Part shown: piece after piece, positions 1 through 64,000 of the stretch | Numbering within the stretch: the first letter of the stretch is position 1 | Layout: each line of letters starts with the position of its first letter | Assembly (NCBI GenBank): GCA_016342355.1 | Contig: JAEINP010000014.1 | Location: forward strand, 1 to 64,000 | Direction: 5' to 3' | Source: Desulfatibacillum sp. | GTDB lineage: Bacteria; Desulfobacterota; Desulfobacteria; Desulfobacterales; Desulfatibacillaceae | DNA length: 64,000 bases | Position numbers and translations under genes: made by a program | Notes under the pieces: generated by a model | What the model was told of the DNA's origin: nothing | Seen by the model: the letters and a program-made list of their open reading frames with translations, nothing else | The model's database searches: none

Positions 1-98
1 ACGGCCCCTATCTTGCCTGGGCTTTTGATGGGCCTTTGTAGAATCCTTTCACCAATAATTACACCCTAAAAAATATGAACTTCTGAACCGGGAAGTTT

Positions 99-3000
99 TC
101 AACCCAGTTGATTATTGATAAAGCCTTTGATTCTTTCGGTTTCAGCTTTTAAGGCTTCCAGGGTTGCATCTGTGTCGGAGATTTCCTGGTCCCGGCCCAT
201 GATTTCCAGGCGGTAGGCAATTTCTGCGGCTGTTCCTGCGGCAAGATATTTAAGTGTTCCTTTATACTTATGGGCGGTTTCCTCCAGGGCTTTGGAGTCC
301 TTTGCTTCCAGGCTTGCCGAGATATTGGCTACAGATTTGTCCACATCCCCCATAAAGGTTATCAAACAATCTTCCAGGAGTTCCTGGTCTCCCCCCATGA
401 TTTCCAGGGCAGCTTCCATGTCCAGGGGCGGGGCGGCGGTTTCTTCTATAACAGGATCGGGGACGGGAGTTTGCGGCATTTCATGTGCTGTTTTCTGATT
501 CGTCACATATGCAGGAGGTTGGGATTCCGCCGATTCGGGGGAAGTTTCTTCCTCTTTCCGGGGGGGCGCGCTTTTTCCAGGCTGTGGATCCCTATCCTTT
601 TTGCCAAAAGAGCGGATGACCTTTTCCAGTGCGTCCCGTTTGAGAGGCTTGGTGAGGTAGTCATCCATTCCTGCTTCCAGGAACTTTTCACGGTCTCCGG
701 GCATGGCATGGGCGGTTAGGGCGACAATGGGTGTTTTGACGAGTTTTTTGGCGGCCTCGTATCTCCTGATTTTTATGGTGGCTTCGATGCCGTCCATAAC
801 CGGCATTTGACCGTCCATGAGTATGAGGTCGTATTGTTCGCCGTTGATAATGGCGTCCAGGGCTTGTTTTCCGTTGTTCGCAACCACCACGCTGTGGCCC
901 AGCTTAATCAGGTTGGTAACCGCCACTTTCTGGTTGATTTCATTGTCGTCAGCCAGGAGTATGTGGACTTTCTGGGATTCTTCCACAGAATGCCGGGTGA
1001 CGATTTGTTTGGGCTGGCCTGGCTGCTTTGTCTTGGTTCCCAGAGCGATAGCCAAGCACTCGAATAACTGGGATTGTTTGATGGGCTTGGTCAGGTATGC
1101 TGCAAACCCGAGTTTTTCCAAAGCCTGGGCATCGCCCCGCATTCCCATGGAAGTGAGCATGACCAGGGTGAGGTCCTTAAAACGTTCATCCCCAATAATT
1201 GTCTTGCCCAGGGTGAGGCCGTCCATTTCGGGCATTTGCATGTCCAATATGGCAAGGTGAAAAGGGTCGTTTTCTTCATGGGACTTATCCAGTAATTCCA
1301 GGGCCTGCTTGCCGCCCGGGGCTTCCGCGGGACGGCTGCCCCATGCCCGGAGCATTTCCCGTAGGATGATTCGGTTGGTTTCCACATCGTCCACCACCAG
1401 GACCCTTTTTCCACGGACTTCCGCCATAGCCGGTTTTTCGTGGGCGTCTTTGGCGGATTTTTGAAGAACCGCGGTGAACCAGAACGTGGAACCCTCTCCC
1501 TCGGCGCTGATGAGGCCAATTTCCCCGTCCATCATTTTGGCGAGTTTTTTGGAGATGGCCAGGCCAAGGCCTGTTCCCCCGTGCTTCCGGGTGGTGGAGG
1601 GGTCTGCCTGGGTAAAGGGGCTGAACAGTATCCCCTGTTTGTCAGGCGGGATGCCTAAGCCCGTGTCTCTGACTTCAAAGCGTAGTGTGGCCGATTCCTG
1701 ATCTTGGGAATCCAGGGAGACGCGCAGGACCACTTCCCCCTTTTCCGTGAACTTGACGGCATTACCCGACAAGTTCATGAGAATCTGGCGGAGCCTGCCC
1801 GGGTCGCCCTTGAGCCATAAGGGGACGTCATGATGGATGAGACAAGCCACTTCCACGCCCTTGTCGTCTGCTGGCACAGAGAGGACGTCCGCCACCCCTT
1901 CCACGGTGTGCCGGAGGTTGAAGTCGATGACTTCCAGGTCCAGCTTGCCGGAATCAATTTTTGAGTAATCCAGGATATCGTTGATAACCCGCAGCAAAGC
2001 TTCGGCGCTGGAATTGATGCGCTCCGCAAATCCCCGTTGCTCCTCATTCAGATCTGTTTCAATAAGCAACTCCCCCATGCCGATAACGCCATTCATGGGA
2101 GTGCGGATTTCATGGCTCATGTTGGCCAGAAACTGGCCTTTGGCCATGTTGGCCAATTCCGCTTCAACCGCCAACTGATTGGCGCTTTCCACCAGGATTT
2201 CCAATTGTTGATTGGTTTGCTCCAATTCCTGTTTAGCGTCCAGGATTTCCCGGGTTGTCAGGTTTTTTTCTTCAATCATCCTGGAAACATTGGAGGCCAG
2301 CTCGGCGATTTCATCGTTTCCTTCCATGGGAAACTGGTGTTCGATCTTTCCCTCGGCCACCTCTTTGACAATGGTGTTCAGGGTGTTAATAGGCTTGGTC
2401 ATCCGGGTTGCCGCAATATACACGAATAGGATGGTCAGGAATGCCAGACCCGCTCCTATGCCAAGCATAATGCACATATCTTGATTGGGTTTTGTCATGA
2501 TTTCTTTGCTTGGCACACGGGCCATGAAAAGCCATGTGGTCTCCGCCCCGGAGAATTCGATGGGAATGAGCGTATTCAGAAACCCCTGGTCAAAAAACAT
2601 ACTGCTGTGTTTGGATGAATTTGCCAGTAAGGTGGCGTCCTTGTTCCACCCCAGTTCCGAGACGTTGTTTTTGGGGGGGCCGATATTTGTGCTTCCTGCC
2701 ACAATGTCCCCGTCCTGAGTGATCACGTAGAAACGCGCATGAGGATTAGGAGTTTGGGCCTCAAAAAGCAGTTTTTCAATGGTTTTTAAATCAATGATCG
2801 CCCCCACCACCCCGCGGAAATTATCGTGGTATAAAATGGGCGCCGTTACTGTTAAGAATTTGCCATATTGGTTGGCCAAACTGTGGAATTGGGGTTTGGA
2901 TATATGGTTGGAATGGGTCGCCCTGATAAGCTCATAGGGGCACAAGGGATTGTTTGTCTCAATGGGCGCAGTTGCCAAATGAAAAATACCCATAGAATTC

Positions 3001-3425
3001 CTAAACCAGAATGGTGCAAATCGTCCCTGAGCCGTGTGCCCCAAGGCCCCCTTGAAAAGGGTATCCATGCCGTCAAAGGCATTGGGCTCCCAAACTGTGT
3101 ACACTCCCAAAAAATTGGGGTTTTCTTGAGAGATTTTCTCCATTACATCGTTGGTTGCATCCCGGCCAATCCGTGCGGAAGCCTGGGAAATATTAAAGCA
3201 CGAAAGGGTTTGGGCAAGGGTTTCGCTGACGCCCAGGGCAACATCGATTTGAGTTCTAATGCCTGCTGCATACTGACGGGATGCTTCCAGGTAGTGGCTT
3301 TGGGCGGACTCTATGGAAGCCCGCCTGATGGCGACGGCGCCAAAAGTCCACACAGCGGCCAGCATAATGCCCACGCCTAATCCAACGACTACGGTCAACC
3401 GAGTTCTTATGGAGTTAAATAACAT
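99..3425 (-). CDS. Hybrid sensor histidine kinase with two receivers and Hpt
   Basis: An 1108-residue membrane sensor kinase. An N-terminal transmembrane helix (about 10-32) and a second near 318-338 bracket a roughly 280-residue periplasmic Cache-like sensor region; HAMP follows (about 340-395). The HisKA box reads [10 protein letters not shown] with phospho-accepting His438. A HATPase domain contains DTGLGIP and GTGLGLAI. Two receivers follow with acceptor Asp728 ([10 protein letters not shown]) and Asp871 ([10 protein letters not shown]). A Pro/Glu-rich linker then leads to a C-terminal Hpt domain with His1052 in AHKYKG. All relay residues are present, so a full His-Asp-His-Asp phosphorelay within one chain is likely. 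No dedicated output regulator is adjacent; the PilZ gene upstream on the same strand is the nearest candidate partner, which is only positional inference. Confidence 0.93.
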
Positions 3426-3546
3426 GCGGCGGCCTTTGTGCTTCCGGCAAAATTATTTACACACCCTAAAAAAATAATGCAGGCTGGGGATTGCCCAGTC
3501 GTCACAAACTTGACGTGAATAGGGGGTGCAATCCGGTTTTGATCCG

Positions 3547-3891
3547 TTATGAGACATTATCCGGAGTATTGTGCCTGACAATGTTGAACAGGTTGATGGA
3601 ACTGTCCCCGTCAATATCAAACAAGGTGAGCCCCATGGTATTAAAACCGTGGCTCTGGCCCTCATCGCTCCTGATTATCTTGAAATTGGCAAGGACCAGG
3701 AGCGATTCCCGTCCCATGACATGGAGAATCCTGACCCTCCCTGAGGTCCCCAGGGGCAAAGACTTGGGACTGGATACCAGCATTCCGTTCATGGAAAGGT
3801 TGCGACACCCCACCTCTATGCTTTCTCCGTCCACATCCATCGTGGCATGTACGGTAAAATCAACACGCGGCCATTTTCGTTTGTTGTCCAT
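3547..3891 (-). CDS. PilZ domain protein
   Basis: A 114-residue single PilZ domain, expected to bind cyclic di-GMP. The RxxxR-type element lies at the extreme N-terminus (KRKWPRVDF) and the second signature is NLSMNG followed by the typical hydrophobic barrel strands. The frame is open further upstream (to 4047), but the start at 3891 is preferred because AGGAGG (3901-3906 on the complementary strand) sits 9 nt before it, and the resulting length matches a lone PilZ domain. It lies upstream of, and in the same direction as, the hybrid kinase, separated by about 120 bp. Direct c-di-GMP binding is a family property and was not shown here. Confidence 0.8.
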   Translation of the reverse strand: MDNKRKWPRVDFTVHATMDVDGESIEVGCRNLSMNGMLVSSPKSLPLGTSGRVRILHVMGRESLLVLANFKIIRSDEGQSHGFNTMGLTLFDIDGDSSINLFNIVRHNTPDNVS

Positions 3892-4149
3892 TCCTTCGGC
3901 CTCCTGGTGCATTAGATCCATTATGATGGCTCCTTGGAGTTTTTTAGTTTCCAACAATTGCTCCCCAGTGGTTAAGCAATAAGCATGCCAAGTCAGGTTT
4001 TTTTTGGGCGGAAGTCCCATGTTATCAGGGCTTGACGGATGGGGCAAAAAAATGTAGTTGGTTTACCAAGCGTTCAAAAAATTGGACAAAACTTCCATCC
4101 GGCGTGCCTTGCGCCACCTTGCCATCTCTTTATTTGAAAGGTGTTAACC

Positions 4150-5886
4150 ATGCATTTTGATCTCATCATAGAACAACCTTTGGTGTATGACGGCTCGGGA
4201 ACCAAGCCAGTCACCCTGGACGTGGGGGTGAAAGAAGGCAAAATTCAGGCTTTGGACAATCTTTCGGAAGCAGGGGCGGATACCCGAATACATGCCCATG
4301 GCATGGGACTGTGCCCGGGATTCATCGACGTCCATACCCATGCGGACATGGCATTGCACCGGCCCGAGCAGGTGCGGGTTCTGGAACCCCTGGTGCGGCA
4401 GGGCATCACCACCATTGTGGGGGGGAATTGCGGGGTGACCATGGGGCCTATCTCGGACAGGAATCCGGATTTCCAATATAAATTCTATGAAATTTTTTTG
4501 GGCAAAGACCAGCAGCCATATATTAACTGGAAGGGCTTTGGGGAAATGCTGGAATCCATGGAGGCGGGAGGCCTGCTACTTAATACGGCTATGCTCGCCC
4601 CCCACGGGATTCTTCGCATGCATGCCATGGGAGACAGTGTGGAAGTGGCAGGCAATGAGGACCTTTCCATCATGGAAAAGGCTCTCCGGGAATGTATGGA
4701 AGCCGGAGCCATGGGCATGAGCACGGGCCTGCAATATTTTCCCGGTTTGTGCTCGGACTCCCGGGAGTTGCTGGAACTGGCCAAAGTGGTGGGAGAATTT
4801 GACGGTGTTTTTACCTCCCATCTGCGGAGTTATAATTCGGACGGCCTGCAAAAGGCCATGGACGAAATCATGGACATCGGGCTGGAAGCCCAAATTTCCG
4901 TGCAACTAAGCCATTTGTTCTGGGTGCCTTATTTATTTGAGCCTGTGAACACCATCATGAAGGCCTTTATCAAAGCTGCCAGCCGATTGTACAAGATACA
5001 CCCCTTTCCCCTGCCTTTGGGCTCGTCCACCAAATCCCATTTGGCAAAGGTGGCCCACAGGGTGGACCAGGGCCAGCCCATTGGGGTGGACGCCATGCCC
5101 ACCAGCGCGGGATTCACCCATCTTTTCGCTTTTTTTCCGCCATGGAGCCTGGAAGGGGGCATGCACGGGGTGTTAAAGCGCATCGCTGATCCCAAGGAGC
5201 GCCTGCGCATCAGAAAGAGTATCGAAAACGGCAAGCCGGTTTGGCCTCACAGGGGGCCTGATTCCTGGTCCATGAATCTTTTTAAGGTCATGGGATGGGA
5301 TTGTGCGTCCGTCATGAGCGTTACCACGGAGAAAAACCAGAAATACCTGGGCATGAATTTTGGCGAGATAGGCAAGCTCCAGGGCAAGCATCCCTTTGAC
5401 GCGGCCTGTGACATGGCCCTGGAGGAAAATGGTCGGGTGCTGATTTTCGAGACCCCCACCTATCCGGGCGATCCCATGGTGGAATTGTCCCTCCAAGGGA
5501 CCCTGGTGGACCCCAATGTGAGTATTGGCACCGACCTCATTCCATTGGGATTTGGAAAGCCCTCCCATCTTACCTATGACTGTTTTCCCAAATTTCTGGG
5601 TCAGTATGCCCGGGACTGGAAACTCCTGGCCCTGCCCGAGGCCATTAGAAAATGTACGGAACTCCCCGCCTCCCAGATCAAGATTCCCAACCGGGGCAAC
5701 ATTGCCAGGGGTTATTGGGCGGACATGGTTTTGTTTGATCCCGAAACCATTGGTTCCAACTCTACAGCCCAGGACCCGGCGCATTTTCCCAAGGGAATCC
5801 AAAAGGTCTTCATCAACGGCAGGATGGTGGTGGACGGCGAGAATTTTATGCCAGACCCCATGCCCGGTCAGATGATCCGAAAATAA
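4150..5886 (+). CDS. N-acyl-D-amino-acid deacylase family amidohydrolase
   Basis: A 578-residue amidohydrolase-superfamily enzyme resembling D-aminoacylases. It has the metal-binding HxH motif DVHTHAD (His62, His64), a conserved Cys in GGNCGV (Cys94), a downstream SHLRSY histidine, QLSHL, and the late catalytic aspartate in IGTDL. These match the residues used by D-aminoacylase for zinc and proton transfer. The C-terminus carries the usual beta-sandwich motif (IARGYWADMVLFD). The ATG at 4150 follows GAAAGG with proper spacing; a GTG three codons upstream is in the same frame. Such enzymes hydrolyse N-acyl-D-amino acids, but the substrate cannot be decided. No peptidase or transporter neighbours are seen. 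Confidence 0.85.
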   Translation: MHFDLIIEQPLVYDGSGTKPVTLDVGVKEGKIQALDNLSEAGADTRIHAHGMGLCPGFIDVHTHADMALHRPEQVRVLEPLVRQGITTIVGGNCGVTMGPISDRNPDFQYKFYEIFLGKDQQPYINWKGFGEMLESMEAGGLLLNTAMLAPHGILRMHAMGDSVEVAGNEDLSIMEKALRECMEAGAMGMSTGLQYFPGLCSDSRELLELAKVVGEFDGVFTSHLRSYNSDGLQKAMDEIMDIGLEAQISVQLSHLFWVPYLFEPVNTIMKAFIKAASRLYKIHPFPLPLGSSTKSHLAKVAHRVDQGQPIGVDAMPTSAGFTHLFAFFPPWSLEGGMHGVLKRIADPKERLRIRKSIENGKPVWPHRGPDSWSMNLFKVMGWDCASVMSVTTEKNQKYLGMNFGEIGKLQGKHPFDAACDMALEENGRVLIFETPTYPGDPMVELSLQGTLVDPNVSIGTDLIPLGFGKPSHLTYDCFPKFLGQYARDWKLLALPEAIRKCTELPASQIKIPNRGNIARGYWADMVLFDPETIGSNSTAQDPAHFPKGIQKVFINGRMVVDGENFMPDPMPGQMIRK

Positions 5887-6436
5887 GGGGAGAGTTCTTT
5901 CTCCTGCGGCTGCCGCCCGGGTTGCGCATTGCTGCGCCCGGGCGGCCAGGAAAAGATTCCGGCCCTTTGGGGGCGAGTTTCAAGCCTGAACATTGGTAAA
6001 AATCACTTAAACATTATCTTTGGTGTATTATAATGCTATGAAAATTCAATTTCTGCCTGTTGCTTGACTCTGAAGCAAGGTTCTGCCACAATATCAGCGA
6101 TTTGAACTTGGCCGTCAATTGGCGACGGATCAGCCAGGAATATGGAAAAGGGGGAACTGTGCAGGAATGATTTTGAGAAGATTTTATGCTTCTGCAATAG
6201 GTCTGTATTCTTTTTTTCCTGCCCGTTTGAATGTCATCGTGTTCCAGTCCAGGCCAAGCCTTTCTGTCCAAATAACTTTGGAATTACCTGCCTGACCAGA
6301 TTTTGTCCAATGATGAACTGCCGGGATTTTTCCATCCCACATGTTCACATTGCGCTCTGGCATATACGAGACCATGCTCCCAGCCATGGCTCAACCCAAA
6401 AAACCGGTCCAGTATTGAAGGGAAAGGGGATACCCC
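5887..6436. other. Intergenic region, mostly unexplained
   Basis: 550 bp between the amidohydrolase and the QueG-like gene. It holds a strong GC-rich inverted repeat near its start (listed separately). Short frames exist on both strands, the longest uninterrupted one being on the minus strand at 6184-6387 (67 residues), but none has a convincing start site, composition or recognisable motif. I see no RNA gene. Confidence 0.5.
5912..5946. repeat. GC-rich inverted repeat
   Basis: Arms GCCGCCCGGG (5912-5921) and CCCGGGCGGC (5937-5946) pair perfectly, and the spacer itself contains GCGCA/TGCGC, so nearly the whole element folds. It lies 25 bp after the amidohydrolase stop. There is no T-tract, so it is not a canonical intrinsic terminator. 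It could be a REP-like element or an mRNA 3'-end stabiliser. Confidence 0.6.
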
Positions 6437-7459
6437 ATGGTAAGGCGTAAGATGAAAGACCACTACCGGAAACTTTCCTTCATCACGGATTTAGGTGGAA
6501 TGCAAAGCGCTTTGGGTGAATTGCGGGGATTTGGGCATCCCAAGCAGCCCAGTCTCACCCCGGGATGCCCACACCAACCCGGGGACCCTGTGCTGGACGA
6601 AAATTGGTTTTGCGGGACCATCAAGGGGAAAATTGCAGGCCACCCGGAAAACGGCATGGAGTATCCTTTTTACGGGGAGCGCATTTTTGAGGAGGCCCTG
6701 GTGGGTTTTGTCAAAGGGGATGATCCCATCTTTGAGGAGTACAAGGAGATCATCGGGCCGCACCATTTTACGCCTTGGGAAATCATGGCGTGGCAGGCGA
6801 AAAACAATGGCGTGGAGCCCCCCCCGGCAGAAGATATTTCCGTGGTAAGTTTTGTCATGCCCCTCACCAAGGCCACCAGACAGGACAATAAAATGGCCAC
6901 GGACTGGCTTGCGGAGCGATGGGCGCAAACCCGTCTTCACGGCGAGTTGTTCAGCCAGATTTTTGTGCGGGAAATCGTAACCTACCTCATGAGCCGGGGC
7001 ATCCTGGCAGTCGCACCGGACGTAACCCCCATATTCAATAAAAAGCGGTATCCCAATGTGGGATGGGCGTCTCCCTGGTCCCACCGCCACGTGGCCTATG
7101 CCGCAGGCCTGGGGACCTTTGGCATGCACGATTTTCTCATTACGGAAAAAGGCTGCGCTCACAGGCTGGGCAGTTTTGTGGTCAACCTGAGGCTTCAACC
7201 AAATCGGGAGCGGCCCGAGGATATCCATGCCAATTGCCTGCACTATCAAGGCAAGAAGTGCCTGAAATGCATGGAACGATGCCCTGCGGACGCCATTTCC
7301 CGGGACGGCGCCCATGACAAGGAAAAATGCTACAAACGCGTGGCCGATTCCCTGAAACACTGCAATAGAAATTACCACATCTTCATTTACGGTTGCGGGC
7401 TTTGCGCCACGGGTGTGCCCTGCGAGTTCCAGATTCCCAAGCCTCTCCAAAAAAAATAG
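6437..7459 (+). CDS. QueG-like / reductive-dehalogenase-like iron-sulfur protein
   Basis: A 340-residue cytoplasmic-looking protein of the epoxyqueuosine reductase/reductive dehalogenase iron-sulfur fold. The central part contains AYAAGLGTFGMHDFLIT, typical of the cobalamin-binding half of QueG-like proteins. The C-terminal half has a ferredoxin-type cluster motif CLKCMERCPADAI, and a further set of cysteines (CGLCATGVPC) could complete a second cluster. It is not a close match to canonical QueG, so the substrate is unknown. ATG 6437 follows an AAAGGGG ribosome site; an in-frame ATG at 6452 is an alternative. No corrinoid or tRNA-modification genes are nearby. Confidence 0.75.
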   Translation: MVRRKMKDHYRKLSFITDLGGMQSALGELRGFGHPKQPSLTPGCPHQPGDPVLDENWFCGTIKGKIAGHPENGMEYPFYGERIFEEALVGFVKGDDPIFEEYKEIIGPHHFTPWEIMAWQAKNNGVEPPPAEDISVVSFVMPLTKATRQDNKMATDWLAERWAQTRLHGELFSQIFVREIVTYLMSRGILAVAPDVTPIFNKKRYPNVGWASPWSHRHVAYAAGLGTFGMHDFLITEKGCAHRLGSFVVNLRLQPNRERPEDIHANCLHYQGKKCLKCMERCPADAISRDGAHDKEKCYKRVADSLKHCNRNYHIFIYGCGLCATGVPCEFQIPKPLQKK

Positions 7460-7696
7460 GCGCAGGTGTGCGCCACTTCATTGCCGCTAATCTTTCAACC
7501 CATTATACTCCCCCATGTAATGCGCCGCTGCTGGTAACCAAACAGGCCACTGGCGGGCGGCTTTTGCCCGATCCCCAATCCATTTTTCTTATGGAAAAGA
7601 AAAATGCCTAACGCAATTGATCCACCCTTTTTCGGGATAGTCAATGGCTTGGGAGGGTAAGACAATCCATCCTTAATATGTACTGGACACTATTCT

Positions 7697-10234
7697 ATGA
7701 AAATCGTCACGAACCGCGATTCCCTTTGTTTACGCCTACTGGTTGCTCAATTGATAATTTTGGCCTGCCTAACTACAGCTCTGCCAAAACAAGCAGTAGC
7801 TGAGGATTCTCTGGAGAATTATACATACAGCCTGACCCAATCCACAGGCGCCTATACCTTCTGGACCACCCCGCCCTCGGAGAGGGTGTTCAAGGACGAC
7901 GCCGTTCCCACGGAAACCGGGTCCCGGGTCCTGGTCTATGCGGCAAAGTATGAGTTCGAGCCTTTCCAGATTGTGGTCAAGCCAGTTTCTTCAGGATCAG
8001 TTCAAATTGTTTCAGGGAATTTTGGAGAAGGCGTTACGGCGGAACTCTACCAGGTGCGGTATGTAGACATTACGGAGACTTCGGACAACCTGGGCCGCGT
8101 GGGTGATTACCCGGACCCCCTGTGGCCCCTGGAAAGCGGAGACAACGTAGATCTCACGGCAGGGGAGAATACCGCCTTCTGGATCAGTCTGAAGGTAACC
8201 AACAGCGCGTCTTTTGGAGACCATACGGCAAACATAACCATTGGCGGGGTTGCCATCCCGGTTCAACTCCATGTATTCAATTTTTCCATACCCGACGAGT
8301 TGCACGTCAAATCCCAGATGAATTTTAGCCACAATACAGTGCTGACCAAGTACGGCGTGTCAGGGACTGGAGACAATTACTGGATGTACGTGGACATGAT
8401 GAAGCAGTTTTTCATTGATCATCGACTCACCTCCAAGTCCCCTCTGTGGTCCGGAGGACTGACTTCCAGCGGCGGCGCATCCTACATCAATTATGACTGC
8501 AATACTCAAACGTTTTCAGACCCCCACGGCATATGGGGTTTTGAAAAGCCCGCTAAAAAATACCTGGACGGAATTGGCTTTGAAGACGGGGAGTTGTTCA
8601 ACGAAGGAACGGGCTTTCCCTCGTTCATGGCCATGACATTCCAAAACAACGATTCTTCGGCGGACCAGCGGCCTGACACTTTTTGCGGAACCACGCGCAC
8701 AGCCAGCGACTGGTATGCAAACGCCGACCCGGACACCGCCTACAACACCAAATGGTTTGATTACATCCATGCCACCCAGGAGTATTTGCGGAGTCTGGGA
8801 TACCTGGACAGAGCCTATTATTATTTCGCCAACGAGCCCCAGGATCAGGCGGATTACGACGCGGTGGCCTGGTATTCCCAGGAATTGAAAAACGCGGCCC
8901 CGGACTTCAATCTTATGGTGTCGGAGGAGCCCAAACCCGAGATATTCAACCATCCTACGTATACAGGGGCGAAAGTGGACATCTGGCTGCCGGTCCTGAA
9001 TAAATACGACCCGGACATCTCCCACGACCGGGAGAAAAATCATCAGGAGGAAACCTGGATCTATTTCCTCCACGGAACCCGTCCGCCCTATTTCAATCCC
9101 ATCACCCTGGATCACCCCGGGATTGAAAGCAAGTTCACGGGGTGGTTTTTATGGAAATACCGGGTGCGGGGAATCGCCTATTATTCCCTAAACGATTGGG
9201 GCGTCAATCCCTGGACCAACCCCATGACCGACGGCCATAACGGGGACCGTTTCATGCTGTATCCTCCGTCCACCGACAATGAGGCCATTACCTACGGCGA
9301 CAACCATCATCGGATGGTTCCGTCCATCCGGTTCGAACTCATGCGGGACAGCCTGGAGGATTACGAATACCTGTACCTGCTCAACGGCGGCGCCCGGCCC
9401 GAGGTGGACTTGGCGAATCCTGCGGACCCTCTGGCCGACAAAATCATATCCGGGCTCAACAGCTACACCCGGGACAGCCGGTTCATGTACAACCTGCGCA
9501 AGCTCATAGGTCAAAAGTTGGGAGGCGAGATCGGGGAAATTCCGGACATCGCTCCACCTGTGCTTCATGCCCGGTCCCAGGGCGATCCCGGAAATTACTA
9601 CCTCAATTTCCAGGATCCGGCAGGCGAGCCCACTTCCGATCCTCTGGTGGTGAACGGTCATACCTATATGAAAATCGGCTGGAACCCCTATGATCAGGAT
9701 TTGGGCTACGGATGGTATGGGGATATGGCCCACGTAGAGGACCGGTATCTGGATTCCGGCCCCAACGTCCTTCAAAGAAGCATCCTCTATGATGACTGGG
9801 GCAGACAGAAAGCCTTTGAGTTCGACCTGCCCAACGGCCAGTATATGGTGACGGTTTCCGTGGGCTGGCAGGGCAGGACTTATAGTCATAACCAGATAGT
9901 TGTGGAAGGCGTGGGCCTTGTGACGGACGAGTTGACCAGTCCGTATATTGTCCGTTCCAAGGTGGTCACGGTTCGGGATTACAAACTGACCATGGAAATG
10001 GGAATCTTCGACGAATACACCATGCTCAACTACATGGACGTCAACGGGATATCCGATGTCGCCGGGGACCTGAACGGGGATTTTTTCGCCAACCTGATCG
10101 ATGCGGTCCTGGCGCTGAAAATCCTGGCCGGCATGGACACAGGAACCCTGAACAGGGCAGGGGACGTGAACGAAGACGCCATCTTGGGCCTGGAGGAGGT
10201 TATCCACATTCTACGCAGCGAAGCGGGATTGTGA
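7697..10234 (+). CDS. Secreted DUF4091 (glycoside-hydrolase-like) protein with C-terminal dockerin
   Basis: An 845-residue exported protein. A Sec signal peptide occupies about residues 1-35 (cleavage probably after AVA). The middle carries the DUF4091 pattern found in glycoside-hydrolase-like TIM barrels: YYFANEPQDQ, a WFLWKYRVRGIAYY strand, and SIRFELMRDSLEDYEYL. A beta-sandwich region follows. The C-terminus contains a type I dockerin with two calcium loops, DLNGDFFANLID and DVNEDAILGLEE, the second with Glu replacing the last Asp. Dockerins normally dock onto cohesins, but none is encoded here. A role in polysaccharide binding or trimming at the surface is inferred; the substrate is unknown. 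Confidence 0.85.
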   Translation: MKIVTNRDSLCLRLLVAQLIILACLTTALPKQAVAEDSLENYTYSLTQSTGAYTFWTTPPSERVFKDDAVPTETGSRVLVYAAKYEFEPFQIVVKPVSSGSVQIVSGNFGEGVTAELYQVRYVDITETSDNLGRVGDYPDPLWPLESGDNVDLTAGENTAFWISLKVTNSASFGDHTANITIGGVAIPVQLHVFNFSIPDELHVKSQMNFSHNTVLTKYGVSGTGDNYWMYVDMMKQFFIDHRLTSKSPLWSGGLTSSGGASYINYDCNTQTFSDPHGIWGFEKPAKKYLDGIGFEDGELFNEGTGFPSFMAMTFQNNDSSADQRPDTFCGTTRTASDWYANADPDTAYNTKWFDYIHATQEYLRSLGYLDRAYYYFANEPQDQADYDAVAWYSQELKNAAPDFNLMVSEEPKPEIFNHPTYTGAKVDIWLPVLNKYDPDISHDREKNHQEETWIYFLHGTRPPYFNPITLDHPGIESKFTGWFLWKYRVRGIAYYSLNDWGVNPWTNPMTDGHNGDRFMLYPPSTDNEAITYGDNHHRMVPSIRFELMRDSLEDYEYLYLLNGGARPEVDLANPADPLADKIISGLNSYTRDSRFMYNLRKLIGQKLGGEIGEIPDIAPPVLHARSQGDPGNYYLNFQDPAGEPTSDPLVVNGHTYMKIGWNPYDQDLGYGWYGDMAHVEDRYLDSGPNVLQRSILYDDWGRQKAFEFDLPNGQYMVTVSVGWQGRTYSHNQIVVEGVGLVTDELTSPYIVRSKVVTVRDYKLTMEMGIFDEYTMLNYMDVNGISDVAGDLNGDFFANLIDAVLALKILAGMDTGTLNRAGDVNEDAILGLEEVIHILRSEAGL

Positions 10235-10268
10235 TCGGATAGTCAGGACCCATCATCATGGATCGCCG

Positions 10269-10958
10269 CTATGCTTCTCCATGTGGGGGCGGGGCCGCAG
10301 GAGCGCCTTCCGGGTTCACCGTGTGGTAAACATGGATCATCCAGACCACGGCGATGATGGGCACAAACAGGTTGATCAGAGGCGTGAGGGTGAGCAGGGT
10401 CATGACGAATCCCCCACCGTACACCGCCAGCTTGTTTTTTGATTCCAGGCGCATGGCCCGGGGCTTGCCCAGATGGTACCCGGCGGCGCTTTCAAAAAAT
10501 TCCCGGCCTAGCAAATAGGTATTCAAGGCCACGGACATGGCGAATCCAATGCCCAACAAGTAAAAGGGTAGGATCAGCATGTTCAGGAAAATGGCCCAGG
10601 CTGTGAATTTGATGTCGTGGATGATGTCTGGCCAGAATCGGGGTCCCCCCTGGCGCACCTGGTCCGGGTAGTAAATCCGCTCCACCCGGTCTATGGCGGT
10701 TTCCTGAAAAACGCCGCCAATCAGCACGGTCAGAGCCGGAAGCATAAACCACCCTCCAATCCCGGTTGCCACGCCCACGGTTCCGGTAATGAGCCAATTG
10801 ATCCAGGCCGCCTGAAAATGAACTAGCCAGTCGGTAAACCATGTGATTACTGCGACAGCCCCAAACACCACAGAAATGGCCAGGGCCGCGCAGGCCAGCA
10901 TGAGCCAGTACAGGCCCGCTTTTTTAACGGAAGCAAAGGTTTTTGCAAATGGGAACAT
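10269..10958 (-). CDS. EI24-domain (CysZ-like) inner membrane protein
   Basis: A 229-residue polytopic membrane protein of the EI24/CysZ-like family. Hydrophobic segments lie near residues 15-40, 55-85, 115-150 and 180-212. The family signature region includes YLLGREFFESAAGYH after the third helix pair, typical of EI24 proteins. Some relatives (CysZ) move sulfate, but most are uncharacterised and no cysteine-synthesis gene is next to it, so no transport substrate is assigned. It is convergent with the dockerin gene, with only 34 bp between the stops. Confidence 0.75.
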   Translation of the reverse strand: MFPFAKTFASVKKAGLYWLMLACAALAISVVFGAVAVITWFTDWLVHFQAAWINWLITGTVGVATGIGGWFMLPALTVLIGGVFQETAIDRVERIYYPDQVRQGGPRFWPDIIHDIKFTAWAIFLNMLILPFYLLGIGFAMSVALNTYLLGREFFESAAGYHLGKPRAMRLESKNKLAVYGGGFVMTLLTLTPLINLFVPIIAVVWMIHVYHTVNPEGAPAAPPPHGEA

Positions 10959-11066
10959 AATAAATCCTGTGATCTTAAAGTCCGACCCCAGAAGGCCGGT
11001 TTTGGGTTAATCCTTGAAAGGGGATAATTTTCTCCCGTTCCGAAACACTGTCCTGGCGCTCGAGCC

Positions 11067-13289
11067 TTACTTATTGCCTATTTCCAGCCAGTAATCCCCA
11101 TGGCCGGACGTGAAAGGGTAGGGCCGGGAGAATTCCTCCTTTTCCTCAATGACGGCTGTCTTTTGATAATACTCCTGGGCCAATGATTCGTTATCCAGGG
11201 CCTCGTAACAGATGGCAAGGTTTTCGTAGATGGAGCCAGTTTCCGGGTGATTTTTGCCATAGACCTGTTCCATAATCCTTCTGGCTTTTTCAAAACAGGG
11301 TAAGGCCTCCTGGTAGTCGTCGAGGTACGTATTTACAATCCCCAATGTGTTCAGGGCGTCTCCGGTTAAATAATGCGTTTCGCCCAGGGCTTCCTCGTAT
11401 ATGGCCACGGCCTGTTCCTGGCAACTTTTCGAGTCTTGGTAATGCTCGGTCTGGAAATGAATTTCAGCCAGCATGCTTATACAGCTGCCCACCTCAGAAT
11501 GATATTTGCCAAAACGATTTTTAAGAATTTTCAGGGCCTGCAAGCATTTTTCTTCCGCCAGTTCGTACTCCTCCAACTTCACGTAGGCCAGCGCCATGTA
11601 ATCCAGGGTGATGCCCACTTCAGCGGAGTCCCTGCCATAGTATCCCTTTTCGAACTCCAAAATTCCTTCCAACACAGCCATTGCCTTCGCCACATTGCCT
11701 TCCGCCATGAGTAAATATGCAAAATTGGTAGCTACAAGGTCCGTATTAGGGCTATTTTCGCCCAATTTTCGGGTGCACGTATCCAGGGCGCTTTCTATGA
11801 GCGGCCTAGCGGTTTCGTATTGGCCCTCATCCATGTACGCCGAGGCTAGCTTGTTTTGAACTGTGGCCACCTGCAAATTATCCGTACCATATAGGGATTT
11901 GCATATCTTTAGTAATTTGTTGTAGGTGTTGATGGCCTGGGAGTGCTTGCCCTGCTGGGACTCGAGTTCCGCTTTTTTTGACAAGACGTCCCCGAGTTGC
12001 TGTAAGCCAACGCCTGGCGTTTGGCTTTGAATAACAGACACCCTGTCAATGAGTTTTTTCGCCATGTCCGGCCTGTTGGTGGTGATGTAGAGATCTGCCA
12101 GTTCCAACATGGCCGTACAGGCCTGGATATTATCCTTGCCCAGGCTTTTTTCATACAAAGAAACGCATTTTGTTAGGTGTTTTTCCGATTCTTCCATCTC
12201 CCCCAGTTTTCGCTTAATGATGCCCAGTCTATAAGAATTGGCTGCGAGAGCCAAATTGTCATAACCATGAAACAGTGTAAGTTTCTCAGCAAGTCCATTT
12301 AAAATTTTTGCAGTTTGTTTCAATACCTCGGGTGAATCGTTTACCTCGGCATAATTCAAATAAGCGGCAGACCATGCGTTATGATCGTTTTTCAACAGAG
12401 GTAGAGCTTTTTCAAAATTGTCTTTTGCCAGGGCGATTTCTCCCGTGTAAAATTGTATGGTTGCCAATCCGGCTAGGGCCTTTCCATAAGATTGCCCTTT
12501 GGCCCGAAAAAGGCCGCTGTCAATCTTTATGGCTTTCTTGTAGGAATCTATTGCACAATCGTAGTCCATCATATGACGGCACATGTCTCCCAAAGAACAA
12601 TAGGTGCTGGCAATCTGAGTGTGGTTAGGCCCAAACGTTTTAATTTGAATGTCCAGGGCCTTCAGGTAATACTCCTTTGCCTCTGGATACCTGCCATAAT
12701 AAGATAAGGCCAACCCCAAAAGGTTAAGGTCTTTCAGATATTGGGGTTCCACAGGGCCATTAATGCCTTCTATCAGAGAGCAGACTTTTTTGTAGCATTC
12801 CGCCATCTTTTCCAAATCAAACGAATCCTGGAAGTTTGAGCCAGCCAAGTGCCAGTAATGCGCCATTTCAGGGTTTTTCGGTCCCAGGAGTTTTTCGAAT
12901 ATGGATAGGAATTTGTTTTGTCTGGCTTCCATCTCTTCCCAACGGTGTATTTCCAAGGATACAGCACTGCAAGCAATGAGCATGAAGCCCATTTCCTCGG
13001 ATTCAGGCCCTTGGTCGTTGGCTATTTCCTGCAGACGCTGCTGGCACAAGCATTCATATTCTTCTGGATCGCAATTTGGGTCCTCACGCCAGTTCACAAT
13101 AAAGGGACTTTTTTCCTTGAAACCTTCCGTTTTTAAAAAGGGACCGTAGTCATATTGGAGGATAGTTTCTCGTCTTATCTGGGGGATGCTGTTCATCCTG
13201 GACGAGCAAGCGGAAATCAGAATAACAAGAATCATTATTGAGACCCTCATACAATAATGGACACCTGACTTCCTGAATATTCTATGCAA
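11067..13289 (-). CDS. TPR-repeat lipoprotein
   Basis: A 740-residue protein made almost wholly of tetratricopeptide repeats of the 42-residue kinesin-light-chain type (for example GSCISMLAEIHFQTEHYQ and TGSIYENLAICYEALDN). The N-terminus has basic residues, a hydrophobic stretch and a lipobox ending ISAC (Cys28), so it is probably a lipoprotein facing the periplasm. The start is TTG at 13289, favoured by the strong GGGAGGAG just upstream; an ATG 13 codons further in (13250) would also preserve the lipobox but has a poorer ribosome site. It is probably a protein-interaction scaffold; no partner is apparent nearby. Confidence 0.85.
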   Translation of the reverse strand: MHRIFRKSGVHYCMRVSIMILVILISACSSRMNSIPQIRRETILQYDYGPFLKTEGFKEKSPFIVNWREDPNCDPEEYECLCQQRLQEIANDQGPESEEMGFMLIACSAVSLEIHRWEEMEARQNKFLSIFEKLLGPKNPEMAHYWHLAGSNFQDSFDLEKMAECYKKVCSLIEGINGPVEPQYLKDLNLLGLALSYYGRYPEAKEYYLKALDIQIKTFGPNHTQIASTYCSLGDMCRHMMDYDCAIDSYKKAIKIDSGLFRAKGQSYGKALAGLATIQFYTGEIALAKDNFEKALPLLKNDHNAWSAAYLNYAEVNDSPEVLKQTAKILNGLAEKLTLFHGYDNLALAANSYRLGIIKRKLGEMEESEKHLTKCVSLYEKSLGKDNIQACTAMLELADLYITTNRPDMAKKLIDRVSVIQSQTPGVGLQQLGDVLSKKAELESQQGKHSQAINTYNKLLKICKSLYGTDNLQVATVQNKLASAYMDEGQYETARPLIESALDTCTRKLGENSPNTDLVATNFAYLLMAEGNVAKAMAVLEGILEFEKGYYGRDSAEVGITLDYMALAYVKLEEYELAEEKCLQALKILKNRFGKYHSEVGSCISMLAEIHFQTEHYQDSKSCQEQAVAIYEEALGETHYLTGDALNTLGIVNTYLDDYQEALPCFEKARRIMEQVYGKNHPETGSIYENLAICYEALDNESLAQEYYQKTAVIEEKEEFSRPYPFTSGHGDYWLEIGNK

Positions 13290-13781
13290 TATACTCCTCC
13301 CTTTTTAGAATCTGCTAAACTCTCAACCTTCGAAAGGTGTATTCCATTCCCTTTTCCGAGAAGTATATCATGCCCATCGGTATCAGGACAGGGATTGGAG
13401 ATTCCTACCTGTTCCCGTTGTTTATCCACTTTGTATTTGCGAAGCGCAGGCAAAAAAATGAGACGCCAACAAAGCAATGGCTAACGTACAAACAACGCAA
13501 TTGAACATCCGGGAGCGATCAATGGGCATATGCTTTCCTCTTGTATCCTGCGGGCGACAAATCGGGCATGGGTTTCAGATAGCAAAATATAGCCTAATGC
13601 CTTATTAATACCGTGTTTGTCCTGATTTTTCAAGGGTGACATGCTGGGATTGTGTGAGGAATGTGTCGCACGTAATGCCGCGAGGGGGCCTTTAAGACAA
13701 AATGGCTCCGAAGATCGTTTTCCGCCTTCGAAGCCTTTTCATTTTTGTCTGTTTGCTGCCGCTTGGATTCCGGCTTTCGCC
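13290..13781. other. Intergenic region without recognisable gene
   Basis: About 490 bp lies between the TPR lipoprotein start and the stop of the ArsR-fusion gene. It should hold the lipoprotein promoter, read leftward, and the 3' end of the ArsR transcript. No convincing ORF, RNA or repeat is visible. Confidence 0.45.
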
Positions 13782-14759
13782 TTAGCCCGTTTTTGTCTTG
13801 GGCGCGCGGTTGTATCCCTTGTCACCGTACGGCTGGAGTTTTTCCAGCCAAAGGTCCAGGAGCACGGCCACGTCCTTTGCATAATCGTAGGCCGGGTCTT
13901 TGTGCTGCTCCACGGATTCCAGGACTTCAAAGGAAAAATTTTCATCGCCCAATTCCCTGTAATCGTACAAAAGCTCTTCGTTCCTGTGAGAGCCCAGTTT
14001 CAATTCCGACCGATGCCTCCGGGCCAGGGCCTCCACGTTCAGGCTTCCGGCCAAAAAAATCTTTCCGTTCACCTTGTTGGTGATTTTGCATATTCCGGGG
14101 GCCGTGAAGGTCTCCAGATATTCCTGCTTCAATGCTTTGCGCCTGTCCATTGCCTTTTCCTTTTTTCTTTGATTTGGCCTGTCATGCGATTGTTGTGCGC
14201 TCTCGTTTGCATCCGCCAAACGGTATACGCCGTCCTGTCTTTCCATGATCCCGGTGTCGATCATCTCCCGCCGGATGGTGCAGTAATCAGAAAATGCCGG
14301 TTCAATCAGGGCATTGACTTCCTGTTCCGTGTACTCGGTCCCTTTGTGGAACCGTTTGGCGATCTCATATAGAACAATGAGCCGTTTTTTGTGCTGGGAG
14401 GGCATTCTTTCCAATCTGCCGTTCCTGAAAAAAACGTCCAGAACCCGTTTGCGATAATTCCGGATTCTGGCTTCCTGGGTTTGGCTTTCCAGGTTTTGAA
14501 AGCAGACCAGGGATTTCAGGGTGGCCTCAAATTTTTCCTCTCGCACCCGGTACATCACATAATATTGCTCTTTTTTCTTTTCCACCAAACCGGCGGCTTC
14601 CAGCTTTTTCAGGTGATGGGACACCGTGGACACCGCCAGGTTCAGGCGTTGGGCGATCTCCTCCACGTACTGGGCGTTTGTAAACAGGGACTGGATGATC
14701 TTCAGCCGGGACTCGTCCGCCAGGGCTTTGAGAAGGGTAACGCTATGATGAATTTCCAT
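13782..14759 (-). CDS. ArsR-type HTH / DUF2087 / GIY-YIG-like fusion regulator
   Basis: A 325-residue three-part protein. Residues 1-85 form an ArsR-family winged helix (LKALADESRLKIIQSL, then NLAVSTVSHHLKKLEAAGLV as the recognition helix). Residues about 105-180 match DUF2087 (DVFFRNGRLERMPSQHKKR to CTIRREMIDTGIMER). Residues about 205-300 resemble a GIY-YIG module (PGICKITNKVNGKIFLAG, GSHRNEELLYDYRELG, FSFEVLE). The first catalytic triplet is GIC rather than GIY and the second is IFLAG, so nuclease activity is doubtful. No cysteine metal site typical of ArsR proper is seen. A TTCGA-N6-TCGAA palindrome just upstream suggests autoregulation. Confidence 0.85.
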   Translation of the reverse strand: MEIHHSVTLLKALADESRLKIIQSLFTNAQYVEEIAQRLNLAVSTVSHHLKKLEAAGLVEKKKEQYYVMYRVREEKFEATLKSLVCFQNLESQTQEARIRNYRKRVLDVFFRNGRLERMPSQHKKRLIVLYEIAKRFHKGTEYTEQEVNALIEPAFSDYCTIRREMIDTGIMERQDGVYRLADANESAQQSHDRPNQRKKEKAMDRRKALKQEYLETFTAPGICKITNKVNGKIFLAGSLNVEALARRHRSELKLGSHRNEELLYDYRELGDENFSFEVLESVEQHKDPAYDYAKDVAVLLDLWLEKLQPYGDKGYNRAPKTKTG

Positions 14760-14781
14760 GATCGCCTCTCTTGTAAATTAA

Positions 14782-14797
14782 TTCGACATCTATCGAA
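14782..14797. promoter_or_regulatory. Candidate ArsR-type operator
   Basis: A perfect inverted repeat, TTCGA (14782-14786) and TCGAA (14793-14797) with a 6-bp spacer, lies 22 bp upstream of the ArsR-fusion start codon. Size and placement fit an autoregulatory ArsR/SmtB dimer site. Binding is inferred. Confidence 0.5.
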
Positions 14798-14848
14798 ATA
14801 AATAATCTAAGGTCAGCGCCTTGTCAATCTGTTTTTATGGATATGGAA

Positions 14849-15174
14849 TTAGTTTCTTCGAGACTTATTGCCGGACCGGACCAGTCTCTTGATGGACAAG
14901 CCCTGGACCAGGATGGAGAAGACTACCACGGCATAGGTCATGGTGAGGATTAGCTCCCGGTTGCATTCCTTGGGCAGGGAAAGGGCCAGGGCTACGGATA
15001 TGCCGCCCCGGAGCCCTCCCCAGGTCATGATGGAGATGGTTTTGGGGACGAATATGGTCGCCAGTTGCGCAGGATCATCACCGGCCCGCCCACGCTCATA
15101 AGCCGGGCCAGGAGCACCACTGGAATGGCCAGAACCCCGGGCAGCATAAATGGTCCCTGGAATGCAATACTCAT
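14849..15174 (-). pseudogene. Remnant of CPA1-family Na+/H+ antiporter (C-terminal part, frameshifted)
   Basis: Minus-strand translation gives AIPVVLLARLMSVGGPVMIL in one frame and, after a frameshift near 15075, VPKTISIMTWGGLRGGIS, then VALALSLPKECNRELILTM, in another, ending at the stop at 14849. WGGLRGGISVALALSLP is the hallmark C-terminal helix of NhaP/CPA1 antiporters. Only about 100 residues remain of a protein that is normally 400 or more, and the two parts are in different frames. The upstream sequence shows no further homology, so the gene is both truncated and frameshifted. It is a decayed gene, not a functional transporter. Confidence 0.75.
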
Positions 15175-15246
15175 AGGTATTTGATTTATTGGTTTTTAAT
15201 TTTCACAAAATAATTTTTATGAAATCATCAATACTGATTTCCAGGG

Positions 15247-17184
15247 TCAAAAATAAAGGTGGAAGGAAAGGTCTATCCGGGTGCGGGAAAAATCCCGGGC
15301 ATCCATAAACAGGGCCTTGGCGTGAAATCCCGTGTTTTGGGAAGTGGCAAAGGTGGATTCGGCGGACCAGTTCAGGGCTGTATGGCTGTCCCCCAACGCG
15401 TAACGGGTCCCTTTTGCTTCCAGGCGCACACGCCACCACGGGGCGGGTTCGGCCAGTACTCCCATGCGGAGTCCCGGGCCAGCCCCGTAGCCCATGTCCC
15501 AACCCGGAGTGGCGGCGAAGTCGGCTTCGGCCAGCAAGTATCCCAGGCCGAGCGGTCCCAAATCCTTTGAAATACCGCCCCCCATATTGAACACATAGGC
15601 CGCGCCCTGGTTTCCGTCCTTTTCCATCATCTGGTGAAAACCTGTGCCGATCCTCCAGGACAGGGATTTAAACACATCGTCCCTTGGGGCCAGGGAAAAG
15701 ATGTCCAAAAGGTCCAGTTGGTGCAAATCCACCCGGCCTTTTTCAGGGAAGTAATCCAGGGACGTGTTCAAAGCCAATATCTGAGCGCCTTTTTCATATC
15801 CCCGGAGATTGTCGTCAAACCCGTGAAACAGGGGACGCCAACCCAGCCGCACAAAACCCTCTCCGTCGTCCGTTCCTCCTCCCAACCAGATTTTGGAAGA
15901 CAAATGGCCTGAATCCGGGCTGGCCGGTTCGGGAAGGGGAGGGGCCTCTTGTTTTCCCAGGCTGCTTCGGGCGGCCAGGACAGAGCGATATCGTTCCGTA
16001 TAGGTTTCCACGGGCATGACCTTCCGGGTGTACCGGTAGGATATGATTTCCGTGGCAAGGTCCAGGGTTTGGGCTGCTTTTGTGTCGGAAGCGCCGGGCG
16101 CAACTTCAGCGACAGGGTCGATTTTTCCCTCTGCGATTTTCAGGGCCAAAGCCCTTTCATGACGGTTCAGTCCATTTTTCAGGTGGTTGACACGGGTCAT
16201 TTTGGAAGGCCGGTAAGCGGGAGCATTGGTTATGAACCCATCCTTTTGCATAAGCCGGACCGTATCCACGGGGACGGCCACATAGGGGCATTGATTGGCA
16301 AGGTCAGAACCGGGCCGGGCGGCATCCACCAGATACAAAAGGTTAAAGGCGCAATTTTCGTCCAGGAAATAATAGTCGGAGTGGATGTTGTCCAACTCGT
16401 AGAGATGGAGGAGCATCCGGCGCAATTCCTCCTTGGTCAGGTTAAGGGGATATTCCCACATATCCCGGTGCGCCACGTCGCTGTATTCCTGGATTTTTTC
16501 GTAATAGGGCAGCATGGAAAAATAGCCCTGGTAACCCCCGAAAAGCCCCTGGAAGGCGTAAATGGGTCCCCAGGCGGGACCCGTAACCGCGCTGTAATTG
16601 ATGGCGTGTGCCAGCAGCCTGCCCTGGCCTTTGGTTTCCACGGCCAATAGGGTGTGGCCGAACATGGAGGCCGGGCTGTTGATGTGGGCGGTGGGGAAAA
16701 TAAGCACGGCGGAGTCCGGCTGGATTTGGGAGTAGATTTCCTCAAACCGGGGGCATTCCTTTATGGGAAACGCGGAAGCTGCCGGGCCGATTTTTTGGGC
16801 GATCCAGGCGAACCGGGCTGGAAAACGGCACACGGGATGGATGACATCCTGTTCCAAAGGCTGGAAAAACGCGGTAATAGCGGTCTGTAATTCCGCTTTG
16901 GGATTGGTTTTTCCATCCGGCGCCAGGAAGAAATTCGGGTCGTCCACCCGGCTAGTGAAGCCCTTGCCTGCTTTTTGGTAATGGAGAAGCACATGCCAGT
17001 ATGGATCATCCTGGAGTTCCATGGCTTGGGCCTTGGACAGGATTTCGCTTTGGGCGGGTTCCGGGGTTGCATGGCCCCAGGCAGGCAATAGCATGGCCAT
17101 GAGCAGGCAACAAAAAAAGGGAGAGCGCCGCAATAGGGCATGCAGCGTTCTCCCTTGTATCATTTTCAAATCGTTTTTTCCCAC
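15247..17184 (-). CDS. DUF4105 (Lnb-like periplasmic) envelope protein
   Basis: A 645-residue exported protein. A signal peptide ends near WGHATPEP (about residue 40). The N-terminal half carries the DUF4105/Lnb periplasmic-domain hallmark INSPASMFGHTLLAVE and HRDMWEYPLNLT. The C-terminal 230 residues are rich in alternating aromatic/glycine strands ending in DLSFHLYF, which looks like an outer-membrane beta-barrel or beta-rich tail. The start is GTG at 17184, overlapping the preceding gene's TAG stop (TAGTG), so translation is probably coupled; an ATG at 17163 is the alternative. Related proteins are uncharacterised in most bacteria; a role in envelope lipid or peptidoglycan processing is only a guess. 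Confidence 0.8.
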   Translation of the reverse strand: MGKNDLKMIQGRTLHALLRRSPFFCCLLMAMLLPAWGHATPEPAQSEILSKAQAMELQDDPYWHVLLHYQKAGKGFTSRVDDPNFFLAPDGKTNPKAELQTAITAFFQPLEQDVIHPVCRFPARFAWIAQKIGPAASAFPIKECPRFEEIYSQIQPDSAVLIFPTAHINSPASMFGHTLLAVETKGQGRLLAHAINYSAVTGPAWGPIYAFQGLFGGYQGYFSMLPYYEKIQEYSDVAHRDMWEYPLNLTKEELRRMLLHLYELDNIHSDYYFLDENCAFNLLYLVDAARPGSDLANQCPYVAVPVDTVRLMQKDGFITNAPAYRPSKMTRVNHLKNGLNRHERALALKIAEGKIDPVAEVAPGASDTKAAQTLDLATEIISYRYTRKVMPVETYTERYRSVLAARSSLGKQEAPPLPEPASPDSGHLSSKIWLGGGTDDGEGFVRLGWRPLFHGFDDNLRGYEKGAQILALNTSLDYFPEKGRVDLHQLDLLDIFSLAPRDDVFKSLSWRIGTGFHQMMEKDGNQGAAYVFNMGGGISKDLGPLGLGYLLAEADFAATPGWDMGYGAGPGLRMGVLAEPAPWWRVRLEAKGTRYALGDSHTALNWSAESTFATSQNTGFHAKALFMDARDFSRTRIDLSFHLYF

Positions 17185-17642
17185 TACATTACGGCTTCAA
17201 TGTTCCTGAGAACGTCGGTGTGGTTCACCTGGGAAGAAGGATAGATGGCGGAAAAATTATTCTGCAGCGCTGAATAGAGCACAGGCCGTTGCTCGGAAGG
17301 AACTTCCATGAGCGTTGCCAGGGTGTCCAGGTATTCGCCTTGTCCCTTGGCAATGTCGGCGGCCAGGTTGTCCATGTTGTCGGCCACAAAGGTGTTGATT
17401 TTTTCGTTGTACACGATGCTGTCCGGCCTGTCGCAATTGGAGGTTCCCGAGCTCATGCCAAAAAGCTGGTTGGCGAAACATCCGTTAAGGGTGGCGGCAA
17501 AGGTTTGGGAAACCAGAGATTCGTTGTTCTCGATCACCATGGAGCCCAATCCGCATCCGTAATTGTCCTGTCCGGCGACAGCCATTGGGGTAACAGCCAG
17601 GAAAATACACAAACCAGCAGCCGTCAGTAGACCTTTTTTCAT
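17184..17642 (-). CDS. DUF3015 family secreted protein
   Basis: A 152-residue exported protein. MKKGLLTAAGLCIFLAV with an AVAG cleavage site is a clear signal peptide. The mature part contains NYGCGLGSMVIEN and FANQLFGMSSGTSNC, the DUF3015 pattern with conserved cysteines. The start at 17642 has AGGAGG six bases upstream; the open frame extends to 17930 but nothing supports it as coding. The stop overlaps the start of the DUF4105 gene by one base, so the two are co-translated and probably act together in the periplasm or outer membrane. The molecular function is unknown. Confidence 0.85.
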   Translation of the reverse strand: MKKGLLTAAGLCIFLAVTPMAVAGQDNYGCGLGSMVIENNESLVSQTFAATLNGCFANQLFGMSSGTSNCDRPDSIVYNEKINTFVADNMDNLAADIAKGQGEYLDTLATLMEVPSEQRPVLYSALQNNFSAIYPSSQVNHTDVLRNIEAVM

Positions 17643-17896
17643 CGTTCCTCCTTGAATTGTTTTTGTTAGAGTTAAACATGGAATTTTTTTTATGGATATG
17701 GCATACATTAGCAATGTAAAAATAGCAACATGAAAAGGGTAGAGGCATCTCGCTAAGGAAGGAATTTTTGTGGCAAGGATACTGATAGCATGGGCAGTTT
17801 TTTGACTGTCCGAGTCATGACGCATGCCCTGCCTTACAGACCCCCGGAAGTCCTGACTATTCACGCTTAGCCCCAGCAGGTTATTAAGGAATTCCC

Positions 17897-18601
17897 ATGA
17901 CAAGATTTTGGAGATTTTTTTGTAAAACATTGGCTCTGGCAGTTGTCACTCTCCTTAGTCTGAGCTGCTTTGGGGCAACCCAGGTCAGGGCCTTTGAAAT
18001 GTCCGTGGACATGAACGCCCTCATATACCAAACCCAAAAGGCTTCGCGGGCTATGGACGACGTGCTCCTGGCATGGTGGGTGCCTCAGGAGCTTTGGCTC
18101 ATGTTTCTAAGCCGGACGCCCGGGGTGGATAAAGCCAAAAGGCAGGAGTACCTGGCTGTGATGGACCCCTATATGGTTTTTCTGGTGGTTGACGGTCAAA
18201 TTCAAGGGGATGGCACAGCCCTATTCCGGAATCGTGAGGAACTTATAAAGACCTTAGGACTGGAAGACAAGGAGGGGAACACCTATCAAACCCTTGAGGA
18301 GGCCAAAATCAGCCAGGAGGCCAAGGATTTCCTTTCAAAGGTTTTTCCCTTTTTTGCACGGAATCTGGGGCCTTTGGGCGCCAATTTGCATTATGCCATA
18401 TTCAGTTCCCGGGACAAGAGTGGAAAGCCCATTGCCAATGCATTCCAGGACAGCACCTTTGTGCTTCACATGCAAAGGCGTTCGTTCCGATGGAGAACTC
18501 CTTTGGGGGCTTTGGTCCCGCCCAAACGCTGCCCGGAAACCGGGGAGGAATTGGATGGAAGCTGGAAATACAATCCCTGGAGCGGCGTCAAGCTGGATTG
18601 A
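17897..18601 (+). CDS. Secreted protein of unknown function
   Basis: A 234-residue exported protein that I do not recognise. Residues 1-33 form a signal peptide (basic start, hydrophobic core, VRAFEM after cleavage). The mature protein is mixed alpha/beta with a tryptophan-rich start (LLAWWVPQELWLM) and ends with PKRCPETGEELDG, a half zinc-knuckle-like Cys-Pro element with only one cysteine. It is transcribed divergently from the DUF3015/DUF4105 pair across 254 bp, so shared regulation is possible. The start follows an AAGGAATTCCC stretch. Confidence 0.75.
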   Translation: MTRFWRFFCKTLALAVVTLLSLSCFGATQVRAFEMSVDMNALIYQTQKASRAMDDVLLAWWVPQELWLMFLSRTPGVDKAKRQEYLAVMDPYMVFLVVDGQIQGDGTALFRNREELIKTLGLEDKEGNTYQTLEEAKISQEAKDFLSKVFPFFARNLGPLGANLHYAIFSSRDKSGKPIANAFQDSTFVLHMQRRSFRWRTPLGALVPPKRCPETGEELDGSWKYNPWSGVKLD

Positions 18602-18632
18602 TTTTGCCCCTGAGTCCATTCCTGATAATTGT

Positions 18633-19034
18633 TTATGGCTGTTTTAGAAGTTCTTTGATGGCGGTGAGCAGATCCTCCCTGCTCAGTGGTTTTTTGAAAG
18701 TCCTACGGGCGCCGCAACGGGAAGCAATGGACAGGTATTCCGCGGCTTTCCCGTCCCATCCGGTCGTGCCTCCGCCTGATATGGCGATGACCTTCAATTC
18801 CGGGAAATCCCGGCAAATTTCCATGATGGTGATCATCCCCTCCTTTTTGGGCATGACCATATCTGTAATTACGAGGTCTGCAGGATTTTTTTTTAACAAA
18901 TCCATGGCCACTTCCCCGTTTTCCGCAGATTCCACCTCGTATCCCTGGCGCTCAAGCATTTGCGTGAGCATTTCCCTTACAGGACGTTCGTCATCAATTA
19001 CCAGGATTCTTGGCGCCGAATATCCAAATCCCAT
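18633..19034 (-). CDS. Single-domain response regulator
   Basis: A 133-residue stand-alone receiver domain. It has the acidic pocket (LVIDDERP), the phosphoacceptor Asp in DLVITDMVMPKKEG, the conserved Ser/Thr in VIAISGGGTT, and Lys in TFKKPLS. No output domain is present, so it would act as a phosphate relay or by protein contact. The start at 19034 (MGFGYSAPR) is preferred over 19133 because the extra residues are low-complexity and the receiver begins right after it; GGGAG precedes it. It resembles the receiver at 20148 (shared ISGGG and KP segments), suggesting a paralogous pair. Confidence 0.85.
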   Translation of the reverse strand: MGFGYSAPRILVIDDERPVREMLTQMLERQGYEVESAENGEVAMDLLKKNPADLVITDMVMPKKEGMITIMEICRDFPELKVIAISGGGTTGWDGKAAEYLSIASRCGARRTFKKPLSREDLLTAIKELLKQP

Positions 19035-19444
19035 TCTCCCGAGGCTCCCCCGAATTATTGGTCTCCTTTTTGCCTGATAAGCAGTCCTATAGCAATGACA
19101 ACTTGTCTGGCGAAAAAGGAAGGTTGTTTGCAAAAAAAAAATCCTGCTTCAAGCCCCATGGTCCGGAGGCAGGCCACCTGATCGAGGTCTCAATAGCACG
19201 GGGCAGCCCGGACTGTCCATGTCATTTTATGCCCTTTGTTAACTGTGCAATCCAATTTTGCCCCAACCCCGTGGAATCCTTGATCCCGGATGATCGTGGT
19301 TCCGGAAAAATAATCCTGGTGAAGCCGGACAAAGCATCCTGAAAACTGGACACATGTTATATTTCATGGTAGCACTACACAAATTTATTCCAGGCATTCC
19401 TATGGGAATCCCAGGCTGCCCTTTTCAGTCCATCGGAGGAAAAT
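19035..19444. other. Intergenic region between divergent genes
   Basis: 410 bp between the receiver gene, read leftward, and the ATP-grasp gene, read rightward. It must hold both promoters. Short frames are present but have no recognisable content, and no clear sigma-70 pair, RNA gene or repeat was identified. Confidence 0.4.
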
Positions 19445-20116
19445 ATGGAAATTATTGAGAAAGCCCTTGCCAGTGGGCGCACTACTTTGTCAGAATCAGA
19501 ATCCAAGCAAATATTGAGTGGATATAATATACCCATAACCAAGGAAATTTTGGTGACGGATGCTGGACAGCTTGAGCAGGCTACCGAAGAGATTGGTTTT
19601 CCTCTGGTCATGAAAGGATGCGCCGCTGACTTGGCACATAAAACAGAATCTGGTTTGGTGCGGATCGGCATACGGGATGCCCGGGAAGCCAGAGAGGCCT
19701 TTGAGGCCATGATGGGTGCCATGAACTCGGCAGACAAAGGCGTGTTGGTGCAGGAAATGGTTCAGGGCAAAAGGGAACTGGTTGTGGGGCTGACCCGGGA
19801 TCCCCAGTTTGGCCCGTGCGTGATGTTCGGATTAGGTGGCATTTTTACGGAAGTGCTTGAAGATATCGCTTTTCGGGTGGCGCCTATCACCAAGGCTGAC
19901 GCCCTGGACATGATGCAGGAAATCAAGGGGAAAAAAATCCTGGAAGCCATTCGGGGCATGGAAGCTGCCGACAAGGACATGCTGGCGGATATCCTGGTGG
20001 CTGTGGGTAAGCTGGGGGAAGAAAACGAGGCGATTTCCGAAGTGGATATCAATCCCCTTATTCTTTCCGGCGGCAAGCCCGTGGCAGTAGATGCTCTGGT
20101 GGTTTTGAGCAGCTAA
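19445..20116 (+). CDS. Acyl-CoA synthetase (NDP-forming), ATP-grasp beta subunit
   Basis: A 223-residue stand-alone ATP-grasp domain matching the beta subunit of NDP-forming acetate/acyl-CoA ligases. Typical segments are LSESESKQILSGYNIP, FPLVMKGCA, HKTESGLVRIGI and VLVQEMVQGKRELVVGL, plus FGPCVMFGLGGIFTEVLED, and the closing EVDINPLILSGGKPVAVDALV. These enzymes interconvert acyl-CoA plus ADP/Pi with acid plus ATP. The CoA-binding alpha half is not adjacent; a matching one is encoded at 58337-59791. A receiver gene follows after 31 bp, so the two may be co-transcribed. GGAGGAAAAT precedes the ATG. Confidence 0.9.
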   Translation: MEIIEKALASGRTTLSESESKQILSGYNIPITKEILVTDAGQLEQATEEIGFPLVMKGCAADLAHKTESGLVRIGIRDAREAREAFEAMMGAMNSADKGVLVQEMVQGKRELVVGLTRDPQFGPCVMFGLGGIFTEVLEDIAFRVAPITKADALDMMQEIKGKKILEAIRGMEAADKDMLADILVAVGKLGEENEAISEVDINPLILSGGKPVAVDALVVLSS

Positions 20117-20147
20117 ATACATAATTGCATGGGGGAACGAGGTTTTT

Positions 20148-20519
20148 ATGGCGCGCATTTTAGTGGTGGACGATGATGTCAACATCACATCCATGTTGCG
20201 GAGGCTTTTCCAAAGAAGGGGATATGAGGTTGATGAGGCGGCAAATGGCAAAAAGGCTTTGCAGATTATGGATCAGAATCTGCCGGACCTGGTCATCACG
20301 GATATCATCATGCCTGAAATGGAGGGCGCGGAACTCATCATGGAGATCCGAAAACGGGCTCCCCGGGTGAAGATTATCGCCATATCCGGGGGCGGTCGAA
20401 TCCAACCGGCGGATTACCTGGATCTGGCGGAAAAGCTGGGAGCGAACCGGTCCTTTGCCAAACCGGTCAAACAAAACGACATGCTGGCCGCTGTGGAAGA
20501 CCTGCTTTCCCAGGATTAA
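20148..20519 (+). CDS. Single-domain response regulator
   Basis: A 123-residue lone receiver: ILVVDDDVNITSML, acceptor Asp in DLVITDIIMPEMEG, IIAISGGG and SFAKPVKQ. No output domain. It follows the ATP-grasp gene by 31 bp in the same direction and ends before an intrinsic terminator at 20661-20699. It is similar to the receiver at 18633-19034, so these two genes flanking the acyl-CoA synthetase beta gene may be duplicates. The partner kinase is unknown; the hybrid kinase at 22639 is nearby but carries its own receiver. Confidence 0.9.
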   Translation: MARILVVDDDVNITSMLRRLFQRRGYEVDEAANGKKALQIMDQNLPDLVITDIIMPEMEGAELIMEIRKRAPRVKIIAISGGGRIQPADYLDLAEKLGANRSFAKPVKQNDMLAAVEDLLSQD

Positions 20520-20660
20520 TAATGGGGAACGCCTGGCTGGTTTGGGAAAATTCCATGCCGAGCGCCTTACTGAACGCCCATGGGTTTCAGCATGTCACCC
20601 TGCTTTTTTTTGCGTCCGTTTCCCGACTCCTGCTTTCCGCATCTGGTAAGGAAAAATTTT

Positions 20661-20699
20661 GCCTCAGCCTGTTAATATCAGGCCGGGGCTTTTTTTTTT
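20661..20699 (+). terminator. Intrinsic terminator
   Basis: The stem GCCTG/CAGGC, extended by GCC/GGC across a small internal loop, is followed by an uninterrupted run of T. It lies about 140 bp after the receiver gene at 20148-20519 and faces the terminator of the convergent GDSL gene. Confidence 0.7.
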
Positions 20700-20721
20700 G
20701 CGCCCTGCCGGGCGCACAAAT

Positions 20722-20758
20722 AAAAACCGCCCCACAGCTTGCTGCTGCGGGGCGGTTT
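20722..20758 (-). terminator. Intrinsic terminator of the GDSL gene
   Basis: AAACCGCCCC and GGGGCGGTTT form a ten-base-pair stem with a 14-17 nt loop; read on the minus strand it is followed by TTTTTATTTG. It is placed about 30 bp downstream of the stop of the minus-strand gene starting at 22313. Confidence 0.8.
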
Positions 20759-20789
20759 AGGGGTTACGACAGTCATGTGAGGGCAGAGT

Positions 20790-22313
20790 TTAACGCATGC
20801 GCCTTACAGTCAGGCCCAAAGCCAGGAAGATTCCAAGAAGAATCAGGGGCATGGCGGGAACGGAACCGTTTTGGGCGGACCGGACAAAGCAGGCGTCATC
20901 CTTGCTTGCGTCCTCAGGCTTGTCGGAGTCCAACACGCCAGCGCCGATCGGGTCCTGGACAATGCCCACGGTGTTATCGGCGTCGTACTGGCCGTTATCT
21001 TGGATGTACAGGGTTACCTGTTTGCGGTCTGCGCTGATCTGAGCGCCTTCCACGCCGCCGGTGTTCTTGAAAACCTGGGCGAAATCCACCCATTCGCCAT
21101 TGATGTATTTGTGCCAGGAATAGCCTTTGGGCAGGGCATTGGGCAGGTAAATGGTGATCTGGGCCTCAGTCTCGGCCACATCCAGAGTGGCGGTGATGTC
21201 CAACAGGCCGTACAGCAGGTTTTCGGGACGGTCGGTATTGGCGGTATCCGCCATGGCGTCGAACTGGACGGACGTGACATCGCAGTTGCCGCCTTCAATG
21301 CCGATGGTGTCGCCGGTTGTTCCTTTGGTTTTGATGTAGTTTGCATTGGCGGCGCCTATGAAAACCGTTCCGTAAACCTTTGCGCCAAGCTGCTCATGGG
21401 CTGCTTTGGTGGGGTGCACTCCGTCCCAGTAAAGGTAGCCGTCCGCCGAGTCAAAGGTTTCTCCCTCGTAAAGAGCGCCATCGACCAAATTGGTAACGCC
21501 GTATAAACCCGGATTGGCGTGGGTTGCCTCGGACATGGCGAACATATCGATGGGATATACAGCGACTTGCCCGTAATTGCCCATAAACAATTGTAACGTT
21601 GCGGCCAAGGCTTGGTTAAAGCCCATGGTCAGTTGTGTGACAGCGGCTTTCTCGGGAGTTGCGTTATACCGAGGAGTGTCGCCCAGGTTAGGCAGGTTGC
21701 ATACGGCGATGTGGGTGGCGCCCAGGGCGGCGATATCCACCAAACCGTCATAGATGTTTTGAACTGCTGTGCCAATTACGACATTTGGATCCGCACCCGG
21801 GGCCATGCCCAAAAAGTCGTTGCCGCCGATCCACACCACCACCAGGGTTTTATCAGGGATGGTCAGTTCCATGGCTTGCCAAGCGTCTATTTGATAGCCG
21901 AAATCGGTGTAGGAGTCACTTGTATCAGCTCCCCCAAAGGCGTTGTTGAAAAAGAACGGGGTGGCATAGGCGGAAATGGGGGGATTTTCTACTACCATCA
22001 ACTTGCGGGAAGGTTCCATAAATGACGTCTCGGTCAAAAGAAAGGTGTTCTCCGTCCCCATGAAGTTGGCCATGACCTCAGACCACACAGGGCCGTTAGA
22101 AAAACGCCCTTGCCAGTATTCCTCGGTGTCCGGATTTGTCCCGGCGTATAGGGTAAAAACATTACCGGAATCCGACAGGCTATCCCCGAAAACCACCAGA
22201 TTTTCCAGGTCCGGGGGAACGAAAGCAACGGTCCCCTGTAAGGCAAAGGCCGAGGTGTTGAGTGCGAAAACCGCAAGAACAAGGCATAGCGCCGCAGCAA
22301 GAAATCTTTTCAT
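20790..22313 (-). CDS. Secreted GDSL/SGNH esterase with C-terminal anchor domain
   Basis: A 507-residue exported hydrolase. A signal peptide (MKRFLAAALCLVLAVFAL, ASA-type cleavage) precedes the GDSL block I (VVFGDSLSDSGNV, nucleophile Ser), block III (VVWIGGNDFLG) and block V (WDGVHPTKAAHEQLG, catalytic Asp and His). A beta-sandwich follows that resembles choice-of-anchor domains (YSWHKYINGEWVDFAQ). The end is a hydrophobic helix and basic tail, LILLGIFLALGLTVRRMR, like a processed C-terminal sorting tail. The start at 22313 has AAAGGAA upstream. It is probably a surface-attached lipase or carbohydrate esterase; substrate unknown. Confidence 0.88.
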   Translation of the reverse strand: MKRFLAAALCLVLAVFALNTSAFALQGTVAFVPPDLENLVVFGDSLSDSGNVFTLYAGTNPDTEEYWQGRFSNGPVWSEVMANFMGTENTFLLTETSFMEPSRKLMVVENPPISAYATPFFFNNAFGGADTSDSYTDFGYQIDAWQAMELTIPDKTLVVVWIGGNDFLGMAPGADPNVVIGTAVQNIYDGLVDIAALGATHIAVCNLPNLGDTPRYNATPEKAAVTQLTMGFNQALAATLQLFMGNYGQVAVYPIDMFAMSEATHANPGLYGVTNLVDGALYEGETFDSADGYLYWDGVHPTKAAHEQLGAKVYGTVFIGAANANYIKTKGTTGDTIGIEGGNCDVTSVQFDAMADTANTDRPENLLYGLLDITATLDVAETEAQITIYLPNALPKGYSWHKYINGEWVDFAQVFKNTGGVEGAQISADRKQVTLYIQDNGQYDADNTVGIVQDPIGAGVLDSDKPEDASKDDACFVRSAQNGSVPAMPLILLGIFLALGLTVRRMR

Positions 22314-22638
22314 GGAAGTTCCTTTCAAATAAATTTGGGTGAGTATAGGGGGTGTCCATCCTGTCACAGTAATGGCACAGATGCATTAATCGGTCAATAA
22401 ATAAGGATAGGGCTTATTTGAGTCCTTCGGTCTTTTTGAGGAAACTATTGAAGTATCCCTTTAGTAAAACCCATTTCACCACGCAGGCGAAGATCTACTT
22501 TCATATAAGTCCGCGGCACGATATTTGCTTATTTTTCAAGATGCCTTCCGCCAGGGGTTTCCTCCCGGATGTCCTTGGCAAACAGGATAGATGCAGGAAT
22601 AAACGGAATACATACCAGGCAAACAGGACCATGCCCTC
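22314..22638. other. Intergenic region between divergent genes
   Basis: 325 bp separates the GDSL gene and the hybrid kinase, which point away from each other, so both promoters should lie here. One 74-codon plus-strand frame (22418-22642) runs into the kinase start, but its sequence is not protein-like and it lacks a ribosome site. Confidence 0.4.
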
Positions 22639-25338
22639 ATGAACTCTTTGATACAACGGTTAAAAAATGGGTTTTCCTTGGTGCTTTCCTTCGGGCCGGA
22701 GTCGGAACCTGCCTGGTTATCCTTGCGGGAACAATTGCTCCAGTTAGTGGTGTTGGGCAGTGCGGTGCTGGGAGCCGTGGTGCTGTTGCCAAGCGCAATC
22801 CTCACAATAACGGAGGGACAATGGGGTATGTCCGCCCTGGATTTTCTGGTCTATGAATGGATTTTGAGTCTCTTGCTTTTTCGGAATTATCTCAGTTACA
22901 AAACCCGGGCTTACAGTCTGTGCCTTTTGGTATACATTTTGGGTTTGGCGATTTTTATCAAACTGGGTCCCTTGCGCGCCGGAATGATCTACCTGTTCTT
23001 ATTCCAGGTCATGGCGACGGTCTTGTTGGGGTTGCGCGCCGCGGTTTATGCGGGCATCATGAATGCCATAGCTATGGCGGCCGTGGGAGTATTATTGGGC
23101 ACAGGCTATATGGAGTGGAGCGTACCACAGGATCAACCGGTTTTTAGATGGGGTGTCCTGGCAGTCAATTTCATTTTTATCAACACCGTGGTCACTACCA
23201 TGATTGTGGCGGTCACCAATGGCATGACAAGGGCGTTGCACAAGGAAAGAATTGCTGCAGATTCCATGCATGAGAAAGCCCGGGCGCAGATGATCGCCAG
23301 TCAGGCCTTGGAGGCGAGTGAAGAACGTTTCGCCCTGGCTATAAAAGGGTCCCGTGAAGGCCTGTGGGATTGGAACCTGCAGGAACACACGTTCCTTTTT
23401 TCTCCGGCGTGGAAGACAATGCTTGGTTACGAGGAAGAGGAGATAGGCCATACCCTGGACGAGTTTACAGGCCGCCTGCATCCCGAGGACAAGGACCGTG
23501 TGAGCAAAGTCCTGGATTCCATGCGCTCCAAGGAGGGCGGGGACTCCTTTGAGCTGGAATGCCGCATGAGGCGCAAGGATGGAACTTACCATACCTTCCT
23601 GGTACGAGGCTATGGCCAGCGTGATTCCCAGGGAAACACCTTGCGTATCCTTGGCGCCCATACGGATTTGACCCGGCTAAGCCGCTCGGAAACCGCCCTG
23701 CGGGAAAGCGAGGAAAAGTACATGACCCTGGTGGAGCAATCTGTTCAGGGTCTTGCCATATTTGGCGTCAATCCTCCTTCATTGCTCTATTCCAACCGAT
23801 CCCTCAGCATGATACTGGGGTACTCCCCCCATGAACTTAAAGCCACTGGTCTGGATCAAATGAAAAAGTGGGTCCACCCCGGGGATTGGCCCTCTGTGGC
23901 TAAATGTGTGGATAGGTATCTGGAAAAAAAGCCCGTCCCTCCGTTGCTGGAATACCGCCTCACAGACAGGGACGGAAATCTTGTTTGGATAGAGGCTTCC
24001 GGCGCCTTTATCCGGTACCAAAACCAGGATGCTGTGCTAATGACTTGCCTAGATATCACCAAAAGGAAATACGCGGAACAGGAAAAGGCTAACCTGGAGG
24101 AGCAGTTGCGTCAGGTCAGGAAGAATCAGGCTTTGGGAGCGTTAGCCGGAGGAATTGCCCATGATTTCGGCAGGTATCTCACTCCCATTTTAGGTTACGC
24201 GGAAATGGCGACGCAAAGCCTGGAACCGGATCACCCGGCCAGGGAGGATATCGTGAGAATCATGCGTCTGGGGCGGGAAGCCTCCGACCTTGCCAGCCAG
24301 ATCAATGAATTTGGAAAATTGCCCAAACAACGCAACCAACCCGTCAATGTGGCCCTGGTGGCGTCGGGGGCCATTCGGCGAATCCAGGAATATCTTCCCC
24401 CGAATGTTCGGCTCACCAAGCGCATAAGCGACCAATGCACCCCGGTGCAGGGCGATTCTCCGAGAATTCGCCAGCTCATTAATATTCTGTGCTCACGGGC
24501 CTTGAATTCCATGGCCCCAACGGGCGGGGAATTGACTATCACCCTGGAGGAAAAATCTGTCAGCCAGGCTGACCTGCTTCCTGATTCCATTTTAGGCCCC
24601 GGCAAACACCTCTGCCTGACTGTGTCCGACTCCGGTCCCGGCGCCGGGAAGGATATTGCGCCGAAAATATATAATTCATTAATTTTTAAAGATATTTACG
24701 GTCAGGAAGGCGGCGTGAGTCTGGTGCTGGCTCAGTCTATCGTCAAAAGGCATAACGGAGATTTTCAGATTAGTTCCAAATCCGGGAAAGGCCTTATCTA
24801 TACAGTCATCTTGCCAGCGGACGGCGCTTTGCCGGAAACCGCTCATGTGGTGGACATCCGGGATCTCCCCCCGGGAAACGAATGGATTTTGTTGGTGGAT
24901 GATGAAAAACCCATTCTGGATATGACGCGCCAGACCCTGGAACGCCTGGGATACCAAGTGACGGCTTTGGCTTCGGGAAAGGAGGCCTGGAAAAAATTCC
25001 AGGAGAATCCGGGTAAATACGATATGGTCATTACGGACTATAACATGCCGGAAATGACCGGGGACAAGTTGGTAAAGCAATTGTTCAGCCTCAGACCTCA
25101 AATTCCCGTCATCATGTGCACCGGTTTTTCCGAGAAATTTTCCGAATCCCTGGCCAGGGAACTGGGAATTATGGAATACGTCACCAAACCCGTGCTTATG
25201 CAGGAATTTGCCTACACTATTCGCAAAGTGCTGGACGGAGGCCCGCAGGAATATCGCCCTATTGCCGGGCAAACATTAGGGCCAGGGGGGGGCATGCCGG
25301 GAAAACTTCCCAAAGCTCATAACATATTCAAAATTTGA
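22639..25338 (+). CDS. Membrane PAS hybrid histidine kinase with degenerate ATPase domain
   Basis: An 899-residue protein. Residues about 30-190 contain five or six membrane helices (MASE-like sensor). Two PAS/PAC units follow (about 225-345 and 360-480). The HisKA box retains phospho-His508 (GIAHDFGRYLTPILGYAE) but the usual NN after HDF is GR. The ATPase domain is unusual: the N-box Asn is Arg620 (LCSRALNSM), G1 is still DSGPGAG, and the G2 motif GTGLGL is replaced by EGGVSLVLA. The receiver at about 750-870 is intact (acceptor Asp800 in VITDYNMPEMTG). It may be a pseudokinase that receives or removes phosphate. The last 22 bp overlap the convergent hydrogenase maturation protease gene. Confidence 0.85.
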   Translation: MNSLIQRLKNGFSLVLSFGPESEPAWLSLREQLLQLVVLGSAVLGAVVLLPSAILTITEGQWGMSALDFLVYEWILSLLLFRNYLSYKTRAYSLCLLVYILGLAIFIKLGPLRAGMIYLFLFQVMATVLLGLRAAVYAGIMNAIAMAAVGVLLGTGYMEWSVPQDQPVFRWGVLAVNFIFINTVVTTMIVAVTNGMTRALHKERIAADSMHEKARAQMIASQALEASEERFALAIKGSREGLWDWNLQEHTFLFSPAWKTMLGYEEEEIGHTLDEFTGRLHPEDKDRVSKVLDSMRSKEGGDSFELECRMRRKDGTYHTFLVRGYGQRDSQGNTLRILGAHTDLTRLSRSETALRESEEKYMTLVEQSVQGLAIFGVNPPSLLYSNRSLSMILGYSPHELKATGLDQMKKWVHPGDWPSVAKCVDRYLEKKPVPPLLEYRLTDRDGNLVWIEASGAFIRYQNQDAVLMTCLDITKRKYAEQEKANLEEQLRQVRKNQALGALAGGIAHDFGRYLTPILGYAEMATQSLEPDHPAREDIVRIMRLGREASDLASQINEFGKLPKQRNQPVNVALVASGAIRRIQEYLPPNVRLTKRISDQCTPVQGDSPRIRQLINILCSRALNSMAPTGGELTITLEEKSVSQADLLPDSILGPGKHLCLTVSDSGPGAGKDIAPKIYNSLIFKDIYGQEGGVSLVLAQSIVKRHNGDFQISSKSGKGLIYTVILPADGALPETAHVVDIRDLPPGNEWILLVDDEKPILDMTRQTLERLGYQVTALASGKEAWKKFQENPGKYDMVITDYNMPEMTGDKLVKQLFSLRPQIPVIMCTGFSEKFSESLARELGIMEYVTKPVLMQEFAYTIRKVLDGGPQEYRPIAGQTLGPGGGMPGKLPKAHNIFKI

Positions 25339-25778
25339 TCCGCCACCCGTGCCACCGCCTTTTCAACCTCCGGTGTGCATGTTTCGGACAGGGTGGCCGT
25401 GTCCGCCGCTTCAATAGCAAGGATGATAATCTCGCGGGGCAGGGGAAGGTCCAGCAGCGCCTCCCGCAGTCGGAAGATCTCCAACAAGCCCGGACCATGG
25501 CTGGAAACCATATGAAAAGGCATGGCGGATTCCAGATCCTTCACGCCCAGTTTATGGACGGCGCCTGGTTCCGCGCCTGTCATAATGGCGTCTACAATGA
25601 CCAGACGGTCGCAATCCAGGATCATATCCACAAGGGCCAGGCCGCCCGTGCCTCCCATGGTCAGGGTCACTTCCGGTCCTAACGCATGCTGTTTCAGCCT
25701 GTCCAGAACCTGTATGCCCGCGCTATCGTCGCACAGCACTGCATTGCCTAATCCAAGCACCTGGGTTTTTATGGACAT
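25317..25778 (-). CDS. [NiFe]-hydrogenase maturation protease (HybD/HycI type)
   Basis: A 153-residue endopeptidase that removes the C-terminal tail of the hydrogenase large subunit after nickel insertion. The N-terminal LGLGNAVLCDDSAGIQVLD contains the nickel-sensing Asp/Glu region; the second acid lies in LVIVDAIMTGAEPG and the conserved His in SSHGPGLLE. It is the last gene of the minus-strand hydrogenase operon, and its start codon overlaps the mvhA stop (TAATG). That fits a dedicated protease for this enzyme, whose C-terminal tail ends HLSRNLD after the DPCLACATH motif. Confidence 0.92.
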   Translation of the reverse strand: MSIKTQVLGLGNAVLCDDSAGIQVLDRLKQHALGPEVTLTMGGTGGLALVDMILDCDRLVIVDAIMTGAEPGAVHKLGVKDLESAMPFHMVSSHGPGLLEIFRLREALLDLPLPREIIILAIEAADTATLSETCTPEVEKAVARVADQILNML

Positions 25779-27244
25779 TAATCCAGATTCCTGGAGAGAT
25801 GCCTGACCAATTGGCCCTGCTTGAAAATGCGCACTTCCAGGGGCGACTGGCCCGGCAGACAGTGAGTGGCGCAGGCCAGACAGGGATCATAAGCCCGGAA
25901 CCCCATTTCCACCATGTTTAATAATTTGTCGTCAGCCGCCCCGTTTTTGATGAGCTTTTCCGCAGCCTTCTTGACGGACATGCCCATGCCCGCGTTGTTT
26001 TGGGCCGTGGCCACAATGAGATTGACCTTGGTCACCATGCCTGCGCTGTCCGTCACGTAGTGGTGATACAGGGTTCCCCGGGCCGCCTCCACCGCTCCCA
26101 CGCCTTCCGAAGGGGTTTGGGTGGGAAGGGTTCTCACGTCTTTGCCCGTGATTTCCGGGTCTGTGGCAAGCCTCAACACTTCTTCGGCGGCAAACAGGTT
26201 TTCCACCAACCTGGCCCAGTGGAAAGCCAGGGTGTTATGCACCGGCTTGCATCCGAAAAATCCGAACAGGTCGTCATAAGCCTTTTGGGCCAGAGGCGTG
26301 GACATGCCGTCTGACACGTTCAATCGGGCCAGGGAATTGACCCGGTACACGCCTGAATCCCTGCCGTCTTTCATGCCTTTCCAGCCAATGGCCTTTAAAA
26401 AGGGGAATTTTAAGTACGTCCAGGGCTCCACGTGCTCGCCGATATGTTCCAGGTAATCGCTTACCGGGAATTTAGCCAGTTCCTGGCCGTCCGGGTCCTT
26501 TACCCGAATCTTGCCGTCGTAGAAATTGACTTTGTTGTTTTCGTCCACCATGCCCGCATAATAGGTTTCGTGATAGTAGGTATCGCCGGTAATGAGTTCC
26601 TTGTATTGGGGATTAGCCAGAACCAAGTCCTGGAAAATCTGCAACGCGGTCTGGGCAAAATCCACCATGGAACCGGCCATGATTTCGATTTCCACCCGTT
26701 CCTCCTCGGTGATGGGTTTGGAAAGCCCTCCGGGCAGGGACCCCACCGGATGGATGGCATGGCCGCAGATGATTTCCTGGATTTTTTGGGCGTATCCCCG
26801 GTTTCTTATTACAGCCCGGCCAATATCCTTGCCCACCACGTCAATGAGGCCCAGGATGTTCCGTTTGGCAGGGTCAGCCCCCGGGCCGGGAATAAAATCC
26901 GGCGCAGCCAGGGCGAAAAAATGAAGAATATGGCTGTGGGAAATATGGGCGTTATAAAACAGCTCCCTAAGTTTTTTCGCCGTGGGCGGAATGATGATGC
27001 CGTACACCGCGTCGGCGGCCTTGGACGAGGCCATGTGGTGGGCGCCCGGGCATACGCCGCAGATTTTGGGCATGATCCGGGGCAATTCCTCCACGGGCCG
27101 TCCCTGGCAAAAACGTTCAAAACCCCTTAACTCCACCACCTGGAAATAACAGTCCTTCACATTGCCATCGTCATCCAACAAAATGTCGATCTTGCCGTGG
27201 CCTTCCAGCCGGGTTATGGGAGAAATGGTGATTTTCTGGCTCAT
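25778..27244 (-). CDS. mvhA: F420-non-reducing [NiFe]-hydrogenase large subunit, MvhA type
   Basis: A 488-residue group 3 hydrogenase catalytic subunit. The proximal nickel-binding motif is KICGVCPGAHH near residue 62, and the distal one is DPCLACATHCLPG at the C-terminus, which supplies the other two cysteine ligands and the cleavage site after His. SPITRLEGHGKIDI is the usual N-terminus. Together with MvhG and the HdrA-MvhD fusion it should oxidise H2 in the cytoplasm and feed the bifurcating flavin of HdrA. All four nickel ligands are cysteine; no selenocysteine is seen. It is spaced about 58 bp after mvhG. Confidence 0.95.
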   Translation of the reverse strand: MSQKITISPITRLEGHGKIDILLDDDGNVKDCYFQVVELRGFERFCQGRPVEELPRIMPKICGVCPGAHHMASSKAADAVYGIIIPPTAKKLRELFYNAHISHSHILHFFALAAPDFIPGPGADPAKRNILGLIDVVGKDIGRAVIRNRGYAQKIQEIICGHAIHPVGSLPGGLSKPITEEERVEIEIMAGSMVDFAQTALQIFQDLVLANPQYKELITGDTYYHETYYAGMVDENNKVNFYDGKIRVKDPDGQELAKFPVSDYLEHIGEHVEPWTYLKFPFLKAIGWKGMKDGRDSGVYRVNSLARLNVSDGMSTPLAQKAYDDLFGFFGCKPVHNTLAFHWARLVENLFAAEEVLRLATDPEITGKDVRTLPTQTPSEGVGAVEAARGTLYHHYVTDSAGMVTKVNLIVATAQNNAGMGMSVKKAAEKLIKNGAADDKLLNMVEMGFRAYDPCLACATHCLPGQSPLEVRIFKQGQLVRHLSRNLD

Positions 27245-27302
27245 GGCGATTTTCCTTTATGGCTGATCCGTTTCTTACGGAATCATTATCCTGACACGTC
27301 TC

Positions 27303-28307
27303 CTATTTGTTTTTCCCTTCCTTGACCGTCCTGTTCACCAGGGCGCTGGGAAAGGTAAACCGGTAAAAGGAGCCTATGGGGTCCTTGATATTGTTCACCG
27401 GGGCTTTCATTTGCCCGCGTAGCTGAAAATCCTCCCCGCCCTTGCCCACAATGGACCCGAAGGTGGAAAGAGCCTCGGCTCCGGGGTCCAGCAGCTTGCT
27501 GGTGGGGCCGTAGCACCCCCGGCATGGCATGTTGGCGTTGATGCAGTTGCCTCCGCATCCTCCTGCGGTAAAAGGCCCCATGCACAGAATGCCCTGCTCC
27601 AGAAAGCAACGGTCAGGGTCTGCCACCACTTCGTGGGGACGGATGACTTCCGGGATGCGCTGGCCGGTTTTGGTGGCCGCCCTTTTGCATTCCTCGCATA
27701 ATGCTTTGGGAGATGAGATGGACGCTCCCCTGGGCGGCAGGTCCTCCCCCTTGGCATATGCGGCGATCACACCCACGGCCTGGGCGATGGTGTTGCTTGT
27801 GGGCGGGCATCCGGGCACGTAATAATCCACGTCCACCACCTGGTCCAGGGTTTTCACCGTGTCGTAAAACTCGGGCAGGGTGATGGTATCGCCGTTCACA
27901 TGGCAAGAGGTTTGGGGTCGGACTCCGTCCGGGTTCACCGTGGAGGGCGTGTCTTCATAGGAAACCCGGAAGATTTCCTCCCTGTCCGAAACATTGGCCA
28001 GACCGGGAATTCCGCCAAAGGCGGAACAGGCCCCGAATGCGATCATCACCTTGCACCGGTCCCGAAGAATGCGGGCGTCCTCCTCCTGCTCCGAGGTGCG
28101 CACCGTGCCGTTAAACAGCACAATGTCGATGCTGCCGTTTTTCATGGCAATGAGGTCGTCCCGTTTGAAATCCATGGCGACGGGCCAGTAGACAATGTCG
28201 GCGATGTCCACGATGTCAAAAAGCATTTCCTCCATGTCCAGGATGGCGACGTCGCATCCGCCGCAGGCCCCTGCCCAGTTGATGGCCATTGTGATTTTTT
28301 TATCCAT
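27303..28307 (-). CDS. mvhG: F420-non-reducing hydrogenase small subunit, MvhG type
   Basis: A 334-residue iron-sulfur subunit that relays electrons from the nickel site. It has CGGCDVAILD for the proximal cluster, GACSAFGG, and VPGCPPTSNTIAQAV. The C-terminal part carries further cysteines for the medial and distal clusters (CFLEQGILCMG, GGCGGNC, MPCRGCYGP). There is no twin-arginine signal, consistent with a cytoplasmic enzyme. It sits between the HdrA fusion gene (13 bp away) and mvhA, the expected operon order. Confidence 0.95.
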   Translation of the reverse strand: MDKKITMAINWAGACGGCDVAILDMEEMLFDIVDIADIVYWPVAMDFKRDDLIAMKNGSIDIVLFNGTVRTSEQEEDARILRDRCKVMIAFGACSAFGGIPGLANVSDREEIFRVSYEDTPSTVNPDGVRPQTSCHVNGDTITLPEFYDTVKTLDQVVDVDYYVPGCPPTSNTIAQAVGVIAAYAKGEDLPPRGASISSPKALCEECKRAATKTGQRIPEVIRPHEVVADPDRCFLEQGILCMGPFTAGGCGGNCINANMPCRGCYGPTSKLLDPGAEALSTFGSIVGKGGEDFQLRGQMKAPVNNIKDPIGSFYRFTFPSALVNRTVKEGKNK

Positions 28308-28320
28308 GTCGCATCCCCCC

Positions 28321-30735
28321 TTACCGGTTCAGGTCCCGGCCCGCCGGGTTGGGTCCCAGGTCGCGCAGTTTTTTGTCCATGTCTGCGATGGTATCCACAA
28401 AAAGCTGGTAGTTGGACACCCCAATGTAGTCAAAGCGCAGGCGGGTGGTGCTCAATCCCAGTTGCTCCATGAGATTGTGCATGAGGGCCGTGCGTTTGTC
28501 CGTGAGATAGTTGCCGTTGATGTGATGGCAGCCCTGGGGCGGGCATCCTCCCACCAGGATTCCGTCCACGCCTTGTTTGAACATTTCCATAATCAGGGCG
28601 GTGTTTACGGAGGAGGAGCAACGGATGCGTATGCTCCGGAAATTGGTGAGGGCTTTCAAGCCGTTTATACTGGCCATGTCGGCTGCGGCATAGGAGCACC
28701 AGTAGCACAACAGGGCCAGGATTTTTGGATCTCCGTTTTTGACGCCTTTAAACGCCACGTCCACCTGGTCCAGAATTTGTTGGTCCGAAAAATTGACCAA
28801 AGAGGCTGCGTGGGTAGGGCAGGCGGCGGCGCAGAATCCGCAGGCCTGGCAAAAGGCCGGATCGCATACCATACCCTCTGTTGTGAATTTGATGGCGCCG
28901 TGGGGGCAAACGGTCTCGCATATGCGGCAGGAAACACAGTAATCCGGATCAATGCGGCTGGCGAACTTGCCCATCTCCTTTTTGCCCTTGAGGAAATAGG
29001 GCAACACATTCATGGCGGCGGCATGTCCCTGTTCCACGGCTTGCTGCACCACCTTGGGACCGGAGGCCGCGCCGATCACATAGACCCGGTCCACCAGCGA
29101 CTCCGTTGGCCGGAATATGCGGGGCTGGTTTTCAATGGGAAAACCCGCCTCGTCGGTCCTCAACTGGAGTTGGGTGATGAGGTTATCCGGGTCCTTTTGA
29201 GGGAGTTGAGCCGAAGCCAGCACGATCATGTCCGCGTTAAGGAGCAGCTTGCCGTCCTCGAACACATGCTCCCCGCCCGAGGATTCGGTTTGGTCGTCAA
29301 GCTGGTTGAGGGAGACGGCCAGGCCGCCTTCTTCGGAAGCGGTGATGGCGTCAATATTCCCCTTCACGAACTCAATGCCCATTTTTTGCACGGTGTCGTA
29401 GAGGCTTTCAAAGGTGCGTTCGTAGGTGCGGATGTCGTAGTAGTAAATGATGGTCACCTCGGTTTCCATCATGCCCTGAGCCACCCGCATGGCCTGCTTC
29501 ATGGTGATGCCGCAGCAGGTTTTGGAGCAGTGGGGCACGCCCTGGCCCTCTTTGTCCCGGGTCGCCCGGGACCCTGCGCACAGCACAAACACGATGTGTT
29601 CGGGCGTTTCACCGTCCGAGGGTCTTTTGACGCCATGCTCCAGAAGCCGTTCAAACTCCATGCCCGTCACCACGTCCGGGGAGGCGTATCCCAGTTCCGG
29701 GCGATTATGTACCGTGGCCGCGTCAAAGCCTGTGCCCAGGAACACGGCGCCGTATGTATCCTGAATAATACTGAGCTTGGCGCTCAGGTCAATGGCTTGG
29801 GTGGGGCAGATTTTTTCGCACTCTCCGCATTTTGTGCAAAAACTGTCCATGATGTTGTAGACGTCGGGCACGGCCCGCACAAAATCCTTGTCGATGGCCT
29901 TGCGGGAGAACAGGCCCTCGTCGTAGGAGCTGAGGGCGTATTCGGGGCACACCCTGGCGCATTCCCCGCAGGCAGTGCATTTGTCTTCGTCCACGTATTT
30001 GGGGGCGCATTGGATGGTGGCCAGAAAGTTGCCGTCCTCTTTTTCTATATGCGAAATCCTGGACTGGGTGTGCACGCCGATGAGGGGATTCATGACCACC
30101 CCGGAAGCCTGCACAGGCCCCACGCACATGCTCACGCATTTTCCGGCCCAGTTTTCCGACTGGAACAAAAGGGATATCTGGCACAGCCTGCCGCCCAGAT
30201 AGGTCCCCTTTTCCACAATGTCCACTTCCTTGCCCACCCCTGCCAGATCCTTGGCCGCGGCAAGGCCCGCGGGACCGCCGCCGATCACCAGGGCTTTGTC
30301 CGAAATCAGCACGTCAGGCAGGCTTTCCCTGTCCAGGCGCAGCCGGGCGTGGGCCATGGCGATTTCGTCCAGGGCTTTGGCCGTGGTTTCCGGTCCGGGT
30401 TCATGGAGCCAGGCGCATTGCTCCCGGATGTTGGCGACCTCGTACATGGCCCGGTTGACGCCTGTTTTTTGAAGGGTGGCGGTGATGAATTCCTCGGGAA
30501 AGCGGAGAGATGTTCTGGGGGAGCAACCGGCGAAAAGAACCCGGTCCGCGCCGGATTCCCCGATCTCTTGCCGGAGGTTTTCCATTTCCCCCTGGCTGCA
30601 CAGGATATCCGTTTCCTTGACAAACACCACGTTGGGGAGTTTGGCGGCTTCCTGCGTCAGGTGCGCCGTGTCCAGACTTCCTGAAATCCGGCCTTTGCAA
30701 TTGCAAATCCAGACACCGATCTTGGGTTCGGCCAT
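28321..30735 (-). CDS. hdrA: Heterodisulfide reductase subunit A fused to MvhD
   Basis: An 804-residue electron-bifurcating flavoprotein. The N-terminus GVWICNCKGRIS and the CSPRTS segment belong to the HdrA N-domain. FAD binds at VIGGGPAGLAAAKDLA (about 150). Four ferredoxin motifs follow (CTACGECARVCP, CTKCGECEKICP, CVSCRICETVCP, CQACGFCAAACP). The last 140 residues are an MvhD domain (LLCYWCSYAAAD, GGCPPQGCHHINGN), which contacts the hydrogenase. Fusion of HdrA and MvhD is known in other sulfate reducers. HdrB and HdrC are absent from this cluster, so the electron acceptor side must be elsewhere or different. AAGGAGGGG lies before the ATG. Confidence 0.94.
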   Translation of the reverse strand: MAEPKIGVWICNCKGRISGSLDTAHLTQEAAKLPNVVFVKETDILCSQGEMENLRQEIGESGADRVLFAGCSPRTSLRFPEEFITATLQKTGVNRAMYEVANIREQCAWLHEPGPETTAKALDEIAMAHARLRLDRESLPDVLISDKALVIGGGPAGLAAAKDLAGVGKEVDIVEKGTYLGGRLCQISLLFQSENWAGKCVSMCVGPVQASGVVMNPLIGVHTQSRISHIEKEDGNFLATIQCAPKYVDEDKCTACGECARVCPEYALSSYDEGLFSRKAIDKDFVRAVPDVYNIMDSFCTKCGECEKICPTQAIDLSAKLSIIQDTYGAVFLGTGFDAATVHNRPELGYASPDVVTGMEFERLLEHGVKRPSDGETPEHIVFVLCAGSRATRDKEGQGVPHCSKTCCGITMKQAMRVAQGMMETEVTIIYYYDIRTYERTFESLYDTVQKMGIEFVKGNIDAITASEEGGLAVSLNQLDDQTESSGGEHVFEDGKLLLNADMIVLASAQLPQKDPDNLITQLQLRTDEAGFPIENQPRIFRPTESLVDRVYVIGAASGPKVVQQAVEQGHAAAMNVLPYFLKGKKEMGKFASRIDPDYCVSCRICETVCPHGAIKFTTEGMVCDPAFCQACGFCAAACPTHAASLVNFSDQQILDQVDVAFKGVKNGDPKILALLCYWCSYAAADMASINGLKALTNFRSIRIRCSSSVNTALIMEMFKQGVDGILVGGCPPQGCHHINGNYLTDKRTALMHNLMEQLGLSTTRLRFDYIGVSNYQLFVDTIADMDKKLRDLGPNPAGRDLNR

Positions 30736-31250
30736 GAATAGCCCCTCCTTGTGATCCCGGCAGGCCTGGCGGCCCGCCCTTTATGCTGTGTTTGAACGGC
30801 TGATCGCCCAAAGGCTTAAGGCAAGTGCGGCAATAAGAATAGAATTGACGAAAAGCGTACCACAAAGCCCCTGATAATTGCAAGGATGGGAAATGGCTTG
30901 GTTATTGGAGTAATTAGAGGGCTGTTTGCTTGCCCCCATCCTGTCCCTGTCAGAGGCGGACAAGCCTCCCCCGCGTGGGGGGAAGGGACGAAGACTGGAG
31001 GGAGAAGGCCTCCGAGCGGTTCAAAACGATGACTTGGGCGGGTGGCGCTGGCGCCATAAAATAGCAGTAGGGTGGCCCAAGCCTGTCATTCCCGACTAGG
31101 ACATTCGGGAATGACCATGGGTAGGGAACAGGCCGGATTAGCGATCATGGTCCACGGCAATCCCTTTTTGCATGTCCTAAATGATTGACACTTTCCAGCC
31201 CTGAAACTATGCTCCTGCCCATGTCAATCCTCAATTCTTAAGGGGTATCC
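30736..31250. other. Intergenic region between hydrogenase operon and kinase gene
   Basis: 515 bp between divergently transcribed units. It contains one copy of a dispersed palindromic repeat (30933-30993), and the promoters of hdrA (leftward) and the kinase (rightward) should lie here. A 60-codon minus-strand frame (30781-30963) is not protein-like. Confidence 0.5.
30933..30993. repeat. Dispersed palindromic repeat, copy A
   Basis: Shares CCCCCATCCTGTCC at one end and GGGGGGAAGGGACGAAG at the other with copies at 50064-50106 and 54736-54779. This copy has an extra insertion of about 17 nt in the left half. CCCCCGCGTGGGGGG forms the central hairpin. Confidence 0.75.
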
Positions 31251-32885
31251 ATGGCTGATGACCAGAAACAACTCAATTGTTGGGAGTATACCGGGTGCGG
31301 AAAAGAGCCCGGAGGCATGCATGTGGATGAGTCCGGCCCATGCCCGGCATCCACCGATGCTGCCCTGGACGGCGTCAATGGCGGAACAAACGGGGGACGC
31401 CTGTGCTGGGCTGTGGACAATACCCTGTGCCACAATCATACTCCTGACAAGGACGGGGACAATCTCACATCCTGCCTTGCCTGCCCGTTTTTCCAAAAGG
31501 TCCATGAAACCGAGGACGCCGGAGACCTGCGCACAAAATTTCTCCGTTTCGTCACCATGGACGGCGCCAAACCCCTGGTGGACGGGCTGGAGTTCAAACA
31601 TGTCGCCAAAGGGGAGCGGTTCATCACCCAGGACACCCCCGGAGACAACGCGTACATCATCCAAAAAGGCTCTTGCCGGATGCTGGTGGAAAAAGCCGGG
31701 GAAGTCCATACCGTGGGCCATCGGGGACTGGGGGACATTGTGGGCGTTACAGCCCTCCTGACCGGCGCGCCCTATTCCTCCCATGCCGAGGCCGAAACCG
31801 CCATGTGCCTGTGGGTGGTTCGCCGGGATCAGTTCGAAGCCATGGTGGAAAAGGACCGCGACCTCATGGAGTTCCTTACCGAACTGGTGGCCAACCGCCT
31901 GGACACCAACCGGCCCATTGCCGACAGGGCCATCGGCAAGTACACAGCCCGGGAGATTCTGGGACGGGGCGGGTTTTCCATTGTGTATAAGGGAGTCCAC
32001 ACCGTTTTGGAAATGCCCGTGGCCATTAAGATGCTGCACCACGACAAAGCCCTGGATTCCGACTTCCTGGCCAGCTTCCGCAACGAGGCCGAAAGCATCG
32101 CCAAACTCAATCACGACAATATCGTCAAAGTCCATGATATTGAGGAGTTATACCGGACCGTTTTCATCATCATGGAACTGCTCCAGGGGGAACTTCTTTC
32201 CACGATGATTAATCGCCTGGGCAGGCTGTCGCCCCTACTGGCGGCGGACTTCATCGTCCAAACCTGCCGGGGCCTGGAATATGCCCATCAGCACGGAATC
32301 ATCCACCGCGACATCAACACCTCCAACCTGTTCATCCAGGTTGGGGATAGGCTGAAAATCATGGATTTCGGCCTGGCCTGCCAGACAGGCACCGAGGACT
32401 TCGGCGCCTCGGGCACGGCGGCATTTATGTCGCCGGAGCAGATTGACGGAGACCCGGTGGACGAACGGACCGACATCTACTCCCTCGGCCTGGCCGCCTA
32501 CGAAATGGTCACAGGGGAGCGGGCCTTTCCCGGCAGCGATGTGCAGGCTTTGCTGGACGGTCATTTGACCCGGGACGCGCCTGATCCGGCCGAAAAGGTT
32601 TCGGACCTGCCCCGGGCCCTGAGGGATATGATTTGCAAGGCTGGTAAAAGGAACCCGGACGAACGCTACGCCAACGCACGGGAAATCATGGAGGATTTGA
32701 CCGCCATATTGCCCCAGTGCGATCTCCAGCCCGAGTGCGCGGTTCCAATTCGTAAAATGACCACCCTGTTCCTCATATATGAGGATGGCAAACAAGAGGA
32801 GATCACCCGTCTGACCGAGGAGTTCTCCATCAAAGTCAAGGAACTGGGAGTCATGGTAAAAGCCGCGGATTTTCGCGATATTTAA
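31251..32885 (+). CDS. Two-CW / cyclic-nucleotide-binding / Ser-Thr protein kinase
   Basis: A 544-residue cytoplasmic kinase. Residues 8-85 are a Cys/Trp-rich two-CW domain (NCWEYTGCGKEPGG, LCWAVDNTLC, CLACPFF) that may bind metal or sense redox. Residues about 100-215 form a cNMP-binding-like domain (GERFITQDTPGDNAYIIQKGSC). The kinase domain (about 226-500) has GRGGFSIVYKG, VAIKML (ATP-binding Lys), a catalytic loop HRDINTSN with Asp354, and DFGLACQ, then APE-like MSPEQ. The usual Lys after HRD-I/L is Asn356, an uncommon change. A PP2C gene follows 15 bp downstream, making a kinase-phosphatase pair. Confidence 0.92.
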   Translation: MADDQKQLNCWEYTGCGKEPGGMHVDESGPCPASTDAALDGVNGGTNGGRLCWAVDNTLCHNHTPDKDGDNLTSCLACPFFQKVHETEDAGDLRTKFLRFVTMDGAKPLVDGLEFKHVAKGERFITQDTPGDNAYIIQKGSCRMLVEKAGEVHTVGHRGLGDIVGVTALLTGAPYSSHAEAETAMCLWVVRRDQFEAMVEKDRDLMEFLTELVANRLDTNRPIADRAIGKYTAREILGRGGFSIVYKGVHTVLEMPVAIKMLHHDKALDSDFLASFRNEAESIAKLNHDNIVKVHDIEELYRTVFIIMELLQGELLSTMINRLGRLSPLLAADFIVQTCRGLEYAHQHGIIHRDINTSNLFIQVGDRLKIMDFGLACQTGTEDFGASGTAAFMSPEQIDGDPVDERTDIYSLGLAAYEMVTGERAFPGSDVQALLDGHLTRDAPDPAEKVSDLPRALRDMICKAGKRNPDERYANAREIMEDLTAILPQCDLQPECAVPIRKMTTLFLIYEDGKQEEITRLTEEFSIKVKELGVMVKAADFRDI

Positions 32886-32900
32886 AAGGAAGGTGTGTGT

Positions 32901-33608
32901 GTGGAATCATTTGCCTTAAGCACCATAGGCCTGAAACGGAACGAAAACCAGGACCGGTATCTGGTGAAGGAGTTCAAAGACGGAACCGTTCTCCTGGCCA
33001 TTGCCGATGGCATGGGATCGTCCGCAGGCGGGGGCGTGGCCGCTCAAATGGTCATGGATAGTCTGGACACCCTGGACGGGAGGGATATTTCCTCCCATTC
33101 AATCATGGAAAAACTGGTGCTGGAGTCGGATCAGGCCATTTCGTGCAAGGCGTCGGAAGACGCATGCATGGAAGATATGGGCGCGACCCTGACGGCGGTA
33201 GTGATCAAGGACGGAACAGCCCAATGGGTGCATGTGGGGGACAGTCGGTTAGTGGCCTTTGAAAAGGGCAGGCTGCGCTTTATCACCAAGGACCAGAACA
33301 TGGCTTGGTTCCTGGCGGACGAGGGGGAAATCGCGGCTTCGGAGGTGTGCGGCCATCCGGGATTGAGACTCCTGGACCAGTGCGTGGGTTGCGGCGATTG
33401 CGAACCCGTGACAGGCGCCCTGGAAATCAGTCCGGGCGCCTTGTTCATGCTCACCACGGACGGTGTCCACGATCATATTACCCCGGGGGCTTTGGCCCGC
33501 ATCCTGGCAGGTGAGGAAAGCCTGGAACACAAGGCCCGGGCGGTGATGGAAATCATTCGAAAAGCAGGCAGCACCGACGATTCCACCATTGTTATGGCTA
33601 TAATCTAA
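32901..33608 (+). CDS. PP2C-type protein phosphatase
   Basis: A 235-residue metal-dependent Ser/Thr phosphatase. It has the PPM motifs RNENQDRY, ADGMGSSAGGG, GATLTAVVI, VHVGDSRL, LTTDGVHDHI and DDSTIV, which supply the aspartates for the two-metal site. The GTG at 32901 is preferred because AAAAGGAAGG lies seven bases before it; the GTG at 32895 would sit almost on the ribosome site. It is 15 bp after the kinase gene and probably reverses its phosphorylation. Confidence 0.92.
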   Translation: MESFALSTIGLKRNENQDRYLVKEFKDGTVLLAIADGMGSSAGGGVAAQMVMDSLDTLDGRDISSHSIMEKLVLESDQAISCKASEDACMEDMGATLTAVVIKDGTAQWVHVGDSRLVAFEKGRLRFITKDQNMAWFLADEGEIAASEVCGHPGLRLLDQCVGCGDCEPVTGALEISPGALFMLTTDGVHDHITPGALARILAGEESLEHKARAVMEIIRKAGSTDDSTIVMAII

Positions 33609-33748
33609 GGCCTGAATCAATCCAGCCATATAGAGCCGTTCAATATGGTTTCCTTGTGCTAATGCAGCCCGCTGGCTTGCATACAGAGATTTGTAAACGA
33701 CATTACACTTTCGGATAGTCCGGAAAGTTGAATTTTAAGGAATAAAAT

Positions 33749-34648
33749 ATGTCCAAGCTGGACCTTGTTCCCCTGAGCGACAAGCTCTTTTTGGTGAATG
33801 CCCCCAATGAAGGCCGTTTTCCCCTGTCCCATTCGTTCCTGATACGCGGCGAAAAAACCGTGCTCATTGACACGGGCTGCGGCCTGGATGTATGCCGCGC
33901 CCTGATGGAGGAATTTCCTATTGAAGCGGTATACAACTCCCACGCCCACCCGGACCATATTGCCGGGAATTTTTTGTTCCGGGGCATCGATATTTTTACG
34001 CCAGACGTTCGTTCCATGGAAACCGGCACACTCGACATATTGGCCACGCGTCTGGTGGGGCCTGATCCCAAAGTGATGGACTTTTGGAAAACCTTTGTCC
34101 GGCAGTTCACAGGCATTGAGGATTACGAAGCCACGGGAACTTTTTCTGACGGCGATATCCTGGATTTCGGGGGAATCACCCTCCAAGCCATTCATACACC
34201 CGGACATTTGGAAGACCATTTTTGCTTTTGGGAGCCTGAAAATAAAATCCTTATGTCTTTTGACATCGACCTGACCGGCTTTGGCCCTTTTTGTGGAAAT
34301 CCGGAAAGCGATATCCAGGCCTTTATGGAATCCCTGGACAAGGTCATGGCTCTGAAACCCGCTGTGGCGGCCAGTTCCCATAGGCCTCCCATATTTAAAA
34401 ACGCAGGCCGGGCTTTGCAGGCTTTCCAGGATAAATTCGCCCGCAATGACCAATCCATCCTGGAAACCCTGGATGCCCCCAAGACCCTGGAGGAAATCCT
34501 GGCTCTCAAGCCCATTTATAAGAAGTATTTTCCCGGAGGGGAAGTCCTGTACCGTTTTTTCGAACGCAACATGATTTCCAAGCATCTTGCCCGGCTGGAA
34601 GTCCAGGGCAGGGTTACCCTCGCAGGCGGTCAGTACCGGGTGCTATAG
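33749..34648 (+). CDS. MBL-fold metallohydrolase
   Basis: A 299-residue metallo-beta-lactamase-fold hydrolase. The metal motif is NSHAHPDHIAGN, then HTPGHLEDHFCFWE for the third histidine, MSFDIDLTGFG for the bridging aspartate, and SSHRPPI for the last histidine. The C-terminal 90 residues are helical and may form a winged-helix-like end (YKKYFPGGEVLYRFFER), as in lactamase_B/LACTB2-like proteins. The substrate (thioester, phosphodiester or other) cannot be told. AAGGAATAAAAT precedes the ATG. Confidence 0.88.
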   Translation: MSKLDLVPLSDKLFLVNAPNEGRFPLSHSFLIRGEKTVLIDTGCGLDVCRALMEEFPIEAVYNSHAHPDHIAGNFLFRGIDIFTPDVRSMETGTLDILATRLVGPDPKVMDFWKTFVRQFTGIEDYEATGTFSDGDILDFGGITLQAIHTPGHLEDHFCFWEPENKILMSFDIDLTGFGPFCGNPESDIQAFMESLDKVMALKPAVAASSHRPPIFKNAGRALQAFQDKFARNDQSILETLDAPKTLEEILALKPIYKKYFPGGEVLYRFFERNMISKHLARLEVQGRVTLAGGQYRVL

Positions 34649-34671
34649 CATTTCGTCTTTTTTATGTAATA

Positions 34672-36150
34672 TCAATTTGTTGATGTTGTTGTTTTCAAAT
34701 CAGGATACATGCTTAGGACGGCGCCCATGTACTCCTTGATTTGGTCGGCGTAGGTCCAGTGGGTGAGGGCCAGGAGGCAGGCCAGTGCCAGGAGGCTGGC
34801 GGCCAGGGCCATGTTTTTCCGCTCCACAAAAAATGCGGCGGTGTAGTGAAAGACCGCTCCGGCGAACAGGCATAAATAGGGGACCGCAGGAGCCCGGTAT
34901 CGGGAATTGACTACAAAAATCAGGCCTGAAACCAAATATACGCCGACCACTCCGTACAGGAGAGCAAAGCGTTTTCCCTGCTTCAGACACAGGACCATCC
35001 CCAACAATCCCAGGGACGCAATCAGGCCGAAGCCCACAAAGGGGTATCCCAATGACCTTACATACCTGTAATGGTTCGCCTGGATGTGGTGAATCTCGAA
35101 ATTATGGAAAAACAGGGCCAGCTTGCGGCCTTCCAGCTGGACGTGCTTCCAGGGATGTTTTTTAAAATCAGCCAGGGTGAACCGGGTCCAGAACCGGGCC
35201 GCCTCTGACGGGGAAAGGGGGCGTCCCGCCAGTTCCGAGGCCTTTTTTCGGAACACCACGTGGGCGTAATCCACTGGCAATTCTCCGGCAGGGGGCTTGT
35301 CCTGGCCCGGAAGATATTGGGGGATGAAGACCGTGGTGGCTCCGGCGTTTCCGTGAAAGAACACCTTGCCGTAATCCGCAGTAACCAACACAAAATCGTT
35401 GAATTTGACATAATTGCGTACTGTAACCGGCGCTATAACCATCATGGCGGTTATAATATAAAGGAGAGGGTACAGGTTGGCTTTGTTATATATTTTTGAA
35501 TTTCTTAAAGCAAAATGAATCCACACACATGCAAAAATTATAAATAAAATGAAATTAGGCTTGGCGAGGACGGAAAGCCCTGAAAAAATTCCGGCGCCGG
35601 CAATGAGCCAGGGCGACGCCTCCTGTCCATGGGCGGCCCGGGTCAGCAGATAAATGGAAATCCCGTTAAAAAGCAGAACAAAGACATAGGGCTCCAGGGT
35701 GGATTCCAAAATCATGCCGTTGCCGTACATGGCGTAAATCAGCCCCGCCGCAAAGCCCACCTGCCTTGTGAAAAGCCTCAACCCCAGGGCGTAGATGAGC
35801 AGGCACACCAATGCGCCGGCCACAAGCTGGATAAACGGCAGATAGTCCAGGGTCCGGGGGGCGATTTTCGCCAAGGCCCCAAGCAGGCTCAGGTAAAAGG
35901 GGCTCACATCCAGGAGCCTTTGGCCCAGGTCTGCGCCGTTGGCCATTTCCCGCGCCAGGACCGTGTATTTGGCGAACACCTGGGCGTCGCACAAAATAAA
36001 ATAAAAGGCGATTCTGATTGCCAGGGCAATGAGGAACAGCAAAACGCCCCATTGGAAATCCGGTCGCAGAAAAAGCGAATCATCCCCGTGGCTGTTTCGC
36101 CTAAGCATATCCAGGGCGTTCCCTGGTTTTTTGTTGTTGCGATCAGTCAT
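34672..36150 (-). CDS. Polytopic glycosyltransferase-like membrane protein (GT39/ArnT-like)
   Basis: A 492-residue integral membrane protein with about eleven hydrophobic segments (beginning WGVLLFLIALAIRIAFYFIL). A long soluble loop lies between helices (about 265-345), as in GT-C glycosyltransferases of the PMT/ArnT type. AREMANGADLGQRLLDVSPFY after the first helix is the usual periplasmic loop location for the catalytic Asp. It should transfer sugars from lipid carriers to envelope targets. Its start is one base after the stop of the TIM-barrel gene upstream (TGA then ATG), so they form a coupled pair. Confidence 0.75.
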   Translation of the reverse strand: MTDRNNKKPGNALDMLRRNSHGDDSLFLRPDFQWGVLLFLIALAIRIAFYFILCDAQVFAKYTVLAREMANGADLGQRLLDVSPFYLSLLGALAKIAPRTLDYLPFIQLVAGALVCLLIYALGLRLFTRQVGFAAGLIYAMYGNGMILESTLEPYVFVLLFNGISIYLLTRAAHGQEASPWLIAGAGIFSGLSVLAKPNFILFIIFACVWIHFALRNSKIYNKANLYPLLYIITAMMVIAPVTVRNYVKFNDFVLVTADYGKVFFHGNAGATTVFIPQYLPGQDKPPAGELPVDYAHVVFRKKASELAGRPLSPSEAARFWTRFTLADFKKHPWKHVQLEGRKLALFFHNFEIHHIQANHYRYVRSLGYPFVGFGLIASLGLLGMVLCLKQGKRFALLYGVVGVYLVSGLIFVVNSRYRAPAVPYLCLFAGAVFHYTAAFFVERKNMALAASLLALACLLALTHWTYADQIKEYMGAVLSMYPDLKTTTSTN

Positions 36151-36151
36151 G

Positions 36152-36925
36152 TCAGGCGGCGTCCCACAGGCTGCGAACCAGTTGGCGGCTCAGGTCCGCA
36201 TATTTCCAGAACATATCCTGGTCCTGGCAAAAGACTTCCAGGGTGATGGTTTGGTCATAGCCTGTGCGTTTCAGGGCTTCTATTACGGATTTCCAGTCAA
36301 CGCCTCCCACCCCAAGGGGCATGTGATGGTCTGCGTTGCCCCGGTTGTCGGAAAAATGAACATGGTCGATTTTATGGCCCAGTTTTTTGAAAAAGCCGAG
36401 GGCGTCGTCGGCTCCAAAATGGGTATGTCCCACATCCAGGTGCAGGCCCAGGTCGGGGATTTCATCCAGCAGAAGGGAAAAAGTCTCCACCGTGTCAAAG
36501 GGGGCCGAGAAATTTTCCAGCACCAGTTTCAGGCCATGGCTTTTCGCCATTTGGCTCAGGGGCTTGAGAACCTCAACATGCGCCTTCACCCGGGCGGACT
36601 TGGCCCCGGGCGGGGCGGTGTAGCAGGGGTGGATATTCATGACGGCAGCGCCTAATGCCTGGAAAATGCGGGCGCACCGTTCCAGTTCCTTATAGCAGGC
36701 GTTTCGGACTTCATCGATCGGATAAGCATAGGGCAGGCAGGGGTCTGTATGGCCCACCACGTTCAGCTTGTATTTGTCCAGGAGTTTCCGCACCTTGTCT
36801 ACGTCCGGGTTCAATGCGCAGGGACCTTCAATGGTCAGGTCCAGAAAATCGTACCCGGCCTGGCCCATGGCGTTGATTTGCTCCGGCAAGGGCAGGGCAG
36901 GGTGGTTCATGAGGCCTATTTGCAT
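36152..36925 (-). CDS. Sugar phosphate isomerase/epimerase family TIM-barrel protein
   Basis: A 257-residue xylose-isomerase-like TIM barrel. Diagnostic parts are FLDLTIEGP, VGHTDPCLPYAYP, VMNIHPCY, LVLENFS, LGLHLDVGHTHFG, IDHVHFSDN and QTITLEVF, which supply Glu, Asp and His ligands for a divalent metal. The start at 36925 has GGGGAG at a good distance; the longer frame to 37000 has no ribosome site. It is followed immediately by the membrane glycosyltransferase-like gene. The substrate is unknown; the pairing suggests sugar or cyclitol processing. Confidence 0.85.
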   Translation of the reverse strand: MQIGLMNHPALPLPEQINAMGQAGYDFLDLTIEGPCALNPDVDKVRKLLDKYKLNVVGHTDPCLPYAYPIDEVRNACYKELERCARIFQALGAAVMNIHPCYTAPPGAKSARVKAHVEVLKPLSQMAKSHGLKLVLENFSAPFDTVETFSLLLDEIPDLGLHLDVGHTHFGADDALGFFKKLGHKIDHVHFSDNRGNADHHMPLGVGGVDWKSVIEALKRTGYDQTITLEVFCQDQDMFWKYADLSRQLVRSLWDAA

Positions 36926-37081
36926 GGGTTTTCTCCCCGGTTGGACGGACCAGAAGGCCCGTTTTGCAGGATTTGGGTTGCCAATGGCATGTTTTTCCAT
37001 GTACTAACCGCATATGGCGCAAAAGGCAAGCCCCAGTCCCGGGTGTTTGGTTGTGTCCAGGAAAGGAATGGCATACAGGCC

Positions 37082-37720
37082 ATGGGTTTTTGGATTTTAG
37101 GCGCGGGAAAATTCGGCCGGATTGCGGCGGAAAGAATCCGGGAGAAGCATCCCCCGGCTTTGATAACGGTCGTGGATAATGATCAGGACGCTTTGGACGC
37201 CCTGGATTCCGGGGTGGAGGCTTTACACATGCCGGGCGGGGAGTTCCTCTTCAACGCGCTGAGCCGGGAAAACGCCCCGGATTGGATTGTTCCGGCCATC
37301 CCCGTTCACATGGCCTATGAGTGGATCATGGCCCGCCTGGAAAGGGAAAAATCTCCCTGGCCCTTGCCCGTGCCGTTTGAAATTGCGGACCAGGTTCCCA
37401 ATCCTTTATGGGGACAGCAAGGAACGCTATACGCCAGCCAGGCGGATTTCCTGTGCCCGGATAACTGCCCGGAGCCTGAACACCACTGTTTCAAGACCGG
37501 CCTGCCCAGGGAAAATTTATTCGATATTTTTCGGCGTATGCAGGCGCCTGGTTATACGCAGGTAGTCATTCAAAGTTATCAGTTGACGCCCGGAGTGGGC
37601 GGGATCAAGCCGGATGATCTGTTTTTGGCTGAAAAACAGGTGCTTGCAGCATCCGGTCCTGTACTTGTCTGTACGGCCTGCCGGTGCCATGGGGTGATAA
37701 ACGGCCTGGAATTGACATAG
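37082..37720 (+). CDS. Rossmann-fold protein of unknown function
   Basis: A 212-residue protein that begins with an NAD(P)-binding loop (WILGAGKFGRIAAERI) followed by the acidic end of strand 2 (ITVVDNDQ). The remainder is not recognised. It carries a cysteine/histidine group (LCPDNCPEPEHHC) and a late CTACRCHG, which could hold an iron-sulfur cluster or zinc. The frame is open upstream to 36749 but that part overlaps the divergent TIM-barrel gene; ATG 37082 puts the glycine loop at the N-terminus as expected. Function not assigned. Confidence 0.7.
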   Translation: MGFWILGAGKFGRIAAERIREKHPPALITVVDNDQDALDALDSGVEALHMPGGEFLFNALSRENAPDWIVPAIPVHMAYEWIMARLEREKSPWPLPVPFEIADQVPNPLWGQQGTLYASQADFLCPDNCPEPEHHCFKTGLPRENLFDIFRRMQAPGYTQVVIQSYQLTPGVGGIKPDDLFLAEKQVLAASGPVLVCTACRCHGVINGLELT

Positions 37721-37907
37721 TCCGGGTTCTGTTTTTTATTTTGGAGGGTATTGAATGCTTGATTTATCCCCATTGGCGTATTAATAATCCCATATTGACT
37801 AGTGCCAAGTGGGAAGGAGGCTCTGTTTGACTAGAGCCGGGTTGCGCCTGCATTTTTTCATGCTTTTTCGGGCCTTAAAACAATCTTCTGATAAGGATCC
37901 ATAACTT

Positions 37908-38957
37908 ATGGTTCAAAAAAAGCGCTCAGTTCTCGTGACCGGGGTATGTAGCCCCTGGGGTAGAAAACTTGTGCCGCTTCTGGAAAATGACCCTGAATTC
38001 GAGGTCATTCTGGGGCTGGACTATAAGGCGCCGGACTTCACCCTGAAACGGACCGAGTTCTTTCAGGTGGATCTGCACAACCCGCTTATCGCCGAACTCA
38101 TCAAAACCTCGGAGGTGGATTCTGTATGCCACTTGCAGTTTTTGGACGCCTATTCCCATTCCGAGGAAATTTTTGACCTGAACGTCATGGGCGTCCAGGA
38201 TCTTTTGGCTGCCTGCGCCGCAGGAGAAGTGCCCAAGGTCCTGTTCATGAGCGATACCAAGGTGTACGGGGCATCCTCGGGCAATCCGAGCTTTTTGGAG
38301 GAAACCGCGGATTTCAAAGGGCCGTATCGCCATCCTTATGTGGGGGATCGTTGGGAGGTGGAAAAACTCCTGGCCAAATTCTCCAGGGAATACCCGGACG
38401 TCAAAATGACCATCCTCCGTTTTGCCAATGTGCTGGGGCCGGACGTGGACACGCCCATGCGCCGGTATTTGGAAGCGCCTGCCGTGCCCATGGTCTTCGG
38501 GTTTGATCCCATGTTTCAGTTCACCCATGAGGAAGACGTGGTGGCCGCCCTGTATCATGCCCTGAAAAGCGATGAACATGGGCCGTTCAATGTTTCCGGG
38601 GAGGGCGCCCTGCCCATAGGCCAGGCCTTGCGAATAGGCAGACGGGCGCCCGTGCCTTTTGGAGCTCCTTTTCTCCGGTTGTCCAACGTGTTTGTGCAAA
38701 AAACCCCTGTGGCGGACTATATTCCCATTGAAACCGATTTTCTTAAGTACACCTTTGTGGGAGACACCACCCGCATGAAGGAAGTGTTGGGTTTTACACC
38801 GAAATTTTCGTCCAAGCAAACCGTGATTGACTTTTTCGAGCATCTCAGGATACTTGGTTATGTTCCAAAGAAAGGGGAAATCGAGTCCAACCCGGAGGCC
38901 CATGACCTGTTGAAGGAATATATCCGGTCAAATCGCCTGGAAAACGAAACCATCTAA
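37908..38957 (+). CDS. NAD-dependent epimerase/dehydratase (SDR)
   Basis: A 349-residue extended short-chain dehydrogenase. The nucleotide-binding region is VLVTGVCSPWGRKLVPLL, a variant of GxxGxxG in which the first glycine position is relaxed. DTKVYGASS corresponds to the catalytic Ser/Tyr region, with the canonical YxxxK partly shifted to YRHPYVGDRWEVEK. RFANVLGP is conserved. The substrate is unknown but sugar nucleotide-type proteins are the nearest family. It is followed 8 bp later by the acyltransferase gene, with which it probably forms an operon. Confidence 0.8.
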   Translation: MVQKKRSVLVTGVCSPWGRKLVPLLENDPEFEVILGLDYKAPDFTLKRTEFFQVDLHNPLIAELIKTSEVDSVCHLQFLDAYSHSEEIFDLNVMGVQDLLAACAAGEVPKVLFMSDTKVYGASSGNPSFLEETADFKGPYRHPYVGDRWEVEKLLAKFSREYPDVKMTILRFANVLGPDVDTPMRRYLEAPAVPMVFGFDPMFQFTHEEDVVAALYHALKSDEHGPFNVSGEGALPIGQALRIGRRAPVPFGAPFLRLSNVFVQKTPVADYIPIETDFLKYTFVGDTTRMKEVLGFTPKFSSKQTVIDFFEHLRILGYVPKKGEIESNPEAHDLLKEYIRSNRLENETI

Positions 38958-38965
38958 GGATCTTT

Positions 38966-40180
38966 ATGAATCCCCAAGACCCAGGAAATAGCGAATCGTC
39001 CCAGGATACCCAATGCTGGTCCCTGACCGCCAAGGGAACCCGGTGCAAACATACAGCCCTTCCAGGCCAAAGATATTGCCAGGCCCACTTTCCCCAAAGC
39101 GATTCCCCGGACACTCCGGACAACGGCGACTCCGGCCAAATGGACAGAATCACCCTGCTTATGGAGCAAATCCTGGCTGAGATGATATCCTCCAGGCAGG
39201 GTATGGCCCAGACCGCCCAGGCCTCCCCGGGTTCAGGGGACACGGAACTCCTGACCCAAATCCTTGCCGAACTGGTGCAAATGCGCCTGAGGGATGAGCA
39301 GGGCCGCAATAAGGAGCCGGGCATTGATTTTGCCGCCCTTTTTGAACGGGTAACCACCTTTTTGGAAGAAAAAATGGCGGTGATTTCCCGCCGCATTGAC
39401 GGGGATTACGAGGTGGACAAATGGGGCCGGGACCTGGAACTGGTCACTGAAATGGAGCCCCTTTTCCGGTTTATGTACGAAAAATACTGGAGGGTGACCA
39501 CAACCGGTCTGGAGAATGTCCCGGCTGACGGCAGCGCCCTGTTGGTGGCGAATCACTCCGGGGTATTGCCCTGGGACGGAGCCATGGTCATCACTGCGGT
39601 GGCTTCAGAGCATCCCCAACCCCGTTTGATAAGGGCTTTGCACCTTACCAGGGCCACGGAAATGCCCATTGTCGGCCTGGGCCTGTCCAGGCTGGGTCAG
39701 GTTCAGGCCTTGCCTGAAAACGCCGAACGCCTATTAAATGAGGGGGAGCTGGTTCTGGTTTTTCCCGAGGGCGTGAAAGGGGTGGGCAAGCCGTTCAGCG
39801 AACGCTACCAACTGGCCCGTTTTGGCAGGGGCGGCTTTGTGCGGGTGGCTATCCGGGCCGGAGTTCCCATTATTCCCGTTTCCATAGTGGGTGCCGAAGA
39901 AATTTATCCCAACCTGGCCAATATGAAAATGCTGGCCTCCATGTTTAACCTGCCCTACCTGCCGGCAACGCCCACTTTTCCATGGCTGGGCCCCTTGGGC
40001 GTCATCCCCCTGCCCACCAAATGGACCATACGGTTTCACAAGCCTATTCAGGTGACGGACATCAAGCACCGTCCCGCCGAAGAACCCCTCCTGGTTTCCA
40101 AGATATCCAACCAGGTGCGGGATACCATCCAGAACAGCATTTACGATATCCTGAAAAAGAGAAAAACCATTTTCTGGTAA
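38966..40180 (+). CDS. Lysophospholipid acyltransferase family protein with N-terminal Cys/His knuckle
   Basis: A 404-residue protein. Residues about 10-45 carry QCWSLTAKGTRCKHTALPG followed by QRYCQAHFP, a C-x8-C-x8-C-x2-H-like knuckle similar to small metal-binding modules (DUF5763 style). A linker with Gln/Glu-rich helices follows. From about 170 a PlsC-type domain shows VANHSGVLPWDGAM (catalytic His and Asp), then FPEGVKGVGK and PIIPVSIVGAEE. Such enzymes acylate lysophosphatidic acid or related lipids at the inner membrane. The N-terminal knuckle is an unusual addition. AAGGA lies before the ATG. Confidence 0.85.
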   Translation: MNPQDPGNSESSQDTQCWSLTAKGTRCKHTALPGQRYCQAHFPQSDSPDTPDNGDSGQMDRITLLMEQILAEMISSRQGMAQTAQASPGSGDTELLTQILAELVQMRLRDEQGRNKEPGIDFAALFERVTTFLEEKMAVISRRIDGDYEVDKWGRDLELVTEMEPLFRFMYEKYWRVTTTGLENVPADGSALLVANHSGVLPWDGAMVITAVASEHPQPRLIRALHLTRATEMPIVGLGLSRLGQVQALPENAERLLNEGELVLVFPEGVKGVGKPFSERYQLARFGRGGFVRVAIRAGVPIIPVSIVGAEEIYPNLANMKMLASMFNLPYLPATPTFPWLGPLGVIPLPTKWTIRFHKPIQVTDIKHRPAEEPLLVSKISNQVRDTIQNSIYDILKKRKTIFW

Positions 40181-40431
40181 GTCCCTGCCAAAAACCAGAT
40201 TGATTCTTTATTCCGGTTGATTCATAAGAAGAGGGAACCGCACAGGTATTGGAGCATATTTCGTGAAGCACGCCTTTGTTCCGCCCGAATTCCTTCCGGG
40301 CTGTTACAGACTATGACTATGAATTCAGCGCAAAAAGAATTGGCCGCCGGAGATGAAATAATTGTAGACTTATTCCTGCATGGACAGGACATGCATAGAA
40401 CAAGCCTTTATTGGGAGATTTAGGAAGAACT

Positions 40432-41613
40432 ATGAAAAAGACTGTTTTCATCGTGTTGGCGGCAATTTTGCTCGGGGTTCTTGGGTGGCAGGTGTATCTT
40501 AAGGTCCAGGAAGCCGGAGGACTGGACAATGGGCGTAGGACCCGGGCTGTGGCGGTGGAGTCGAGCCCCGTGGAAAAAAGAACCATGCACGATGTGGCCA
40601 TTTTTACGGGGACGCTATACCCCATCTATCAGTACGTGGTGGCGCCTAAAGTGTCGGGTCGTTTGGAGCGGCTTTTCGTCAACATCGGAGACACGATTCG
40701 TAGCGGCGACCCGATCGCTGAGCTGGACAATGCTGAATACTTCCAACAGGTGGCCCAGGCCCGAGCGGAACTGGAGGTGAGCCGAGCCAATCTGCAGGAC
40801 TCCAAAAGCGGGCTGGCGACGGCAGCCAGGGAATTCCAGCGAGTCAAGGAACTCAGGCGGCAGAAGGTGGCATCCGAGGCGGAGTTGGACGGCGCCGAGG
40901 CTCTTGATAGCGCCGCCAGGGCCAGAGTGGAAGTGACTCAGGCCCAAATCAAGCAAAAAGAGGCTGAATTGAAGGCCGCCGAGGTGCGCCTGTCCTATGC
41001 CAGGATAAACGCCTCCTGGGACGAGGCGCTGGCTCCCCGCCAGGTGGCCCAGCGCTTTGTGGATCAGGGCGCCATGCTCAAGGCAAATGACCCTATCGTC
41101 TCCATTGTGGATACCAGTTCGGTTTTGGCGGTCATTAATGTTATTGAAAGGGATTACCCCGATATTCTGCCAGGCCAGGAAGCCGAAGTTTACACGGACG
41201 CCTACGAAAACCGGGTCTTTTCAGGCCGGGTCATGCGCCGGGCTCCGGTGCTTCAGGAGGAATCCCGTCAGGCTCGGGTGGAAATAGAAATCAAAAACCC
41301 GGACAGATTGCTGGCCCCGGGAATGTTCGTGCGGGTCAACATTCAACTGGCTGTCCATGAGAATGCCACCGTGGTTCCTGTTTCCGCCCTGGTGCGCAGA
41401 AATGGCGGGCAGGGGATTTTTCTGGCGGATTTGGAGGCCAAGAAGGCCAGGTTCGCGCCCGTTACCATTGGCATCAGGGAAAATGGGATGGCGGAAATTC
41501 TTGCCCCGGAAATTTCCGGGCAGGTCATCACTCTGGGGCATCATCTGCTGGAGGACGGTGCGTCCATATCCCTTCCCGGGGCTTCGGCCCAGCGCGGGGG
41601 GAAGCGCCCATGA
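40432..41613 (+). CDS. RND efflux membrane-fusion (adaptor) protein
   Basis: A 393-residue HlyD/AcrA-type adaptor. One N-terminal transmembrane helix (KKTVFIVLAAILLGVLGW) anchors it. The lipoyl half-motifs are VAPKVSGRLERLFVNIGD and YARINASWDEALAPRQV, separated by a coiled-coil hairpin (about 95-170, AQARAELEVSRANLQDSK). Beta-barrel and membrane-proximal segments follow. It bridges the pump and outer-membrane channel of the operon. The start at 40432 follows TAGGAAG; the gene ends with ATGA overlapping the pump start. Confidence 0.92.
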   Translation: MKKTVFIVLAAILLGVLGWQVYLKVQEAGGLDNGRRTRAVAVESSPVEKRTMHDVAIFTGTLYPIYQYVVAPKVSGRLERLFVNIGDTIRSGDPIAELDNAEYFQQVAQARAELEVSRANLQDSKSGLATAAREFQRVKELRRQKVASEAELDGAEALDSAARARVEVTQAQIKQKEAELKAAEVRLSYARINASWDEALAPRQVAQRFVDQGAMLKANDPIVSIVDTSSVLAVINVIERDYPDILPGQEAEVYTDAYENRVFSGRVMRRAPVLQEESRQARVEIEIKNPDRLLAPGMFVRVNIQLAVHENATVVPVSALVRRNGGQGIFLADLEAKKARFAPVTIGIRENGMAEILAPEISGQVITLGHHLLEDGASISLPGASAQRGGKRP

Positions 41614-44600
41614 ATATAGCCCGTTTTTCGGTTCACAGGCCGGTGTTTACCACCATGGTGACACTCATCGTCATCATATTGGGGACTGTTTCCCTGTCCC
41701 GCCTGCCCGTGGATCTCATGCCGGACATCTCCTATCCCACGCTCGCCGTAAACACCGCCTACGAGAACGCCAGTCCCGAGGAAATCGAGGAACTGGTGAC
41801 ACGGCCCATTGAGGAAGCCATGAGCGCGGTTCCCGGGGTGGAGGACGTTTCCTCCGTGTCATCCGAAGGCAACTCCAGCGTGCGTGTGACATTCTCCTGG
41901 GGAGTGGACCTGGACGCGGCGGCCAATGACATCCGGGATCGCCTGGACCGGGTCATACCCCGGTTGCCGGACGACGCGGACCGGCCCGCCCTGCGTAAGT
42001 ACGATCCCGCCAGCTTCCCTATCCTGATCCTGGGGGCTTCCAGCCGCCTGGACCCCATCCAGACCCGGCGGCTTATAGACGATGAGGTGCAGTACCGCAT
42101 AGAGCGTGTGCCCGGGGTTGCGGCCGTGGATGTATGGGGTGGGCTGGAAAGGGAAATCCATGTGGACCTTTTCCCGGACAAGCTGAAGGCCCTCCACATT
42201 CCTCTGGACCAAGTGGTGGAGGCTATCAAATCCGCCAACATCACCCTGCCAGCCGGAAGTGTGGAGTCTGGCAACTATGACATCACGTTGCGCACCCCGG
42301 GTCAGTTTGTGGATATCGGGCAGATACGGGAAACAACCCTGATCGTGCGGGACGGCGTACCCATAAAGCTCTCGGAAGTGGCGGAGGTGACTGACCGGTG
42401 GCAAAAAGTTCAACGCATTATCCGGGTGAACGGCCTGCCCGGACTTAGGCTTTCCGTGAACAAACAGTCGGGCACCAACACCGTGGAGGTGGCTCAGAGG
42501 GTGCTTGCCGAAATTGATGCAATCAACGAGGACATCCCACAGATAACAGTGTCTCCCATCATCGACACCTCGGAATACATCCGGCGCTCCATTAGGAACG
42601 TGGGCTCCTCGGCCCTTTACGGAGGGCTGTTCGCCATTATGGTGCTTCTGGTTTTTTTAAGGAGCGTCAGAAGCACCGTGGTCATCAGCCTGGCCATTCC
42701 CGTGTCCATTGTCGCCACCTTCGCCATGGTCTATTTTGGCGGGTACACCCTCAACCTCATGACATTGGGAGGATTGGCCCTGGGGGTGGGCATGCTGGTG
42801 GACAACGCCATCGTGGTTTTGGAAAATATTTTTCGAATACGGTCCACAGGCGTGGGACCCATCCAGGCCGCCATCCGGGGCGCCGAGGAAGTGACAGGCG
42901 CCATTGTCGCCAGCACCCTCACCACCCTGGTGATTTTTTTGCCGCTGGTGTTTGTCCGGGGTATGGCCGGAGCCATGTTCAAACAACTCGCCCTGGTGGT
43001 ATCCTTCGCCCTGTTGTGCTCTTTGGGCATGGCGTTGACCCTCATTCCCATGCTGTCTTCCCGTTTTTTTAAACGCTCCGCCCTGGAAGGCGCCACGCTG
43101 CAAGGGATTGGACATCGCATGCTGCGCGCCTCGGAATCCATATTTTCAAGTTTGGAATTGGCCTACAAAGACCTGCTGAGTCAGGCGCTTAATCATCGAT
43201 TTCTGGTGGTGGTCCTGGCCCTGGCTGTTCTTGCGGGAAGCCTTGCTCTGGCGCCGCTGGTTGGCACGGAACTCATGCCCCAGGCTGATGAAGGGGAAGT
43301 CCGGGTCAACATGGAGATGGAGGTCGGCACCCGCCTGGATGTAACGGATCAGAGCGTTCGGAAGGTCGCGGAGATAATTTACCGGGAAGTTCCGGAAATC
43401 AAAAACGTGGTGACCAGCATTGGCGGGTCTCTACGGCACGGGGGAGGGGGCCACGTGGCTGAATTTCGCATCGCCCTCCAACCCAAACTCGAACGGACCC
43501 GCTCCAGTGAGGAGATCGCGAACGTGCTCCGGAAAAAACTGGCCAATATTCCCGGCGCGGAAATCCGGACGCGGGCTGGTCAGGGCTTGTTTCTTATTAG
43601 ACGCATGACCGGTGGGACCGAACGGGTGGAGGTGGAAATTCGGGGATATGACCTGGAAACTTCCGGGGCTTTGGCCATGCGGGTAAAGGAAATTGTGGAA
43701 AAGGTCCAGGGTGTCACCGACGCTCAGGTCAGCCGGGACCTGGGCGCCCCGGAACGCATCATTACCGTGGACCGGGCCAAGGCCGAAGCCCTGAAGGTTT
43801 CCCTGAAAGACGTGGCGGAAACCCTTCAGACCGTGCTTTCAGGTACTCTGGCCGGCAACTTCCGTGAGGGGGGAGACGAATACCCCATACGCGTTAAACT
43901 AAAGGACGCGGAAAAACAATCGGTTCGGGAAATCACAGATCTTTCTGTCACCAACGCCGATGGCGTGCCCGTGGTGCTGAGAAATATTATTTCGCTAACA
44001 CCCCATCTGGGGCCTGTCCAGATCGAACGCAAGGACCAGGAGCGCATTGTTACAATCCGGGCCAACATCGAAGGCCGGGACCTTGGTTCCATCCTGGGGG
44101 ATATCCGGGAGGAACTCCGGAACGTGCCCGAACCCCGGGGATTTTCCATCGGGTTTGGCGGAGACTATGAAGAGCAACAAAAAGCCTTTCGGGAACTGGC
44201 TTTGGGGCTGGTCCTGGCCCTGGTCCTGGTTTATATGGTCATGGCCTGCCTGTATGAATCCCTGCGCGACCCCTTTGTGGTTATGTTCTCCGTGCCGCTT
44301 GCTATTGTCGGCGTGGTTCTCATGCTTTTTTTGACTGGCACTACTTTCAACATGCAGTCTTACATCGGATGCATCATGCTCGGGGGCATCGTGGTGAATA
44401 ACGCCATCCTTTTGGTGGATTACACCAACCTGTTGCGCCGGGAGAACAATATGCCCATGCGCGAAGCTATCGAGGAGGCGGGCCGAAGGAGGCTCAGGCC
44501 CATACTTATGACGGCCCTGACCACGGTGTTCGGTCTTATTCCCCTGGCTCTGGGCATGGGAGAAGGCGGTGAGGCCCAGGCGCCCATGGCCAGGGCGGTT

Positions 44601-44747
44601 ATCGGAGGCCTCATGAGCTCCACCCTCATTACACTGGTGGTTATTCCCGTTGTTTACTCCCTTTTTGAGGGAAAAAAAGGTCGCAGGCTGATCTCCGAAA
44701 AAAATATGGAAGACGCCCTTGCCCAAAATATTGGAGGAAATCAGTGA
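41610..44747 (+). CDS. RND efflux pump, inner membrane permease (HAE1-like)
   Basis: A 1045-residue resistance-nodulation-division pump, near the usual 1030-1050 residues. It has twelve predicted helices and two large periplasmic loops. The first (about 35-335) contains [15 protein letters not shown] and [13 protein letters not shown]4 shows [17 protein letters not shown] with the proton-relay Asp; the second acidic residue of DD-type pumps is Asn here. The [13 protein letters not shown] motif opens the second half. It exports drugs, lipids or other small molecules; the substrate is not predictable. It overlaps both neighbouring genes by four bases. Confidence 0.95.
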
Positions 44748-46294
44748 ATCGCCTTACAATGAATTCCTTTCTTCTTACTGCGGTTTTTGGCTTGATATTG
44801 GCTTGGTTTCCAGCCTTTGCCCGGGCCGGTGCAAATTCCCCTCCCAATGATCAGGCACAGGTTGACCCGGCGCCGAAAAGCTCCGCCTTCCTTTCCATTG
44901 CGGTGGGAGAGGCGGTGATTATGGCTTTGCAAAACAACCGTTCCATTCAGGTGGAAAGCATGAACCCGGCAATTCTCCGGACCTATGAGGACCAGGAATC
45001 CGCCGTGTTTGATCCGCTGTTTTCCGCCGGTGCGACTGCTTATAGCACCAGGGAAGCGGATGGCAGCGGCAATGAACGCGAAGGCGCCGGTGCGGAGTTT
45101 GATGCGGCGCTGGCAAAGAAATTACAAACCGGCGCCACTGTTTCAGCCGGAGCAGAGACAAATTTGGACACCGGAGACGATCTTCCCGATCAGTATGCAA
45201 CCCGGCTGGGCTTGGACCTCGTCCAACCCGTTTTTCAGGGCCGGGGACGGGCTGTGAACCTGGCCAATCTGCGTCAGGCGAGCCTGGACTCCTCCCTTTC
45301 CCAGTACGAGTTCCGTGGATTCACCGAAGCCCTGGTGGCCCGGGTGGAAACATCCTACTGGGATCTTGTTCTGGCTCAACGCAGGGTTGCCATTGTGGAG
45401 GAATCCATGGCGCTGGCCCAGCAACAACTCAATGAAACCCGCCACAGAATTGAGGTCGGAAAGCTCGCGGAAATCGAGATAGCCGCGGCGGAGGCTGAGG
45501 TGGCGCTGCGCAGGGAAGCACTCATCAATGCCAAAAGCCTGGTGGAATCCCTCACTGTGCGGGTGCTGCGTCTCATTCGGCCTCAGGATCTTGCCTTGCC
45601 GGGCCGGGACCTGTCTACAAAAAGTGCGCCCGCTGCGGATCAGCTGGATATGGGCCCCCTTTCGGACCACATAAACAAAGCCTTGGCAATGCGACCGGAC
45701 ATTAAACAGGCCGAACTCCTGATCGAACGCAATGATCTGGAACTGGTGAAGACGAAAAACGGCCTGCTCCCCCGTATGGACCTTTTTGTGAGCCTGGGCA
45801 AGACCGGGTATGCGGATTCCTTCGGAGGCTCCACCAGTGATCTCACGGGTTCCGCATATGACGTCGCTGGCGGCGTGGCCTTTGAGTTGCCTGTGGGTAA
45901 CCGGGATGCCAAGGCCCGCCACAAAAGGACTCTCCTTACCCGCGAACAAAGGCAACGAGCCCTCCTGAATATCAAGGATCTAACCCGTCAGGACGTGGAA
46001 CTGGCATACATTGAAAAGGACCGGGCCTGGCAACTGGTGGATGCCACGGCCATCACGCGTCGATTCAAGGAGGAAACCCTTAGGGCGGAGACGGCCAAGT
46101 TTCGAGTCGGAAAATCAACAGGCCTTCTGGTGGGCCAGGCGCAACGTGATCTTCTGGCAAGTCAGGTGGCCGAGGTGGAGGCGTTGATAACCTTTCTCAA
46201 GGCCCGCATCAACCTCCTTTTCCTGGATGGTTCCCTTTTGGCTACCCGGGGGCTTGAAATCCCGGAAGAAACAATTCATCTTCCGGAGTATTAA
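44744..46294 (+). CDS. TolC-family outer-membrane efflux protein
   Basis: A 516-residue outer-membrane channel of the RND system. A signal peptide ends near ARAGAN. Two OEP repeats are present, each with the long helical pattern (VETSYWDLVLAQRRVAIVEE and LIERNDLELVKTKNGLLPRM). The start is GTG at 44744, overlapping the pump stop by four bases with GGAGG upstream, so the three efflux genes are translationally coupled. It completes the tripartite pump. Confidence 0.92.
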   Translation: MNRLTMNSFLLTAVFGLILAWFPAFARAGANSPPNDQAQVDPAPKSSAFLSIAVGEAVIMALQNNRSIQVESMNPAILRTYEDQESAVFDPLFSAGATAYSTREADGSGNEREGAGAEFDAALAKKLQTGATVSAGAETNLDTGDDLPDQYATRLGLDLVQPVFQGRGRAVNLANLRQASLDSSLSQYEFRGFTEALVARVETSYWDLVLAQRRVAIVEESMALAQQQLNETRHRIEVGKLAEIEIAAAEAEVALRREALINAKSLVESLTVRVLRLIRPQDLALPGRDLSTKSAPAADQLDMGPLSDHINKALAMRPDIKQAELLIERNDLELVKTKNGLLPRMDLFVSLGKTGYADSFGGSTSDLTGSAYDVAGGVAFELPVGNRDAKARHKRTLLTREQRQRALLNIKDLTRQDVELAYIEKDRAWQLVDATAITRRFKEETLRAETAKFRVGKSTGLLVGQAQRDLLASQVAEVEALITFLKARINLLFLDGSLLATRGLEIPEETIHLPEY

Positions 46295-46377
46295 ACTTTG
46301 ACCTAAATCAGCGTCTTTTTCCATGCTTCTCATAATTATCTGCTTGAATGCAAACTGGTATGAGGACAAAAAAGTGC

Positions 46378-46407
46378 TTGACACTCCCCGGCCAATTCCT
46401 CTATGAG
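46378..46407 (+). promoter_or_regulatory. Promoter of the aroF-trp operon
   Basis: A perfect -35 box TTGACA (46378-46383) is followed after 18 bp by TATGAG (46402-46407), a moderate -10. Predicted transcription would start near 46414, about 40 bp before the Trp leader peptide. Confidence 0.55.
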
Positions 46408-46450
46408 TTCAGCAACGGACCATTTTGTCCGGGAAGGATTTTTTTGAACA

Positions 46451-46540
46451 ATGAATACCCTGAATAAAACTTTTGCTTTGAATAACTGCTGCTGGTGGCA
46501 GGCCTGGATGAGGTGCGTCTTCGTATCCGGCCCCAGCTGA
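46451..46540 (+). CDS. trpL: Trp operon leader peptide
   Basis: A 29-codon frame from ATG 46451 to TGA 46540. It contains three Trp codons in five positions (CWWQAW, residues 14-19), far above chance, and is followed at once by a terminator hairpin. GGAAGGA lies upstream. Ribosome stalling at the Trp codons when charged tRNA-Trp is scarce would free sequence that can pair with the terminator's left arm: CGTATCC inside the leader frame is complementary to GGATCG at 46567. It is too short for standard ORF calling. Confidence 0.85.
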   Translation: MNTLNKTFALNNCCWWQAWMRCVFVSGPS

Positions 46541-46566
46541 CACTCAGCTGACATAGAAAGCCAAAA

Positions 46567-46603
46567 GGATCGTGGGACGCATAAGCCCCACGGTCCTTTT
46601 TTT
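46567..46603 (+). terminator. trp attenuator, first terminator
   Basis: GGATCGTGGG (46567-46576) pairs with CCCACGGTCC (46587-46596) through one G-T pair, followed by seven T. It starts 27 bp after the leader-peptide stop, the standard position for an attenuator. Confidence 0.85.
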
Positions 46604-46616
46604 ATTTGTACTTCCG

Positions 46617-46651
46617 AAAAAGGCCGTGGGGATGATCCCACGGCCTTTTTT
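46617..46651 (+). terminator. trp attenuator, second terminator
   Basis: AAAAAGGCCGTGGG and CCCACGGCCTTTTTT form a perfect stem of about 14 bp with a six-base loop and T-tract, only 14 bp after the first terminator. The stem core GCCGTGGG/CCCACGGC resembles the first hairpin, suggesting duplication. Confidence 0.85.
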
Positions 46652-46712
46652 GTTGCACGATTTTCTCCGCCAAGAGCGGAAACACAAACACAACACTCGG
46701 GAGACAAAGAAA

Positions 46713-47732
46713 ATGCTGCTGGTCATGAGACAAAACGCCACTCAGGAAGAGATTGACGCCGTAATCGGAAATATTGAAGCCGCCGGTTTCACCGCCCGGC
46801 CCATCCCCGGCGGACACAGGATGGCCATTGGCATCCTCCATAACAAAGGGCCTGTGGACCCGGCGCGCTTTTTGGGATTGCCCGGGGTCAAGGAACTCAT
46901 ACCCGTAACCCGTCCTTACAAGCTGGTCAGCCGGGAGTTTAAATCCACCACCACAGTCGTTCGAATGGGCGACGTGGCCATTGGTGAGGGGCGCCCCGTG
47001 CTCATGGCGGGCCCCTGCGCCATTGAAAGCCTGGAGCAGGCCCTCACCATTGCAAAGCACGTCAAAGCGGCAGGCGCGGAAATGTTCCGGGGCGGCGCTT
47101 TCAAACCCCGCACATCCCCCTATTCCTTTCAGGGGCTTGGGGAGGAAGGCCTGAAGATCATGGCCCGGGTCCGGGAGGAAACCGGCCTGAAGATCGTCAC
47201 CGAAGCCATGGATCATGAGGTCTTTGATTTGGTGGAGGAATACGCGGACATGATCCAGATAGGCACCCGGAACATGCAGAACTTCAGCCTGTTGCGTCGG
47301 GCGGGGCAGTCGAAAAAACCGGTCATGCTCAAGCGGGGCATGTCCGCCACCATTGACGAATGGCTCATGGCCGCCGAATACATTCTGGAACGGGGCAACG
47401 AGCAGGTGGTCCTGTGCGAGCGCGGCATCAGAACCTTCGCCAAACACAGCCGCAACACCCTGGATCTTTCCGCGGTGTGCGTGGTGCGTAAGGAAAGCCA
47501 CTTGCCAATAATTACGGACCCCAGCCATGCGGGCGGCCACCGCTGCCAGGTGGGACCCCTTGCCCGGGCTTCCGCATCCACGGGCGTGGACGGGCTCATG
47601 ATCGAGGTGCACCACGACCCGGCAACCGCCATGAGCGACGGCGGCCAATCCCTGTATCCCGAGCAATTCAACATACTGGCCCGGCAGATTTTCGAAATCC
47701 ACGATCTGGTGAGCAAACAGGGCGAAATATAG
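46713..47732 (+). CDS. aroF: 3-deoxy-7-phosphoheptulonate synthase (DAHP synthase, type I-beta)
   Basis: A 339-residue first enzyme of the shikimate pathway, condensing phosphoenolpyruvate and erythrose 4-phosphate. The N-terminal 70 residues (LLVMRQNATQEEIDAVIG) are the ferredoxin-like regulatory domain of the I-beta class. The TIM barrel shows AGPCAIES, FRGGAFKPRTSPYSFQG, IGTRNMQNF, PVMLKRGM and DPSHAGG with metal-binding Cys, His, Glu and Asp. The start at 46713 follows GGGAG. It lies directly behind the Trp attenuator, so its expression should fall when Trp is plentiful. Confidence 0.95.
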   Translation: MLLVMRQNATQEEIDAVIGNIEAAGFTARPIPGGHRMAIGILHNKGPVDPARFLGLPGVKELIPVTRPYKLVSREFKSTTTVVRMGDVAIGEGRPVLMAGPCAIESLEQALTIAKHVKAAGAEMFRGGAFKPRTSPYSFQGLGEEGLKIMARVREETGLKIVTEAMDHEVFDLVEEYADMIQIGTRNMQNFSLLRRAGQSKKPVMLKRGMSATIDEWLMAAEYILERGNEQVVLCERGIRTFAKHSRNTLDLSAVCVVRKESHLPIITDPSHAGGHRCQVGPLARASASTGVDGLMIEVHHDPATAMSDGGQSLYPEQFNILARQIFEIHDLVSKQGEI

Positions 47733-47754
47733 CCATCCACAGGAGAATGAAGCT

Positions 47755-47774
47755 CCCCACGGCAAGCTGTGGGG
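47755..47774. repeat. Small hairpin in the aroF-trpE gap
   Basis: CCCCAC and GTGGGG flank an 8-nt loop, 22 bp after the aroF stop. It has no T-run, so it is more likely a REP-like or mRNA-processing hairpin than a terminator. Only one copy was noticed in this window. Confidence 0.45.
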
Positions 47775-47839
47775 TATCTCAGAAAAATAGCGCAGCAAGC
47801 TGATGGGTATTTACCCACAATAGAAAAAAAGGCATAGCC

Positions 47840-49330
47840 ATGAAATTGAGATGCTACCCTAAAAAAGAAGAGTTCATGCAACTGGCGCAAAAGGGAAACG
47901 TCATCCCTGTGTGCATGGAGATCCTTGCTGACACCGAAACCCCGGTTTCCGTTTTGTTGAAAAAGGCCGACGCCAACCCGGCGTTCCTATTGGAGAGTGT
48001 GGAAGGCGGGGAGCGGTGGGGCCGGTATAGCTTTTTGGGAACCTCGGCCCATGCCCATGTGCGGGTCTTCGCCGATGACGTGGAGGTCAGCAGCCGGGAT
48101 TCCACCCGAAGAATTCCCCACGGCGGCGACCCTTTGTCCGTGCTTCGGGACATCATGAAGGTTTTTGTGCCGGTTAATCTGCCGGATTTGCCCAGATTCT
48201 GGGGCGGCATGGTGGGCTACCTGGCCTATGAAATGGTGTCGTTCTTTGAGCGCATTCCCCACGATACTCCGGCGGACAAGCCCCTGGCCCATTTTATGAT
48301 CACGGACGAGTTGTACGTGTTTGACAACGTCAAGCATACCCTCACCATGGTGGCTCATGTGTTTCTGGAAAACGGCCAGGACCCCGCCAGGGAATTTGAT
48401 CACGCCAGGGAACGCCTTGAGAGGATGTATGGGTCTCTGTCTGACTCCCCTTCGCCCAGTCTGGCGAACAGCGAGGGCGCCGGAAGCCTTGTGGGCAAGT
48501 ACGACCCCTCCGACTACATGGCCGCGGTGGAAAAAACCAAGGAGCACATCAAGGCCGGGGATATTATCCAGGCGGTCATATCCCAGCCTTATGTGTGCTC
48601 CGCGCCGGTGGACCCGGCCAGCCTGTACAGAGCCCAACGGTACATCAATCCCTCTCCTTACATGTTCTTTTTCAACCTGGACAAGGTTTCCCTTATCGGC
48701 TCCTCCCCGGAAACCATGGTGCGTCTGGAAAACGGCGTGGCCACTCTCCGACCTATCGCCGGAACCCGTCCCAGGGGAAAAAACCAGCAGGAAGACCGGT
48801 CTTTGGCCGACGACCTGTTGAAGGACGAAAAAGAACGGGCCGAACATCTCATGCTGGTGGATCTTGGGCGCAACGACCTGGGCCGGGTCGCCCAGGTGGG
48901 CACGGTTCAGGTGACGGACCTCATGGTGGTGGAGCGTTATTCCCACGTCATGCATCTGGTTTCCAACATCACTTGCGATTTGAATCAGGACTGCGACGGC
49001 TTTGACCTGTTGCGGGCCACCTTTCCTGCAGGCACCCTGTCCGGCGCGCCTAAGGTCCGGGCCATGGAAATCATAGCGGAATTGGAAAAAGAGCCCCGGG
49101 GGCCTTATGGCGGCGCAGTGGGCTACATTTCCTTTTCCGGGAATATGGACCTTGCCATCACCATCCGCACTGCAACCGTGGAAGACGGCGTTCTGACCGT
49201 GCGTGCCGGTGCGGGCATTGTGGCGGATTCGGACCCGGAGCGGGAGCATCAGGAAACCGTGAACAAAGCAAAGGCCCTGGACCGGGCTATCAGTTTGGTT
49301 CGCAAGCCTCTGGATAAAAGTCTTGCATAG
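47840..49330 (+). CDS. trpE: Anthranilate synthase component I
   Basis: A 496-residue chorismate-utilising enzyme that makes anthranilate with TrpG. The N-terminal region contains [16 protein letters not shown], the tryptophan feedback-site ELLES-like motif (here LLES). The catalytic half shows [54 protein letters not shown] and [18 protein letters not shown], all typical. Its length is normal. It follows aroF by about 107 bp with a hairpin between, and precedes trpG. Confidence 0.97.
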
Positions 49331-49347
49331 CCCTAAGGAGGCGCATA

Positions 49348-49929
49348 ATGATAATCATGATAGATAATTACGATTCCTTTACATACAACCTGGTCCAGTA
49401 TCTCAGGATGATGGGGGCCGAGGTGGAGGTTTTCAGGAACGACGCAGCCCGGGTGGACAGCCTGTTGGAAATGAAGCCCAAAGGCGTTGTCATCTCCCCA
49501 GGGCCGGGCAGGCCGGAAAGCGCCGGGGTCTCCCTGGATCTCATCAAGGCCTGCGCCGGAAAAATTCCTTTGCTGGGGGTTTGCCTGGGGCATCAGTCCA
49601 TAGGCCATGCTTTCGGCGCCACGGTGGGGCCTGCAAAAAGGCTCATGCACGGCAAGACCTCCCAGGTTACGGCGGACGGTAAAGGCGTATTTACGGGCAT
49701 CAAGGCCCCATTTGCGGCCATGCGTTATCATTCTTTGGCGATTTTGGAGGAAACCCTGCCCGATTGCCTGGAAGCGACCGCCCATTCCGATGACGGGGAA
49801 ATCATGGGCCTGCGTCATAAGGAATATGCCGTGGAGGGGATACAGTTTCATCCCGAGTCCATCATGACTCCTCTGGGAAAAAGAATGCTCAGGAACTTTT
49901 TGATCCTGTCCGGTGAAATTGTAAACTGA
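49348..49929 (+). CDS. trpG: Anthranilate synthase component II (glutamine amidotransferase)
   Basis: A 193-residue class I glutaminase that delivers ammonia to TrpE. It starts [17 protein letters not shown]; the oxyanion loop is [11 protein letters not shown], the catalytic cysteine is in [10 protein letters not shown], and the His/Glu pair is in GIQFHPES. It is a free-standing subunit, not fused to TrpD. AAGGAGG lies seven bases before the ATG. The stop is followed by 290 bp with two hairpin repeats before trpD. Confidence 0.97.
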
Positions 49930-50001
49930 CAATATACAAGGCAGCCTGACCTCCATTATTATTTAGTAAGGAAGGTTCGCCCAAAAGGATGTTTTGCAAC
50001 C

Positions 50002-50024
50002 CCCTCCCCCTTGACGGGGGAGGG
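50002..50024. repeat. Palindromic repeat CCCTCCCCC-N5-GGGGGAGGG
   Basis: A nine-base perfect inverted repeat in the trpG-trpD gap, followed by GGGGTGGGGGTGA. It resembles short intergenic palindromes common in many bacterial genomes. No T-run follows, so termination is unlikely. Together with copy B of the dispersed repeat it lengthens this otherwise tight operon gap to 290 bp. Confidence 0.6.
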
Positions 50025-50063
50025 CCGGGGTGGGGGTGATAATGAGTAATGCCGAAGAAAATT

Positions 50064-50106
50064 CCCCCCATCCTGTCCTTTCCCCGCAAGGGGGGAAGGG
50101 ACGAAG
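50064..50106. repeat. Dispersed palindromic repeat, copy B
   Basis: CCCCCCATCCTGTCCTTTCC, then CCGCAAGGGGGGAAGGG and ACGAAG. It is almost identical to copy C at 54736-54779 and partly to copy A at 30933-30993. The stem is CCTTTCCCC/GGGGGGAAGG with GCAA as loop. It lies within the trp operon, between trpG and trpD. Confidence 0.8.
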
Positions 50107-50219
50107 ATTCACGAACTTCAACCAATAAATGATTCGTGGGTCGAGTTTAAAACATCCGTGCGTAGCGCAAATTGATTCCAACTTTGATTGTTTTAAAACA
50201 AAATATGGGAGGATACAGC

Positions 50220-51236
50220 ATGTTCACGGAATTGTTGCAAAAGATAGTTAAAAGGCAGGACTTGGCGGAAGACGAAATGACCCGGGCCATGGACGCCATC
50301 ATGAGCGGCGAGGTGGAAGTTCCGGCTATTGCGGCCTTTATGGCGGCCCTGGCCACCAAAGGCGAGACTTTCACCGAACTGGCGGGCGCAGCCCGGTCCA
50401 TGCGCCGGAAAGCCACCCGCATCCATGTGTCGTCCAACACGGTGGTGGACACCTGCGGCACGGGCGGGGACGGCGCCAGCACCTTTAACATATCCACCAC
50501 CAGCGCCTTTGTGGTTGCGGGTTGCGGGGTGACGGTGGCCAAGCACGGCAACCGGTCTGTGTCCAGCAAATGCGGCAGCGCCGACGTGCTGGAGGCCCTG
50601 GGCGTCAAACTGGACACCCATCCCGAAGTAGTGGAGCAGGGCATCGAGGAAATCGGCATCGGGTTTTTGTTCGCGCCCATGTATCACAGCGCCATGCGTT
50701 TCGCCATGCCAGCCCGCAAGGCCGTTGGCATCCGGTCCATATTCAACATGTTGGGACCATTGACCAATCCCGCCGGGGCCAACTGCCAGCTTTTGGGGGT
50801 CTATGATCCCAAATTAACCGAAATGTTCGCCGAAGCCCTCAAGCTCCTGGGCGCCAGAAAAGCCTTTGTGGTCCATGGACACGACGGGCTGGACGAAATT
50901 TCCATTTGCGCACCCACCCGCATTTCCGAACTCTCAGACGGGATGGTCCGCACTTACGACGTGTTGCCCGAGCAACTGGTGGGCGAAGCCTGCGAGATTT
51001 CCGATTTGGTGGGGGGCGACGCCCAAACCAACGCGGGCATCACCAAAAAGATTTTGGAAGGGGAACCCGGCCCCCGATTGGACGTGGTGGTGGTCAACGC
51101 CGGGGCTGCTTTGGTCGCAGCCGGTGTGGCCGAGGATTTCAAGGCGGGTATCGCCAAGGCCCGGGAAGCGGTCAGCTCCGGCGCGGCCATGGCCAAGCTG
51201 GAAGCCCTGGTCAAGTTCACCCGGGAGAACGGTTGA
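50220..51236 (+). CDS. trpD: Anthranilate phosphoribosyltransferase
   Basis: A 338-residue enzyme joining anthranilate to PRPP. The PRPP/Mg site is VDTCGTGGDGASTFNIST; VAKHGNRSVSSKCGSADVLEALG, split at the glycine turn, binds anthranilate. RKAVGIRSIFNMLGPLTNPA and FVVHGHDGLDEIS are also typical. The start at 50220 follows GGGAGGA; the upstream part of the open frame is non-coding. It is the full-length single-domain form. Confidence 0.97.
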   Translation: MFTELLQKIVKRQDLAEDEMTRAMDAIMSGEVEVPAIAAFMAALATKGETFTELAGAARSMRRKATRIHVSSNTVVDTCGTGGDGASTFNISTTSAFVVAGCGVTVAKHGNRSVSSKCGSADVLEALGVKLDTHPEVVEQGIEEIGIGFLFAPMYHSAMRFAMPARKAVGIRSIFNMLGPLTNPAGANCQLLGVYDPKLTEMFAEALKLLGARKAFVVHGHDGLDEISICAPTRISELSDGMVRTYDVLPEQLVGEACEISDLVGGDAQTNAGITKKILEGEPGPRLDVVVVNAGAALVAAGVAEDFKAGIAKAREAVSSGAAMAKLEALVKFTRENG

Positions 51237-51246
51237 GGAGCCACCA

Positions 51247-52050
51247 ATGGGAGATAAACCAGACATTCTGACTGCCATCCTTAACCACAAGAAGGAAGAG
51301 GTGGAAGTCTGCCGGAAAAGGGTTTCGGAAGAAGACTTGGCCCGTCAGGCCAAGGAGCAAACCAGGCAGCGGCGATTTTTCATGGAAAGGCTGTCCAAGC
51401 CCGGTCCCTTTGGCGCGAACATCATTGCTGAAATCAAACGAGCCTCCCCGTCCAAGGGAATTATCAAGGAAGGGCTGGACCCCGCCATCCAGGCCATGGC
51501 CTATGAAAAGGGCGGGGCCGCTGCCATGTCCGTGCTAACTGATGAAAAATACTTCAAGGGCTCGCCGGAAGATTTGAAGGCCGCTCGCGCCGCATGCGGC
51601 TTGCCTGTCCTGCGTAAGGATTTCATCGTCTCCCGGTATCAGATTTACGAGGCGGCGGTCATGGGCGCGGACGCTATTCTGCTTATCGCCCGGGCCTTGA
51701 CCGTGGATTTCATGCGGCAATCGCTGGAATTATGCAAGGAACTGGGCCTGGACGCCCTGGTGGAGGTTCATTCGGAAGATGAACTGGATCAGGCCGGGGA
51801 AGCAGGGGCGCGGCTGGTGGGCGTCAACAACCGGGATCTCAAGACCTTTGTCACGGACCTGGAAACCACAATTCGATTGCGCAAGCGCATGACAGCGGAT
51901 CAGATCGCCGTGGGAGAAAGCGGCATCCGGGACCGGGCCGACATCCAAAGGCTGTTGGACGCCGGAGTGTTTAATTTTCTCATCGGCGAAACCCTGGTGC
52001 GCAGCGTTAGCCCGGAAAAAACCATTCGGGAACTCCTGGGGGCGGCATGA
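51247..52050 (+). CDS. trpC: Indole-3-glycerol phosphate synthase
   Basis: A 267-residue TIM barrel closing the indole ring. ILNHKKEEVE opens the N-terminal helical extension; IIAEIKRASPSKG supplies the catalytic Lys and substrate-binding Ser, LRKDFIVSRYQIYEA, DALVEVHSEDELD, VGVNNRDLKTF and GESGIRDRADI follow. GAGGAG precedes ATG 51247, ten bases after trpD. It is a separate enzyme, not fused to TrpF. Its stop overlaps the trpF start by four bases (ATGA). Confidence 0.97.
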   Translation: MGDKPDILTAILNHKKEEVEVCRKRVSEEDLARQAKEQTRQRRFFMERLSKPGPFGANIIAEIKRASPSKGIIKEGLDPAIQAMAYEKGGAAAMSVLTDEKYFKGSPEDLKAARAACGLPVLRKDFIVSRYQIYEAAVMGADAILLIARALTVDFMRQSLELCKELGLDALVEVHSEDELDQAGEAGARLVGVNNRDLKTFVTDLETTIRLRKRMTADQIAVGESGIRDRADIQRLLDAGVFNFLIGETLVRSVSPEKTIRELLGAA

Positions 52051-52703
52051 GCGTTCAAATCAAGATATGCGGCCTGACCAACCCGGATCATGCCCTGGAA
52101 TGCGCCAACCTGGGCGCGGACGCCATAGGCCTGGTTTTTTACCCTCCCAGTCCCCGGTTTGTTTCGGACGAGGCAGCCCTGGAAATCAGTCAGGCTTTGC
52201 CAAAGCACGTTGCCAGGGTCGGGGTTTTTGTCAACGAGTCCTACGAGGTTGTAATGGACAAGGTGAGGGCCTGCGGCCTGACCATGGCCCAGTTGCACGG
52301 CCAGGAAAACCCGGAATTGGTGGATAGGCTGGAAAACGTCGGGGTAGGGGTGATCAAGGTGTTTTTCGCCAATAAGGAACCCTTATTCACTGCTATGGGC
52401 TTGTACCGTGCCTCGGCCTGTCTGGTGGAGTGCGCCGGGGAAAAACTTCCCGGGGGCAACGCCAAAGCCTGGGCCTGGCGGACGGCCAGGGGGATAAGCA
52501 AGCACATGCCCCTGGCCCTGGCAGGCGGTTTAGACCCGGAAAATGTCTCGCAGGCGATTGCGGACGCCATGCCCGACGCCCTGGACGTGAGTTCAGGGGT
52601 GGAATCCGCCCCGGCAATCAAGGATATGGACAAGGTAAAACGATTTTTGGAAAACGCATCCCAAACGGGAATCAGCTATACAACAAGGAAGGTGTTCTCA
52701 TGA
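52047..52703 (+). CDS. trpF: Phosphoribosylanthranilate isomerase
   Basis: A 218-residue TIM barrel performing the Amadori rearrangement. [11 protein letters not shown] holds the catalytic Cys; [22 protein letters not shown] and LHGQENPE match the family, and [12 protein letters not shown] with [11 protein letters not shown] binds the phosphate. The catalytic Asp region is poorly conserved in its middle ([16 protein letters not shown]), where LLDTxxxxxxGG is usual: the Asp is replaced by Glu or shifted. It overlaps trpC and trpB by ATGA on both sides. Confidence 0.93.
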
Positions 52704-53902
52704 ATATTCAAGATATGCCCGATGCAAGAGGCCACTATGGAGCATTTGGAGGCAGGTACATCGCCGAAACCCTCATGCCCGCTATCCTGGAACTGACCCA
52801 GGCCTACAATGAGGCCAAGGTCAGCCAGGAATTCCAGGACGGCCTGGCCAAACTTTTCACCAATTATGTAGGCAGACCTACGCCCCTGTTTTTCGCCCAA
52901 CGCCTTACGGAAAAAATGGGCGGCGCGAAAATTTATTTGAAACGGGAAGACCTGGCCCACACCGGCGCCCATAAGATCAACAACACCATGGGGCAAGCCC
53001 TCCTGGCTCACCACATGGGCAAAACCAAGGTCATAGCCGAAACCGGCGCGGGCCAGCATGGGGTGGCCACAGCCACGGCAGCCGCATTTTTCGGCATGGA
53101 GTGCAAGGTGTTTATGGGTGTGGAGGACATCGCCCGACAGGCCCCCAACGTCAAACGCATGGAGCTATTGGGCGCGGAAGTGATGCCCGTGACTTCCGGC
53201 ACCGGCACCCTTAAGGACGCCATGAACGAGGCCATGCGCTTTTGGGTGGGAGCGGTGGAAGATACCTTTTATGTGATCGGCTCCGTGGCCGGACCCCATC
53301 CTTACCCGGAAATGGTGCGGGATTTCCAACGGGTCATCGGGGACGAAGCACGGCGCCAGATCATGGAGGCCGAAGGAAGACTGCCAGACACTCTGGTGGC
53401 ATGCGTAGGCGGCGGCAGCAATGCCATGGGCCTGTTCTATCCCTTTGTCGGGGACAAGGGCGTGGAACTGGTTGGCGTGGAAGCGGCGGGAACCGGCATA
53501 GCGACCGGCAAGCATTCCGCATCCCTGGGCGCGGGGGAGGTCGGCGTACTCCATGGGTCCAAGTCCTATGTGCTTCAGACGCCCGACGGGCAAATTCAGG
53601 AAGCCCATTCGGTTTCCGCAGGCCTGGACTATCCCGGCGTGGGACCCGAGCATGCCTTGTTGAAGGAAGAGGGCAGGGCGCGGTATGTTTCCATTGAGGA
53701 CGATCAGGCCCTGAACGCTTTCCATACCCTGTCCCGGGCCGAAGGCATTCTGCCCGCTCTGGAAAGTTCTCACGCCGTGGCCTGGGCCATGGAAGAGGCG
53801 GCAAGAAGGCCCAAGGAAGACATCATTTTGGTGAATCTTTCCGGCAGGGGCGACAAAGACCTGGAAACCGTACTCAAATATATGGCGCAAAAAGGGGCTT
53901 AA
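52700..53902 (+). CDS. trpB: Tryptophan synthase beta chain
   Basis: A 400-residue PLP enzyme joining indole and serine. The PLP lysine is in THAGAHKINN-like [12 protein letters not shown], the glutamate-loop [16 protein letters not shown] binds serine, and the phosphate cup is [27 protein letters not shown] and [10 protein letters not shown] are also typical of the TrpB1 class. The start at 52700 overlaps the trpF stop by ATGA. It precedes trpA, its partner in the channelled complex, by two bases. Confidence 0.97.
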
Positions 53903-53904
53903 TC

Positions 53905-54702
53905 ATGAGCTGCATAAAAAATGGTTTTGAAACATTAAAGGGTAAAAACGAAAAAGCCCTTGTGGGCTTTGTGACCGCCGGAGACCCGGACTTTGACAGA
54001 TCCGTGGAAATCGTCCGCGCCATGTGCGACGGGGGCATGGATGTTTTGGAATTGGGCATTCCTTTTTCGGACCCCACGGCGGACGGCCCGGTGATCCAAC
54101 GTTCCTCCCAGCGGGCGTTGAAGTCCGGCATGAGCCTTGTTCGGGTGCTGGAAATGGTCAAGATCGTTCGGGGCTTCACATCCATTCCCATTGTCCTGTT
54201 CGGCTACTACAACCCGATTTTCAGGTATGGGGGCAAGGCTTTCTGTCAGGACTCCCTGGCCGCCGGGACGGACGGGGTGTTGATTGTGGATCTGCCCCCG
54301 GAGGAATCGGCGGAACTCACTTCCCAATGGGAAGGGGCTGATTTTGATTTTATCCGTCTGGTGGCCCCCACCACGGGACCGGACCGCATGAAGCAAATTG
54401 CCGACGAGGCCTCGGGGTTCATCTATCTGGTTTCCATGACCGGGGTCACGGGCAGCCAGGGACTGGACAGCTCCAAGGTAGGGGCGGTCATTGCCCCTCT
54501 CAAAGCCGTGACGGACTTGCCGGTATGCGTGGGCTTTGGCATATCCACGCCTGACCATGTGAAAGCGGTGGCTATGGTCTCCGATGGCGTGGTTGTGGGG
54601 TCCGCCTTTGAAAGGCTGATCGAGGAAAACCTGGAAAACCCGGGCCTGTGCGGCATGGTGCGGGAATACACCCAGTCCCTGAAAGACGCCACCAAAATTT
54701 AG
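53905..54702 (+). CDS. trpA: Tryptophan synthase alpha chain
   Basis: A 265-residue TIM barrel that cleaves indole-3-glycerol phosphate. The catalytic Glu is in [16 protein letters not shown], the catalytic Asp in [10 protein letters not shown], and [10 protein letters not shown] and [11 protein letters not shown] bind substrate and phosphate. The length is standard. It is the last trp gene before a 230-bp gap holding repeat copy C, then aroB. Confidence 0.97.
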
Positions 54703-54735
54703 AGAATTTGGGGCCATTTAGGGGTCAAATCATTA

Positions 54736-54779
54736 CCCCCCCATCCTGTCCTTCCCCCGCAAGGGGGGAAGGGACGAAG
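54736..54779. repeat. Dispersed palindromic repeat, copy C
   Basis: CCCCCCATCCTGTCCTTCCC then CCGCAAGGGGGGAAGGG and ACGAAG, nearly identical to copy B. The stem is CCTTCCCCC/GGGGGGAAGG. It sits 34 bp after trpA, between trpA and aroB. Confidence 0.8.
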
Positions 54780-54931
54780 TTTTAAGGATTTTGGCCTCAG
54801 GAAAATGCGCGGGCGGTTAGCGAGTAATCGGTTCGCAACCCAATTGAATGCCAATAACGAAAGTTTGTATGAAAATTTTCATCCTCTGTTGTGGGCCACG
54901 GGTCCATGTGTTTTGAGAAAGAAATAGGAAA

Positions 54932-55957
54932 ATGGTCAGAGAACTGAAGATATCAGGCAAGACCGGCGATTCCAGGATTATGGTGGGGGAGGCCCTGGGA
55001 AACCTGGGCCTCCACCTGCCCAAAGGCAAAACCGCCGTCATCATCACAGATACGACGGTCAACAGCCTGTACGGAAACCTGTTTCCGGTATGCCCGGTGC
55101 TGGAGATCGGCGAAGGAGAGAGCGTCAAGACTCTGGAGACAGTCGCTTTCCTCATGGGCGAACTGGTGGCTTTGGGCCTGGACCGCTCCTGTTTTATTGT
55201 GGGGATCGGCGGCGGTATTGTATGTGATGTAGCGGGCTTTGTGGCTTCCACCTTCCTGCGCGGCGTGGATTTCGGGTTTTGCCCCACCACGCTCCTGGCC
55301 CAGGTGGACGCCAGCGTGGGCGGTAAAAACGGGATTAATTTCCAGGGTTACAAGAACATGATGGGCGTGTTTAACCAGCCCTCCTTTGTGCTGTGCGACC
55401 CCAAGGTATTGAAAACCCTGCCCCGGGACCAAGTGGCCAGCGGATTCGCCGAGATCGTCAAGCACGGGGCGATCCGGGACGAATCCCATTTCGCCCTGCT
55501 GGAGGACAACAAGGCCAAGGCTTTGGCGCTGGACGTCGAATTCATGGTCCATTTGATTTACGATTCCATCGCCATCAAGGCGGACGTGGTCAACCAGGAC
55601 GAAAAGGAAACCGGAATCAGGAAGATATTGAATTTCGGGCATACCTACGGCCACGCCCTGGAAAAGGTGGGGGGAGTCTCCCACGGAAAGGCGGTCAGCG
55701 CAGGTATGGCCATGGCGTGCAATTTGTCCATGGACCGGGGGCTGTTGAAGGAAGTGGACAGCGAACGCATCAAGAGGTTGCTGTCGGACATGGGTCTTCC
55801 CTTGCACATTGACGTGGATCCTGGCAAGGCCCTGGACGCCTTGGCCAAGGATAAGAAAAAGTTGGGGGATGCCATCCAGTTTGTCCTGTTAAAAGGCTTA
55901 GGCCAGGCGGTGGTGGAGAAGATTTCCATCCGGGAATTGGAAAAAAAACTCTGTTAA
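54932..55957 (+). CDS. aroB: 3-dehydroquinate synthase
   Basis: A 341-residue NAD-dependent enzyme forming 3-dehydroquinate from DAHP. GIGGGIVCDVAGFVASTFLRG binds NAD (motif runs about residues 90-110), PTTLLAQVDASVGGKNGIN holds catalytic and zinc residues, LPRDQVASGFAEIVKHG and NFGHTYGHALEKV supply the zinc Glu and His. The C-terminus reads KISIRELEKKLC. A second copy of the last 88 bp lies at 57752-57839. It follows the trp genes in the same direction, so may be part of the same transcript. Confidence 0.95.
   Translation: MVRELKISGKTGDSRIMVGEALGNLGLHLPKGKTAVIITDTTVNSLYGNLFPVCPVLEIGEGESVKTLETVAFLMGELVALGLDRSCFIVGIGGGIVCDVAGFVASTFLRGVDFGFCPTTLLAQVDASVGGKNGINFQGYKNMMGVFNQPSFVLCDPKVLKTLPRDQVASGFAEIVKHGAIRDESHFALLEDNKAKALALDVEFMVHLIYDSIAIKADVVNQDEKETGIRKILNFGHTYGHALEKVGGVSHGKAVSAGMAMACNLSMDRGLLKEVDSERIKRLLSDMGLPLHIDVDPGKALDALAKDKKKLGDAIQFVLLKGLGQAVVEKISIRELEKKLC
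55870..55957 (+). repeat. Left copy of duplicated aroB 3' end
   Basis: The last 88 bp of aroB, including its stop, are repeated at 57752-57839 with no indels and about 15 mismatches. A block of 35 bp (55913-55947) is identical. The two copies bracket the two-gene islet. Confidence 0.85.
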
Positions 55958-56170
55958 TCCAATCCTTGAGACTAAAAAGTGTCATGCTCGCATTTGCATA
56001 AAAAAAATGTCGGATCTCTTCGTATTTATGACGAGGGCATTCATTTTTTTTAAGGACTGTTCTCTTGCAGCCGATGGAATGGTAAGGCATAGCCATCCCA
56101 AATATTTGGTTCTATCCTAAAGGCAACTTGCCGATATATTGATGATTGTTAGGTATATTGAATTTCGTAG

Positions 56171-56199
56171 TTGCACGATATCAATTAAGGCTTTACAAT
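56171..56199 (+). promoter_or_regulatory. Possible promoter of the islet gene pair
   Basis: TTGCAC (56171-56176) and TACAAT (56194-56199) are spaced 17 bp apart in an AT-rich stretch, 52 bp before the first islet gene. The -10 matches five of six consensus bases, the -35 only three. Confidence 0.35.
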
Positions 56200-56251
56200 T
56201 AGCGTGGGATTTGGTTAAATTTTTATCTTTTTTTATTAGGTACACACGAAA

Positions 56252-57031
56252 ATGACCGACTATCGAAAAATTGACCACCTGCTTCAGTATATCCTTACTT
56301 TGGCGGGGGAGGAGGAATGGGATAACCGGGAACTCGGCCCCATCCACCTTATAAAATATTTGTACCTATCCGACTTGGCCTATGCGACCGATACGGGCGG
56401 GGAGACGTTTACTGGGCTGCCATGGCGATTTTATAAATTCGGGCCATGGGTCGAAATAGCCTACGAGCGGATAGAGCCCGCCATGTTGGCTATCGGAGCG
56501 AAAGAACGCATTTTTTCCACTCCCAAATATGATGACATTAAGCGGTATTCGAAGGTGGACGACCGTTTGCTCTCTCAACTGGAAGAAGGGGTGCCTCTCG
56601 TTATTTGTGGCCCGCTCCGTAAGGCGGTTCATGAGTTTGGCTCGGATACGGAAAGCCTTTTGGATTATGTGTACAAGACCTTGCCCATGCTGAAGGCTGC
56701 CCCCAATGAGCCTCTGGACTTTTCCCAGGTAGCCCGGAAGCAAAAAGCGGACGAGCCGAAAACAGAGCAAGAAGCCCTGACCATGCGTCAAAAGAAAAAA
56801 CGGAAACAGGCAGTCGATGATTTGAAACGCAGATTCCAGCTAAGAACGGCCCCCAAGGACAATACGCTAGTCGCCCCGCAAGAAGAACCGCGCTATGATG
56901 ATGTGTTCTTTGAAGGGGTCGAATGGTTAGACCTCTTGCCAGGCGAGCCTGTTGAGCCTGGGGAAGCAATGGTGCATTTTCATCCCGATGTCTGGAAGTC
57001 AAAGGCCAGATATGATCCGGACTTATCCTGA
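56252..57031 (+). CDS. Panacea/SocA-like (DUF4065) protein, candidate antitoxin
   Basis: A 259-residue protein. Residues about 1-125 resemble the Panacea (DUF4065, SocA-type) domain: DHLLQYILTLAG, then HLIKYLYLSDLAYATDTGG, FTGLPWRFYKFGPWVEI and ERIEP, matching the usual Lys/Tyr-Leu helix and a KFGP turn in place of YGPV. A basic coiled segment (about 165-205, QKKKRKQAVDDLKRRF) leads to an acidic C-terminal part (YDDVFFEGVEWLDLL). Panacea domains are known as antitoxin parts that neutralise different toxins. The gene overlaps the next by 20 bp, typical of toxin-antitoxin pairs. The assignment is by motif pattern only. Confidence 0.6.
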   Translation: MTDYRKIDHLLQYILTLAGEEEWDNRELGPIHLIKYLYLSDLAYATDTGGETFTGLPWRFYKFGPWVEIAYERIEPAMLAIGAKERIFSTPKYDDIKRYSKVDDRLLSQLEEGVPLVICGPLRKAVHEFGSDTESLLDYVYKTLPMLKAAPNEPLDFSQVARKQKADEPKTEQEALTMRQKKKRKQAVDDLKRRFQLRTAPKDNTLVAPQEEPRYDDVFFEGVEWLDLLPGEPVEPGEAMVHFHPDVWKSKARYDPDLS

Positions 57032-57731
57032 CAATACGTTTCAATATTTTTGTGACCCTTGGTGGGAAAGGGATGAGGGAAAGAGTTATTGTCGGGGCAG
57101 GCTTGTCCAGGTTTTCATCCCGCATGTGGGTCAGACTCCCTATCAATTGATTCCTCAAGGCCGCGCAGAAGCCACGATCCACGATAAAGCCTTGTGCCAA
57201 ATTGCTCCTTTACGAGCCCACCAGAAAAAGCCCTCCACAAAATTGCCGATGGCCGGGATACCGGTTTATTCAGGTGAAGTTTTGACCGTTTATCGAGCCA
57301 AGCTCAGACCTGCGCTTATCATCGCCAAAGAAGGCAAAGAAGTAGATAAGGTCCTTCGTCAGGACAAACCCAAGTGGCAAACATCTCCGACTATCCTGGT
57401 CGCCCCGTATTATGGAGCAGATGAAGGAGGAAAACGGGCAGGTTTTAAATCGGAATTTCGTTCCCGTGTTTGCACGGGGGAGTATCCGCAGTTTGTTTGG
57501 GACAGCCTGCCCATTGGCCCCTCGACAGAAGAATCCATTCTTAGGCTGGATCATATTCAACCTGTCGGCGACCACCACGAATCCATCAATTTGACCCCGT
57601 TCAAACTTACACCCGAAGCCCTTGACATCATTGATGAGTGGATAAGGTGGCTGATTTGGGGTGTGTGGAAAGAAGGCTCTAGTTTCGATTTTCTTAGGGC
57701 CGAACTGATGGCCATAAGCAAAGACGAGTAG
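57012..57731 (+). CDS. PemK/MazF-like protein, candidate toxin
   Basis: A 239-residue protein with features of the PemK/MazF fold in its C-terminal half: KLRPALIIAKEG (the usual RPALII strand), TSPTILVAPYYG, a Lys/Arg-rich loop, EESILRLDHIQPV near the end, and a closing helix. The N-terminal 85 residues (cysteine- and tryptophan-rich, RTYPDNTFQYFCDPWWERD) are not recognised. The start at 57012 overlaps the upstream gene by 20 bp in another frame, indicating coupling. MazF-type proteins cut RNA; activity here is unproven, and the longer size is atypical of MazF (about 110 residues). Confidence 0.55.
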   Translation: MIRTYPDNTFQYFCDPWWERDEGKSYCRGRLVQVFIPHVGQTPYQLIPQGRAEATIHDKALCQIAPLRAHQKKPSTKLPMAGIPVYSGEVLTVYRAKLRPALIIAKEGKEVDKVLRQDKPKWQTSPTILVAPYYGADEGGKRAGFKSEFRSRVCTGEYPQFVWDSLPIGPSTEESILRLDHIQPVGDHHESINLTPFKLTPEALDIIDEWIRWLIWGVWKEGSSFDFLRAELMAISKDE

Positions 57732-57751
57732 CCCCTCATCGTACCTCATCC

Positions 57752-57839
57752 TGCCATCCAGTTTGTTTTGTTAAAATCGTTGGGACAAGCCATTGTGGAG
57801 AAGATTTCCATCCGGGAATTGGAAAAAAATCTTGGTTGA
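57752..57839 (+). repeat. Right copy of duplicated aroB 3' end
   Basis: Translates in frame to AIQFVLLKSLGQAIVEK and KISIRELEKNLG followed by TGA, against KISIRELEKKLC in aroB. It has no start codon or upstream coding part, so it is a gene fragment. Block 57795-57829 is identical to 55913-55947. Confidence 0.85.
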
Positions 57840-58336
57840 TGTTTTTTGACGGAGAGCAAACCATCTATTCCGTGGGCAGCATTATTAGATGTCCACAGGA
57901 AGGCTTGTAAGGGCTTTAATAAAATGAAATTGTAGAGCTTTTTGTCGGATCATTATTTTTAACAAAGTGGATTTTTTCATGTCGTTTGCTCACAGGCTAT
58001 CGGGGGGGAAGTTGCGCCGTCCTTTGTCGCCTATGGGTACAAGGATCACGCAAAGTCAGCCTTACCCGGCCTGCGGCCAATTAGTCCGGTAATTTCCAAC
58101 GGCTATTAGTCATGGGCTAACTGTTTGTAACCTTGAATAAAACTTTCCTGATTTATTTTTCCTCCAAAGGCTTTCTCGCCTAACCTCCAAGCCCATGCTT
58201 GGACTTTATCCGGATTTGATGTATGGATATGCGGGTTTTCAGGCTTTGGAACCTTTTTTTGAAAGCATAGCCTTGAAGAAATACCTGTCTGACTCAATAT
58301 TTTATACTGCCTCATTATCTTTCGGAGGACTGACTC
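57840..58336. other. Intergenic region downstream of the islet
   Basis: About 500 bp between the right aroB tail and the acyl-CoA synthetase alpha gene. It contains a weak minus-strand ORF (listed separately) and the promoter of the alpha gene. No integrase fragment or tRNA was recognised. Confidence 0.4.
58106..58315 (-). CDS. Small hypothetical protein (doubtful)
   Basis: A 69-residue minus-strand frame ending WRLGEKAFGGKINQESFIQ plus a short tail. The C-terminal half looks protein-like (charged amphipathic helix with Ala/Gly), but there is no strong ribosome site (GAAAG only) and it is not recognised. It starts just upstream of and divergent to the acyl-CoA synthetase alpha gene. It could be a gene fragment left with the islet or a chance frame. 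Confidence 0.3.
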   Translation of the reverse strand: MRQYKILSQTGISSRLCFQKKVPKPENPHIHTSNPDKVQAWAWRLGEKAFGGKINQESFIQGYKQLAHD

Positions 58337-59791
58337 ATGCTTGACCAGGAACGCGAGCAAATTGACCGGATGTGCCACCCCAGGGGAATCGCAATCTACG
58401 GAGGTGTTGCAAAATTCGGATCCTTTGCCAACAGTGTTATGCTGGCTATAAAAAAATACGGATACTCAGGCAAGATCTATCCCATTTCCAGCAAGGAAGG
58501 GGACGTCCTGGGGATTCCCCTGATTTCCAGCCTGGACAAGGCGGACGGCCCGATTGATCTGGCCTCCATATCGGTTCCGGCCAAGGCGGTCCCGGACATC
58601 CTGGCCCAGTGTTTGGCCCATGGGGTGGCGGGGGTGCAGGTGCATACATCCGGCTTCGCCGAAATGGGGGACGCCGAGGGGATCGCCTTGCAAAAAGAAT
58701 TGGAGGCTTATGCCGCCAAGGGCCTGCGCATTGTCGGTCCTAATTGTTTCGGCATTCATTGCCCTAAGGGCGGGCTCACCATGCTGCCGGGCTTTGACTA
58801 CAGCAAGGAACCCGGCCCAGTGGCCATGATTTCCCAAAGCGGCGGGCTGGCCAACGATTTCGGCCACGAAGCCTGTCTGGCCGGTCTGGGGCTATCCAAG
58901 GTGATTTCCTTTGGCAACGGGTGCGATCTGGACGCCATATCGCTCATGGAATACTTGGGGGAAGATCCGGATACCCAGTACATTGCCGCATATATCGAAG
59001 GGGTTGCCGACGCCAGTGCATTTTTGGACGTGGTTCGTAAGACGGCCCGGAAAAAGCCCGTGGTCATCTGGAAAGGCGGATTGACTCCTTTGGGAGGCCG
59101 TGCCACCCTGTCCCATACCGGTTCCATGGGCGGGGAGTCCAAAATATGGGAAGGGGCTTTGGCCCAGGCTGGCGCTTACTCGGTTCAGGGGCTGGACGAA
59201 ATGATGGACACCCTCATGGGTCTGGTTTACACCAAAAGCCGGGGGAAAAGGATCGCTCTGGTGGGGGGAGGCGGCGCCATTGGCGTGTTCACCTCGGACC
59301 TTGCGTATCGTTGGGGGCTTGAGATGCCTGTGTTCAGCCAGCAGACTCAGGACAAGTTAAGGGTGTATTTTCCCACCCCCGGCAACAGTATGAAAAACCC
59401 CTTGGACACAGGAACCCCTGCCCTGCCCCTGGACACCCTCAAGGGATGCGTGAAGGAGATTCTGGAAGCGGAACCCATTGACGTCATGGTTCTCATGCTC
59501 CTGACCCATCCTTTGGAAACGGTTGCCTTCACCTTTATGGACATGTACGGTATGAAGGCCTTTCCTCCAGGGCATTATGTGGAAAGTCTTTTTGACACCC
59601 TTGTGGAACTGAAGGAGCAAAGCGGCAAGGATCTGGCCTTGGTCTTTGAAAACAGGGCCTATCGTTTGGAGGATATGGAAGCTGAAGCAGCCTGGAGGGT
59701 TTTGCGGGAAAAGTTTCAGAAAGCGGGAATCCCTGTATTTGCCAGTGCGGAAAGGGCGCTCAGGGCGGTTCGCAACGCTTCCGCAGCGTGA
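58337..59791 (+). CDS. Acyl-CoA synthetase (NDP-forming), CoA-binding alpha subunit
   Basis: A 484-residue protein with the alpha-subunit domains of NDP-forming acyl-CoA ligases. A CoA-binding Rossmann domain (about 15-140) shows IAIYGGVAKFGSFANSVM, then IYPISSKEGDVLGIP and IVGPNCFGIHCP. Succinyl-CoA-ligase-like domains follow, with VAMISQSGGLANDFG, SFGNGCDLDAISLMEYLG, and TLSHTGSMGGESKIWEGAL, in which the His is the phosphorylation site. There is no ATP-grasp domain; the likely partner is at 19445-20116. CGGAGGA precedes the ATG. Substrate unknown. Confidence 0.9.
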   Translation: MLDQEREQIDRMCHPRGIAIYGGVAKFGSFANSVMLAIKKYGYSGKIYPISSKEGDVLGIPLISSLDKADGPIDLASISVPAKAVPDILAQCLAHGVAGVQVHTSGFAEMGDAEGIALQKELEAYAAKGLRIVGPNCFGIHCPKGGLTMLPGFDYSKEPGPVAMISQSGGLANDFGHEACLAGLGLSKVISFGNGCDLDAISLMEYLGEDPDTQYIAAYIEGVADASAFLDVVRKTARKKPVVIWKGGLTPLGGRATLSHTGSMGGESKIWEGALAQAGAYSVQGLDEMMDTLMGLVYTKSRGKRIALVGGGGAIGVFTSDLAYRWGLEMPVFSQQTQDKLRVYFPTPGNSMKNPLDTGTPALPLDTLKGCVKEILEAEPIDVMVLMLLTHPLETVAFTFMDMYGMKAFPPGHYVESLFDTLVELKEQSGKDLALVFENRAYRLEDMEAEAAWRVLREKFQKAGIPVFASAERALRAVRNASAA

Positions 59792-59919
59792 GGATAAGTT
59801 CCCCTGTTTATTCTTGATGATTACTGTGGTTTTTGATACTATAATATGTAATCGCTCAGAAGCACTTGGGGAGCGGTTTGTTTTTTACCTCTTGCGGTTA
59901 TTTTGAAGGCCTGTCTCCC

Positions 59920-61233
59920 ATGCATTTAAAAGGCAATTTTGAGACCGCGTCGTTGACCACCATTTTGCAGATGCTGGCCAACGACTCCAAGACCGGACTT
60001 CTGCGTCTGACCAATGAGGATAACGATGTCCGCATCTTCTTTCAGGAAGGTGTGGTCATTTACGCAAGGGGTACGGCCCAGGAACATGCATTGGGCCAAG
60101 TGTTGATGTCAAAGGGCGCCATCTCTCCCCAACAGTTGGACGAGTGCCTGGAAGAATCCTCCCGGACGCGGCAGGCTTTGGGCAATATTCTTGTGAAACG
60201 CGGCCATGTGAGCCTGAAAAAGCTGAAACAGCACATTGCCGAACAGGCCGAGCAAGTGATTTACAGCGTCTTTTTCTGGGACGGAGGGCGTTTTGATTAT
60301 TCGGACTCCGATTTGGTGCCTCCCGGTGTTCTGGTTACCCACCTGGACATCATGAACATTGTTTTGGAGGCCTCCAGGCGGATTGATGAACTGGATGTTC
60401 TCAAGATACAAATCCCCAGTGATGACTTGGTGCTCAAGACCTGTGGGGTAACGGCTGCAGACCAGGTCCGCCTGAGTCCTGTGGAATGGCGATTTCTGTC
60501 CCTGGTGGACGGAAAACGCAAGGTGAGGGATATTGTCCGGGAAAGCGGATACGATAAGTTTTCCGTTTATCAGATGCTTCATTCCCTTATTTCCCTGAAC
60601 TTGGTGGAAAAGGACGAGGAACTGGCCTCCAGGGTCGAGGCCTATGGACCGGTTTTGGACCAATACAGGGAGTTTTGGGCCGTGATACGGCGGGAATTGG
60701 AAAAGGATCTGGGGTCGCGCCCGTTTATTGTCGTGGGCTCTCCGCCCCCCAAGTCCCCGTCCAAACGGAGGGATTTTATCCGTAACCTTCATGAAACCGA
60801 ACTCTGGAAATGGATCACCAATATCATTGCTGGCGCCAGCCCGGGCGATGAGGTTTTTCGGGGGGTTTTCAAGGGAATACATCCCGACAACACCCCCACC
60901 CAGACCAAGGAATGGGTTTTCGAATGCTTTAAGGATGAAAACCCGGTAAAGGGCGCTCAGATTTTGGCCAAGGGGTATCGGGTCTATCTGTCCAATCTTT
61001 TGAAAGCCCTGCCTGATATTATCGGAGGATTCAGAACCCTGGATGTGATTTCCGCCCTTACCCAAAGTCTGAGCCAGTCACGGGATCAAAAAATCATGCT
61101 CACACCGGATCAGAGCAACGATATTCAATCCGTCTTTGCCATGGCCAGCCAGTTTATTGCGGAAAAGCTAAATGATGAAGAAGAAAAGGTGTTTGGTCTT
61201 TTTGCGTTGAAGAACAGGAAGTATCTTTCTTGA
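59920..61233 (+). CDS. DUF4388 (PATAN) domain regulator
   Basis: A 437-residue cytoplasmic protein. The first 130 residues begin MHLKGNFETASLTTILQML and KTGLLRLTNEDNDVRIFF, the DUF4388/PATAN pattern used as an interaction module in signalling proteins, then a helical part (LKQHIAEQAEQVIYSVFFW). The middle has a winged-helix-like stretch (RKVRDIVRESGYDKFSVYQML), and the C-terminus is helical. The start at 59920 places the domain at the N-terminus. It lies 88 bp before the cNMP/PilZ gene in the same direction. Confidence 0.8.
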   Translation: MHLKGNFETASLTTILQMLANDSKTGLLRLTNEDNDVRIFFQEGVVIYARGTAQEHALGQVLMSKGAISPQQLDECLEESSRTRQALGNILVKRGHVSLKKLKQHIAEQAEQVIYSVFFWDGGRFDYSDSDLVPPGVLVTHLDIMNIVLEASRRIDELDVLKIQIPSDDLVLKTCGVTAADQVRLSPVEWRFLSLVDGKRKVRDIVRESGYDKFSVYQMLHSLISLNLVEKDEELASRVEAYGPVLDQYREFWAVIRRELEKDLGSRPFIVVGSPPPKSPSKRRDFIRNLHETELWKWITNIIAGASPGDEVFRGVFKGIHPDNTPTQTKEWVFECFKDENPVKGAQILAKGYRVYLSNLLKALPDIIGGFRTLDVISALTQSLSQSRDQKIMLTPDQSNDIQSVFAMASQFIAEKLNDEEEKVFGLFALKNRKYLS

Positions 61234-61321
61234 TCAGAATATGCCCGCCCTGATGATTTGCCGGGCAGACTCTGAAATCCATCAGACACAAGGCTGCAAT
61301 TCACGTTTTGGGGGAACATGT

Positions 61322-62005
61322 ATGTTTGAAGTCATTGGCAGGGAGAATTACGGTGACGGAGACATTATATTTGAAGAGTATACTACGGGGGACGCCATAT
61401 ATCAGGTGGAGACCGGAGCAGTTACCATCACCAAAAAGGTATATGGTGAAAATATAGTCGTGGAAGTGATTCGTAAGGGGGAGATTTTCGGGGAAATGTC
61501 CTACATTGCCAGGATTCCCCGCACAGCCACAGCAAAGGCCCTGGGAGCCACCGTGGTCAATATTCTGGACCCCGGTGCGGTGCGCAAGGAATTCATTAGC
61601 CTTAGCCCCGGGATGAGGCAGATTTTCCAGAGTTTGGTCCTGCGACTTAAAAAGGCAACGGAAACATCCTCCGGTGTCCATTTTTTGCGTAAAGACTCCC
61701 GAATTCCAAAGGTGTTCTCTTTGTCTTTTCTGGCTGATGACACAGTACGGGAGAGTTATTCCCACGACGCCAGTTGCGGAGGCCTGTTCATCAAAACTCA
61801 AAGGCCCCTGGACAGGGGAAGGGAGTTCGAACTGACCCTTTGGCTGCCTAACGATGACAAGCCTCTGAAGATAGACTGCCAGGTCATGTGGAACCGGTTG
61901 AAAACCGATGACCCGATTGCCTTACCCTTGGGAATGGGGGTGCGGTTTAAGCATATTTGCAGGAAGGATTACGAGAAATTGCATGTAGCTTTACCGGATT
62001 GTTGA
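61322..62005 (+). CDS. cNMP-binding-like and PilZ domain protein
   Basis: A 227-residue two-domain regulator. Residues 1-115 form a Crp-type cyclic-nucleotide-binding-like fold (YGDGDIIFEEYTTGDAIYQVETG, broken into its two turns, GEIFGEMSYI, RTATAKAL). Residues 125-225 resemble a PilZ domain: SHDASCGGLFIKT is the [DN]xSxxG-like element, and VMWNR and GMGVRF close the barrel. The Arg-rich first PilZ motif is weak (RKDSRIPKVFS), so c-di-GMP binding is uncertain. GGGGGA precedes ATG 61322. No DNA-binding domain is seen. Confidence 0.82.
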   Translation: MFEVIGRENYGDGDIIFEEYTTGDAIYQVETGAVTITKKVYGENIVVEVIRKGEIFGEMSYIARIPRTATAKALGATVVNILDPGAVRKEFISLSPGMRQIFQSLVLRLKKATETSSGVHFLRKDSRIPKVFSLSFLADDTVRESYSHDASCGGLFIKTQRPLDRGREFELTLWLPNDDKPLKIDCQVMWNRLKTDDPIALPLGMGVRFKHICRKDYEKLHVALPDC

Positions 62006-62089
62006 GATAAATTTCAGATGTGAATTGCAACACACGCTTTTTTAGATAAAGTATAGAAAATGCTTGACTTTTTAAAAGAAATCATGGAT

Positions 62090-62117
62090 TTGTTAGATAC
62101 TTTAATTGACATATAAT
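62090..62117 (+). promoter_or_regulatory. Candidate promoter of the GrpE-like/Hsp70 pair
   Basis: TTGTTA (62090-62095) and a perfect TATAAT (62112-62117) are separated by 16 bp in an AT-rich gap, about 75 bp before the GrpE-like start. Confidence 0.4.
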
Positions 62118-62192
62118 CATGCCATTTTTTCAAATGCTGTAGTGTTTTTTTCCACGCAACCCAGGCGCTTTTAATAATGCGGAGAAGATGTT

Positions 62193-63233
62193 TTGGCTGA
62201 GAACGAAGAAACAGGGCCGAGGACCTCTCACGGCAGCCAGGAACACCGGGAGCCTGACGGGATATCCAGGGACCCGGAAAACCAGAGCCCTGACCAGGGC
62301 GCATACCCTGAACCTACGGATACTCAGGGAGCGGGACTTATGGGGCCGGGCCATAAGAGTCTGTTTGAAGAGGAGCAGGCCTTTCTGGCAATCCATGAGG
62401 ACGGCTCCGACGCTTTTCCTGAAATGGGAGAGGCTCCCGATTCCCAGGCGGCATTGTCCGGAGGCGAAGGCGCTTTTGCGCCAGAGGACCTCATGGGTTC
62501 GGATTCCAAGGAAAATGGTTTCCCGGAAGAGTTTTCTTCAGGTTCCGGCAATCCGGGGGCAAACAGTCCTGATGATGAAGAATATGACGGTGAACCGGAA
62601 ATCGGGTTTATCGTCATAGAGCCTTCGGAAGATCAAGATTCCGGGAATCAGGAATCAGACGGGCCGGAAACCCCCGAGTACGCCCCTGACCCGGATTTTC
62701 AGCCTTTGGACGCCTCCCTGGTTTCTGACCGGCTTTCCCTCCTGTCCCAACAAGTGGAACAACTGGGCAGGGACTTTGAGAGCAAGTTGAAATACGATTC
62801 CCACAAGGAAAAAATCATAGATTCCCTGCACAGGGAACTCCAGGAACACAAGGACGGACTCCTTAAAAAGCACATGCAGTCCATGGTCATGGATATTGTG
62901 AAAGTCATTGACGATGTGCGGAAGATTGTTCGTTACTATCGGGAAAAGGAGTTGCAGGAAAGCGACCTGCCCAAACTCCTGGACATCCTGGAAGACCTGC
63001 CTTCAGACCTTGAGGACGCCTTTTCTTTTCAGGGCATCCGGCCGTATACGTGTGAAGGGAACGCCTTTAATCCGGCCAGACAAAGGGTTTTGCAAAAACT
63101 CAATACGGAAGATGAGTCCCTGGACAAGAGCGTGGCAAAAAGATTGCTGCCCGGCTATGAATGGGATGATAATATTTTAAGACTTGAGATGGTGGGGGTG
63201 TATACTTATAAGCCCGTCTCAGAAAATGACTAA
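62193..63233 (+). CDS. Divergent GrpE-like protein with acidic N-terminal region
   Basis: A 346-residue protein. Residues 1-165 are acidic, Pro/Gly/Ser/Asp-rich and probably disordered. A coiled coil follows (about 180-225, LSLLSQQVEQLGRDFESKL and HREL). The C-terminal part (about 225-346) resembles a GrpE dimer and beta-wing region (VKVIDDVRKIVRYY, VLQKLNTEDESLDKSVAKR). Immediately downstream is an Hsp70 gene, for which GrpE would act as nucleotide exchange factor. The start is TTG 62193, supported by GGAG eight bases upstream. It is much longer than ordinary GrpE (about 190-200 residues). Confidence 0.7.
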   Translation: MAENEETGPRTSHGSQEHREPDGISRDPENQSPDQGAYPEPTDTQGAGLMGPGHKSLFEEEQAFLAIHEDGSDAFPEMGEAPDSQAALSGGEGAFAPEDLMGSDSKENGFPEEFSSGSGNPGANSPDDEEYDGEPEIGFIVIEPSEDQDSGNQESDGPETPEYAPDPDFQPLDASLVSDRLSLLSQQVEQLGRDFESKLKYDSHKEKIIDSLHRELQEHKDGLLKKHMQSMVMDIVKVIDDVRKIVRYYREKELQESDLPKLLDILEDLPSDLEDAFSFQGIRPYTCEGNAFNPARQRVLQKLNTEDESLDKSVAKRLLPGYEWDDNILRLEMVGVYTYKPVSEND

Positions 63234-63248
63234 GGATTAGGAGTCTAT

Positions 63249-64000
63249 ATGGGCACGCAGATGAAACGGATTTACGGGATTGATTTGGGTACCACCTATT
63301 CTTCCATAGCTTATGTTGACGAGTTTGGAAAAGCGGTTGTCATTCCCAATTCTGAAAACGAACGCGTTACGCCCTCGGTGGTTTTCTTTGACGGGGATAA
63401 CGTGGTGGTGGGTGGCGTGGCCAAGGAAAGCGCCAGGCTTTATCCCAACGAGGTGGTCAGTTTCATAAAACGCTCCATGGGGGAACCCAATTTCCTGTTT
63501 GAATACGGCGGGAAAAACTATCGTCCCGAAGAAATCTCGGCCTATGTCCTTAAAAAGGTCGCTCAGGACGCCGAAGAAAAACTGGGCGAAAAAATCACCG
63601 ACGTGGTCATTACCTGTCCTGCCTATTTTGGCATCAACGAGCGGGAAGCCACGAAAATTGCCGGGGAAATTGCCGGGTTCAATGTTCGCCAGATCATCAA
63701 CGAACCCACGGCAGCCGCCATTGCCTATGGCTCCATTGAGCAAACAGAGAATGGCGTGGTCCTGGTTTATGACCTGGGCGGCGGTACCTTTGACATCACC
63801 ATGATAGACATCCGCCCGGACGCTATTCAGGTTATTTGCACGGGCGGCGATCATAACCTGGGCGGCAAGGACTGGGATGACCGGATTGTTAACACCCTGG
63901 TTCAGGAATTCCAGACCCAGACAGGATCCAAGGAAGATATCCTGGAAGATCCGGATACTTGGCAGGACCTTCAGCTTTCTGCGGAAAAATCCAAGAAAAT
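63249..64000 (+). CDS. Hsp70 (DnaK-like) protein, truncated by window end
   Basis: The N-terminal 250 residues of an Hsp70-family ATPase. The phosphate-1 motif is YGIDLGTTYSSIAYVD, the phosphate-2 motif VLVYDLGGGTFDITMID, and ITCPAYFGINEREATKIAGEI and INEPTAAAIAYG are typical. It has no J-domain partner in view. The start at 63249 follows AGGAG, and the gene begins 15 bp after the GrpE-like stop, suggesting one transcript. It may be a specialised Hsp70 rather than the housekeeping DnaK; the C-terminal substrate domain is outside the window. Confidence 0.92.
   Translation, partial: MGTQMKRIYGIDLGTTYSSIAYVDEFGKAVVIPNSENERVTPSVVFFDGDNVVVGGVAKESARLYPNEVVSFIKRSMGEPNFLFEYGGKNYRPEEISAYVLKKVAQDAEEKLGEKITDVVITCPAYFGINEREATKIAGEIAGFNVRQIINEPTAAAIAYGSIEQTENGVVLVYDLGGGTFDITMIDIRPDAIQVICTGGDHNLGGKDWDDRIVNTLVQEFQTQTGSKEDILEDPDTWQDLQLSAEKSKK

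What the first reader, a model, noticed from the sequence alone, without database searches (positions are those of the whole stretch)
55958..57839. A two-gene islet at the 3' end of aroB, bounded by a second aroB tail
Seen in sequence: the last 88 bp of aroB (55870-55957) recur at 57752-57839 with no gaps, about 15 mismatches and a 35-bp identical core. Between them is an AT-richer segment of about 1.9 kb carrying only two overlapping genes. Replacing a gene's 3' end while leaving the old tail downstream is what site-directed integrative elements do. Here the target is a core metabolic gene rather than a tRNA, and there is no integrase, so the unit may be a non-autonomous islet using a trans-acting recombinase. 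The target could be a hot spot for swapping small defence genes.
Basis: partly seen in the sequence, partly recalled or inferred. Interest (0 to 1): 0.85.

Follow-up and report, generated by a model that had tools for sequence, protein, structure and literature searches.

The report
Toxin-antitoxin islet between two aroB tails
A probable two-gene toxin-antitoxin unit sits between two unlike copies of the end of a core gene, and look-alike loci suggest that such units can enter chromosomes by one recombination event using a borrowed piece of a related bacterium's gene.

Summary
Confirmed: aroB's last 88 bp recur after a 1.8-kb segment holding two overlapping genes (83% identity, 35-bp identical core). 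The genes form a conserved pair: a weakly Panacea-like antitoxin and a predicted MazF-like toxin. aroB is not a hot spot: 0 of 81 other aroB loci have a second tail. But the anatomy recurs around other toxin-antitoxin-like pairs at other targets (aat, an integrase gene, phage genes). Tail copies tend to differ silently, as orthologues do, around long identical cores. In the one case with enough relatives (aat, genome G148) the tails look like reciprocal hybrids: the intact gene has a sister-like body and a foreign end, the detached tail a foreign body and a sister-like end. Best explanation: a single crossover between the chromosomal gene tail and incoming, probably circular, DNA carrying a relative's tail plus the pair. 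No integrase, dif site or attC motif was found. Enrichment over acetyltransferase loci is modest (7 of 48 versus 1 of 50, P 0.03) and the control was chosen after the first cases were seen. It resembles "insertion with long target duplication" known for restriction-modification systems, but one repeat appears imported. Gene functions and the circle are inferred.

The parts
54932..55957 (+). aroB, 3-dehydroquinate synthase, intact; its last codons probably come from the incoming DNA
   Evidence: TIGR01357 335 bits over cut-off 305; last residues EKKLC against EKNLG in G001
55870..55957 (+). left aroB tail (part of the intact gene)
55913..55947 (+). 35-bp identical core, left copy; proposed crossover interval
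   Evidence: run of 35 or more by chance P 0.003
55958..56251 (.). 35% GC spacer, presumably with the promoter of the pair
   Evidence: GC; promoter not tested; no Rfam match at E 1 or better in 54600-58500
56252..57031 (+). antitoxin-like gene, 259 aa, weak SocA/Panacea match
   Evidence: PF13274 20.9 bits, below the cut-off of 25.7; 13 of 13 aligned relatives match
57012..57731 (+). toxin-like gene, 239 aa, predicted MazF-like fold; overlaps the first gene by 20 nt
   Evidence: no Pfam family; AlphaFold2 model pLDDT 67 and Foldseek hits to MazF
57752..57839 (+). right, detached aroB tail; last codons resemble G001, body codons lower in GC3
57795..57829 (+). 35-bp identical core, right copy

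Best explanation
The islet is a toxin-antitoxin-like pair that entered the chromosome by one reciprocal crossover between the recipient's aroB tail and a divergent aroB tail carried on the incoming DNA next to the pair, most simply on a small circle (Campbell-type insertion). The product reads: native body + foreign last codons (the intact aroB), the pair, foreign body + native last codons (the detached tail). Shown: the two tails, their codon-like divergence and identical core, the conserved gene pair, recurrence of the anatomy around other toxin-antitoxin-like pairs, and hybrid-like tails in one case with relatives (aat in G148). Inferred: the circle, homologous recombination as the machinery, toxin and antitoxin activity, and persistence because excision between the repeats would lose the antitoxin and be punished.
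For: (1) Tail divergence is mostly silent: window 8 of 12 differing codons (expected 2.5, P 0.001), L085 10 of 17 (P 0.007), L240 7 of 13 (P 0.02); weaker in L076 4 of 9 (P 0.09) and L190 2 of 2 (P 0.18). So both copies have a coding history, unlike a local copy left to decay. (2) Identical runs longer than chance: window 35 bp P 0.003, L085 83 bp P 0.004, L240 53 bp P 0.017, L190 55 bp P 0.054, L076 58 bp P 0.23; combined without the window 5e-4 for runs and 1e-3 for silence. (3) aat in G148: 7 of the other 9 genomes of its genus have one aat, 2 have none found. At 16 differing sites of the body, G119 (nearest by aat protein, 91%) agrees with the intact gene at 11 and the detached tail at 2; at 6 differing sites of the extreme end it agrees with the intact gene at 0 and the detached tail at 6: a reciprocal switch. 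G201 agrees with the detached body at 10 against 4; the intact gene's end is most like G079 and G185 (4 of 6). (4) Same direction in the window after the core: of 4 differing sites G001 agrees with the right tail at 3, the left at 0. (5) Third-position GC of the 14 pre-core codons: right 50%, left 71%, aroB 75%. (6) The same gene pair lies between repeats at an unrelated target in an IMG/VR contig (L190: 172 bp, 92%, right copy 24 bp after the toxin stop).
Against: In the window the native/foreign assignment rests on few sites: before the core G001 agrees with left 5, right 4, neither 2 of 11. Only one case has relatives enough to show a switch; its zones were drawn after the alignment was seen, kinship rests on aat itself, and the DNA after the detached tail matches none of the 7 relatives' DNA downstream of aat (the one 20-bp hit to G119 covers the coding end), so native flanking DNA is not shown there. 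Most relatives of the pair have no bracketing repeat: 4 of 38 places have one of 80 bp or more, two of them not gene tails (L082, a repeat with 21 matches in its genome; L083, intergenic). The family control is modest (7 of 48 versus 1 of 50, P 0.03; 5 of 46 versus 1 of 50, P 0.10, without two multi-copy cases). No circle was seen.
Confidence: 0.55

Rival explanations
1. Site-specific integration: a recombinase acting in trans inserts circles whose attachment site mimics a gene tail. The whole left tail, or everything after the crossover, comes from the element and the right tail is the old gene end.
For: Gene end replaced and old end kept; the 35-bp core could be an attachment core; no recombinase needed in the islet.
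Against: Homology extends 42 bp upstream of the core with silent-biased differences, more than a short core needs; bracketed pairs lie at unrelated targets and the switch point in aat (around GGAAATGGG) is not the aroB core, though no formal motif search across cores was made; no dif-like site.
Confidence: 0.18
2. Insertion with long target duplication in place: the pair inserted, aroB's tail was copied, and the copies then diverged.
For: Repeat length fits the order of 100 bp described for restriction-modification systems (PMC3874152, passage); aroB's 3' end is a synteny breakpoint between G000 and G001, and such insertions are said to go with rearrangements.
Against: A detached tail should decay without regard to codons: 8 of 12 changed codons silent, P 5e-5 by fraction or 0.001 by count; in G148 the two tails have different affinities.
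Confidence: 0.12
3. Old tandem duplication of aroB: the right tail is the stub of a second aroB whose front was lost when the pair entered.
For: Silent divergence fits two once-functional paralogues.
Against: A second tail in 0 of 81 other loci including G001; does not explain the identical core (P 0.003), nor recurrence around other pairs.
Confidence: 0.08
4. The bracketing is a by-product of sampling: repeats of this kind are common in accessory DNA and the pairs sit there by chance.
For: Some bracketed units are not clear pairs (L066 no cargo match, L080 with an aspartyl protease); only 4 of 38 places in the window's own gene family; control enrichment modest.
Against: No such repeat in 80 aroB loci, 1 of 50 acetyltransferase loci against 7 of 48 ParE loci; random 1.5-kb units 12 of 562, of 80 bp or more 1 of 562 (units overlap and are not independent).
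Confidence: 0.07

Closest known systems
Insertion with long target duplication of restriction-modification systems (Nobusato 2000; Furuta 2010: not read, known as cited in passages of PMC3874152 and PMC3031569)
   Same: Small addiction-type cargo, no mobile-element genes, direct repeats on the order of 100 bp, link to rearrangements
   Different: Cargo is toxin-antitoxin-like; the two repeats differ as orthologues do and in one case look like reciprocal hybrids, so one appears imported
PanAT systems: Panacea (DUF4065) antitoxins with varied toxins (PMC8832971, passages read)
   Same: Two-gene locus, antitoxin first, Panacea-like part
   Different: Match is below Pfam's cut-off; the toxin-like family matches no Pfam model; whether this pair is in that paper's lists was not checked
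MazF/Kid mRNA interferases
   Same: Predicted fold of the second gene: 49 of the 50 hits listed are MazF/Kid entries
   Different: 239 aa against about 100-120 for the listed chains; no sequence match to solved structures; moderate model confidence
Integrative elements at gene 3' ends (recalled)
   Same: Gene end replaced, old end left downstream
   Different: No integrase; long diverged homology on both sides of the core
pdif (dif) modules of Acinetobacter (search listing and starts of abstracts only)
   Same: Small modules, often toxin-antitoxin, without their own recombinase
   Different: No dif-like site at the ends

Membership tests
PanAT toxin-antitoxin system | Panacea domain in the antitoxin | tested here: inconclusive
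   20.9 bits against a cut-off of 25.7; 13 of 13 aligned relatives match, best E 1.5e-4; in the own genome 21.4 bits, not over cut-off
PanAT toxin-antitoxin system | conserved adjacent partner gene | tested here: met
   antitoxin-like gene beside the toxin-like gene in 21 of 22 loci fetched; the exception, L073, begins at a contig end
PanAT toxin-antitoxin system | toxicity and its neutralisation | not testable with these tools
   needs expression assays
MazF-like toxin | MazF/Kid fold | tested here: inconclusive
   best Foldseek hit E 1.1e-3, probability 1.00, but none at E 0.001 or better, on a model of mean pLDDT 67 and pTM 0.62 from 7 sequences
Insertion with long target duplication | long direct repeats of target sequence at both ends | tested here: met
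   other loci
Insertion with long target duplication | empty site in a relative | tested here: inconclusive
   G001 lacks the islet but the DNA after aroB differs; aat case: 7 relatives with one aat, but downstream DNA unlike
Insertion with long target duplication | the repeats are copies of one target made at insertion | tested here: not met
   silent excess in the window; hybrid-like tails in G148
Integrase-bearing integrative element | integrase gene within the element | tested here: not met
   two plausible genes between the tails, neither matching an integrase model
Integron cassette | attC-like motif and hairpin | tested here: not met
   left tail: no GTTRRRY or RYYYAAC, fold z -0.9 (motifs recalled)
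pdif module | 28-bp XerC/XerD sites at the ends | tested here: not met

The most novel reading that the evidence does not exclude
Toxin-antitoxin units of unrelated families move between chromosomes as recombinase-free small circles that each carry the end of an ordinary gene from their last host, insert by one crossover into the same gene of the next host, complete that gene's end, and are then held in place because excision between the two tails kills the cell. The diverged tail pairs are a readable record of the donor.
Probability: 0.25. Interest if true: 0.85.

Novelty: new variant of a known kind. Interest (0 to 1): 0.6.

Why it matters
How chromosomal toxin-antitoxin pairs without recombinase genes reach new chromosomes is unsettled; the held reviews read in passages speak of horizontal transfer and, for restriction-modification systems, of insertion with long target duplications of unknown mechanism. 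If the two repeats are hybrids of a native and an imported gene tail, the 'target duplication' is not made at insertion but carried in, the donor lineage can be read from the detached tail, and the mechanism can be tested with an ordinary integration assay. Addiction would explain why such repeat-bounded, excisable units stay.

Tried and rejected
aroB as a hot spot: rejected (0 of 81 other loci with a second tail; 14 of those 81 gave only short hits with E 0.002-0.05, taken as chance). Decay of a local copy: disfavoured. dif-like and attC-like sites: not found. tRNA or known RNA at the site: none. Plasmid records hold only distant antitoxin relatives (5 records, up to 52% coverage) and none of the toxin; phage records none of the antitoxin. 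PADLOC no match. L082's repeat as target duplication: weak, it is dispersed in its genome. L065: only a 38-bp terC-like fragment left of the pair, with an intact gene to the right, not counted as a case. Own-genome sample of 400 kb: repeats only in a repetitive protein, Rhs-like genes and neighbouring paralogues, by eye. Antitoxin model against the PDB gave only weak hits (best E 0.04, DarTG chains). An earlier count said that 20 bp downstream of the detached aat tail match G119; that is wrong, the 20 bp are the coding end.

Rows dropped: one search left out 4 of 23 loci for short flanks; one search left out 2 of 20 ParE loci at contig edges; one search screened no edges. Thresholds differ: one search listed repeats of 40 bp or more (the GNAT hit L268, 41 bp, is not counted in the 60-bp comparison), of 60 bp or more. 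The codon test used the five ungapped gene-tail cases; L066, L080 and L239 (gapped alignments) were not tested. One search fetched 20 of the 30 match places; fetched 80 aroB loci from the listed part, best matches first.

Full report
What is there. The last 88 bp of aroB recur 1.88 kb downstream, 83% identical, without gaps. The differences are not spread evenly: a 35-bp identical core lies between a diverged part of 42 bp upstream and 10 coding bases downstream; a run of 35 or more has P 0.003 if the 15 mismatches were placed at random. Between the tails lie a 294-bp spacer of 35% GC and two genes overlapping by 20 nt; the second gene's stop is 20 bp before the right tail.

What the genes are. 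The first (259 aa) matches Pfam's SocA_Panacea weakly, 20.9 bits against a cut-off of 25.7, as do all 13 aligned relatives. The second matches no family. Its AlphaFold2 model (mean pLDDT 67, pTM 0.62) has as best matches MazF-family mRNA interferases: 49 of the 50 hits listed, best E 1.1e-3. The two genes stay together in 21 of 22 fetched loci, the exception beginning at a contig end. The toxin-like gene was found in 26 of 389 genomes of the order, 15 of 395 of the phylum sample, which includes the window's genome and repeats some others, two other genome contigs and IMG/VR contigs. In several loci the toxin-like frame is interrupted. I take the pair to be a toxin-antitoxin system of PanAT type; this is inference.

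aroB is not special. In 82 aroB loci (window, G001 and 80 of the order) only the window has a second tail. G001, the only other genome of the genus found, has no second tail, and its aroB is followed by a phoU/pst-like region, whereas the CoA-ligase gene that follows the islet in the window lies on another contig of G001; the counterpart of G001's phoU region lies on another contig of the window's genome. So the aroB end is also a synteny breakpoint, and no clean empty site is available for the window.

The anatomy recurs. Looking for direct repeats of 60 bp or more, 0.6-8 kb apart, in 132 loci (1.28 Mb), none of the 80 aroB loci had one, while these did: L190, an IMG/VR contig, with the same gene pair between 172-bp repeats (92%) made of the tail of a helix-turn-helix gene and the intergenic DNA before a Mor-like gene; L085, a PIN-domain gene with an unknown partner between 256-bp repeats (92%) of a gene tail; L076, an HI1420-type antidote with a Gp49-like gene between 255-bp repeats (94%); L080, an HI1420-type antidote with an aspartyl-protease-like gene between copies (83%) of an integrase tail; L068, a clear Panacea gene (67.9 bits) with a 121-aa partner between 114-bp repeats (91%) that lie after a gene, not in it; L066, small frames without a match; L082 and L083, the window's gene family between intergenic repeats, the former dispersed in its genome. 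Three loci of a 400-kb sample of the window's own genome had repeats of other kinds by eye (L202, L203, L209). Of 38 places of the window's gene family, 4 have bracketing repeats of 80 bp or more (window, L082, L083, L190).

Control. Taking ParE-toxin loci and acetyltransferase loci of the same order from the tops of the two hit lists, bracketing repeats of 60 bp or more were found in 7 of 48 ParE loci and 1 of 50 acetyltransferase loci (Fisher P 0.03; 0.10 without L259 and L306, which hold several related repeats). Random 1.5-kb units in the fetched loci had repeats at E 1e-3 in 12 of 562, of 80 bp or more in 1 of 562, and that one was L085 itself; the window's gene family had 4 of 19 in the same test (P 0.001, without the window 0.009), but the random units overlap and share loci. 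The control was devised after the first cases were seen.

The tails differ like orthologues. In the five cases with ungapped gene-tail repeats, silent changes exceed neutral expectation in three (window P 0.001, L085 P 0.007, L240 P 0.02; L076 P 0.09, L190 P 0.18) and the longest identical run is unexpectedly long in three (window, L085, L240) and borderline in L190. A local copy left to decay would not change silently; two tails that lived in working genes of different lineages would. In the window the right tail's 14 pre-core codons have GC3 50% against 71% on the left and 75% in aroB, and after the core G001 agrees with the right tail at 3 of 4 differing sites and with the left at none; before the core it does not discriminate (5, 4, neither 2).

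A case with relatives. L240 (G148) holds a DUF4160 and a DUF2442 gene (57.7 and 55.3 bits; I recall these families as a predicted toxin-antitoxin pair) between two tails of aat, 166 bp, 90%. Of the ten genomes of its genus searched, seven others have one aat, two none found, and G148 has one full aat and a second tail. In the body of the repeat, of 16 sites that differ between the copies, G119 (91% identical in aat protein, the nearest) agrees with the intact gene at 11 and with the detached tail at 2, while G201 agrees 4 and 10, G231 5 and 11. In the last codons, of 6 differing sites, G119 agrees with the intact gene at 0 and the detached tail at 6; the intact gene's end is nearest G079 and G185 (4 of 6). 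The table 11, 2 / 0, 6 has an exact one-sided probability of 78/75582, about 0.001. So the intact gene is sister-like in body and foreign at the end, and the detached tail the reverse, with both switches in one short stretch. One reciprocal crossover does that; two separate crossovers in the same few bases, or a local duplication, do not explain it easily. Cautions: zones were drawn after seeing the alignment, kinship is from aat alone, the DNA after the detached tail matches no relative's downstream DNA, and G148 is an 85%-complete assembly.

Mechanism. I propose that a small DNA circle holding a toxin-antitoxin pair and a piece of its former host's gene tail recombines once with the same gene in the new host. 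The gene is completed by the imported end, the pair lies downstream, and the native end follows it, detached. The pair may then be kept because recombination between the two tails would excise it and leave toxin without antitoxin. The circle and the addiction step are not shown. A linear fragment with one homologous and one illegitimate join remains possible for the window, since its right-hand native part is only ten coding bases.

What is known. PMC3874152 (passages) states that some restriction-modification systems insert with long and variable target duplications, in the order of 100 bp, citing Furuta 2010 and Nobusato 2000, which I could not read; PMC3031569 (passages) says the same. PMC8832971 (passages) describes Panacea systems and supposes transposons and prophages behind their shuffling. 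PMC2654758 (passages) mentions ccdO157 as an islet by itself, and PMC4615327 (passages) describes a PabI restriction-modification insertion that replaced 4 bp, not one with long repeats. In the listings of seven searches I saw no title or abstract start reporting toxin-antitoxin pairs between diverged gene tails; the library holds open-licence papers only, so this is weak evidence of novelty.

Verdict. Real feature; observation confirmed; hot-spot and dedicated-recombinase readings not supported. New variant of a known kind, with moderate confidence in the single-crossover mechanism.

Noticed in passing
L085 (G080:C37:207500-223500), 4378-6606: PIN-domain gene plus unknown 329-aa partner between 256-bp copies (92%) of a gene tail, next to a truncated copy of the window's gene family; the second tail has an in-frame stop.
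   Followed up: partly
L240 / L335 (G148:C110), aat locus: DUF4160-DUF2442 pair between two aat tails with opposite affinities in body and end.
   Followed up: yes
L306 (G125:C127), 2140-3397: Three copies of an about 100-bp repeat around a ParE locus, perhaps stacked insertions or related modules.
   Followed up: no
L080 (G348:C5), 3866-5311: Second copy (83%) of an integrase gene's tail on the far side of an HI1420-type antidote and an aspartyl-protease-like gene.
   Followed up: no
window 54737-54791, 50064-50118, 30967-31012: Dispersed intergenic repeat (CCCCCCATCCTGTCC... GGGGGGAAGGGACGAAG), three places, one just after the trp genes.
   Followed up: no
window 55957-58336: The end of aroB is a synteny breakpoint against G001.
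   Followed up: partly
G000:C3:3301-3555: A second Panacea-domain match in the window's genome, 35.3 bits, over Pfam's cut-off.
   Followed up: no
L083 (G081:C345), near the contig end: A frame that begins like the toxin-like gene and continues like a PyrR protein by eye; may be an assembly chimera.
   Followed up: no
L065, L081, L082, L083, L085: The toxin-like gene is split or cut short in several assemblies while the antitoxin-like gene is intact in most of them.
   Followed up: no
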